From Methylococcaceae bacterium (GTDB taxonomy: Bacteria > Pseudomonadota > Gammaproteobacteria > Methylococcales > Methylomonadaceae): DNA of 34,689 bases. Position numbers and translations under genes: made by a program. The stretch lies in assembly GCA_014191975.1 (NCBI GenBank), contig BJHG01000016.1, forward strand, positions 1 through 34,689, written 5' to 3'. The notes below the pieces were generated by a model. It had not been told where the DNA came from, searched no databases, and saw only the letters and a program-made list of their open reading frames with translations. Positions 1 to 34,689 of this stretch are shown piece by piece (the stretch's first letter is position 1; the number at the start of each line of letters is the position of its first letter).

Positions 1-96
1 GAATACATTGAAGTTTTTTACAACCGTAAACGCCGTCATTCCGCTAGCGGTATGATGTCGCCCGCTAACTTCGAAACCTTTCGAAAAGTGGCTTAA
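1..96 (+). pseudogene. IS3-family transposase (OrfB), C-terminal end
   Basis: The first 96 bases read as an open frame that enters from outside the window and ends in TAA. It contains the string FYNRKRRHSASG, then a P-A-N-F-E motif. That is the usual extreme C-terminus of the DDE integrase of IS3-family elements. Only about 31 residues are visible, so I cannot tell whether the whole element is intact. It lies directly upstream of a truncated EAL gene, which suggests that this element interrupted it. Recognition of the family is confident; the subgroup is not. Confidence 0.8.
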
Positions 97-131
97 CTTT
101 TTTGTCCTGATTACTGTTGCTAGATCACTAT

Positions 132-156
132 TGTCCGGATTTCAGGGTCCACTATA
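132..156 (+). repeat. Probable right terminal inverted repeat of the IS3-type element
   Basis: The segment beginning TGTCCGGATTTCAGGG lies 36 bases after the transposase stop, where the right end of an IS3-family element is expected. Immediately beyond it the reading frame of the EAL remnant opens. The left partner is outside the window, so the repeat and the target duplication cannot be verified here. Confidence 0.45.
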
Positions 157-609
157 CCACGCCACATTTTGGGAATTAAAAAAGACCACGGTGCGTATTT
201 TGAAACCGTGATTGAACAATGCGGATTAACAACTCAAAACACCGTTATCGTATTGGCAATTACCAGCAGTTATGTGAAATATAACGATGCGTTAATTCGG
301 GGTTTCAGTAATTACCGTCAACGCGGCTATCAAATTGCGTTGCGTTTTGACCATTTAATTTCAGACAAACACGCTGCTGAACTCATTTTTAAATTAACAC
401 CTGATTTCGTGAGTTTATCTGCACGGCAAATTGAAATCGCAAATGGCTCGAATGCGTTGACAAAATTGCATTTGCTAAAACGAATTATTTCAACAACTTC
501 AAGTAAAGGGATTTTGCGACAAATTGACCGTAAAAAATCGGAAATTTTAGCGCGGCAAAGTGGTTTTGATTTTGTTGAAGGCAGTTATTACGAAAGAACG
601 TTAAACTAA
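154..609 (+). pseudogene. 5'-truncated degenerate EAL-domain protein remnant
   Basis: An open frame of about 150 codons follows the IS end. It can be read from about 154 and has a TTG at 169, but no credible ribosome site. It follows the C-terminal half of an EAL (cyclic-di-GMP phosphodiesterase) fold: a G-Y-Q-I-A-L-R-F-D stretch in place of the usual ALDDFG, then L-x-P-D-F-V-S-L-S in place of the usual D-x-I-K-I-D, and finally G-F-D-F-V-E-G-S-Y-Y in place of G-x-x-x-Q-G-Y-Y. The metal-binding Asp pair and the catalytic Lys are not conserved. Even intact, it was probably a non-catalytic EAL, as in the EAL-HDOD signalling proteins. The N-terminal part is missing, apparently removed or separated by the IS. 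Confidence 0.6.
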
Positions 610-623
610 TCGACGATTTCAAA

Positions 624-640
624 ATCTAATTTTTAGATAC
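624..640. promoter_or_regulatory. LysR-type box (ATC-N9-GAT) upstream of yceI
   Basis: The sequence ATCTAATTTTTAGAT at 624-638, followed by AC, is a perfect inverted repeat (ATCTAA-TTT-TTAGAT) matching the classical LysR-family T-N11-A / ATC-N9-GAT signature. Nearly identical copies occur upstream of cysT and of the TauE-like gene. The centre is about 78 bases before the yceI start codon. Confidence 0.65.
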
Positions 641-708
641 TACACTTTTTTATCTAATCAATAAGGCGTTTAATAACGGTACACTTCATACATTAAGAGA
701 GAAAAACA

Positions 709-1275
709 ATGAAACGCATTACATTTTTACTTTTGACCGCTGCCATTTCAACGTCGGTTTTTGCAGCATCAGAAACCTACACCATCGACAATACGCACAC
801 TTATCCGCGTTTTTCTTATAGCCATCTTGGTTATTCAACGCAGTTAAGTCGTTTTGACAAAACCGCTGGTAAAATTATCATCGATCGTGAAGCGAAAACA
901 GGTTCGGTGAACGTTACGATTGATACAAAATCTGTAAATACAGGCTCGCCTTTGTTCAATGAACACATTAAAGGAGCCGACTTTTTAGATACTGCAAAGT
1001 ATCCGACCGCTACTTTTACATCTAATAAGTTGAATTTTGATGGCGATAACGTTTCATCTGTAGACGGAACGCTAACGCTCAAAGGAATTAGCAAACCTGT
1101 CACGCTGACAGTAACTTCTTTTCAATGTATGTTTCATCCGATGTTATTGAAAGGTGCTTGTGGCGCAGATGTGACTACAATTGTTAAACGCACTGATTTC
1201 AACATGGGTAAGTACGCGCCACTTGTGGGTGATGATGTCACGTTGACTATTGCAGTTGAAGCCGTCAAAGAATAA
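709..1275 (+). CDS. YceI family periplasmic protein
   Basis: A 188-residue secreted protein. Residues 1-20 form a signal peptide with a typical cleavage context (VFAAS). The mature part follows the YceI family: Y-T-I-D-N-T-H near the N-terminus, the S-V-N-V-T-I-D strand, F-L-D-T-A-K-Y-P-T-A-T-F-T-S, then T-L-T-L-K-G-I-S-K-P-V-T. YceI proteins are lipocalin-like beta barrels that bind long isoprenoid or amphiphilic molecules in the periplasm; the ligand here cannot be read from the sequence. The ATG at 709 has an upstream GAGAG ribosome site. The gene stands alone between its own LysR-type box and that of the cys operon, so it probably belongs to the same regulon as the sulfate transporter. 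Confidence 0.9.
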   Translation: MKRITFLLLTAAISTSVFAASETYTIDNTHTYPRFSYSHLGYSTQLSRFDKTAGKIIIDREAKTGSVNVTIDTKSVNTGSPLFNEHIKGADFLDTAKYPTATFTSNKLNFDGDNVSSVDGTLTLKGISKPVTLTVTSFQCMFHPMLLKGACGADVTTIVKRTDFNMGKYAPLVGDDVTLTIAVEAVKE

Positions 1276-1296
1276 TTTTTAACACGAAAAAAAACA

Positions 1297-1316
1297 GTAA
1301 CTGCAATGTTAGTTAC
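1297..1316. terminator. Weak hairpin between yceI and cysT
   Basis: GTAACT and AGTTAC form a 6-bp stem with an 8-base loop shortly after the yceI stop. The stem is AT-rich and no convincing T-run follows, so this is at best a weak terminator. Confidence 0.25.
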
Positions 1317-1329
1317 CGTTCATTTTGTC

Positions 1330-1358
1330 ATCTAATTTTTCGATACCACTATCGAATA
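1330..1358. promoter_or_regulatory. LysR-type box and adjoining palindrome upstream of cysT
   Basis: ATCTAATTTTTCGAT at 1330-1344, followed by AC, differs by one base from the yceI copy and has the same ATC-N9-GAT geometry. It overlaps a second perfect inverted repeat, TTCGATA-CCAC-TATCGAA (about 1339-1356). LysR proteins often bind a recognition site plus a neighbouring activation site, and this arrangement would fit that. The box centre is about 93 bases before the cysT ATG. Confidence 0.65.
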
Positions 1359-1429
1359 TCATCGTTTTATTTCCTTGCAAAATATCTTTACCATTCCAAC
1401 CAACGCAACAAATACAAGGCATTAAAATC

Positions 1430-2251
1430 ATGAGCCAAAGTCGCATCATGCCAGGGTTTCGCCCAACAGTTAGTTTCACGGTGTTTTATTTAAGTTTGGT
1501 GGTATTGATTCCGCTCAGTACGTTGGTTTTCAAAAGTTTTGAATTAAATTTCGACTATTACCTGAATATCATTACACATAAACGTGTGGTTGCAGCCTTT
1601 CGAGTGAGTTTTTCGACCGCGTTAGGCGCGGCAATAATTGCGAGTTTTTTCGGTTTTATCGTGGCGTGGGTTTTGACGCGCTATTCTTTTGCGGGCAAAC
1701 GTTTTTTTCACGCGATTATTGATTTGCCATTTGCGCTACCGACCGCCGTTGCAGGGATTGTGCTGGCAACTATTTTTCAACCGAGCGGATTTTTGGGTAA
1801 ATTTCTCAAAGAGAATTTCGATTTGCAAATCGGTTTCAAACCCGCTGGCATTGTGGTTGCGCTGATTTTTATCAGCATTCCGTTTGTGGTGCGAACCGTT
1901 GAACCCGTGTTGCAAGAATTTGATTCGCGCATGGAAGAAGCGGCTTCGAGTTTAGGCGCGACCCGCTGGCAAGTTTTCGCAAAAATCATTTTCCCCAACA
2001 TTTTCCCCGCGTTGCTGACAGGTTTTGCGTTGTCATTTGCACGCGGTGTGGGCGAATACGGTTCAGTGATTTTTATCGCAGGCAATTTGCCTTACATTTC
2101 CGAAATTGTGCCGCTGCTGATTATCACGAAATTGGAACAATACGATATGCCTGGTGCGACCGCGATTGCGTTAACGATGCTAGTCATTTCATTTTTGCTG
2201 TTATTGCTGATTAACCTACTGCAACATTGGGTTCGCAAACGTTCAGGGTAA
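1430..2251 (+). CDS. cysT: Sulfate/thiosulfate ABC transporter permease CysT
   Basis: An inner-membrane permease of the sulfate/thiosulfate importer (CysTWA). I chose the ATG at 1430, giving 273 residues (M-S-Q-S-R-I-M-P-G-F-R-P-T), because this matches the normal length of the family; an upstream in-frame start at 1325 would add residues with no resemblance to it. Six hydrophobic segments are visible. The cytoplasmic EAA loop, which contacts the ATPase, is seen as M-E-E-A-A-S-S-L-G-A-T-R-W-Q around residues 170-185. The region R-G-V-G-E-Y-G-S-V matches the binding-protein-dependent permease signature. It is the first gene of cysT-cysW-cysA-cysB and lies 15 bases before cysW. No substrate-binding protein gene is present nearby. 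Confidence 0.95.
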   Translation: MSQSRIMPGFRPTVSFTVFYLSLVVLIPLSTLVFKSFELNFDYYLNIITHKRVVAAFRVSFSTALGAAIIASFFGFIVAWVLTRYSFAGKRFFHAIIDLPFALPTAVAGIVLATIFQPSGFLGKFLKENFDLQIGFKPAGIVVALIFISIPFVVRTVEPVLQEFDSRMEEAASSLGATRWQVFAKIIFPNIFPALLTGFALSFARGVGEYGSVIFIAGNLPYISEIVPLLIITKLEQYDMPGATAIALTMLVISFLLLLLINLLQHWVRKRSG

Positions 2252-2266
2252 CTTTAGGAATTATTT

Positions 2267-3121
2267 ATGAGTACGGTTATTTCAAGAAATGTGCATCAAT
2301 CAACGCTAGATGATGCAAATTGGGTACGCTGGAGTTTAATTGCGGTGGCGTTAGGATTTGTGATCTTATTTTTGTGTGTGCCGTTGGTTTTGGTGATTAT
2401 TCAAGCGTTTTCAAAAGGGTTTGGCGCGTATTTTTCAGCGTTGAGCGAACCCGATATGCAAGCCGCCATGCGTTTAACGTTATTGACGGCGTTAATTACC
2501 GTCCCATTGAATACGGTTTTTGGTGTGGCGGCGGCGTGGGCAATTACCCGTTTTGAATTTCGCGGCAAAAATCTGTTGATTACACTGATTGATTTACCGT
2601 TTTCCGTTTCGCCCGTGATTTCAGGCTTGATTTTTGTGTTGATGTTTGGCGCACAAGGTTGGTTCGGAAGTTGGTTTGTTGAACACGATATTAAAATTAT
2701 TTTCGCGGTGCCAGGCATTGTGTTGGCGACGTTGTTTATTACCTTTCCATTTGTGGCGCGACAGTTAATTCCGTTGACGCAAGAAATGTGCAGCGAAGAA
2801 GAGGAAGCCGCATTATCACTGGGTGCGAGCGGTTGGAAAACGTTTTTTCTGATTACATTACCCAATATCAAATGGGCGTTGTTGTACGGCGTGTTGTTAT
2901 GTAATGCGCGGGCAATGGGCGAATTCGGCGCGGTATCGGTGGTTTCGGGACACATTCGTGGCATGACAAACACTTTACCACTTCATGTCGAAGTCAGTTA
3001 CAACGAATACGACAGCGTTTCAGCGTTTGCTGGCGCGTCGATTTTGGCAGGATTAGCGATTGTGACATTGATTTTAAAAACGATTTTGGAATGGAAACAA
3101 ACTAACCGAGCAACCGTTTAA
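2267..3121 (+). CDS. cysW: Sulfate/thiosulfate ABC transporter permease CysW
   Basis: The second permease subunit, 284 residues, with six membrane segments. The EAA loop is seen as [15 protein letters not shown] around residue 180, and an [10 protein letters not shown] motif follows. It forms a heterodimer with CysT that carries sulfate across the inner membrane, driven by CysA. The ATG at 2267 is preceded by a TAGGAA ribosome site. It sits between cysT and cysA (20-base gap), in the usual order of the operon. The N-terminal 25 residues before the first membrane span are polar and cytoplasmic. Confidence 0.95.
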
Positions 3122-3141
3122 CCTTTTTACGAGAACAAATT

Positions 3142-4179
3142 ATGAGCATCTTACTGTCAAACATTAGCAAAAACTTCGGACAATTCGCGGCGTTGCACGA
3201 CATTGATTTGGAAATTCCTGAAGGTGAATTAGTTGCGCTTTTAGGGCCTTCGGGTTGCGGGAAAACCACGTTGTTACGCATTATTGCGGGACTTGAACAA
3301 GCCGACAAAGGCAAAATTTTCTTGGACGGCGACGACAAAACGGATTTGCACGTTAGCCAGCGCGGCATTGGTTTTGTGTTTCAACATTACGCGCTCTTTC
3401 GTCACATGACCGTTTTCGATAATGTCGCGTTTGGCATGCGCGTGAAAGATAAAAAACTGCGTCCGAGTGAAACTGAAATCGCGAAGAAAACGCACGCGCT
3501 TTTAGAACTCGTGCAGTTCGATTGGCTACATAATCGTTTTCCTGACCAACTTTCTGGCGGTCAACGTCAACGCATTGGCTTGGCGCGAGCGTTAGCGGTT
3601 GAACCCTCCGTTTTATTGTTGGACGAACCGTTTGGTGCGTTGGATGCCAGCGTTCGAAAAGATTTGCGCCAATGGTTACGCAATTTGCATCACGAATTAA
3701 ACATCACCAGCATTTTCGTGACGCACGACCAAGAAGAAGCAATGGAAGTCGCGAGCCAAGTCGTGGTTTTAAACAAAGGACGCATTAAACAACAAGGTTC
3801 GCCCGCCGAAATTTATGATTATCCCGCGAATGAATTTGTGTCGAAATTTATCGGGCAAACTAATGAATTCACGCTCGAACATTACACCGTGGATTGGTTT
3901 AAACATATTGGGCTGCCGATTTCAGCAGAAAGTAAAATCGCGCACGTTCGTCCGCACGACATTGAAATTGTGAAAACAGCAAACAATGACACGCCGATTA
4001 CGCTCAAAGATTGGCAACATTTAGGCGCGTTAATTTGGATTGAATTGACGAAAAATTTGCCAAACGGAAAACCAAAATTGGTTTATGTCGAAATGCCGAA
4101 TGAACAATTTAAACGCCTGCAACTTAATCGTGGCGACAAAGTAGATTTGAAAGTTCGTCATGCACATTGGTTTAATTAA
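3142..4179 (+). CDS. cysA: Sulfate/thiosulfate ABC transporter ATP-binding protein CysA
   Basis: The ATPase of the sulfate importer, 345 residues. Visible motifs are Walker A GPSGCGKT (35-42), the Q-loop near Q81, the signature [15 protein letters not shown] (from 137), Walker B VLLLDEP (157-163), and a switch His in T-H-D-Q-E-E-A-M-E. The C-terminal 100 residues form the TOBE-like regulatory part, including H-V-R-P-H-D-I-E. The start at 3142 has a GAGAA site 8-10 bases upstream. The stop codon directly abuts the ATG of the cysB-like regulator, which suggests translational coupling of transporter and regulator. Confidence 0.95.
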
Positions 4180-5079
4180 ATGAATTTAAGTCAAATCGAA
4201 CTCTTGCGGATTTTGCAAGAAACTAATTTTAGCTTGTCAAAAGCAGCTGAAAAAATGAATATCGTGCAATCCGCAGTAAGTAGGCAACTGCAACTTTTTG
4301 AAGGTGAAATTGGTTCGCCATTGTTTGAGCGTAATGGTAAAAAATTGATTGCGATGACGTCACTCGGTTTGCGAATAATGGAAGAGGTCAATACGATTAA
4401 CCAAGCCAAAAACAACATTCAAACATTGGCAGCGGATTATTTAGACAGTTCACACGGTGTTTTACATATTGCAACAACACATACTCAAGCCAAGTATTTT
4501 TTGCCAAAACCAATTTTGCGTTTTCGAGAAAAATATCCAGGCGTGCGAATTTATATGGATGAAGCCTCACCTGAGCAATTGATTAACAAATTACATACGG
4601 GCAAAGCGGATATTGCGATTTGTACTGAAAAAGTGGCCGATGATGCTTATTTAGCTGTAAAGCCTTGTTACGAATGGCATCACGCCGCGATTGTGCCGAA
4701 ACTTCACCTTCTGGCAGAAGGTGAAGTTTCACTGGAACGTTTAGCTGCATTTCCGATTTTAACGTACAGTTTTGGCTTTACAGGTCGGTCAAATATCGAA
4801 GCGGCGTTTAAAGATTCAACGAGTGAATTGGATATTATTTTGTCTGCGGCAGATACGGATGTCATTAAAACCTATGTTCGACTGGGTTTAGGCGTGGGAA
4901 TTATTGCGGGAATGGCCTATGACAAAATGATTGATGCGGATTTAGTGGCACGTGATTTATCACATTTAATTCCGTGTTCCAAAACCAAAATTGCCTATTT
5001 GAAAAATAATTATTTGCCCCTTTATGGGCAGCATTTCATAGACGAGTTGGTGTTAGCCGCAAGAGAAATGCGGTTTTGA
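4180..5079 (+). CDS. cysB: CysB-like LysR-family transcriptional regulator
   Basis: A LysR-family regulator of the CysB branch, 299 residues (E. coli CysB is about 324). The N-terminal helix-turn-helix is clear: L-S-K-A-A-E-K-M-N-I-V-Q-S-A-V-S-R-Q-L (about 18-36). The effector domain has the CysB hallmarks T-H-T-Q-A-K-Y-F-L-P, T-Y-S-F-G-F-T-G-R-S, D-T-D-V-I-K-T-Y-V-R-L-G-L-G-V-G-I-I-A. In relatives these bind sulfate or acetylserine. The ATG follows the cysA TAA with no gap. Being inside the operon it controls suggests autoregulation; three matching ATC-N9-GAT boxes flank this block. A Cbl-like role or a control role shared with another CysB elsewhere is possible. Confidence 0.88.
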   Translation: MNLSQIELLRILQETNFSLSKAAEKMNIVQSAVSRQLQLFEGEIGSPLFERNGKKLIAMTSLGLRIMEEVNTINQAKNNIQTLAADYLDSSHGVLHIATTHTQAKYFLPKPILRFREKYPGVRIYMDEASPEQLINKLHTGKADIAICTEKVADDAYLAVKPCYEWHHAAIVPKLHLLAEGEVSLERLAAFPILTYSFGFTGRSNIEAAFKDSTSELDIILSAADTDVIKTYVRLGLGVGIIAGMAYDKMIDADLVARDLSHLIPCSKTKIAYLKNNYLPLYGQHFIDELVLAAREMRF

Positions 5080-5082
5080 ACT

Positions 5083-5102
5083 GTATCTATTTTTTAGATA
5101 CA
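5083..5102. promoter_or_regulatory. LysR-type box upstream of the TauE/SafE gene
   Basis: TGTATCTATTTTTTAGATACA is a near-perfect palindrome with 8-bp arms, containing ATCTATTTTTTAGAT at 5085-5099 with ATC-N9-GAT spacing. It lies just downstream of the cysB stop and about 93 bases before the ATG at 5185, the same distance as the box before cysT. It has no GC-rich stem, so an operator is more likely than a terminator. Confidence 0.68.
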
Positions 5103-5184
5103 AGAATCGAAAAATAGCATTTTCTTTTTTGAGTCGATTTCTCTACGATGCCACGAATAGTTAAATTTGAAATTTGAGGATGTT

Positions 5185-6054
5185 ATGGATTTAAGTTTGT
5201 TGAGTGGTTATATCGTTTCAGGATTGTTCGTTGGTGTTTTAGTTGGCTTAACAGGCGTGGGTGGTGGCTCATTAATGACACCATTATTGGTTTTTATTTT
5301 TGGGTTTAAACCTGCAACAGCTGTCGGAACTGATTTATTGTTTGCGGCCTTAACGAAAACAGGCGGCGTTTGGGTACATCATACCAAACACAGTTCTGTC
5401 GATTGGCGAATTGTACGTTGGCTGTCGTTAGGCAGTTTGCCGTTTGCGGTGGCAACATTATTTGTATTAAATCATTTTGCTACTATTGGCAAAGAAACCA
5501 CTGGCATGATTACACTAACGTTAGGTGTCGCATTATTATTGACGGCAGCATCGATTTTAGTGCGTAGTCTTTTGATTCGCCGCAGTCAAAAAAACGCTGT
5601 CAATTTGGTCGCGATTGCAGATATTCAAGAAGAAACTGAGGCAGAATTGGAAACCGATGAAAAAATTGACGAAATCAAACGTGGACGTTTTGACCGCTGG
5701 CAAATTCCAGTAACTGTTTTTGTTGGCGCAGTTTTAGGCGTGTTGGTAACCCTTACATCAGTCGGTGCAGGGGCATTAGGTACAATCGTTTTACTATTTT
5801 TGTATCCAAAAATGTTGACCGTTAAAATTGTCGGTACCGATTTAGCTCACGCAATTCCATTAACGGCTGTTGCAGGTTTTGGGCATTGGATGTTAGGAAA
5901 CGTAGATTTTGTTTTATTAGGCAGTTTATTAATTGGTTCTTTGCCTGGAATTTGGGTTGGCAGTCATTTAAGTGCAAAATTACCAGAGCGATTTTTACGT
6001 CCAATTTTAGCCGTGCTGTTACTGATTATTGGGTTAAAATTCATTTCGGTTTAA
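5185..6054 (+). CDS. TauE/SafE family sulfite/anion permease
   Basis: A 289-residue inner-membrane protein of the TauE/SafE (sulfite exporter) family. The repeated family signature is visible as V-G-L-T-G-V-G-G-G-S-L-M-T-P in the first half and V-T-L-T-S-V-G-A-G-A-L-G-T in the second; each is followed by a G-T-D-L motif (V-G-T-D-L-L-F, V-G-T-D-L-A-H). A charged cytoplasmic loop rich in Glu separates the two four-helix halves (about residues 140-165). I prefer the ATG at 5185, preceded by a GAGGA ribosome site, over a TTG at 5167. Its place after the CysB-type box and next to cysTWA suggests export or uptake of a sulfur oxyanion, but the family also moves other organic anions. Confidence 0.87.
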   Translation: MDLSLLSGYIVSGLFVGVLVGLTGVGGGSLMTPLLVFIFGFKPATAVGTDLLFAALTKTGGVWVHHTKHSSVDWRIVRWLSLGSLPFAVATLFVLNHFATIGKETTGMITLTLGVALLLTAASILVRSLLIRRSQKNAVNLVAIADIQEETEAELETDEKIDEIKRGRFDRWQIPVTVFVGAVLGVLVTLTSVGAGALGTIVLLFLYPKMLTVKIVGTDLAHAIPLTAVAGFGHWMLGNVDFVLLGSLLIGSLPGIWVGSHLSAKLPERFLRPILAVLLLIIGLKFISV

Positions 6055-6080
6055 TTTTTTAAAAATAAGGTTTTTTATTT

Positions 6081-6605
6081 ATGGCAATGATTACATTTCA
6101 AACCAATCCAGTTCAAACGTGTGGTGAGTTACCTGCAATCGGTAGCATCGCACCAAGTTTTTCATTGGCAAATATCGAACTTGAAAACGTCACGCTAGAA
6201 ACGTATACAGGAAAATATAAAATTTTAAGCATTGTTCCTAGTTTAGATACACCAACTTGTGCAGCTTCGGCGCGAAAGTTTAACCAAAAAGCGGTAAATT
6301 TAGAAAATACCGTTGTACTAATTGTGTCAGCAGATTTACCGTTTTCGCAATGTCGTTTTTGTGAAATTGAAGGCTTGCATGACGTGATTGCGCTTTCTAC
6401 ATTTCGCAGTACCTTTGCAACAGATTACGGTGTACAAATTATTGATGGTGCGTTATCGGGTTTAACCGCTCGTGCTATTGTGATTATGGATGAGCAGAAT
6501 AAAATTTTGTACACCCAGCTCGTACCAGAATTGGCGCATGAACCCGATTATGAATCTGTATTTTCTGCATTAAAATCTTTATTTCTGAGCCACCAAAACC
6601 TCTGA
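6081..6605 (+). CDS. tpx: Thiol peroxidase (atypical 2-Cys peroxiredoxin)
   Basis: A 174-residue thiol peroxidase that reduces hydroperoxides using thioredoxin. The peroxidatic Cys60 sits in S-L-D-T-P-T-C-A, and the resolving Cys94 in R-F-C-E-I-E-G-L. These match Cys61 and Cys95 of E. coli Tpx. An additional Cys91 lies three residues before the resolving Cys. It begins 26 bases after the TauE-like gene and is probably cotranscribed with it, linking peroxide defence to the sulfur block. Its 3' end overlaps the convergent acyltransferase gene by 27 bases. Confidence 0.93.
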   Translation: MAMITFQTNPVQTCGELPAIGSIAPSFSLANIELENVTLETYTGKYKILSIVPSLDTPTCAASARKFNQKAVNLENTVVLIVSADLPFSQCRFCEIEGLHDVIALSTFRSTFATDYGVQIIDGALSGLTARAIVIMDEQNKILYTQLVPELAHEPDYESVFSALKSLFLSHQNL

Positions 6606-8600
6606 AATTAGCCCTGCATAAAGTTTCGCGCCATTTGCGGTTAAATGAATGCCATCTTTTCCAAAAATATTTTTGGCATTCATACTGTTTTCACGCCAAT
6701 CAATAACGCTGACATTTTTATTTTTATTCGCAATGTCACTAAATAAACGATTGTTTGCGGACTCGTAATTTCTCGGTAGTTTCAAATTTACAAAAATAAT
6801 TTTCTTGGTATCACCCAATAAATTCACTAATGTCGTCATTTGATTCACGTTAACGGGACTATTATTTCCTAAATGAATTATCACCGTGTCACTCAGTAAT
6901 CCATTATTTTTGCGTTCAGCTAGAATTTGAATCCCTTTACTCAATTGCCGCCCGACTTGTGAATCAATGCTTAATTTTGGTAAGCGTTTTAATAATTCGG
7001 GTGTCGCACCAACCATCACAGAATCGCCTAACAAAAAGACAGCAGGTTTTTTGCCTGTATCATCAATCGTTCTAATTCGATTGATATAACCTTTACCATT
7101 TTTATTTCGATCAATTTGTAAATTATTTGGTGGCACATCGGCACTTATATTATTTTGCTCAGCAATCATATCTGCTGAATTTTGCCCGTTTGATATTTCC
7201 TGTGTTTCAGCTGTTAGAATTGCTTTATCTTGAATAAAAACGGTATTTTCTATTACGACCTCTAATAAACTTGAATTCAATTCTGGGGTGAAAATAATTC
7301 GTTCAACGTCTAATTTTACGGTTGTTGCTTGAATAATTGGTGATACATCTTCGGCCGTTTCATTGATAACGTGTTGCTGCACGACACTTAATTCTTGATT
7401 AGATACAATCATTAAACCTGAACAGCCAGCCAAACTAAGCGCTCCAGTCAAAGTCCAATACACGACATATTTTTTGTGTTCTGCACCCGTTGATTTAAAA
7501 ACGGTTTCGATGGTACGTTCGATACAACCGTTACGAATAGGTTTTTCAATAAATCGAAACGTCATTTCTGAAAAAACAAAGGTTAATGTCATACGAAATA
7601 CCAAAAGTGATAGGCCTTCCAACGGCACATCAACAAATGGCTGCGTTAAGCCAAAAATAGCCCAATGCCACAAATAAATACCATAAGCACGCACACCAAT
7701 TGCTCGAAAAACACGATTACTCAACAACATTAAAACAAAGCTAAAATAGTTTTGTTGAGAAATAATCAAACATAATCCAATGACAATAGCCGTTAAAATA
7801 GAAACGCATAAAAATCCGCCTTGATATAAAAAAGTGTCGGATGATTTTGCATAAATACAAAATAAAACTAAACCGATAACACCGAGAAGTGCTGAAAAAT
7901 TAAGCTGTTTACATTTCAATTTACTTAACCTAATTTCAGGTGAGCGAATTAAAAATGCGACTAACGAACCAATAAAAAGTGCACTGACTCTCGTATCTGT
8001 TCCGAAATAAACGCGTGATGGATCAGAATTTGGATCATAAATCGTTGCCATTAAATAAGTGGATGTCAAAGCAAATAATAAAATCAATGAACACGCCAGC
8101 CAGCGTGGTAATCGAAACAACATGATAGTTGCCAATGCCCACGCAATATAAAATTGAAACTCAATACCTAGTGACCACAAATGCTCAAATAATCTGGGTC
8201 TGCCAATCAAATCAAAATAAGACCGTTCATTGATAATATAATTCCAATTGTTTGTGAACGTAATTCCGTAAATTAAATCCTCACAAATTTGATTTATTTC
8301 GTCAGGAAAAAACAGCAATACACAAATCCACGTTGTTAACATCATAGTGAATGCCGCAGGAATTAAACGGCGTAAGCGCCGAAACCAAAATCGCTTTAAA
8401 TCTACTCGACCATTTTTTTGCCATTCATCTAAAAGCAATTTTGTAATAATAAAACCGCTAATGACAAAGAAAATTTCAACACCTAAAAATCCGCCAGGTA
8501 ACCAAGTGTTATCACTGTGAAAAGCCAATACCGCTAAAATGGCGATAGCACGGAGTCCATCTAAATAAAATAAATAAGTTTTCGGTTTGGTCGCTGTCAT
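6579..8600 (-). CDS. OafA-type membrane acyltransferase fused to a C-terminal SGNH domain
   Basis: A 673-residue protein. Residues about 1-340 form an acyltransferase-3 domain with ten or so membrane spans; its N-terminal motif L-D-G-L-R-A-I-A-I-L-A-V-L-A-F-H is typical, the final His being the proposed active site, and F-F-V-I-S-G-F follows. The C-terminal 150 residues form an SGNH esterase/transferase domain with G-D-S-V-M (block I), L-G-N-N (block III) and D-G-I-H-L (block V). Such fusions O-acetylate LPS, capsule or peptidoglycan sugars: the membrane part moves the acyl group and the SGNH part places it. The central linker has low similarity. I chose the ATG at 8600; a TTG at 8630 overlaps the previous stop. 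It is the last of three SGNH genes on this strand. Confidence 0.87.
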   Translation of the reverse strand: MTATKPKTYLFYLDGLRAIAILAVLAFHSDNTWLPGGFLGVEIFFVISGFIITKLLLDEWQKNGRVDLKRFWFRRLRRLIPAAFTMMLTTWICVLLFFPDEINQICEDLIYGITFTNNWNYIINERSYFDLIGRPRLFEHLWSLGIEFQFYIAWALATIMLFRLPRWLACSLILLFALTSTYLMATIYDPNSDPSRVYFGTDTRVSALFIGSLVAFLIRSPEIRLSKLKCKQLNFSALLGVIGLVLFCIYAKSSDTFLYQGGFLCVSILTAIVIGLCLIISQQNYFSFVLMLLSNRVFRAIGVRAYGIYLWHWAIFGLTQPFVDVPLEGLSLLVFRMTLTFVFSEMTFRFIEKPIRNGCIERTIETVFKSTGAEHKKYVVYWTLTGALSLAGCSGLMIVSNQELSVVQQHVINETAEDVSPIIQATTVKLDVERIIFTPELNSSLLEVVIENTVFIQDKAILTAETQEISNGQNSADMIAEQNNISADVPPNNLQIDRNKNGKGYINRIRTIDDTGKKPAVFLLGDSVMVGATPELLKRLPKLSIDSQVGRQLSKGIQILAERKNNGLLSDTVIIHLGNNSPVNVNQMTTLVNLLGDTKKIIFVNLKLPRNYESANNRLFSDIANKNKNVSVIDWRENSMNAKNIFGKDGIHLTANGAKLYAGLISEVLVAQK

Positions 8601-8626
8601 GATATTTGTCAGTAAGAAATTAACGG

Positions 8627-9388
8627 TCAATTTGGTATGTGATGATGTTTGAATGATTTTGAAAGAGCAGGTTTAATGCCAATAAAAACTTTTTCAGCCC
8701 ATTGTGTGGCAATTAATGCACCTTCTTGACCACCATAATGTAATCCGTCACCCCCTGAACTAGGATATTTTGTATATTTTCGACTGTCGATAAGCTTGCA
8801 ATGATGTGATTTGGAGAGTTTTTTGAGCAACATATAAACATCATCTATGTCGGAAGTTTTGAATTTTCGAGAATCTGGCGCACTAATCCAAATACATTGA
8901 CCGCCTTTTTTTTCAACCATTGCCATCATCTTTTCAGTGTAAATTTTTCGGTCTTCCTCGCTCATCAATACAAGATTAGAGCCCAGTGCCACAATGGTGA
9001 TCTTCGGTTTACTTGCACTTAAAAGTTCGTTAAGTTTTGGTGTATTACCTTTGGGAACTTTCTCTTCATTGCCATTTGCTTCATGCCTCAGAAGTCCACA
9101 AGTTGTCGCTTTACCTTCTAACCACCAGCGTGGTTCACTACCACAACTTGCAACGGCTGTTATTGCTATGCGTGGGAAATTTTTCTGTAAAAGTTCCGTT
9201 AATGACCGTCCAAATATACCCACTGAATGGGAATCACCGATAAATAATAAACGTTCTTGAATATGCACTTTTTTTGCTAAATCGTGTGCTTTTGCGGTTT
9301 TATTTTCTTTTCCTATTGCGGAAAATGAAACGAGATTAGTCAAAATAGACAGAACTAAGATTTTACTAATGTACTGAAGATAATTCAT
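8627..9388 (-). CDS. Secreted SGNH-hydrolase-like protein
   Basis: A 253-residue exported protein. The ATG at 9388 gives a good signal peptide (about residues 1-25); a TTG at 9418 would start 10 codons earlier, and the AAAGGAG ribosome-like motif lies about 20 bases before the ATG. SGNH blocks are visible: F-I-G-D-S-H-S, then A-L-G-S-N-L-V, then G-G-D-G-L-H-Y. The middle contains two Cys residues (A-S-C-G-S and T-T-C-G-L) that could form a disulfide in the periplasm. It is probably a periplasmic sugar O-acyl transferase or esterase. The start overlaps the end of the upstream SGNH gene by 23 bases, consistent with coupled translation. Confidence 0.75.
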   Translation of the reverse strand: MNYLQYISKILVLSILTNLVSFSAIGKENKTAKAHDLAKKVHIQERLLFIGDSHSVGIFGRSLTELLQKNFPRIAITAVASCGSEPRWWLEGKATTCGLLRHEANGNEEKVPKGNTPKLNELLSASKPKITIVALGSNLVLMSEEDRKIYTEKMMAMVEKKGGQCIWISAPDSRKFKTSDIDDVYMLLKKLSKSHHCKLIDSRKYTKYPSSGGDGLHYGGQEGALIATQWAEKVFIGIKPALSKSFKHHHIPN

Positions 9389-9998
9389 GGCGATCCAAAT
9401 TTTGTAGCTCCTTTGCAATCACCAATGCCATATTTTTTGCACCTGTCGCAGTTAAGTGCGTGCCATCTCGTGCCACCCACGAGGATTGATTTCTACTAAT
9501 TTCAGCCCAGTCAATCACGTGAGTATTTTTATGTAATGCGGCTTCTTCTTTGATCATTTTATTGGCTTCATGATAGCTGTGATTGACTTCACGCATCGTC
9601 ATCCAAAACACATGATGTGTATCGGAAATTTCATTCATGACCGCATTCACTTTTTGTCGGAAACGCGCTCCACGTTCATCATTATGCCCCATCAAAATCA
9701 CCACGGTATCCACATTTTGATTTCCTTTTAGTACAGTCAAAGCGCTTTCTGGCTGTCCATGTGAACATCCCGATGTGGTTAATTTTCGACACACTTTGGC
9801 GTGGAATTTTAAATCACCGCCAATAAAATTCTGTGCAGCATGCGTGTAATTTGACGAAAGTGCTTCCATGACAGAGTCACCTACCAACAATATTGAATGA
9901 TTGGTGGAAGCGAACCCCTGATTAGGAAACATGACCCCAAAAGTGAGACTCAATGTAAGCCCAGCGTTTCTTGGTAAATTACGTAATATGTTATGCAT
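9366..9998 (-). CDS. Secreted SGNH/GDSL hydrolase family protein
   Basis: A 210-residue protein with an N-terminal hydrophobic export signal (about 1-30). The SGNH fold is shown by L-V-G-D-S-V-M-E (block I, catalytic Ser), M-G-H-N-D-E (block III Asn) and D-G-T-H-L-T (block V Asp/His). The same motif style, including T-A-T-G-A-K near the C-terminus, occurs in the SGNH part of the acyltransferase fusion, suggesting the two are related by duplication. It is the first gene of the three-gene minus-strand unit. The substrate is unknown; an envelope polysaccharide ester is the likeliest. Confidence 0.78.
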   Translation of the reverse strand: MHNILRNLPRNAGLTLSLTFGVMFPNQGFASTNHSILLVGDSVMEALSSNYTHAAQNFIGGDLKFHAKVCRKLTTSGCSHGQPESALTVLKGNQNVDTVVILMGHNDERGARFRQKVNAVMNEISDTHHVFWMTMREVNHSYHEANKMIKEEAALHKNTHVIDWAEISRNQSSWVARDGTHLTATGAKNMALVIAKELQNLDRHELSSVH

Positions 9999-10085
9999 GT
10001 GGTTTTGCCATGTTTTCTAGGATTCACTATCTTGCTTTTAAACTACGCTGACAAAAAATAATTTTCCAGAAGAATGTGTGACTTC

Positions 10086-10946
10086 TCAGGAATTTTGTGA
10101 GCCTATTTTTTCACCAACCTGCACAGATTTACTTGCTACTAAATCAGAATTCCAATTCATTTTGTCTTTTTCAAATAGCACAATAATCGTCGATCCCATA
10201 TTGAAACGTCCCATTTCGTCACCGATTTTCAAAGTGGGTGCTTCGGTTTCATAACGCCAATCGCGAACTGTTTTAATTGACGGTGGTGTCACTACACCAT
10301 GCCAAACTGTTTCAATACTTGAAACGAAAATTGCCCCAACTAACACCAATGCCATTTGACCCATTTCAGTGTCAAATATTGCCACGACACGCTCATTTTT
10401 GGCAAATAACCCATTTACGGCTTCAGTTGTTGCACCATTCACACTAAATAATCTGCCAGGGATATGAATCATTTCACGCAATGTTCCTGAAATTGGCATG
10501 TGCAAGCGGTGATAATCTTTCGGTGATAAATAAATAGTTGTGAATTCGCCATTGTCGAATTTTTCAGATCTTGCTGTATCGCCGCCAAGTAAATCAGTCA
10601 CTGTAAAACTTTTCCCTTTTGCTTGAAAAATATCACCGTGAGTAATTTTTCCTGCTTGACTGACTACGCCATCGGCAGGACTTGCAATAGCGCCTTTTTC
10701 TGTCGTTAACGGTCTTGTACCTGCTTTTAATTCGCGAGTAAAAAACGCATTAAAACTTTTAAACACATTTAAATCTGAAATTGCTGCTTCTGCCATATTT
10801 ACGCCGTAACGTTGAATGATTTGGCGTGTTAAAAAATTTTTCCACATGACATTTTCGCTGTGCGTAAATTTACTTACAAATTGTGATAGCGCGTGATGTG
10901 GCAAAAGGGTTTGTGATAATTCAACGAGTGTGTTTTTCAAGGTCAT
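10086..10946 (-). CDS. psd: Phosphatidylserine decarboxylase proenzyme
   Basis: A membrane-associated pyruvoyl enzyme that makes phosphatidylethanolamine from phosphatidylserine; 286 residues, normal length. The catalytic triad is visible as Asp92 (S-P-A-D-G), His149 (D-Y-H-R-L-H-M-P) and Ser252. The self-cleavage site reads M-G-S-T (250-253), whereas most bacterial enzymes have L-G-S-T; Gly-Ser at the cut site is retained, so activity is expected. The start overlaps the previous gene by four bases (ATGA), so psd is translationally coupled to the FlhB-like gene and probably transcribed from the queF promoter. Confidence 0.95.
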   Translation of the reverse strand: MTLKNTLVELSQTLLPHHALSQFVSKFTHSENVMWKNFLTRQIIQRYGVNMAEAAISDLNVFKSFNAFFTRELKAGTRPLTTEKGAIASPADGVVSQAGKITHGDIFQAKGKSFTVTDLLGGDTARSEKFDNGEFTTIYLSPKDYHRLHMPISGTLREMIHIPGRLFSVNGATTEAVNGLFAKNERVVAIFDTEMGQMALVLVGAIFVSSIETVWHGVVTPPSIKTVRDWRYETEAPTLKIGDEMGRFNMGSTIIVLFEKDKMNWNSDLVASKSVQVGEKIGSQNS

Positions 10947-11221
10947 AGGGCTGGGGATTCAAGGGTTTTATTACTCAGACTGTAAGCAAAGGCGATAACT
11001 TCAGCAACAGCAACATAAAGATTTTCGGGAATTTCGTCGCCCAACGGAATTGTGGACAACATTTTTACTAATTCAGGATCTTTATAGAGTGGAATATTAT
11101 GTTCTTCGGCAATTTTTACAATTTGATCTGCCGTTAAGCGCACACCTTTTGCTGTCACGATGGGCGCGTTATCTTTTTCGAGTTCGTATTTAAGCGCGAC
11201 GGCAAAATTAGGCGGTAACAT
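10943..11221 (-). CDS. Stand-alone FlhB C-terminal-domain-like protein
   Basis: A 92-residue protein that resembles only the cytosolic C-terminal domain of FlhB/YscU export-switch proteins. It has A-V-A-L-K-Y near the start, A-P-I-V-T-A-K-G-V, the I-A-E-E-H-N-I-P-L-Y stretch, and L-Y-V-A-V-A-E-V-I-A-F near the end. It lacks the membrane part and lacks the N-P-T-H self-cleavage motif of true FlhB (here N-F-A-V-A-L-K-Y follows directly). Such small proteins can partly replace the FlhB C-terminus in some bacteria. No flagellar genes are visible here. It starts four bases after the queF stop and overlaps psd. Confidence 0.75.
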   Translation of the reverse strand: MLPPNFAVALKYELEKDNAPIVTAKGVRLTADQIVKIAEEHNIPLYKDPELVKMLSTIPLGDEIPENLYVAVAEVIAFAYSLSNKTLESPAL

Positions 11222-11224
11222 AAT

Positions 11225-11614
11225 TTATGGCAACGTCACTAATTGCGGCGCAATCCAATTCGGATTTCGATGCTCAACTACAACACTTGTGTAAATGCCA
11301 CCCCGCACATAAAAGTCAGCACGAACACGCATAAAGTTTGGTGAAATAACACGAACAATATCGTCTAAAATTTGATTGGTAATAGCTTCATGAAATGCGC
11401 CTTCTTCGCGGAATGACCACATATAAAGCTTGAGCGATTTTAATTCGACACATAATTCAGCGGGAACGTATTCGATTTTAATCGTTGCAAAATCGGGTTG
11501 TCCAGTTTTTGGACAAAGGCAGGTAAATTCGGGAATATCAAACCGAATCGTATAATCACGATCAGCTTGTGGATTAGGAAAGGTTTCTAAATCTTTGCTT
11601 GGTTTTGTTGTCAT
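11225..11614 (-). CDS. queF: NADPH-dependent 7-cyano-7-deazaguanine reductase
   Basis: Reduces preQ0 to preQ1 in the queuosine tRNA-modification pathway. At 129 residues it is a unimodular QueF. The catalytic Cys lies in [14 protein letters not shown], and the family motif E-L-K-S-L-K-L-Y plus R-E-E-G-A-F-H-E supply substrate and NADPH contacts. I favour the ATG at 11614 (M-T-T-K-P-S-K-D), as in relatives; another ATG six codons upstream at 11632 is possible. It heads the queF / FlhB-like / psd unit. I saw no clear preQ1 riboswitch in the 200 bases upstream. Confidence 0.93.
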
Positions 11615-11842
11615 AAAATTTTCAAATTGCATATTTTAAAATAGAGCGTGTATTTTAATTCATGCGGCCTTAGATTCATAACACCACACGCTGTTTTTAT
11701 ATTTTTAGCTTATTAAGGTTACAATAGAATTTATAAAGTTAAGATTACATATAGATTTATAACATAGTTGGCATGGGTGACGATTGCACATCCCTTATGA
11801 TTACAGTTGATATTGAAAACTCAAAAATATGGCGGAAATTTA

Positions 11843-12472
11843 ATGGACAAAGAATTATTAAGAATTGCAATTATCGGAACGGGGTTAATTATCATGGTAG
11901 CGATGATTATTTCGGCATACCTTAAAGATCAGCAAAATCAAGACGAATATGAATATGATGAAGATGAATATGACGACGAAGATGATGATGACGAAGATGA
12001 CAAGGAAGAAAAACTTGAATCTAAATGTGATAAACATAATGAAAAAATAGACGACGCTTTGCGTCCCACGACGACTGCGCCATCGATTATCCAATTTAGT
12101 GTTATTACAAAAGGAAATGACGATTTTAATGTTGCCGATGTTTTTGATGTGTTGGAAGGATTGGGATTGGAATACGGTAGTTTGCAAATTTTTGAGCGAA
12201 TTGATGAGCAGCGTTTAGTGCAATTTGGTGTAGCAAGTTTGGTTGAGCCAGGGACTTTTCCCAATATAGATTTAGAAAAATATTACTGCCCAGGCGTAGT
12301 ATTCTTTATGCAAGTTGACGGGCTAGAAAACCCGGAAAATGTATTTAAGGATTATGTTGCCACTGCCGCATTATTTGCTGATTATATGGATGGTGTAGTG
12401 TTAGATCATCGTCGGCAACCACTCACTAATGAAATGGTTGATGCTATTAGTCGCAGTCTTGAACATTATTAA
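11843..12472 (+). CDS. zipA: ZipA-like cell-division protein with a short acidic linker
   Basis: A 209-residue inner-membrane protein. A single N-terminal membrane span (about 6-28) is followed by a very acidic Asp/Glu/Tyr stretch (about 33-58). The C-terminal 135 residues match the FtsZ-binding ZipA domain: S-L-Q-I-F-E-R, L-V-Q-F-G-V-A-S-L-V-E-P-G-T-F, C-P-G-V-V-F-F-M-Q, then G-V-V-L-D-H-R-R-Q-P-L-T. ZipA anchors FtsZ to the membrane. Here the usual long Pro/Gln-rich linker (E. coli ZipA is about 328 residues) is replaced by a short acidic one. The ATG at 11843 has a GGCGGA site upstream; an in-frame start at 11807 is less likely. ligA, the usual neighbour of zipA, is absent. Confidence 0.78.
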   Translation: MDKELLRIAIIGTGLIIMVAMIISAYLKDQQNQDEYEYDEDEYDDEDDDDEDDKEEKLESKCDKHNEKIDDALRPTTTAPSIIQFSVITKGNDDFNVADVFDVLEGLGLEYGSLQIFERIDEQRLVQFGVASLVEPGTFPNIDLEKYYCPGVVFFMQVDGLENPENVFKDYVATAALFADYMDGVVLDHRRQPLTNEMVDAISRSLEHY

Positions 12473-12486
12473 TTTTTGTAGATTTT

Positions 12487-13086
12487 ATGTCTAAAAACAT
12501 CCGTATTGAACGCAAAAGTGGCGCTGCTTTAATTGAACATATTTCAGATTTAGCAAGTCTTAGAATCGAAGTTTTTCGTGATTTCCCTTATTTGTATGAC
12601 GGTGATTTTGAGTACGAAAAAAAATATCTACAAACTTATATTGATTGCCCAGAGAGTGTCATCGTTTTGGCATTTGATGGTGATAAAGTCGTTGGCGCGT
12701 CCACAGCTATGCCGATGAAAAATGAAACTGCTGAAATTCAAAAACCGTTTATTGAAAATGACTACAACCTCGATGACGTTTTTTATTGCAGTGAATCTGT
12801 TTTAAATAAAAATTATCGCGGATTGGGAATTGGGGTTAAATTTTTTGATGAACGCGAAGTACATGCCGCAGAATTAGGCGGTTTTAAACACATTACTTTT
12901 TGTTGCGTTGAGCGTCCTATTGATCATCCTCGTCGTCCCCCAAATCACGTTCCACTGAATGCGTTTTGGAATAAGCGTGGTTATGTCAAACATCCTGAAT
13001 TGCACACTGAATATGTTTGGAAAGATTTAGACGACGTTGAAGAAACGGCAAAACCAATGACTTTTTGGTTGAAGCATGAACGTTAA
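12487..13086 (+). CDS. GNAT family N-acetyltransferase
   Basis: A 199-residue acetyltransferase of the GNAT fold. The acetyl-CoA loop is seen around residues 111-117 as N-Y-R-G-L-G-I-G-V (the Q/R-x-x-G-x-G/A motif). Earlier strands include V-I-V-L-A-F-D-G-D-K-V-V-G-A-S. The C-terminal part has N-A-F-W-N-K-R-G-Y, the usual final strand region. The substrate is unknown. Its stop overlaps the start of the adjacent carbon-nitrogen hydrolase by 11 bases, and in other bacteria such GNAT and nitrilase-like domains are found as fused proteins, so the two probably act together. Confidence 0.85.
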   Translation: MSKNIRIERKSGAALIEHISDLASLRIEVFRDFPYLYDGDFEYEKKYLQTYIDCPESVIVLAFDGDKVVGASTAMPMKNETAEIQKPFIENDYNLDDVFYCSESVLNKNYRGLGIGVKFFDEREVHAAELGGFKHITFCCVERPIDHPRRPPNHVPLNAFWNKRGYVKHPELHTEYVWKDLDDVEETAKPMTFWLKHER

Positions 13087-13936
13087 AATCGCGGCGGCAC
13101 AATACGATATTAGTTTTTTAGAAACGTGGGAAAATTATCAGAAAAAGTCTGAATTTTGGGTGCGTGACGCAGCAGAGCAGGGCGCAAAAATTCTACTGTT
13201 TCCTGAATATAATACGATGGAATTGGCTTCGCTTTTTTCCAAAGCGGTTTATTCATCATTAAACGAACAGCTTGGTGCTTTGCAAACTGTTCACAAAACG
13301 TTTTTAAATTTATTTCAAAGTTTGGCGCAACAATATCAATGCTTGATTCAAGCGGGAAGTTTCCCTATTCAAATTTCAGAAGGCGTATATCACAATCGGG
13401 CGTATTTATTCATGCCGAATGGTGAAATCGATTTTCAAGACAAAATGATGATGACCCGTTTTGAAAATGAACAATGGCTCATCAATGCTGGCGAGGAATT
13501 AAAAACGTTCGACACAGAGTTTGGACGGATTGCGATAAACATTTGTTACGACAGTGAATTCCCGTTGTTGGCGCGACAACAAGTCGAAATGGGTGCGAAT
13601 TTAATTCTGGTTCCCAGTTGTACCGATACTGTCGCAGGTTTTCATCGCGTGAAAATTGGTTGTCAAGCCCGAGCATTAGAAAATCAATGTTATGTCGTTC
13701 AAGCGGCTTTGGTCGGTGATGCGCCTTGGTCGCCAGCCGTTGATGTCAATATTGGTGCTGCGGGGATTTATACGCCAGTGGATTATGGTTTTCCCGATAA
13801 TGGTATTTTAGCGAGCGGTGAGTTTAATAAATCACAATGGGTTTTTGCTGACATTGATTTAGAATTATGCGAGAAAGTTCGCGCTGAAGGACAAGTTTTT
13901 AATTATCGCGATTGGGCGTTACAAACAGGAATTTAA
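13076..13936 (+). CDS. Carbon-nitrogen hydrolase (nitrilase superfamily)
   Basis: A 286-residue cytosolic amidase of the nitrilase superfamily. The Glu-Lys-Cys triad is visible: Glu44 in L-L-F-P-E-Y-N, Lys123 in Q-D-K-M-M-M-T-R, and Cys157 in N-I-C-Y-D-S-E-F-P. The [10 protein letters not shown] stretch further on is also typical. Probable activity is hydrolysis of an amide, perhaps after or before acetylation by the overlapping GNAT enzyme. It is followed three bases later by ispF. The substrate cannot be inferred from the sequence. Confidence 0.88.
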
Positions 13937-13938
13937 AA

Positions 13939-14412
13939 ATGATAAGAATTGGTCAAGGCTACGATGTACACCGCTTTAAAGAGGATGGAGATGTCATTTT
14001 AGGCGGTGTAAAAATTCCTTATGAACATGGTTTAGAGGCCCATTCAGACGGCGATGTGGTGTTACATGCTTTGAGCGATGCGCTTTTAGGTGCAGTTGCT
14101 ATGGGCGATATTGGCAAACATTTTCCTGATACTGACCAAATTTTTAAAGGCGCAGACAGTCGTGTTTTGTTGCGTCACGTTTATGGTTTGGTGCAACAAA
14201 AAGGATATAGTTTAAGCAATGCCGACATCACGATTATCGCACAAGCTCCAAAAATGTCACCTTACACTGCTGAAATGTGTGCCAATATCGCGGTAGATTT
14301 AAATGTCTCTGTTGATTGTATAAACGTCAAAGCAACAACTACCGAAAGATTAGGTTTTGAAGGACGTAAAGAAGGTATTGCCGTTCAAGCGATTGTGTTA
14401 CTTTTGAAATAA
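13939..14412 (+). CDS. ispF: 2-C-methyl-D-erythritol 2,4-cyclodiphosphate synthase
   Basis: The fifth enzyme of the MEP isoprenoid pathway, 157 residues, normal length. Metal ligands Asp and His occur in Q-G-Y-D-V-H-R-F, and the family signature in [18 protein letters not shown]. The C-terminal part contains [20 protein letters not shown]. The start at 13939 is supported by the canonical M-I-R-I-G-Q-G-Y beginning; an in-frame GTG-type start earlier would extend into the upstream gene. ispD, its frequent partner, is not here. Confidence 0.96.
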
Positions 14413-14420
14413 CACGAAGC

Positions 14421-17400
14421 GTGACAATTCAAAAAATCCAAGAAAAAGGCATCATTCGCTGGTTTGCACTGCATTCTGTTGCGGCAAATTTGCTGATGTT
14501 TGTGTGTTTGTTTGGCGGGTTATTGTTTATGACCCGTATTCCTCAAGAAGTGATGCCAGATTTTTCGCTTGACACAATCACCGTCACTACAATGTATGCT
14601 GGCGCAAGTCCATCCGAAATTGAAAGCGGTGTTTTACTTGCGATTGAAGATTCCATTAGCGGTTTAACAGGTGTCGACGAAGTGACCGCCACAGCAAAAG
14701 AAGGCAAAGGCGTTGTCATAATTGACGTCATCGACGGGCAAAATATCCAAAAACTTTCCGAAGACGTTCAACGCGCCATCAATCGAATAACCACGTTTCC
14801 TGTTGATGCCGACAAACCCCAAGTTGCTATTTTAGAAACAAAACGCCGTGTTATTTCAATGGCGTTATATGGCGATGCACCACAAAAAGTTTTACACGAA
14901 TTAGCCGAACAATTCCGCGATGAGTTAATTCAAGACCCACACGTTACGCGTGTTGAATTAGAGGGTGTGCGACCGCTCCAAATCAGCATTAATGTTCCAC
15001 AAGAAAATTTGCGCCGTTATCGTTTATCGCTCAGTGAAATTGCCAATCGAGTTAGGGAAGCCAGTTTAGATTTGCCCAGTGGTAGCGTCAAAACGGAAAG
15101 TGGTGAAATTTTAATCCGCATGAAAGAGCGTAAATTGTGGGGGGAAGAATTCGCCAAAATTTCTATCATCAACAGCGCGAATGGTTCACACGTTTTGTTA
15201 GGTGACATCGCACATATTGACGACAGTTATCAAGACAGCAATTATTCCACCAGTTTTAACGACAAACCTGCCGTGATGTTGCAAGTTTATCGGGTTGGAA
15301 AAGAAACACCTGTTGAAGTTTCCGACGCAGTTAAAGCACATATTGAAAATGTTGATTTACCTAAAGGTATTGCCGCTGAAATTCGTTACGATGCGTCTGT
15401 CGATTATCAATCCAGAATGGATTTTTTGATCAATGATAGCCTTGAAGGCTTGGTGTTGGTCATTATTGCGTTGGGGATTTTCTTAGAATTACGCCTTGCA
15501 TTGTGGGTGATGATTGGTATTCCAATTGCATTTTTCGGTTCATTTTTGATTTTGCCATTTCTTGGCGCATCGCTAAATATGGTATCGATGTTTGCGTTTA
15601 TGATTGCGCTAGGAATTGTAGTCGATGACGCGATTGTGATTGGCGAAAATGCTTACCACTACCGTCAGCAAGGTATGGAACCGATGGCGGCGGTAATTCG
15701 TGGTACGCAAGAAATGATTGTCCCTGTGACGTTCAGTATTTTGATCAATATTGCGACTTTTTCGCCGTTGCTGTTTATTCCTGGTGAAATCGGCAAAATT
15801 TTTTATGTAATTCCACTCGTCATTATTAGCGTGTTCATTATGTCATTGGTGGAAAGTTTGTTTATTTTACCAAATCATTTAGGCCAACTCGCCGAAGATT
15901 ATCAACCACGTGGTTTATGGGCCTGGATTTTTCATCATCAACAACGTTTTAGTCGTGCTTTTATGCACTGGGTTGGACATTCTTTTGGTCGTTTTTTAGA
16001 TAACAGTTTGAAACACCGTTATTTGACAATTTTGGTTGCACTATTATTAATTATTATTGTATTTTCGTATGTGATTAGTGGTCGAATGGGCATGACGTTA
16101 TTTCCTAAAACCGAAGCGGATTATGCTAACGTTGTCGTCACATTGCCATTTGGAACCCCTGTTGAGAAAACGCAAGCTATAGCTAATCAAATTTCAGAAT
16201 CAGCACGACGTGTCATTGCAAAAACGCCTAATGGTAATTTGTTACTAAAAGGAATTTTCTCTGAAATTGCGAAAAAAGGTAGTCATACTGCCGAAGTGCG
16301 AATTTATTTAGCGTTACCTGAAGTACGTGAAAAAATAATGAGTACAGATCAGTTCACAAACAAATGGCGTGATGAAACAGGTGAATTAGTTGGCGTTGAA
16401 TCGTTAATTTTTGAATCCGATTCAGGTGGTGCAGGTTCTGGCGCGGCAATGACAATTGAATTAAATCATCGTGATTTAAACGTATTACAAGCCGCAAGCC
16501 GTGAACTCGCTGAAACATTACGCGGTTATTCAATCGTGAAAGACGTTGATGAAGGCTTTAGCGGCGGTAAACAGCAATTAGACTTTACGATTTTACCCGA
16601 AGGCAAAAGTTTAGGCTTAACCGCTCAAAACGTAGCACGACAAGTCCGAAATGCTTTTTACGGCGTAGAAGTGTTGCGTGAGCAACGTGGACGAAATGAA
16701 TTAAAAATCATGGTACGTTTACCTGAATCGGAACGCAAATTCGCGCAAGATATTGAAAATTTATTAATTTGGACACCGACAGGTAAAGAACTTCCATTAA
16801 GAGATGTCGTGAAAGTGGAACGTTCACACACCGACACTGAAATAAATCGTCGAAATGGACGGCGTAACATTCAAGTCAAAGCGGATGTAATTCCACGTAG
16901 TAAAGTTGGCGACATTACGAACGATTTGAAAATGACTGAAATTCCGCGTTTGCAGAAAAAATATGCAGGGCTGGAAATCAGTTTTGAAGGTCGGCAAGCC
17001 GATATGGTTGAAAGCATGAGCAGTCTCAAAACGAATTTTATTTTTGCAATGTTCGTGGTGTATTTATTATTGGCGATTCCGTTTAAAAGCTACACTTTGC
17101 CATTTATTGTCATGGTGAGTATTCCGTTTAGCGTTATTGGTGCTGTAATTGGTCATGTGATTATGGGGTACGATTTAAGTGTTTTAAGTTTATTTGGCAT
17201 CGTGGCGTTGGCGGGTGTGGTGGTAAATGATTCACTAATTTTAATCGATCACGCGATTTTTTTGCGTAATACATCACCCGAGAAAACGGCGCGAGAAATT
17301 ATTTTAAAAGCGGTAACGCAACGGTTTCGGCAAATTGTTTTGACGACATTGACGACATTTGGTGGACTTGCACCGATGATCATGGAAACGTCTCGTCAAG

Positions 17401-17528
17401 CAAAAACGTTAATTCCAATGGCAATTTCGATTGGTTTCGGAAGTATTTTTGCGACTTTAATTACGTTGATTTTGATCCCATCTTTGTATGTGGTGATTGA
17501 TGATGTAAAGCAGTGGGCGAAAAAATAA
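14421..17528 (+). CDS. RND family efflux transporter permease subunit
   Basis: A 1035-residue inner-membrane pump of the AcrB/RND superfamily, full length, with two repeated halves each made of a first helix, a large periplasmic part and a bundle of helices. The proton-relay Asp pair in transmembrane helix 4 is visible in L-G-I-V-V-D-D-A-I-V-I-G-E-N. The second half ends with the similar helix motif G-V-V-V-N-D-S-L-I-L. Translation probably starts at the GTG at 14421, eight bases after ispF. No membrane-fusion protein or outer-membrane channel is encoded beside it, so its partners must lie elsewhere. Export substrate unknown. Confidence 0.9.
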   Translation: MTIQKIQEKGIIRWFALHSVAANLLMFVCLFGGLLFMTRIPQEVMPDFSLDTITVTTMYAGASPSEIESGVLLAIEDSISGLTGVDEVTATAKEGKGVVIIDVIDGQNIQKLSEDVQRAINRITTFPVDADKPQVAILETKRRVISMALYGDAPQKVLHELAEQFRDELIQDPHVTRVELEGVRPLQISINVPQENLRRYRLSLSEIANRVREASLDLPSGSVKTESGEILIRMKERKLWGEEFAKISIINSANGSHVLLGDIAHIDDSYQDSNYSTSFNDKPAVMLQVYRVGKETPVEVSDAVKAHIENVDLPKGIAAEIRYDASVDYQSRMDFLINDSLEGLVLVIIALGIFLELRLALWVMIGIPIAFFGSFLILPFLGASLNMVSMFAFMIALGIVVDDAIVIGENAYHYRQQGMEPMAAVIRGTQEMIVPVTFSILINIATFSPLLFIPGEIGKIFYVIPLVIISVFIMSLVESLFILPNHLGQLAEDYQPRGLWAWIFHHQQRFSRAFMHWVGHSFGRFLDNSLKHRYLTILVALLLIIIVFSYVISGRMGMTLFPKTEADYANVVVTLPFGTPVEKTQAIANQISESARRVIAKTPNGNLLLKGIFSEIAKKGSHTAEVRIYLALPEVREKIMSTDQFTNKWRDETGELVGVESLIFESDSGGAGSGAAMTIELNHRDLNVLQAASRELAETLRGYSIVKDVDEGFSGGKQQLDFTILPEGKSLGLTAQNVARQVRNAFYGVEVLREQRGRNELKIMVRLPESERKFAQDIENLLIWTPTGKELPLRDVVKVERSHTDTEINRRNGRRNIQVKADVIPRSKVGDITNDLKMTEIPRLQKKYAGLEISFEGRQADMVESMSSLKTNFIFAMFVVYLLLAIPFKSYTLPFIVMVSIPFSVIGAVIGHVIMGYDLSVLSLFGIVALAGVVVNDSLILIDHAIFLRNTSPEKTAREIILKAVTQRFRQIVLTTLTTFGGLAPMIMETSRQAKTLIPMAISIGFGSIFATLITLILIPSLYVVIDDVKQWAKK

Positions 17529-17653
17529 AGTTGAATGGCAAATTTTTACTCAAAAGAAGAACAACAATTTTGCCACTTGTAGTGTTTAGGGCAGAATAAA
17601 AATTTTAATGTTACAAAATTACTCTTTTAATACATTTGACTGGAAATAATTTC

Positions 17654-18409
17654 ATGCTCCCTTTAGTTTATAGAACAATATGGATTTCGGATCTTCATAT
17701 TGGCTCTACACAATGCCAATCTGACGTTCTACTTGATTTTTTGAAGCATAACGAAAGTGAAAAGTTATATTTAGTTGGCGACATAATCGATTTTTGGGCA
17801 CTCTCAAAAAAAATGTACTGGACGACGGAACACAACACTATTATCCAAAAGATTCTTCGTAAAGCACGGCAAGGTACAGAAATTATATACATTCCAGGTA
17901 ATCATGATGAAAATGTCAGGAATTACGAAAACTATGTTTTTGGTGATATTGTCGTGAAAATATCTGATATTCATACCACTGTAACGGGAAAGCGATTTCT
18001 TGTTGTTCATGGTGATGAATACGATGTCGTTGCGAGGCATCATAAATGGCTCGCTCAAATAGGCAGTGTCGGCTATGACTGGTTAATTGCATTAAACCGA
18101 TTTTGGCGAGTATTTCGACGATTATTTGGTATTCAGTCGCAATTTTCTTTGGCCGCTTATGTTAAATTTAAAGTTAAAAATGCGGTGCAATTTATTTCAG
18201 ATTATGAAGAAACGATTGTACACACCTTGCGAAATGAGAATTTAGATGGTGTGATTTGCGGACATATTCATCATGCCGAAATCAAAGAAATAGAAAATTT
18301 TTTGTATGTGAATACGGGGGATTTTGTTGAAAGCTGTACCGCCATTGTTGAACATCACAATGGCGAATTAGAACTTATAAAATGGAACAAAAAAGCGAGT
18401 GAAAATTAG
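17654..18409 (+). CDS. LpxH-like calcineurin-type metallophosphoesterase
   Basis: A 251-residue metallophosphoesterase resembling UDP-2,3-diacylglucosamine diphosphatase (LpxH). Metal-site motifs occur in order: I-S-D-L-H-I-G-S, V-G-D-I-I-D-F-W, P-G-N-H-D-E-N, V-H-G-D-E-Y-D and C-G-H-I-H-H. It may be an LpxH paralogue acting on another UDP-sugar or lipid pyrophosphate. The ATG at 17654 gives a normal N-terminus; an in-frame TTG six codons earlier is a weaker option. Its end overlaps the convergent glycosyltransferase gene by four bases, and these two families commonly travel together. Confidence 0.82.
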   Translation: MLPLVYRTIWISDLHIGSTQCQSDVLLDFLKHNESEKLYLVGDIIDFWALSKKMYWTTEHNTIIQKILRKARQGTEIIYIPGNHDENVRNYENYVFGDIVVKISDIHTTVTGKRFLVVHGDEYDVVARHHKWLAQIGSVGYDWLIALNRFWRVFRRLFGIQSQFSLAAYVKFKVKNAVQFISDYEETIVHTLRNENLDGVICGHIHHAEIKEIENFLYVNTGDFVESCTAIVEHHNGELELIKWNKKASEN

Positions 18410-19440
18410 GTGTGGAGAATGTTGACGTTACTCCAGATTTCTTCAATAAAATCCATATCCATTTCAGGCATTCCATTAGTTATCCATTGCGTTAGAATTT
18501 TCGCGGTATTTGGATACGTTATTTGTACAGTGTGATTATCTTGTAGCCAATGCTCAACAATGTTTTTATCTAATTCATTCATGACATGAGCATAGCCAAG
18601 CTGTTGTAATGCTGCTGCATTTGAGGTCTGTTCAACTTGGGCATGTAACGGTTTTACCAAGATTTTTTTACCTAATTGCAAGGCTTCACTTGTCATTGCA
18701 AAACCTGCATTACTAATAATTCCAGCACAATTGAGTAAATGGTTTTGAAATTGTTCACTTGCCATAGGATGATAAATAATGTGTTTGAATTTAGATGTTG
18801 TTGTTTTAGTTGAAGAGACATGGAATTCAAAATTTTCAAAATTCGATAATAAATTTTCTACCTCATCGGAATCTTCAAAAGGTAAATAAACAATAATTTT
18901 ATTTTTAGTAATCTCTTTAGGTGGATGGGGTGTGTCTACAATAGGTGGTAAAATAGGCTGTCCAAAATGATGCCAATGCAAGCCGATACCTGTTTGTACA
19001 GGCGCAAAGTATTTCATTATTAAATCTGCAATGGGGTCGGAACCTGCACGGGGTATTTTGTAATTGTAAGCGTATTGATTTCCAATTCCTAAAATTGGCT
19101 TTTTTTGTTTTTTCGCTGCCCATGCACTGATCGGTTCAAAATCTGTAATGACTAAATCAAAGTCACTTAAATCCAGTGATTTTATATCATGAAAGAATTC
19201 TGATACTTTTGCTTCAGTAGCTGTTTTAAAATAATTGAGTGTGCCTTTATTTGTATTGAACGTTAAACCTGTTCGTAATTCATAATCACCAAAAACTGCC
19301 ATGTCAAAATACTTATCTGCTGCACGACCTGTAAAAAGAAATTGGACATCAATTCCCGCAGACTTAAGCTCTTTTGCCATAACTCTAGCACGAGCAATAT
19401 GTCCATTTCCGGTGCCTTGAACACCATAAAAGATTTTCAT
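18406..19440 (-). CDS. MJ1255/VC2487 family glycosyltransferase
   Basis: A 344-residue GT-B-fold glycosyltransferase. The N-terminal segment M-K-I-F-Y-G-V-Q-G-T-G-N-G-H-I-A-R-A has the Gly-rich G-x-G-H turn shared with MurG and MGDG synthase-type enzymes. The C-terminal half has I-S-N-A-G-F-A-M-T-S-E-A-L followed by H-A-Q-V-E-Q-T-S-N-A, the usual nucleotide-sugar-binding region. It corresponds to the MJ1255/VC2487 family, whose exact product is not established. It faces gmhA divergently with a 151-base gap that must hold the promoters for both. Confidence 0.8.
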   Translation of the reverse strand: MKIFYGVQGTGNGHIARARVMAKELKSAGIDVQFLFTGRAADKYFDMAVFGDYELRTGLTFNTNKGTLNYFKTATEAKVSEFFHDIKSLDLSDFDLVITDFEPISAWAAKKQKKPILGIGNQYAYNYKIPRAGSDPIADLIMKYFAPVQTGIGLHWHHFGQPILPPIVDTPHPPKEITKNKIIVYLPFEDSDEVENLLSNFENFEFHVSSTKTTTSKFKHIIYHPMASEQFQNHLLNCAGIISNAGFAMTSEALQLGKKILVKPLHAQVEQTSNAAALQQLGYAHVMNELDKNIVEHWLQDNHTVQITYPNTAKILTQWITNGMPEMDMDFIEEIWSNVNILHT

Positions 19441-19591
19441 ATAAAATATTCCCTCTGATTAAAAATATGTGTTTAATCTTTTTACATGATAAATATGACA
19501 GTTCGTTGAAATGCATCACAAAAAAATTTATGCGAATAAATAGAATATTAATGCTTTTAGATTTATAAAATACAAATTTGGAGAATAAAAT

Positions 19592-20167
19592 TTGAAACCA
19601 TTTTACGAAGAGCTTACACAGCACATTGCGGTGATGAATTTGGCGCAAAGTTGCGCTGAATCTGTTGAGTTTTCTGCAAATTTATTACAAAAAACATTTG
19701 AAAGTGGTAGCAAAGTTTTATTGTGTGGCAACGGTGGAAGTGCAGCCGATGCACAACATATTGCCGCTGAATTTGTGGTGCGTTATCAGCTAAAACGTCG
19801 TGCATTACCCGCCATTGCATTGACAACCGACACATCAATTTTAACAGCTCATGCCAACGATTTTGATTTTGACAGCGTATTTGCGCGGCAAATTGAAGCG
19901 TTGGGAAATGCAGGTGACACGCTAATTGCGATTTCAACGTCAGGCAACAGCAAAAATATCGTTCAAGCCGCACAAATTGCACGTGCGAAAAATTTAAACG
20001 TGATTGCTTTAACAGGTGAAAGCGGTGGTTCGTTAGCTGAATTTTCGACACATTTAATCACCGTGCCATCAAAAATTACGGCACGTATTCAAGAAGTACA
20101 TATTTTAATTGGACATTACTGGTGTGGTGTCGTTGAGGAAGGTTTAAATGTTAGCGAATTTGCCTGA
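19592..20167 (+). CDS. gmhA: D-sedoheptulose 7-phosphate isomerase
   Basis: Converts sedoheptulose 7-phosphate to glycero-manno-heptose 7-phosphate, the first step of ADP-heptose formation for LPS core. 191 residues with a single SIS domain: G-N-G-G-S-A-A-D-A-Q-H-I-A-A-E-F, then I-S-T-S-G-N-S-K-N and the C-terminal Q-E-V-H-I-L-I-G-H. The start is a TTG at 19592, supported by a GGAG ribosome site eight bases upstream and by the family-typical length. It overlaps the hldE start by 20 bases. Confidence 0.93.
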   Translation: MKPFYEELTQHIAVMNLAQSCAESVEFSANLLQKTFESGSKVLLCGNGGSAADAQHIAAEFVVRYQLKRRALPAIALTTDTSILTAHANDFDFDSVFARQIEALGNAGDTLIAISTSGNSKNIVQAAQIARAKNLNVIALTGESGGSLAEFSTHLITVPSKITARIQEVHILIGHYWCGVVEEGLNVSEFA

Positions 20168-21560
20168 TTTTTCGACAGCACGAATTTTAGTTATGGGCGA
20201 CGTTATGCTTGACCGTTATTGGTCTGGGCAAGCCAAGCGAATTTCTCCTGAAGCTCCTGTGCCAGTTGTGAAAGTAAAAAAAATTGAAGAGCGTGTCGGT
20301 GGCGCTGCAAATGTGGCATTGAACATTGCGAAACTAGGTGGAAAAGTAACGCTAATTGGCGTAATTGGCGACGATGTAGATGGCGATAAATTACAACGTT
20401 TATTACGTTCGGAAGGTGTGGAATGTGACTTTATCGTTGACTCAGCATTGCACACGATTTGTAAATTGCGTGTCATGGCGCAGCATCAGCAGTTGATTCG
20501 TGTTGATTTTGAAGAGACACCTTTGAATTTTAATCGCGCCGATTTGACCGCACGTTTGCAAAATCATCTTGAAAAAAATGATGTCGTTGTGTTTTCAGAT
20601 TATGGTAAAGGGACATTGAAAAATGTTTCTGAGTATATTTCGATTTCAAAAAAGGCAGGTTTGAAAACCCTTGTTGACCCGAAAGGCACCGATTATTCAG
20701 GTTATGCCAACGCAGATTTAATTACACCAAATCTAGGTGAATTAACAGCCGTTGTTGGTGAAGGCGAAATCGACACGCTGATTCAAAAAGGGCGTGAATT
20801 ATTAGCCAATCAAAAAATAGAAACGTTATTACTCACACGCGGTGAAGCGGGCATGAGTTTGATTGATGCAAATTCAACACATTCTTTACCCGCACAAGCC
20901 AAAGATGTTTTTGATGTCACTGGTGCTGGCGATACTGTTATTGCTGTGATGGCATTAGGTCTGGCAATTAACTTACCTTTACAAAATGCGATGTATTTAG
21001 CAAATTTAGCAGCGGGAATTGTCGTGGGGAAAGTTGGGACTTCGACCGTTTCAACACTTGAGTTAACCCGTGAAATGCACACACATCGCAATACATTTGG
21101 TGTGGTTTCGGAAGATGAATTAACGCAAATAATGCGCCGCACCAAAGCATATGGCGAAAAAATTGTTATGACCAATGGTTGTTTTGATTTACTGCATATT
21201 GGACACATTACCTATTTGCAACAAGCAAAAGCGTTGGGTGATCGTTTGATTGTTGCGGTGAATGCAGATGAATCTGTAAAAATCCTGAAAGGTGAGTCGC
21301 GTCCGATTAACGATTTGTCTGCACGAATGGCAGTTTTAGCGGCGTTGGAATGTGTTGATTGGGTCGTTGCATTTTCTGAAGAAACACCCGAACGTATTTA
21401 CAACCAATTATTGCCAGATGTTCTTGTAAAAGGTGGTGATTACAAGATTGAAGACGTTGTTGGTGGCGAAGCCGTTATTTCAAACGGTGGCGCAATTAAA
21501 ATTTTATCGTTCGTGGAAGGCTATTCGACCAGCAAATTGATTGAAAAATCTAAAATGTGA
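20148..21560 (+). CDS. hldE: Bifunctional heptose 7-phosphate kinase / heptose 1-phosphate adenylyltransferase
   Basis: A 470-residue fusion enzyme providing the second and fourth steps of ADP-heptose synthesis. The N-terminal ribokinase-type domain (about 1-315) shows G-D-V-M-L-D-R-Y near the start and the ATP-site V-T-G-A-G-D-T-V around residue 260. The C-terminal cytidylyltransferase-like domain (about 340-470) has T-N-G-C-F-D-L-L-H-I-G-H, with the HxGH catalytic motif. The ATG at 20148 has a strong GAGGAAGG ribosome site, and the gene overlaps gmhA, so the two are coupled. A phosphatase (GmhB) is required between the two steps but is not in the window. Confidence 0.96.
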   Translation: MLANLPDFSTARILVMGDVMLDRYWSGQAKRISPEAPVPVVKVKKIEERVGGAANVALNIAKLGGKVTLIGVIGDDVDGDKLQRLLRSEGVECDFIVDSALHTICKLRVMAQHQQLIRVDFEETPLNFNRADLTARLQNHLEKNDVVVFSDYGKGTLKNVSEYISISKKAGLKTLVDPKGTDYSGYANADLITPNLGELTAVVGEGEIDTLIQKGRELLANQKIETLLLTRGEAGMSLIDANSTHSLPAQAKDVFDVTGAGDTVIAVMALGLAINLPLQNAMYLANLAAGIVVGKVGTSTVSTLELTREMHTHRNTFGVVSEDELTQIMRRTKAYGEKIVMTNGCFDLLHIGHITYLQQAKALGDRLIVAVNADESVKILKGESRPINDLSARMAVLAALECVDWVVAFSEETPERIYNQLLPDVLVKGGDYKIEDVVGGEAVISNGGAIKILSFVEGYSTSKLIEKSKM

Positions 21561-21722
21561 GTCATTTGCCAAAATTTTTCTTTTTTACTGCCAAAATTTT
21601 AAAAAATAACAATTAATTTGTATGTGAATTTGATTGATTTATTACTGTAATCAATTTAATTTTATTTAAGTGAATTGCAGAATGCTTCATATTGAACCCT
21701 TTTAAATTTCCAGGAGAAAAAC

Positions 21723-22418
21723 ATGGCAACTATTTTAATTACAGGCGCAAATCGCGGTTTAGGTTTAGAGTTTTGCAAGCAATACGCAAAAGAAAATTGG
21801 AATGTCATCGCGTGTTGTCGTAATCCGCAAAATGCGTCTGATTTAACAAAACTCGCGAATCAATTTCCAAGCGTTTCCATTTTACAACTCGATGTTTCAG
21901 ATTTAAGCCAAATTTCCACGCTTGCAAAAACGTTAGACGGAACAGAAATTGATATTTTACTGAACAATGCGGGGATTTACGGCGACGAATCAGGACACGG
22001 TTTTGGCAATCTCGATTACGCACAGTGGCAAAAAAATATGACTGTAAATGTTTTCGCACCAGTCAAATTAACTGAAGCACTTTTATCCAATTTAGAATCT
22101 GGCAAACTCAAAAAAGTTGTGGCAATCAGTAGTTTAATGGGAAGTATTGAAGATAATGGAAGTGGTGGTAGCATTTTGTATCGTTCAAGTAAAACCGCTT
22201 TAAATTCAGCGATGAAAAGCATTGCCATCGATATTAAGCCTAAAAACATAGCTGTTTTAATTTTACATCCAGGTTGGGTTAAAACCGATATGGGCGGATC
22301 AAATGCATCAATGGAAATTTCGAAAAGTGTCGTAAAAATGCGTGAAACCATTGCGAATTTCACACATCAACAAAGTGGCGAATTTTTGCGTTATGACGGG
22401 GAAAAATTGCCTTGGTAA
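21723..22418 (+). CDS. Short-chain dehydrogenase/reductase (SDR)
   Basis: A 231-residue classical SDR oxidoreductase. The NAD(P)-binding T-G-A-N-R-G-L-G-L is at residues 7-15, the N-N-A-G motif near 81-84, and the active-site pattern A-I-S-S-L-M-G followed by Y-R-S-S-K-T-A (Tyr-x-x-x-Lys) in the middle. It belongs to the C-factor-like subgroup whose physiological substrate is usually unknown. It has an AGGAG ribosome site and a 162-base AT-rich upstream stretch containing a TTGATT / AATCAA inverted repeat (about 21630-21655). It is probably transcribed alone. Confidence 0.87.
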   Translation: MATILITGANRGLGLEFCKQYAKENWNVIACCRNPQNASDLTKLANQFPSVSILQLDVSDLSQISTLAKTLDGTEIDILLNNAGIYGDESGHGFGNLDYAQWQKNMTVNVFAPVKLTEALLSNLESGKLKKVVAISSLMGSIEDNGSGGSILYRSSKTALNSAMKSIAIDIKPKNIAVLILHPGWVKTDMGGSNASMEISKSVVKMRETIANFTHQQSGEFLRYDGEKLPW

Positions 22419-22560
22419 ATAAATTTGTGTGATTTCTTCTTTACCAATTGCCGATTGTAATCGCTAGTTTTTAAAGATATTTACTGTTTTATAGCATTAG
22501 TAATTCCTGAAATGGTACCTGTGTCAAATCGTCCTGTATAAGTAGATTTAACTGCTGCAA

Positions 22561-23931
22561 TCAGCCTAATCCGTATTTTCTTAACCGATAACGTAAAGTT
22601 TCGCGAGTCGTACCTAATGCACGCGCAGCAGACGTTAAATTATTATCTGCACGGTCTAATGCTGTTTGAATAATGAATTTATCCATGTCATCTAATGCCA
22701 TACTGCCATCTAGTGGCAAATGAATATGTAAATTATCAGTCGTAGCATTTTCAGTCAGTTTTCCCAATTGTAACCACTCAGTTGGGAACTCACTGCCATC
22801 AGCAAATAAAACGCATCGCTCAATGACATTTCGTAATTCACGTACATTCCCACTCCAATCATGGTTTTTCAGTTTTTGCCAAACTTCAGGTGAAATTTGT
22901 TTAACGTTTTGACCTGCTTTCGCGTTGTACTCCGCAACAAAAAGCGGCACAAGTTCTTCTAAATCCTCAACTGCGTCGCGTAATGGCGGTAAATTCACTC
23001 TAAATACGTTTAATCGATGATACAAATCGGCGCGAAATGCTCCTGCTTGCGCCATATTTTCTAAATCTCGATTACTCGCGGCAATAATTTGTACATCGAC
23101 GGTTATTTCTTTTTCACTTCCTAATCGCCGAACTTTATGATCTTCAATTACTTTTAATAATTTAGCTTGTAAATCCAACGGCATTTCACCAATTTCATCC
23201 ATAAAAAGTGTTCCACCGTCAGCTTGTTCGAGCAAACCACGATGGCGACCTATTGCACCTGTAAAGGCCCCCGCTTCATGTCCAAATAATTCTGATTCTA
23301 ACAGTTCACGGGGTAGCGCGGCACAATTGACTTCAATCATTGGTTGCGTGGTGCGTGAACCGCTGTAATGCAAAATCCGTGCAATTAAGCCTTTTCCTGT
23401 TCCTGTTTCGCCACCGATGATTAACGCGCTAAAGGATACTTTCGTGAGTTTGGTTAACAGTTTTCTAACCTCTTGCGCTTTTTCGCTATGACCCATAAAT
23501 GCGTCAACTAAATAACGGCGATGACCTTGCAATGACTGTTCAATCACACGTCTTGACATCGCAGCACTGCGTGATGCGCTAGTAATCACTAAATCTAAAC
23601 GATCTAAATCGCATGGTTTTTCTAAAAAATCATAAGCACCTAAACGTAATGCCCGAACGGAATCAGGTATATTTCCAAAACCTGTTAAGAATAACCATTC
23701 AGTACTACCGACGTATTTGTTCATTGATTCCATAAAATCCAGCGCATTGCCATCCGGTAAATTCATATCAGATAAAATCAAGAGTGGGTCAATTTTTTTT
23801 GAAATCAGTAATTCTCGCGCTTCTTTCAGCGTTATGGCTAAAACAACTTCCCATCCGAGTTGTTTATAATGGCGTGAAAGTTCGTAACCGAGTAGTTTTT
23901 CATCTTCAATTATTAACAAGGTTTTAATCAT
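22561..23931 (-). CDS. Sigma-54-dependent response regulator (NtrC family)
   Basis: A 456-residue regulator in three parts. The receiver domain (1-120) has acidic residues Glu9/Asp10, phosphoacceptor Asp55 and Lys105. The AAA+ domain (about 145-370) has Walker A G-E-T-G-T-G-K-G (174-181) and the sigma-54 contact loop G-A-F-T-G-A (221-226). A Fis-type helix-turn-helix ends the protein (T-S-A-A-R-A-L-G-T-T-R-E-T-L). It should activate RpoN promoters when phosphorylated by the kinase encoded 11 bases upstream. It is the last gene of the long minus-strand membrane-protein operon. Confidence 0.94.
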   Translation of the reverse strand: MIKTLLIIEDEKLLGYELSRHYKQLGWEVVLAITLKEARELLISKKIDPLLILSDMNLPDGNALDFMESMNKYVGSTEWLFLTGFGNIPDSVRALRLGAYDFLEKPCDLDRLDLVITSASRSAAMSRRVIEQSLQGHRRYLVDAFMGHSEKAQEVRKLLTKLTKVSFSALIIGGETGTGKGLIARILHYSGSRTTQPMIEVNCAALPRELLESELFGHEAGAFTGAIGRHRGLLEQADGGTLFMDEIGEMPLDLQAKLLKVIEDHKVRRLGSEKEITVDVQIIAASNRDLENMAQAGAFRADLYHRLNVFRVNLPPLRDAVEDLEELVPLFVAEYNAKAGQNVKQISPEVWQKLKNHDWSGNVRELRNVIERCVLFADGSEFPTEWLQLGKLTENATTDNLHIHLPLDGSMALDDMDKFIIQTALDRADNNLTSAARALGTTRETLRYRLRKYGLG

Positions 23932-23942
23932 TTTTCAATCCT

Positions 23943-25364
23943 TTAAATGCGGAAAAATACGGTAACAATTGCGCCATTATGGTTGCTCAAGGTTAGAGCA
24001 CCGTGATTATCTTTCACAAACCGTTGCACCATCGACAACCCTAAACCTGTGCCGTGTTCGCGGCTGGTACGAAACGGACGAATTCCGTAATCAAGCCATT
24101 CTTGTGCAAAACCTTGTCCATTATCGTGTACTTGAATTTGTAGACCATCATCTGTTTTTTGCACTGAAATTAAAATCCTACCTGTTTTTCCATCTAATGC
24201 TTGAGCCGAATTTAAAACTAGATTAAGCAATGCTTGTCGCAAACCACTTTCAGGTAAATAAACAAATAATGTGTCTGGTGTTATAAATTGCAAATTAATA
24301 TTTTCTGGAATTTGATAACGCACTAGTGTTACTAGATCACTAATCAATATGTTTAAATCAAATCTACTGACTGTTTCAGGCGTATATTTGCTCGCATTAA
24401 GCATTTCATTTAACAGCCGCGCTAGGCGTTTTAATTCGTTTTCGATTAACGCAAAACGTTCTTGTTGTTCTTCATTTTCAATTTCACGGCGCAAATTTGA
24501 AAACGCCATTTGAATTCCCGCTAGTGGATTACGAATCTCATGTGCGAGTTCAGCGGAGACTTCCCCAATGGCTGCAAGTCGCTCTGCTCGGGCTAAACTT
24601 TGTTGCTGTTCAAGTAATGCTTGTGTGGCGAGTCGTACTTCACGTTGCAATGATTGTGCATATTCACGTTTTGTTTCTTCAAGTTCCCCTAAATGTTTTA
24701 CCAAGTCGTTGTAACTGTGAAAAATAGGTAATAGAAACGAATCAATGTGTTGTGTGGTAATTGGCGTGTAATTTTCATCGGTAATACGTTCAAGCAATTG
24801 CCGCAAATCGTTTAACGGGTGCAAAATCCGCCGTTTTAAAAAGACACTCGCACCGATAAAAATAGTCCCAAATAACAGCAATGCAACGTACAACTCGGAT
24901 TCAGTATCGGTGTTAATGTCTTCGAGCATTTGTTCACGTTGCAGGGTTTCATTGTCCAAAATTTCACTCATGGCTTTTAACACCAAAATCAAACTTTTTT
25001 GCTGCTGATTTTTATCGAGACTTTGACTTTGCGCGAGTAGCGTGCGGACGTTTTCTAAATGGGCGCGCGTTTCTTGGGAAAAATGATTGCGATCAACCAT
25101 TAAACTGTCAATTTCAGAGAGTAATGTAATTAATAATTGTGGCAATGGCGTTGCTATTCTTTTTGCTAAACGCGCAATTACAGCTTGTTGAAAATCAACT
25201 GATACATTTTGAATTCGATGCGAATAATTAACGTAGGATATAGCGGTATCGAAATGATGATGGGTACGCCAAATCATGCCACCTAAAATACCTAATGCTA
25301 AAAGCAATAAACCTAAAAAGGCAAGTCCTCGTAATTTAGCGAGGCGATATAGAATAGAATTCAT
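23943..25364 (-). CDS. Two-component sensor histidine kinase
   Basis: A 473-residue membrane kinase. Membrane spans are near residues 13-31 and 158-176, with about 125 largely helical periplasmic residues between them that carry the sensing role. After a HAMP-like segment and a coiled coil, the dimerisation motif A-E-L-A-H-E-I-R-N-P-L-A-G (phospho-His275) appears, then the ATPase domain with H-D-N-G-Q-G-F and G-T-G-L-G-L-S. Its partner is the sigma-54 regulator 11 bases downstream. Its start overlaps the small membrane protein by four bases (ATGA), tying it to the membrane genes upstream. The ligand is unknown. Confidence 0.93.
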   Translation of the reverse strand: MNSILYRLAKLRGLAFLGLLLLALGILGGMIWRTHHHFDTAISYVNYSHRIQNVSVDFQQAVIARLAKRIATPLPQLLITLLSEIDSLMVDRNHFSQETRAHLENVRTLLAQSQSLDKNQQQKSLILVLKAMSEILDNETLQREQMLEDINTDTESELYVALLLFGTIFIGASVFLKRRILHPLNDLRQLLERITDENYTPITTQHIDSFLLPIFHSYNDLVKHLGELEETKREYAQSLQREVRLATQALLEQQQSLARAERLAAIGEVSAELAHEIRNPLAGIQMAFSNLRREIENEEQQERFALIENELKRLARLLNEMLNASKYTPETVSRFDLNILISDLVTLVRYQIPENINLQFITPDTLFVYLPESGLRQALLNLVLNSAQALDGKTGRILISVQKTDDGLQIQVHDNGQGFAQEWLDYGIRPFRTSREHGTGLGLSMVQRFVKDNHGALTLSNHNGAIVTVFFRI

Positions 25365-25627
25365 ATAATCTCAAACGAAAAAATCACCGCAATAATGGTG
25401 ATTGAAACTAAGCCAAGAATAAAAATAATTTCCGCAAAACGCTCTAATACTTGTGTGGTTTTATCCAAGCGAATCGAGAAAAAAGATAACAATGCGCTCA
25501 TCATAAAAAGTACGCAATCAACCGCCAAGGATTTGTCGATAAAATAATTCACAGCGTCGGGGGGCATACTTTTTACGATGCTGATAACCATAATGCAAAA
25601 GCCCACGATTGTCGCCGAGTTTGGCAA
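25361..25627 (-). CDS. Small membrane protein, start unclear (in-frame TGA upstream)
   Basis: An 88-codon frame with two or three hydrophobic segments (about 5-22, 32-50, 66-86). It ends in an ATGA overlap with the sensor-kinase start. The first start in the open frame is a TTG (25627) with no ribosome site. Directly upstream, in the same frame, lies ATG at 25660 followed by six codons and then TGA (25637-25639). The N-terminal L-P-N-S-A-T looks like the continuation of a protein beginning at that ATG. Either a nonsense mutation has hit codon 8 or translation restarts at the TTG or a later start. I do not recognise a function; it may be an accessory of the kinase. Confidence 0.55.
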   Translation of the reverse strand: MPNSATIVGFCIMVISIVKSMPPDAVNYFIDKSLAVDCVLFMMSALLSFFSIRLDKTTQVLERFAEIIFILGLVSITIIAVIFSFEII

Positions 25628-25682
25628 AATATGGTGTCAAAGGTCGTTGTTGTTAGACATCACTGAAATCGTTTTGGGTTTT

Positions 25683-26114
25683 CTAATGTTCATTATTTTT
25701 TGAAATCACGAATAGTCCCAGCAGCATCAAACCAGCTCCGAAAATGATACGAAGGGTAATCACCTCTTTCAAAATTAACCACGCTAAAAAAACTGCAACT
25801 ATGACACTGGCCTTATCAATTAGCGCGACAGTTGCCACATCGCCAAGTTTTAGAGCTTTGTAATAAAAAATCCAAGATAACGCGGTTGTCACACCTGATA
25901 AACCCAACCAAATAAAATTTTCTTTGCGAAGCAAACTTATTTCAGACTTTGAAATGACTGTCATCCCAAATAACAGCACAAAGAAAAATACGAACACTGT
26001 TCTTAGCGTAAGTCCAAGTTCAGCAGATATGGCGACTAATCCCTGTTTCGCGACAACAGACGTAAAGCCCGCAAAAAACATCGAAACAAAAGCGTAGATA
26101 ATCCAGTGTTCCAT
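25683..26114 (-). CDS. Half-size EamA (DMT superfamily) transporter
   Basis: A 143-residue membrane protein with a single EamA domain and about five spans. It resembles the small stand-alone EamA proteins (COG2510-like) rather than the usual ten-helix transporters. Features are F-A-G-F-T-S-V-V-A-K near the N-terminus, the A-L-S-W-I-F-Y-Y-K-A-L-K-L-G-D-V-A motif in the middle and L-K-E-V-I-T-L-R-I-I-F-G-A near the end. It probably works as a homodimer or pairs with another small membrane protein. It starts two bases after the duplicated membrane protein gene and is part of the same operon. Substrate unknown. Confidence 0.8.
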   Translation of the reverse strand: MEHWIIYAFVSMFFAGFTSVVAKQGLVAISAELGLTLRTVFVFFFVLLFGMTVISKSEISLLRKENFIWLGLSGVTTALSWIFYYKALKLGDVATVALIDKASVIVAVFLAWLILKEVITLRIIFGAGLMLLGLFVISKNNEH

Positions 26115-26116
26115 AA

Positions 26117-26512
26117 TTATTCGCTTAAGTATTCACGATAAAGCTCATACGCCATGAACCACAAAGAATAAACCGTTAGTCGTCCCCAAAAATCGATAAA
26201 AACGGCGCTGTGTGGATTGATTTCAAACACGTCTAAATATCCCATCAGCAGAAATGCGGGAATGTTGGTGCATACGGCAAAAATAATGATTCGTTTGAAA
26301 ATAGCGTGGTCGATTAAATACTTTCGATAAAGCGCGTAACAGACAAACCAAAAGGAATAAACCGTAAATCTACCCCAAAAATCAATAAAAACTAACGTGT
26401 TGGGATTATTGCTAATCATGCCCAAGTAAGCCAGCGTGAGAAAAATAAGTGTGTTACCACTAACTAAAATTGATAACGTTAACCGAAGGTTTCTTTTTGT
26501 TTCTGTTTTCAT
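26117..26512 (-). CDS. Membrane protein built from an internal duplication
   Basis: A 131-residue membrane protein of unknown function. It consists of two copies of about 60 residues, each with a hydrophobic helix followed by the near-identical core F-I-D-F-W-G-R-(F/L)-T-V-Y-S-(F/L)-W-F and then Y-x-L-Y-R-(K/E)-Y-L. I do not recognise the family. It overlaps the DUF347 gene by four bases (ATGA), and the EamA gene follows two bases later, so the three are translated as a tight set. Four hydrophobic spans are likely, with conserved Asp and Arg in each half. Confidence 0.72.
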   Translation of the reverse strand: MKTETKRNLRLTLSILVSGNTLIFLTLAYLGMISNNPNTLVFIDFWGRFTVYSFWFVCYALYRKYLIDHAIFKRIIIFAVCTNIPAFLLMGYLDVFEINPHSAVFIDFWGRLTVYSLWFMAYELYREYLSE

Positions 26513-27255
26513 TGTTGTTCAATTTCCGTTGTTATTTTATCTGCGCGACTTGCATAAGTGACAAAAGCCACGAGTATAAAAGTGAGAATTATCGACGACC
26601 CGATAGTGCCAAATCCAAGCCCGCCGTTTTCCAAAGGCTTTGTGAGAAAATCCCCAAACGTCGCACCGAATGGGCGGGTGAGAACAAACGCAACCCAAAA
26701 CAGCATCACTCTATTTAACTGCGTGACGAATGATGCTAGTGTAATCAGTGAAATTATTCCACCAATAAGTGTGGCACTTCCGAGAAATCCTAAACCAGAA
26801 TCATCCGCTAAAAAGTCGCCTAAAGCAGTACCTAATGTGTTGGAAAATAAAATCGCAATCCAATAAAATAGCTCGACTTTGACGGTTTTAATGTTGCTAA
26901 CAGAAAGCGTTTTTTCACTAAAATGCCAAATAGTTAGCACCATTAATAAGCAAGTAGTCAAAATCAATGAACCTGTTGCATAACCCAGCCCCAAGGTTCT
27001 ATCCATGTAATCAGACATCGTTGTTCCTGCCGTACTGGTTGTGAGAATCACTGACCAATAAATGACGGGATGAAAACGTTGTGAAAAAAGCTGTATCGCA
27101 AGCGAGCCTAAAAACAAGCCGAACAAAATCATTGAACTAACCGCGTAACCCACATTCATTGTCATTGACAATAAATCTCCTGCTGTTTCGCCTAACGTCG
27201 TTGCGCAAATTTTCATTATCCAAAAGAGAATGGTTACGCTTGCAACTTTATTCAT
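26509..27255 (-). CDS. DUF347 (COG4705) multi-repeat membrane protein
   Basis: A 248-residue integral membrane protein with about eight spans. Four repeats are visible, each with a T-x-G-x-x-x-x-D core in or near a helix followed by a G-(L)-G-(Y/F) turn: T-T-L-G-E-T-A-G-D-L, S-T-A-G-T-T-M-S-D-Y, N-T-L-G-T-A-L-G-D-F and P-F-G-A-T-F-G-D-F. This is the DUF347/COG4705 pattern, with no agreed function. Repeated polar Thr/Gly/Asp residues within the membrane suggest an ion or small-molecule pathway. It is 19 bases after the DUF2490 gene and overlaps the next gene by four bases. Confidence 0.82.
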   Translation of the reverse strand: MNKVASVTILFWIMKICATTLGETAGDLLSMTMNVGYAVSSMILFGLFLGSLAIQLFSQRFHPVIYWSVILTTSTAGTTMSDYMDRTLGLGYATGSLILTTCLLMVLTIWHFSEKTLSVSNIKTVKVELFYWIAILFSNTLGTALGDFLADDSGLGFLGSATLIGGIISLITLASFVTQLNRVMLFWVAFVLTRPFGATFGDFLTKPLENGGLGFGTIGSSIILTFILVAFVTYASRADKITTEIEQQ

Positions 27256-27274
27256 GTGATTTTCAATTCGTCGG

Positions 27275-27967
27275 TTAATAATTCAAATACAAATTTACAG
27301 ACAAAATATCACTCATTCGATCAGCGGAGTTTGGCTTCCGAATGTATTGATTCATGTAGCCAATTTCAGTTTTGATGTTTTTGTCAAAATTGTAACCAAT
27401 TCCTGCAAAAGCCCGATTTTGGTCAAAACCCTCGTCTGCACCGTAATTGGTTTTGTTGATGTTGGCGAAATACTCGTCAGAAAGCACAAAACTAAAATCG
27501 TAAGCCATCGGCACAGATGCTTTAAACATTTGTCGGAATCGCCAACCGACATCACTACCTGTTTCCATAAATCGCTCTTCTAAACGGCTACGACTGGTGA
27601 GTGTAATGTCCGCAAATTTATCGTTCCATAAAACTTGTTGCCAAATGCGATGCTCGTCAAACGGCTTTTTTGCAAAAGGCTCTTCGGTCGGAATAAACGC
27701 ATAGCCGAGCCAAACGCTGACTTTATCCATCACGGTATAACCCAATCCTGCGCGAACCATGCCTTGCGAAAATTGTGAGGAATTGTTGCCGAAACGTCCT
27801 TGACCTTCGAGCCAGTATTTCGCATTTTTCAAATCGGGATTGATAATTCCTAAACTGCCTGTTGCCGTGAGATTGCCCCACGTTTGAAAATCTTCTGCTA
27901 ACGGTTTTGCATTTCCAATTGTTACAAAACCTAAAAATAACGCTGAACCAATTAACAATCTTTTCAT
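27275..27967 (-). CDS. DUF2490 family outer-membrane-like protein
   Basis: A 230-residue exported protein. The ATG at 27967 gives a clean signal peptide (M-K-R-L-L-I-G-S-A-L-F-L-G-F-V-T-I-G-N-A); an upstream in-frame start would read through the preceding gene. The mature part follows the DUF2490 pattern with alternating aromatic beta strands, E-H-R-I-W-Q-Q, S-R-L-E-E-R-F and W-R-F-R-Q-M-F-K, and a C-terminal aromatic-ending strand, which suggests a small outer-membrane barrel. Its start overlaps the stop of the hydrogenase-like remnant by ATGA, so it was once coupled to that gene. Confidence 0.8.
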   Translation of the reverse strand: MKRLLIGSALFLGFVTIGNAKPLAEDFQTWGNLTATGSLGIINPDLKNAKYWLEGQGRFGNNSSQFSQGMVRAGLGYTVMDKVSVWLGYAFIPTEEPFAKKPFDEHRIWQQVLWNDKFADITLTSRSRLEERFMETGSDVGWRFRQMFKASVPMAYDFSFVLSDEYFANINKTNYGADEGFDQNRAFAGIGYNFDKNIKTEIGYMNQYIRKPNSADRMSDILSVNLYLNY

Positions 27968-28360
27968 TTTTCTTTTTCGATTAAGGCTAATAATGCTTTG
28001 AGTAAAACCAAAGGCGTTGGTGGACAACCTGCAATTGTCATATCCACAGGAATCACGTTTCTCACTGCTACACAACATACATAAGACGTGCCAAACTCAC
28101 CACCACAACTTGCACAATCACCCACAGCGATTACCCATTTTGGATTCGGGGTGGCATCGTAAGTTCGCAATAATGTGGTTTGCATGTGGCGCGACACCAC
28201 GCCCGTCACCAATAAAACATCCGCGTGGCGTGGCGACGCAACAAAATGAATTCTGAATCTTTCAATATTGTAAAATAGATTATTCAGCGCATTGATTTCT
28301 AATTCATAACTACGAACCACTGTGAATGTTGCGAATAGCTAAACTGCCCGTGAATTCTGG
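27964..28360 (-). pseudogene. Broken NuoB/HycG-like hydrogenase (Fe-S) subunit
   Basis: A readable part of 118 codons (27964-28320) matches the small-subunit/NuoB family of group 4 hydrogenases and complex I: N-A-L-N-N, A-S-P-R-H-A-D-V-L-L-V-T-G, then G-D-C-A-S-C-G-G and A-G-C-P-P-T-P, which hold two iron-sulfur ligands. The family's N-terminal C-x-x-C motif is gone. Upstream, in another frame, 28360-28322 encodes T-G-S-L-A-I-R-N-I-H-S-G-S, exactly the segment that precedes C-x-x-C in relatives, followed at once by TAG. A net loss of about five bases at the Cys motif explains both. A TGA further upstream cuts the frame again. No other hydrogenase subunits are present. Confidence 0.75.
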
Positions 28361-28490
28361 TCAATACCGACACGGCATAAAATAAAAACCACAGCGTTTG
28401 CTAGAATTCTTTATGTGTTAGTATTGCGATTAGCGTGCCAAGCGATAGATGCACATAACAAATTGAATTGTAATGAAATTTATATTTTAA

Positions 28491-28512
28491 ACGCACCATA
28501 GTTATGGTGTGT
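28491..28512. promoter_or_regulatory. Inverted repeat upstream of the ABC exporter operon
   Basis: ACGCACCATA-GT-TATGGTGTGT is a 10-bp inverted repeat with one mismatch, about 85 bases before the exporter ATG. A second, shorter repeat (AACCA-ACG-TGGTT, 28516-28528) follows. Without a T-run they do not look like a terminator and could be an operator for the exporter. Confidence 0.4.
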
Positions 28513-28596
28513 AAAAACCAACGTGGTTGTTTTGCACCTAAGTCAAAAATCTACGACTAACATTTTTATCCTAATTACTGTAATGGGAAGATAATC

Positions 28597-29757
28597 ATGA
28601 ATTACATCGCGCTAAAAATGTTGATGGGAGATAAAGGTAAATACATTGGTATTGTGATGGGTTTAACGTTTGCATCCCTTATTATGACCCAGCAACCCGC
28701 AATTTTTATCGGGATACTGGCACGAACTTACAGCTTTATTTCTGATGTTGGCTTGCCTGATATTTGGGTTATGGATGAAAAAGTTCAGTTTGTTGATGAC
28801 ATTAAACCGTTACAGGATACGGAACTTTATCGTGTGCGTGGTGTGTCAGGAATTGAATGGGCGATGCCGATGTATAAAGGTATGTTGAAAGCACGAATGG
28901 GGGATGGGACATTTCAAACGTGCAACGTCATTGGTTTGGACGACACGACGCTAATTGGTGCGCCAGCTCTTTTACTCGAAGGCAAACTCGAAGATTTACG
29001 CCGTAGTGATGGCGTTATTGTCGATATTGATGGCGCGACTGAAAAGCTCGCTAAACCACCTTTGATTGCAGGTGGAAAAAAAATTCCGCTCAAAATAGGT
29101 GATAGTTTAGAGCTTAACGATCATCGTGCTTTTGTGGTCGGAATTGCCAAAGTAACCCGCACCTTTCAATCACAGCCCGTTATTTACACAACATATTCTC
29201 GCGCGAAAAGTTACGCACCGAAAGAGCGAAAATTGTTATCTTTTGTGCTTGTTAAAGCAAAAAAAGGTCAGGATTTACACGAATTAACGGAACGTATTCG
29301 TGCTAATACGGGTTTGACGGCTTATACACAACAAGAATTCAAGGATATGACTTATAACTATTTCATAAAAAATACAGGCATACCGATTAACTTTGGTATA
29401 TCCGTTTTACTGGGTTTCATCGTCGGTGCGGCAATTGCGGGACAAACTTTTTATAATTTTACGCTCGAGAATTTACGCCAATTTGGCGTATTAAAAGCAA
29501 TGGGAACCAGTAATTTTATGCTGCTGCGAATGATTTTATTACAAGCAATTTTGGTTGGAAGTATTGGTTATGGAATGGGGGTTGGATTGACTGCATTATT
29601 TGGATATTTGATGCGGCATTCGATTTTAGCATTCAAATTTCCGTGGCAATTACTTGTATTCAGTGGTGCAGGTGTGAGTTTGATCTGTATGTTTGCGGCG
29701 TTCATAAGTATTTTAAAAGTGATTCGTTTAGAACCAGCCATTGTGTTTAAAAGTTGA
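28597..29757 (+). CDS. ABC transporter permease (DevC/MacB-like FtsX type)
   Basis: A 386-residue exporter permease with the FtsX/MacB plan: an N-terminal membrane span (about 18-40), a periplasmic part of about 210 residues and three C-terminal spans (about 265-285, 315-340, 350-375). The L-R-Q-F-G-V-L-K-A-M-G motif before the last two helices is typical of FtsX permeases. The short N-terminal M-L-M-G-D-K-G-K-Y resembles DevC proteins. With the downstream ATPase, fusion protein and channel it should form a tripartite exporter from inner membrane to outside. The ATG has a GGGAAGA site. Substrate unknown. Confidence 0.88.
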   Translation: MNYIALKMLMGDKGKYIGIVMGLTFASLIMTQQPAIFIGILARTYSFISDVGLPDIWVMDEKVQFVDDIKPLQDTELYRVRGVSGIEWAMPMYKGMLKARMGDGTFQTCNVIGLDDTTLIGAPALLLEGKLEDLRRSDGVIVDIDGATEKLAKPPLIAGGKKIPLKIGDSLELNDHRAFVVGIAKVTRTFQSQPVIYTTYSRAKSYAPKERKLLSFVLVKAKKGQDLHELTERIRANTGLTAYTQQEFKDMTYNYFIKNTGIPINFGISVLLGFIVGAAIAGQTFYNFTLENLRQFGVLKAMGTSNFMLLRMILLQAILVGSIGYGMGVGLTALFGYLMRHSILAFKFPWQLLVFSGAGVSLICMFAAFISILKVIRLEPAIVFKS

Positions 29758-29759
29758 AT

Positions 29760-30440
29760 ATGAATATCGCAGTTCGTTGTGAAAACGTAACTAAAATTTA
29801 CGATACTGGCGATCAAAAAGTCACTGCGTTAAACCGTGTAAATTTGAATATCCTGTTAGGTGAGCTGATGATGTTAGTGGGTCCTTCAGGCTGTGGAAAA
29901 ACGACGCTAATTTCAGTTATCGCGGGAATTCTCGACCAAAATGAAGGCGCGTGTGAATTATTCGGCGAAAACCTATTAACCATGAAGAGCAAAGATAAAT
30001 TACGTTTTCGTGCAACTCAAATTGGTTTTGTATTTCAAGCGTTTAATTTATTACCTTCGTTAAATGCCGCTGAAAATGTATCCGTGCCACTGATTATTAA
30101 CGGTGAAAATCGTCATGTGGCAAAGCGTAAAGCCATCGAGGTTTTAGAACGTGTCGGTTTAGGCGACCGTTGGAAATCCTTGCCAGCACAACTTTCCGGT
30201 GGACAACAACAGCGTGTTGCGATTGCCAGAGCTTTAATTCACAATCCACGTTTAATTGTTTGCGATGAACCAACAAGCGCGTTAGATCATGCTAGCGGTC
30301 ATAATGTCATGAATTTACTGAAAGAAGTTGCAGTACATAAAGATCGAGCATTAATTATTGTATCGCACGATGCCCGCATTTTTAATTTTGCTGACCGCAT
30401 TGCTGAAATGGATGATGGACATATTGTTAAAATTTCTTAG
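29760..30440 (+). CDS. ABC transporter ATP-binding protein (DevA/LolD/MacB type)
   Basis: A 226-residue ATPase that drives the adjacent permease. It shows Walker [10 protein letters not shown] near residue 40, the signature [14 protein letters not shown], Walker [13 protein letters not shown] and switch V-S-H-D-A-R-I. I take the ATG at 29760, two bases after the permease stop; a TTG at 29754 would overlap that stop. The family members nearest in style (DevA, LolD, MacB ATPase) partner FtsX-type permeases, as here. Confidence 0.92.
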
Positions 30441-30457
30441 CCGTTGAGACTCAAAAC

Positions 30458-31399
30458 ATGAAATATACCCTTCCATTATTCGCCGCTGCTGGATTTTTAT
30501 TTGCCTCTTACTCGGTAATCAGCAGTAATAAACCTGTTCCCATTGCGCCTGCATTAGTTGAACCATCATCAGCACCTTATTTAAATTTCATTGCAGGTGC
30601 GGGAATTATCGAACCGAAAAATGAAAGCATCGCCATTGGCTCACCATTTGCTCGATTAGTTAGCAAGGTTACAGTGAAAGTCGGTGATGAGGTCAGCGCA
30701 GGAAAACCACTTTTTTATTTAGATGACCGTGAAAATCAAGCTGAATTAGTGATACGAAAAGCCGATTTAGCAAAAGCCAAAGCAGATGTTTTAGTCGCCA
30801 AAGCCAATGTTGCCGACTCACAATCATTATTTGATTTAGTAAATTCTGTTTCAGATTCACGTGCAATTAGTGGTGAAGAAGTCTTAAAGCGTCTAAATGC
30901 ACTCGTAATTGCCAAAGCAAAATTAGAAAGCGCATCCGCTTTTGTTGAGCAAGCGAAATCGGCAATTTTACAAACTGAAATCACTTTAGATCGTTTAATT
31001 GTTCGTGCGCCGATTGATGCAGATGTTTTGCAAATTAATGTTCGAGCAGGTGAATTTGCCAGTGCGGGTGCATTATCAACCCCACTTTTAATTCTCGGTG
31101 ATTTAAAAACATTGCATGTTCGTGTTGATATTGATGAAAACGATGCGTGGCGATTCAATAAAAATTCAAAAGCCGTTGCGTATTTACGAGGTAATCGACA
31201 ATTCAAAGTGAATTTACAACTCGCTTACGTCGAACCGTTTGTTGTCCCGAAAAAATCATTGACTGGCGACAGCACCGAACGTGTTGATACGCGTGTTTTA
31301 CAAGCCTTGTATCAATTTAATCCTAAAGATCTATCGGCTTACGTCGGTCAGCAAATGGACATTTTTATTGAAGTCAATGATGCGAGTTTAGGTTTATGA
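30458..31399 (+). CDS. Periplasmic adaptor (membrane fusion) protein, HlyD/DevB type
   Basis: A 313-residue adaptor linking the inner-membrane ABC transporter to the outer-membrane channel. An N-terminal signal/anchor (about 1-20) leads to the lipoyl-like half V-G-D-E-V-S-A-G-K-P-L-F-Y-L-D, then a helical hairpin of Ala/Lys-rich coiled coil (about 98-175), then the second lipoyl half R-A-P-I-D-A-D-V-L-Q-I-N-V-R-A-G-E and a beta-barrel part. It overlaps the outer-membrane gene by ATGA, indicating coordinated synthesis of the complex. Confidence 0.9.
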   Translation: MKYTLPLFAAAGFLFASYSVISSNKPVPIAPALVEPSSAPYLNFIAGAGIIEPKNESIAIGSPFARLVSKVTVKVGDEVSAGKPLFYLDDRENQAELVIRKADLAKAKADVLVAKANVADSQSLFDLVNSVSDSRAISGEEVLKRLNALVIAKAKLESASAFVEQAKSAILQTEITLDRLIVRAPIDADVLQINVRAGEFASAGALSTPLLILGDLKTLHVRVDIDENDAWRFNKNSKAVAYLRGNRQFKVNLQLAYVEPFVVPKKSLTGDSTERVDTRVLQALYQFNPKDLSAYVGQQMDIFIEVNDASLGL

Positions 31400-32766
31400 A
31401 GTGGTTAATTTTCACCATGCCACTGCTTTTAAGTGCTTGTGTAGTCGGGCGAGATTACACGTCGCCTGAAATGCCAATTCCGCAAAAATGGAGTGAAAAT
31501 GTAGCAACACAAAAAACGTCTCAAGAATGGTGGAAATCCTTTAATGACGAGGCATTGAATAGTTTAATGAATGAAGCAATTGGCGCGAATTTGAATTTAA
31601 AACAAGCTTTATCACGTGTGAAAGAAGCTCGAATTTTACGTCGCGAAACGATTGCGACAGGGTTGCCCAGTTTGAGCAGTAAAAATGTTGCCAGTCGTCG
31701 GTTTAATAATTCGGCTATAGGTGGCGGAAGTCCTGTCGCGAATCAACCGATTAACATTTTTCAATTGGGTTTTGATGCGGCGTGGGAAATTGATTTTTTT
31801 GGCGGCATTCAACGTGCGATTGAAGCTGCCAATGCATCAATTGACGCAGAAATTGAAAATAGTCACGATGTTTTGTTGACATTACAAGGTGAAGTGGCAA
31901 AAGAATATATTTTATTACGTGCGAATCAACAACTCGCCGCAACACATCAAACCTTACTTTTGGCGCAAGCTGAAACGGTGAAACTCACTCAAGTTCGTCA
32001 ACAAAGTGGCTTGATGAATGCATTGGAGGTCACACAAGTACAGGCGCAATTTGATAATACAGCCGCAAATTTACCGCATTATGAAACTGAAATAAAACAC
32101 GCGATTCATGCGCTAAGTGTTTTACTTGGACGCCCACCGAATGCGTTGGCTAAACGTTTTTCTGATTCTAAACCAATTCCAAATTCGACATTGTTATTCA
32201 CAAATTTACCATCTGAATTATTACAACGTCGTCCCGATATTCGTAAAGCCGAGCGGCAAATGGCAATTGCGAATGCTTATGTTGGTATTGCGACGGCTGA
32301 ACTATATCCGAAAGTGAATTTAGCAGCATTTATTGGTTTGCAAAATTTGAAAATAACCGACTTTACGCCGATGGGGAAATCGTGGTCCAGTGCATCAACC
32401 ATTACGATGCCACTGTTTAATTGGGGGAAGTTACAGGCGAATATCGAAGCCAAAGATGCACAATTTGAACAAGCCTTTTTGGCATATCAATCGATTGTCT
32501 TGACCGCATTTCAAGAAGTTGAAAATGCGCTCGTGTCGTATCGAAATGAATCAGAGCGTTATGACGCTTTATCGCAAGTAATTCGATCAAATCAAATTAT
32601 ATTAGATTTGACCATAGAACGTTACAACAAAGGCTTGACAGGGTTTTTGGATGTTTTACAAGCACAACAAGCCATGTATCAAACCAAAATTTTGCAAATC
32701 GAAAGTTTAGCAATCATTGCACAACAAAATGTAGCGTTACATAAGGCGTTCGGCGTAGAACAATAA
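31396..32766 (+). CDS. Outer-membrane efflux lipoprotein (NodT/TolC family)
   Basis: A 456-residue outer-membrane channel component. A lipoprotein signal is seen at the N-terminus (L-L-L-S-A-C, Cys15 lipidated). Two repeated TolC-type halves follow, with F-Q-L-G-F-D-A-A-W-E-I-D-F-F-G-G in the first and the family motif R-R-P-D-I-R-K-A-E-R-Q in the middle, then G-F-L-D-V-L-Q-A-Q-Q near the end. It completes the exporter formed with the three preceding genes. Its stop is eight bases from the convergent histidine-kinase stop, leaving almost no room for a separate terminator. Confidence 0.93.
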   Translation: MKWLIFTMPLLLSACVVGRDYTSPEMPIPQKWSENVATQKTSQEWWKSFNDEALNSLMNEAIGANLNLKQALSRVKEARILRRETIATGLPSLSSKNVASRRFNNSAIGGGSPVANQPINIFQLGFDAAWEIDFFGGIQRAIEAANASIDAEIENSHDVLLTLQGEVAKEYILLRANQQLAATHQTLLLAQAETVKLTQVRQQSGLMNALEVTQVQAQFDNTAANLPHYETEIKHAIHALSVLLGRPPNALAKRFSDSKPIPNSTLLFTNLPSELLQRRPDIRKAERQMAIANAYVGIATAELYPKVNLAAFIGLQNLKITDFTPMGKSWSSASTITMPLFNWGKLQANIEAKDAQFEQAFLAYQSIVLTAFQEVENALVSYRNESERYDALSQVIRSNQIILDLTIERYNKGLTGFLDVLQAQQAMYQTKILQIESLAIIAQQNVALHKAFGVEQ

Positions 32767-32774
32767 ACGCATTA

Positions 32775-33887
32775 TTAAATTACAGTAAGAATAGGAAATA
32801 GTAGTTTAAATGACGTGCCTTGAGTAGATCCTGACAAATTTGATTCAACTAAAATATGTCCATTTGCTGAATGCACCAAACCCATTATCGTTGATAAACC
32901 CAAACCTGTGCCTTCACCTTGCGGCTTAGTAGTGAAAAAGGGATCGAAAATTCGACGAATTATTTTTGGCTTTATTCCAGAACCATTATGCGTCACCGCT
33001 AATTTAATAAATTCACCACTCATCATTTCCCCGCACGCCATACAGTGAATATTTGACAAAACCACTTTTTTTAATGAAATAGTAATATTGTTGCCCACTT
33101 CTTTCATGGCGTCTCGCGCATTAACCGCTAAATTTGTAATAATTTGATGCAAGCTGCTCGTATCAATTTGAATGGCGCAATTGTCTTGCTCTGGATCACT
33201 CACGCAGTCGCAGTCATTCACAAAATTCAGCTGTATTTTGCTGGTCAACATAGGCTTTAACATCTCAAGCACATCGTGAATTTTTGCATTCATTGGTCTT
33301 TCGTCAATCTCGATTTTACTTTCTTCATTTTGACGCGCATACGTCATCATTTTACCAATCAATGCTACCGCGCGTTGACCTGCATTCGCAATTTGTTTGG
33401 TGTTATTATCTAATTCAGACTTTAACGCATCGTCTTTCATATCATCACGAATGTCATTATTCATTTCGTTGTAGCCCAACATACACGCCAAAATGTTATT
33501 GAAATCGTGAGAAATACCGGCTGTCAATCGCCCCATGCTTTCTACTTTTTGAAGGTGATTGAGTTGCTGATTCAACTTTTCATTATTCTGATTTGCTATC
33601 AGAAGTTTAGTAACTAATTTTTCTTTTTGCGCGCCTTCTGAAATAAGGACTTCATTTTCCGTCTTAAATGATTCATTCAGAGTCGCAATCCTTTGTACCT
33701 TTTCTAATTCTATCGCACGTTTTTCTTTTTCGATGTTTTGAAACGCCAATTCTATATTCGCAATTTCTAATTCGTCAGCGCGTTTTTGTTTTTCGCTATT
33801 TTGGAATTCTAGTTCAGTAACTAATTTTGCTTTATGCACGCCTTCTGAAATAAGGTCTTCATTTACCGTCTTAAACTCTTCATTCAC
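32775..33887 (-). CDS. Histidine kinase with coiled-coil repeats; start uncertain, altered G1 box
   Basis: The frame shown begins at a GTG and gives 370 residues, but the same frame is open to 34055, so the true start is uncertain. Residues 1-115 form long coiled-coil repeats. Then come the phospho-His motif G-I-S-H-D-F-N-N-I-L (His127) and an HATPase domain with N-box N-L-A-V-N-A-R-D-A and G-E-G-T-G-L-G-L-S. The G1 box reads T-H-N-G-S-G, where kinases normally have D-x-G-x-G: residue 300 is His (CAT, 32988-32990) instead of Asp. No transmembrane span is visible, so it would be cytosolic. It follows the XRE gene and converges on the exporter genes. Confidence 0.75.
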   Translation of the reverse strand: MNEEFKTVNEDLISEGVHKAKLVTELEFQNSEKQKRADELEIANIELAFQNIEKEKRAIELEKVQRIATLNESFKTENEVLISEGAQKEKLVTKLLIANQNNEKLNQQLNHLQKVESMGRLTAGISHDFNNILACMLGYNEMNNDIRDDMKDDALKSELDNNTKQIANAGQRAVALIGKMMTYARQNEESKIEIDERPMNAKIHDVLEMLKPMLTSKIQLNFVNDCDCVSDPEQDNCAIQIDTSSLHQIITNLAVNARDAMKEVGNNITISLKKVVLSNIHCMACGEMMSGEFIKLAVTHNGSGIKPKIIRRIFDPFFTTKPQGEGTGLGLSTIMGLVHSANGHILVESNLSGSTQGTSFKLLFPILTVI

Positions 33888-33960
33888 AATCGCAATTTTC
33901 TCGTATGCAAGTTCGAGTTCATCCGCGCGTTTTCTTTTTTCGGAATTTTGAAATGCCAGT
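33600..33960 (-). repeat. Tandem repeat, about 207-bp period, in the kinase coiled coil
   Basis: The segment starting CCTTCTGAAATAAGG recurs at 33634 and 33841, a spacing of 207 bases (69 codons). Translated, both copies read F-K-T-x-N-E-x-L-I-S-E-G-x-x-K-x-K-L-V-T. Shorter coiled-coil units A-x-E-L-x-x-A-N-x-E-L-A-F-Q-N recur between them. The repeat is in frame and so changes coil length only. Confidence 0.8.
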
Positions 33961-34009
33961 TCTGTGTTTGCAATTATAAGTTCACTCGCGCGTTTTGCTT
34001 GTTCGAGAT

Positions 34010-34510
34010 TTATTCTGTAGCTCGGGACGAAGCTTGCAGTTGTAGTGCAGTAATTTCACTGTAAGCAGCCACTAATTCACTAGAAATTTCCTGTTTTTTT
34101 TTGTAATGTAAATTAAGATCTTCAAGGTTTTTATTCGTTATGGCATTTATTTTTTCTTCCCAGATACTACGCAACATATTGACAATCATTTTTTCAGGTT
34201 TAGAAAGTGATTCTTGTTGATCACTATTTTCAGAGGTGCTGTGGGGCAATATATCAGACAATTCGGGCATGATTTCAGTAGGATGAACTTGCAATACTTT
34301 CGATAAACCTAAAACAGCATCGGTATTTAATGGTATGCGACCCAGCAAATAAGCATTAAATGCGGATTGTGTATTCCATTCACATAAGTCTGCGACTTTT
34401 TCTTGCGTTAACCCTAATATTTTCTTTTTTGAATTCCAGATCAGCTTTAATTGTTCTGTATTCATTAATTGAATGGGTGTTAATGTTCCTTTTAGCTTCA
34501 TTAGCTTCAT
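34010..34510 (-). CDS. XRE-family helix-turn-helix regulator
   Basis: A protein of about 166 residues. The N-terminal third holds an XRE-type helix-turn-helix: L-T-Q-E-K-V-A-D-L-C-E-W, then Q-S-A-F-N-A-Y-L-L-G-R-I-P-L-N-T-D-A-V-L-G-L-S-K-V-L-Q-V-H-P, the pattern of phage-CI-like DNA-binding domains. No S24 peptidase domain follows; the C-terminal part is a polar, helical stretch. I chose the ATG at 34510, which has a GGTGA ribosome-like site; a GTG at 34519 and an ATG at 34465 are alternatives. The starts lie in a 9-bp tandem repeat. The histidine kinase begins in another frame right at its stop. Confidence 0.72.
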   Translation of the reverse strand: MKLMKLKGTLTPIQLMNTEQLKLIWNSKKKILGLTQEKVADLCEWNTQSAFNAYLLGRIPLNTDAVLGLSKVLQVHPTEIMPELSDILPHSTSENSDQQESLSKPEKMIVNMLRSIWEEKINAITNKNLEDLNLHYKKKQEISSELVAAYSEITALQLQASSRATE

Positions 34511-34518
34511 TAGCTTCA
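34492..34518. repeat. Three perfect 9-bp tandem repeats at the XRE start
   Basis: The unit TTAGCTTCA is repeated three times without error (34492-34500, 34501-34509, 34510-34518). On the coding strand it gives M-K-L repeats and supplies in-frame ATG codons in successive copies. Copy-number change by slippage would add or remove three codons without shifting the frame. Confidence 0.9.
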
Positions 34519-34541
34519 CCGTTTAAATTCCTAACTGATGT

Positions 34542-34689
34542 TACGCAGCTTGAAGTTTAGCTAATTCAGCATAAGCCATTTGAGTTGCACGAATGAGTAG
34601 TTTCGCACGCAAAGCAAAATGGTTAAGCTGATGTTTAATCTTCAAACATTCCAATTTGAAGAACCCATAAATCGACATAAAAACGTGAT
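34542..34689 (-). CDS. C-terminal end of a probable transposase (partial)
   Basis: An open frame enters from the right edge and ends in TAA at 34542. It encodes about 48 residues including K-L-E-C-L-K-I-K, then L-N-H-F-A-L-R-A-K-L and A-T-Q-M-A-Y-A-E-L. This style of N-H-F-A-L-(K/R)-x-K-L tail is one I associate with DDE transposases of the IS701/IS4-like kind, but only the end is visible, so the family is uncertain. It ends just 23-30 bases before the XRE gene on the same strand, so mobile DNA abuts that gene. Confidence 0.5.

Follow-up and report, generated by a model that had tools for sequence, protein, structure and literature searches.

A short open reading frame (ORF) in the draft genome of a Methylococcaceae bacterium is, with little room for doubt, the 3' remnant of hyfI from an Ehr-like complex; a deletion beheaded the gene, and its stub appears to be decaying behind a spared promoter. 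The window analyzed here, 34,689 nucleotides long, is a whole contig (BJHG01000016.1), one of 131 in a draft genome (GCA_014191975.1, below G000) that has 2.13 Mb and is 97.4% complete. Its closest relatives (best 80 of 289 related stretches) belong to Methylococcales draft genomes and Methylobacter-type isolates. As the comparison with these relatives shows, a deletion of about 3.1 kb fused the hyfF promoter and first codons to approximately codon 38 of hyfI, and there are smaller lesions as well, the loss of a C-x-x-C motif among them. With both partner subunits missing, and only two left of four presumed cluster ligands, the remnant should not yield a functional subunit. A spared sigma-54-type promoter, probably activated by an NtrC-type regulator encoded downstream, may still drive a DUF2490 gene and the genes that follow it. 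Selection would then maintain the flanks while the stub decays. Taken as a whole, this is ordinary gene loss and a known kind of relic, although unusually well resolved.

The ORF lies on the minus strand (positions 28320 to 27964), starts with GTG, and comprises 118 codons whose translation matches Oxidored_q6 (the NuoB family, PF01058) at 2e-26. Its best PDB match is 7z0s_G, the HycG subunit of formate hydrogenlyase, and the closest NCBIfam model is a NuoB subfamily, at 115.5 bits against a cut-off of 116. The first-pass annotation had identified it correctly as a hydrogenase/NuoB-like subunit. The same annotation described two frames meeting at the C-x-x-C motif with 7 bases in place of 12, and this is what the minus-strand translation and the alignment of relatives display: one frame reads TGSLAIRNIHSGS followed by a stop, another reads YELEINALNNLFYNIERF onward, and the frame changes at a 7-base site (tagttat, minus strand, 28312 to 28306) between a Ser codon (28315 to 28313) and a Glu codon (28305 to 28303), where relatives have 12 bases encoding C-N-[G/A]-C (32 relatives among the matches listed). 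All of the best 80 of the 289 related stretches align from query residue 6, which is the Glu directly after the motif, an agreement that exceeds chance by far. Ahead of the ORF, the hyfI remnant extends over 28363 to 28321 (minus strand, TGSLAIRNIHSGS), with a one-base shift with respect to the relatives. Of four presumed cluster cysteines, two remain in the ORF, which, with C-x-x-C lost, lacks the full ligand set of a group 4 small subunit.

The upstream end of the remnant was located with a two-part alignment, in which every possible split was scored against four related loci (L031, L004, L026, and L043). The best split falls between 28370 and 28365 depending on the relative, and splits within 6 score units extend from 28380 to 28362; we place the junction between the hyfF start and about codon 38 of hyfI at 28370 to 28364 on the minus strand. 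By this alignment, the bases missing at the junction number 3,120 with respect to L031 and L004, 3,162 to L026, and 3,138 to L043; the count was 3,121 in a simple script that used fixed anchors. A genome search with L031 DNA found pieces of the contig in order: 28545 to 28505 and 28447 to 28398, which correspond to the region just upstream of L031 hyfF, and 28365 to 27273, which corresponds to L031 hyfI from about codon 38 through the DUF2490 gene. Between the junction and the upstream region lies a damaged 5' end of hyfF (28390 to 28371, minus strand, an approximate extent), in which the start codon is unrecognizable and which could be followed in gapped alignment to about position +34 of hyfF. 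The deletion thus removed hyfF except for its first codons, the entire hyfG, and the first 37 or so codons of hyfI, and a search of the source genome found hyfF or hyfG DNA nowhere else. Local alignments to L031, L024, and L014, which had tried extending hyfI as far as 28417 to 28411, suggested 28417 to 28366 as hyfI sequence; this assignment lost to the 28370-to-28364 junction in the two-part alignment.

On these comparisons the primary lesion is the deletion of about 3.1 kb, not the change at C-x-x-C, which is probably secondary to it. The C-x-x-C lesion, the one-base shift, and an excess of amino acid changes (see below) look like later decay; a single genome does not prove the order of the lesions, yet the deletion by itself would kill the complex. 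The first-pass annotation, which saw the subunit as inactivated exactly at its C-x-x-C motif, was therefore right about a real disruption there but not about the main lesion. A reading in which a point-like lesion inactivated an otherwise complete small-subunit gene, whose frame was then kept for translational coupling to DUF2490, does account for the motif lesion and for the overlap between the hyfI stop and the DUF2490 ATG (ATGA), both of which are real. However, hyfI is beheaded upstream and its partner genes are deleted, and in a second genome (G016) DUF2490 is intact behind a remnant whose frames are broken several times, so that coupling is unsupported as the reason for retaining the ORF even though the overlap itself exists; we regard this reading as very improbable.

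The source is a fragmented draft, as its 131 contigs attest, and one might suspect that the operon is in fact intact and was misassembled or misread. Against this, hyfF and hyfG and their families are missing from a nearly complete genome, the neighboring genes align to those of relatives over nearly their full length, and the sequence around the former hyfF start is divergent and gapped, a sign of age. The 3.1-kb deletion, several small lesions, and relics elsewhere in the genome make error unlikely, and we would give it next to no weight.

Relatives with the intact gene, whose search the first-pass annotation had proposed, are common. Full-length hyfI, with an open frame of 169 to 174 amino acids, was found in 13 of 18 genus genomes (G000 counted among the 18), and hyfG is present in the same 13, cut by contig ends in two of them (G002 and G012). 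Two of the 18 have a broken hyfI, G000 and G016. G008 was considered as a third loss, having neither hyfG nor hyfI, and was rejected as its hyfF runs to the contig end; G001 and G017, where the operon genes were not seen, are only 72% complete and hence uninformative. The G016 hyfI tail stands in the same place, begins just past the region of C-x-x-C, and has several small lesions that break it in several frames. Close ahead of it in G016 (contig C49, L206) is a SulP-type gene, the one found before hyfB in relatives, so the ends of its deletion differ from those in the window. In a tree of DUF2490, G016 groups with L029, a locus with the whole operon (support of 86/88), and the window groups with four intact loci (93/92). 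These groupings, together with the different breakpoints, speak for separate breakages, the tree supports being moderate. A limited search of the literature found no account of the loss of this operon in methanotrophs.

The window hyfI also shows relaxed constraint. Over 110 codons it has 9 amino acid changes at 91 columns that are invariant in 12 genus relatives, while each relative, by the same measure, has 0 to 2 changes at 82 to 84 columns. Omega between the window and the relatives ranges from 0.044 to 0.173, and 7 of the 12 values exceed the highest found between relatives (median of 0.040 and maximum of 0.079 in 64 of 66 pairs, with two undefined), a contrast that is rough given that many dS values are saturated. 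For DUF2490, omega is 0.061 to 0.089 to genus relatives and up to 0.099 to others, a normal range with no sign of relaxation. Rough as it is, the omega contrast suggests that hyfI was lost recently compared with the age of the divergence, which bears out the recent loss proposed in the first-pass annotation. A truncated NuoB-like protein that lacks its first two ligands could instead have been retained for a new use, and the open frame, the Pfam match, and an omega well under 1 would fit this. The excess of changes at otherwise invariant positions argues against it, as does the fact that the same short form, which the first-pass annotation had named as evidence against its own reading, was looked for and occurs in none of the 13 genus genomes with the intact gene (13/13), and the low omega mostly represents the time before the loss. 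We find such a new use hardly credible. The window copy combines the usual marks of a pseudogene: an intact orthologue in place in relatives, truncation, frame lesions, and relaxed constraint.

What kind of complex was lost can be judged from the relatives. In L029 the operon reads SulP-type gene, hyfB, hyfC, hyfE, hyfF, hyfG, hyfI, and DUF2490, where the hyf and SulP names are labels that we assume for the families found: PF00361 for hyfB and hyfF, PF00146 for hyfC, PF00346 plus PF00329 for hyfG, and PF01058 for hyfI. Of the 10 genus loci examined, 6 have hyfB, hyfC, and hyfE directly ahead of hyfF and 4 do not, and the window derives from this latter, split type. The best matches of the intact proteins are to E. 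coli formate hydrogenlyase (PDB 7z0s), HyfI-like sequences to HycG (FHL subunit 7, 7z0s_G, 3.9e-34) and HyfG-like sequences to HycE (FHL subunit 5, 7z0s_E, 6.1e-63). Unlike its E. coli counterpart, the HyfG-like subunit has no Ni-binding C-x-x-C, and the window copy of the small subunit is a fragment. HyfG, which was aligned against HycE, is present in all of the best 80 of 289 loci; the first Ni motif (L1) is R-x-[S/A]-G-D in the 74 of 80 loci that are readable there and the second (L2) is N-x-[S/A]-Y in the 79 readable, neither of them with C-x-x-C. HyfG thus lacks the two C-x-x-C motifs that define a [NiFe] group 4 large subunit, while intact HyfI has the small-subunit ligands, C-N-[G/A]-C followed by GDC and GCPP (32 relatives among the matches listed).

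With a large subunit devoid of Ni ligands, the parent does not qualify as a canonical group 4 hydrogenase. Ehr (energy-converting hydrogenase-related) complexes are described as having group 4-like subunits and antiporter-like membrane subunits with no Ni-Fe ligands (PMC6349859, PMC10284858), and the Hyf-like operon resembles this description in all three respects, a likeness of motifs and gene content. The gene content of an Ehr complex is found in L029, antiporter-like and NuoH-like membrane subunits included, the window itself retaining only the hyfI tail. The Methylococcales operon differs from Ehr in being accompanied by DUF2490, the SulP-type gene, and the genes of a two-component system. 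NuoB of complex I belongs to the same Pfam family as the window ORF, but in contrast to a nuo operon the relatives have C-N-[G/A]-C, fused NuoCD-like large subunits, and HyfB/HyfF-like partners. An origin from complex I was rejected, as the operon of the relatives is Hyf-like and the four PF00361 genes of the genome cluster on contig C19, at least one of them beside a gene that we take to be DabA/DUF2309-like; hyfB and hyfF share only 24 to 37% identity with these four. The parent was thus probably a hydrogenase-related, Ehr-like complex and not a [NiFe] hydrogenase, which departs from the group 4 hydrogenase or complex I-like cluster of the first-pass annotation; as the Ni ligands are absent, hydrogenase is the wrong name for these Hyf-like operons, which are widespread in Methylococcales.

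The loss of hyf is part of a broader pattern, as this genome has lost other hydrogenase-type genes too. Profile searches gave no match to PF00346 or PF00374 in the source genome, which, with the lack of other hyfF or hyfG DNA, agrees with the earlier description of the ORF as a lone relic. PF00374 was matched in 17 of the 18 genus genomes, the exception being G000, and the only match in G014 is its HyfG. HypD is complete in 16 of the 18, a fragment in G000, and not found in G014. The G000 fragment (contig C7, L204, 2371 to 2856) consists of a hypC-like frame, its beginning altered, followed by approximately the first 70 residues of hypD, a stub that we read as a relic of hydrogenase maturation genes. 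Another contig of G000 (C84, L205, 4673 to 5014, minus strand) has a 114-codon frame with the first part of another PF01058 small subunit, presumably HoxY-like; its NCBIfam matches are below the cut-offs, and a hox small-subunit gene was sought beside hoxH in relatives and was not adjacent there. From the PF00361 search, we judge hyfB to be absent from G000. The four PF00361 genes on C19 (1367 to 9956, L083 to L086) lie close together, at least one of them beside a gene that we take to be DabA/DUF2309-like, and perhaps serve inorganic-carbon uptake. A survey of Methylobacter describes group 3d hydrogenase in all the genomes that it analyzed (PMC12810054), whereas G000 is without a recognizable [NiFe] large subunit.

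The deletion spared the region ahead of hyfF. In all four split-type loci (L031, L004, L026, and L043), TGGCACGTTAATCGCA is found 50 to 52 bases ahead of hyfF, and the window has kept this site as TGGCACGCTAATCGCA (28440 to 28425, minus strand), with one change in the spacer. It resembles what we assume to be the -24/-12 sigma-54 consensus (TGGCAC-N5-TTGCW-like), and the window matches the pattern once where 0.01 matches are expected, although the pattern was itself drawn from these same sequences. In L210, TGGCACGTTAATCGCA also precedes the SulP-type gene; L212 has a variant of it there, and L211 only an inverted-repeat arm. The same arm belongs to an inverted repeat in the window (GGTGCAAAACAACC ... 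GGTTTTTACACACC, 28538 to 28505, minus strand), aligned from hyfF -165 in L031, L004, L026, and L043 and putatively activator binding; its left arm has no mismatches here, with 0.57 chance matches expected at up to two mismatches, which is near chance. A sigma-70 scan showed no excess (3 found against 5.6 expected), and a terminator scan gave nothing beyond shuffled sequences.

Downstream on the minus strand, the ancestral order continues with an intact DUF2490 gene (27967 to 27275, PF10677 at 2e-58), a DUF347 repeat membrane protein gene (27255 to 26509, from domain and synteny), a histidine kinase gene (25364 to 23943, HisKA and HATPase_c) that also lies downstream from hyfI in relatives, and, again in synteny, the gene of an NtrC-type, sigma-54-activating response regulator (23931 to 22561, Sigma54_activat at 2e-64, Response_reg, and HTH_8), which probably controls the sigma-54-type site. 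The deletion left promoter site, regulator, and DUF2490 in place, so that the regulator may bind and act there. The DUF2490 found behind hyfI is of two kinds in the genus, some loci having about 71 to 81% identity to that of the window and six (L024, L030, L035, L036, L042, and L043) only 32 to 40%, which looks like replacement in place. On the other side, DevC-like permease, ATPase, HlyD-type, and TolC-like genes (28597 to 32766) are divergent from the relic, and wherever a genus relative carries the DevC-like gene as well as hyfI, the two are on different contigs.

Among the points that weigh against our explanation, the 118-residue frame is open and scores well, which leaves room for a residual role of the truncated protein, and the sigma-54 reading draws on sequence likeness. 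A further possibility is that the hyfI tail is a selected leader for DUF2490 and later genes that are still needed, the cell dropping the complex and keeping its switch and an outer-membrane-type partner. Two separate breakages that each leave a hyfI tail directly ahead of an intact DUF2490, and a deletion that also brings the operon's own sigma-54 promoter next to the tail, point in this direction; we consider the idea speculative and rather unlikely. As a decaying remnant behind a spared promoter, the locus offers a readable case of how small-genome methane oxidizers may lose an energy-conserving complex, with a single deletion first, in which promoter and downstream genes survive, and decay afterwards, and the two separate breakages mark DUF2490 as a partner worth testing alone.
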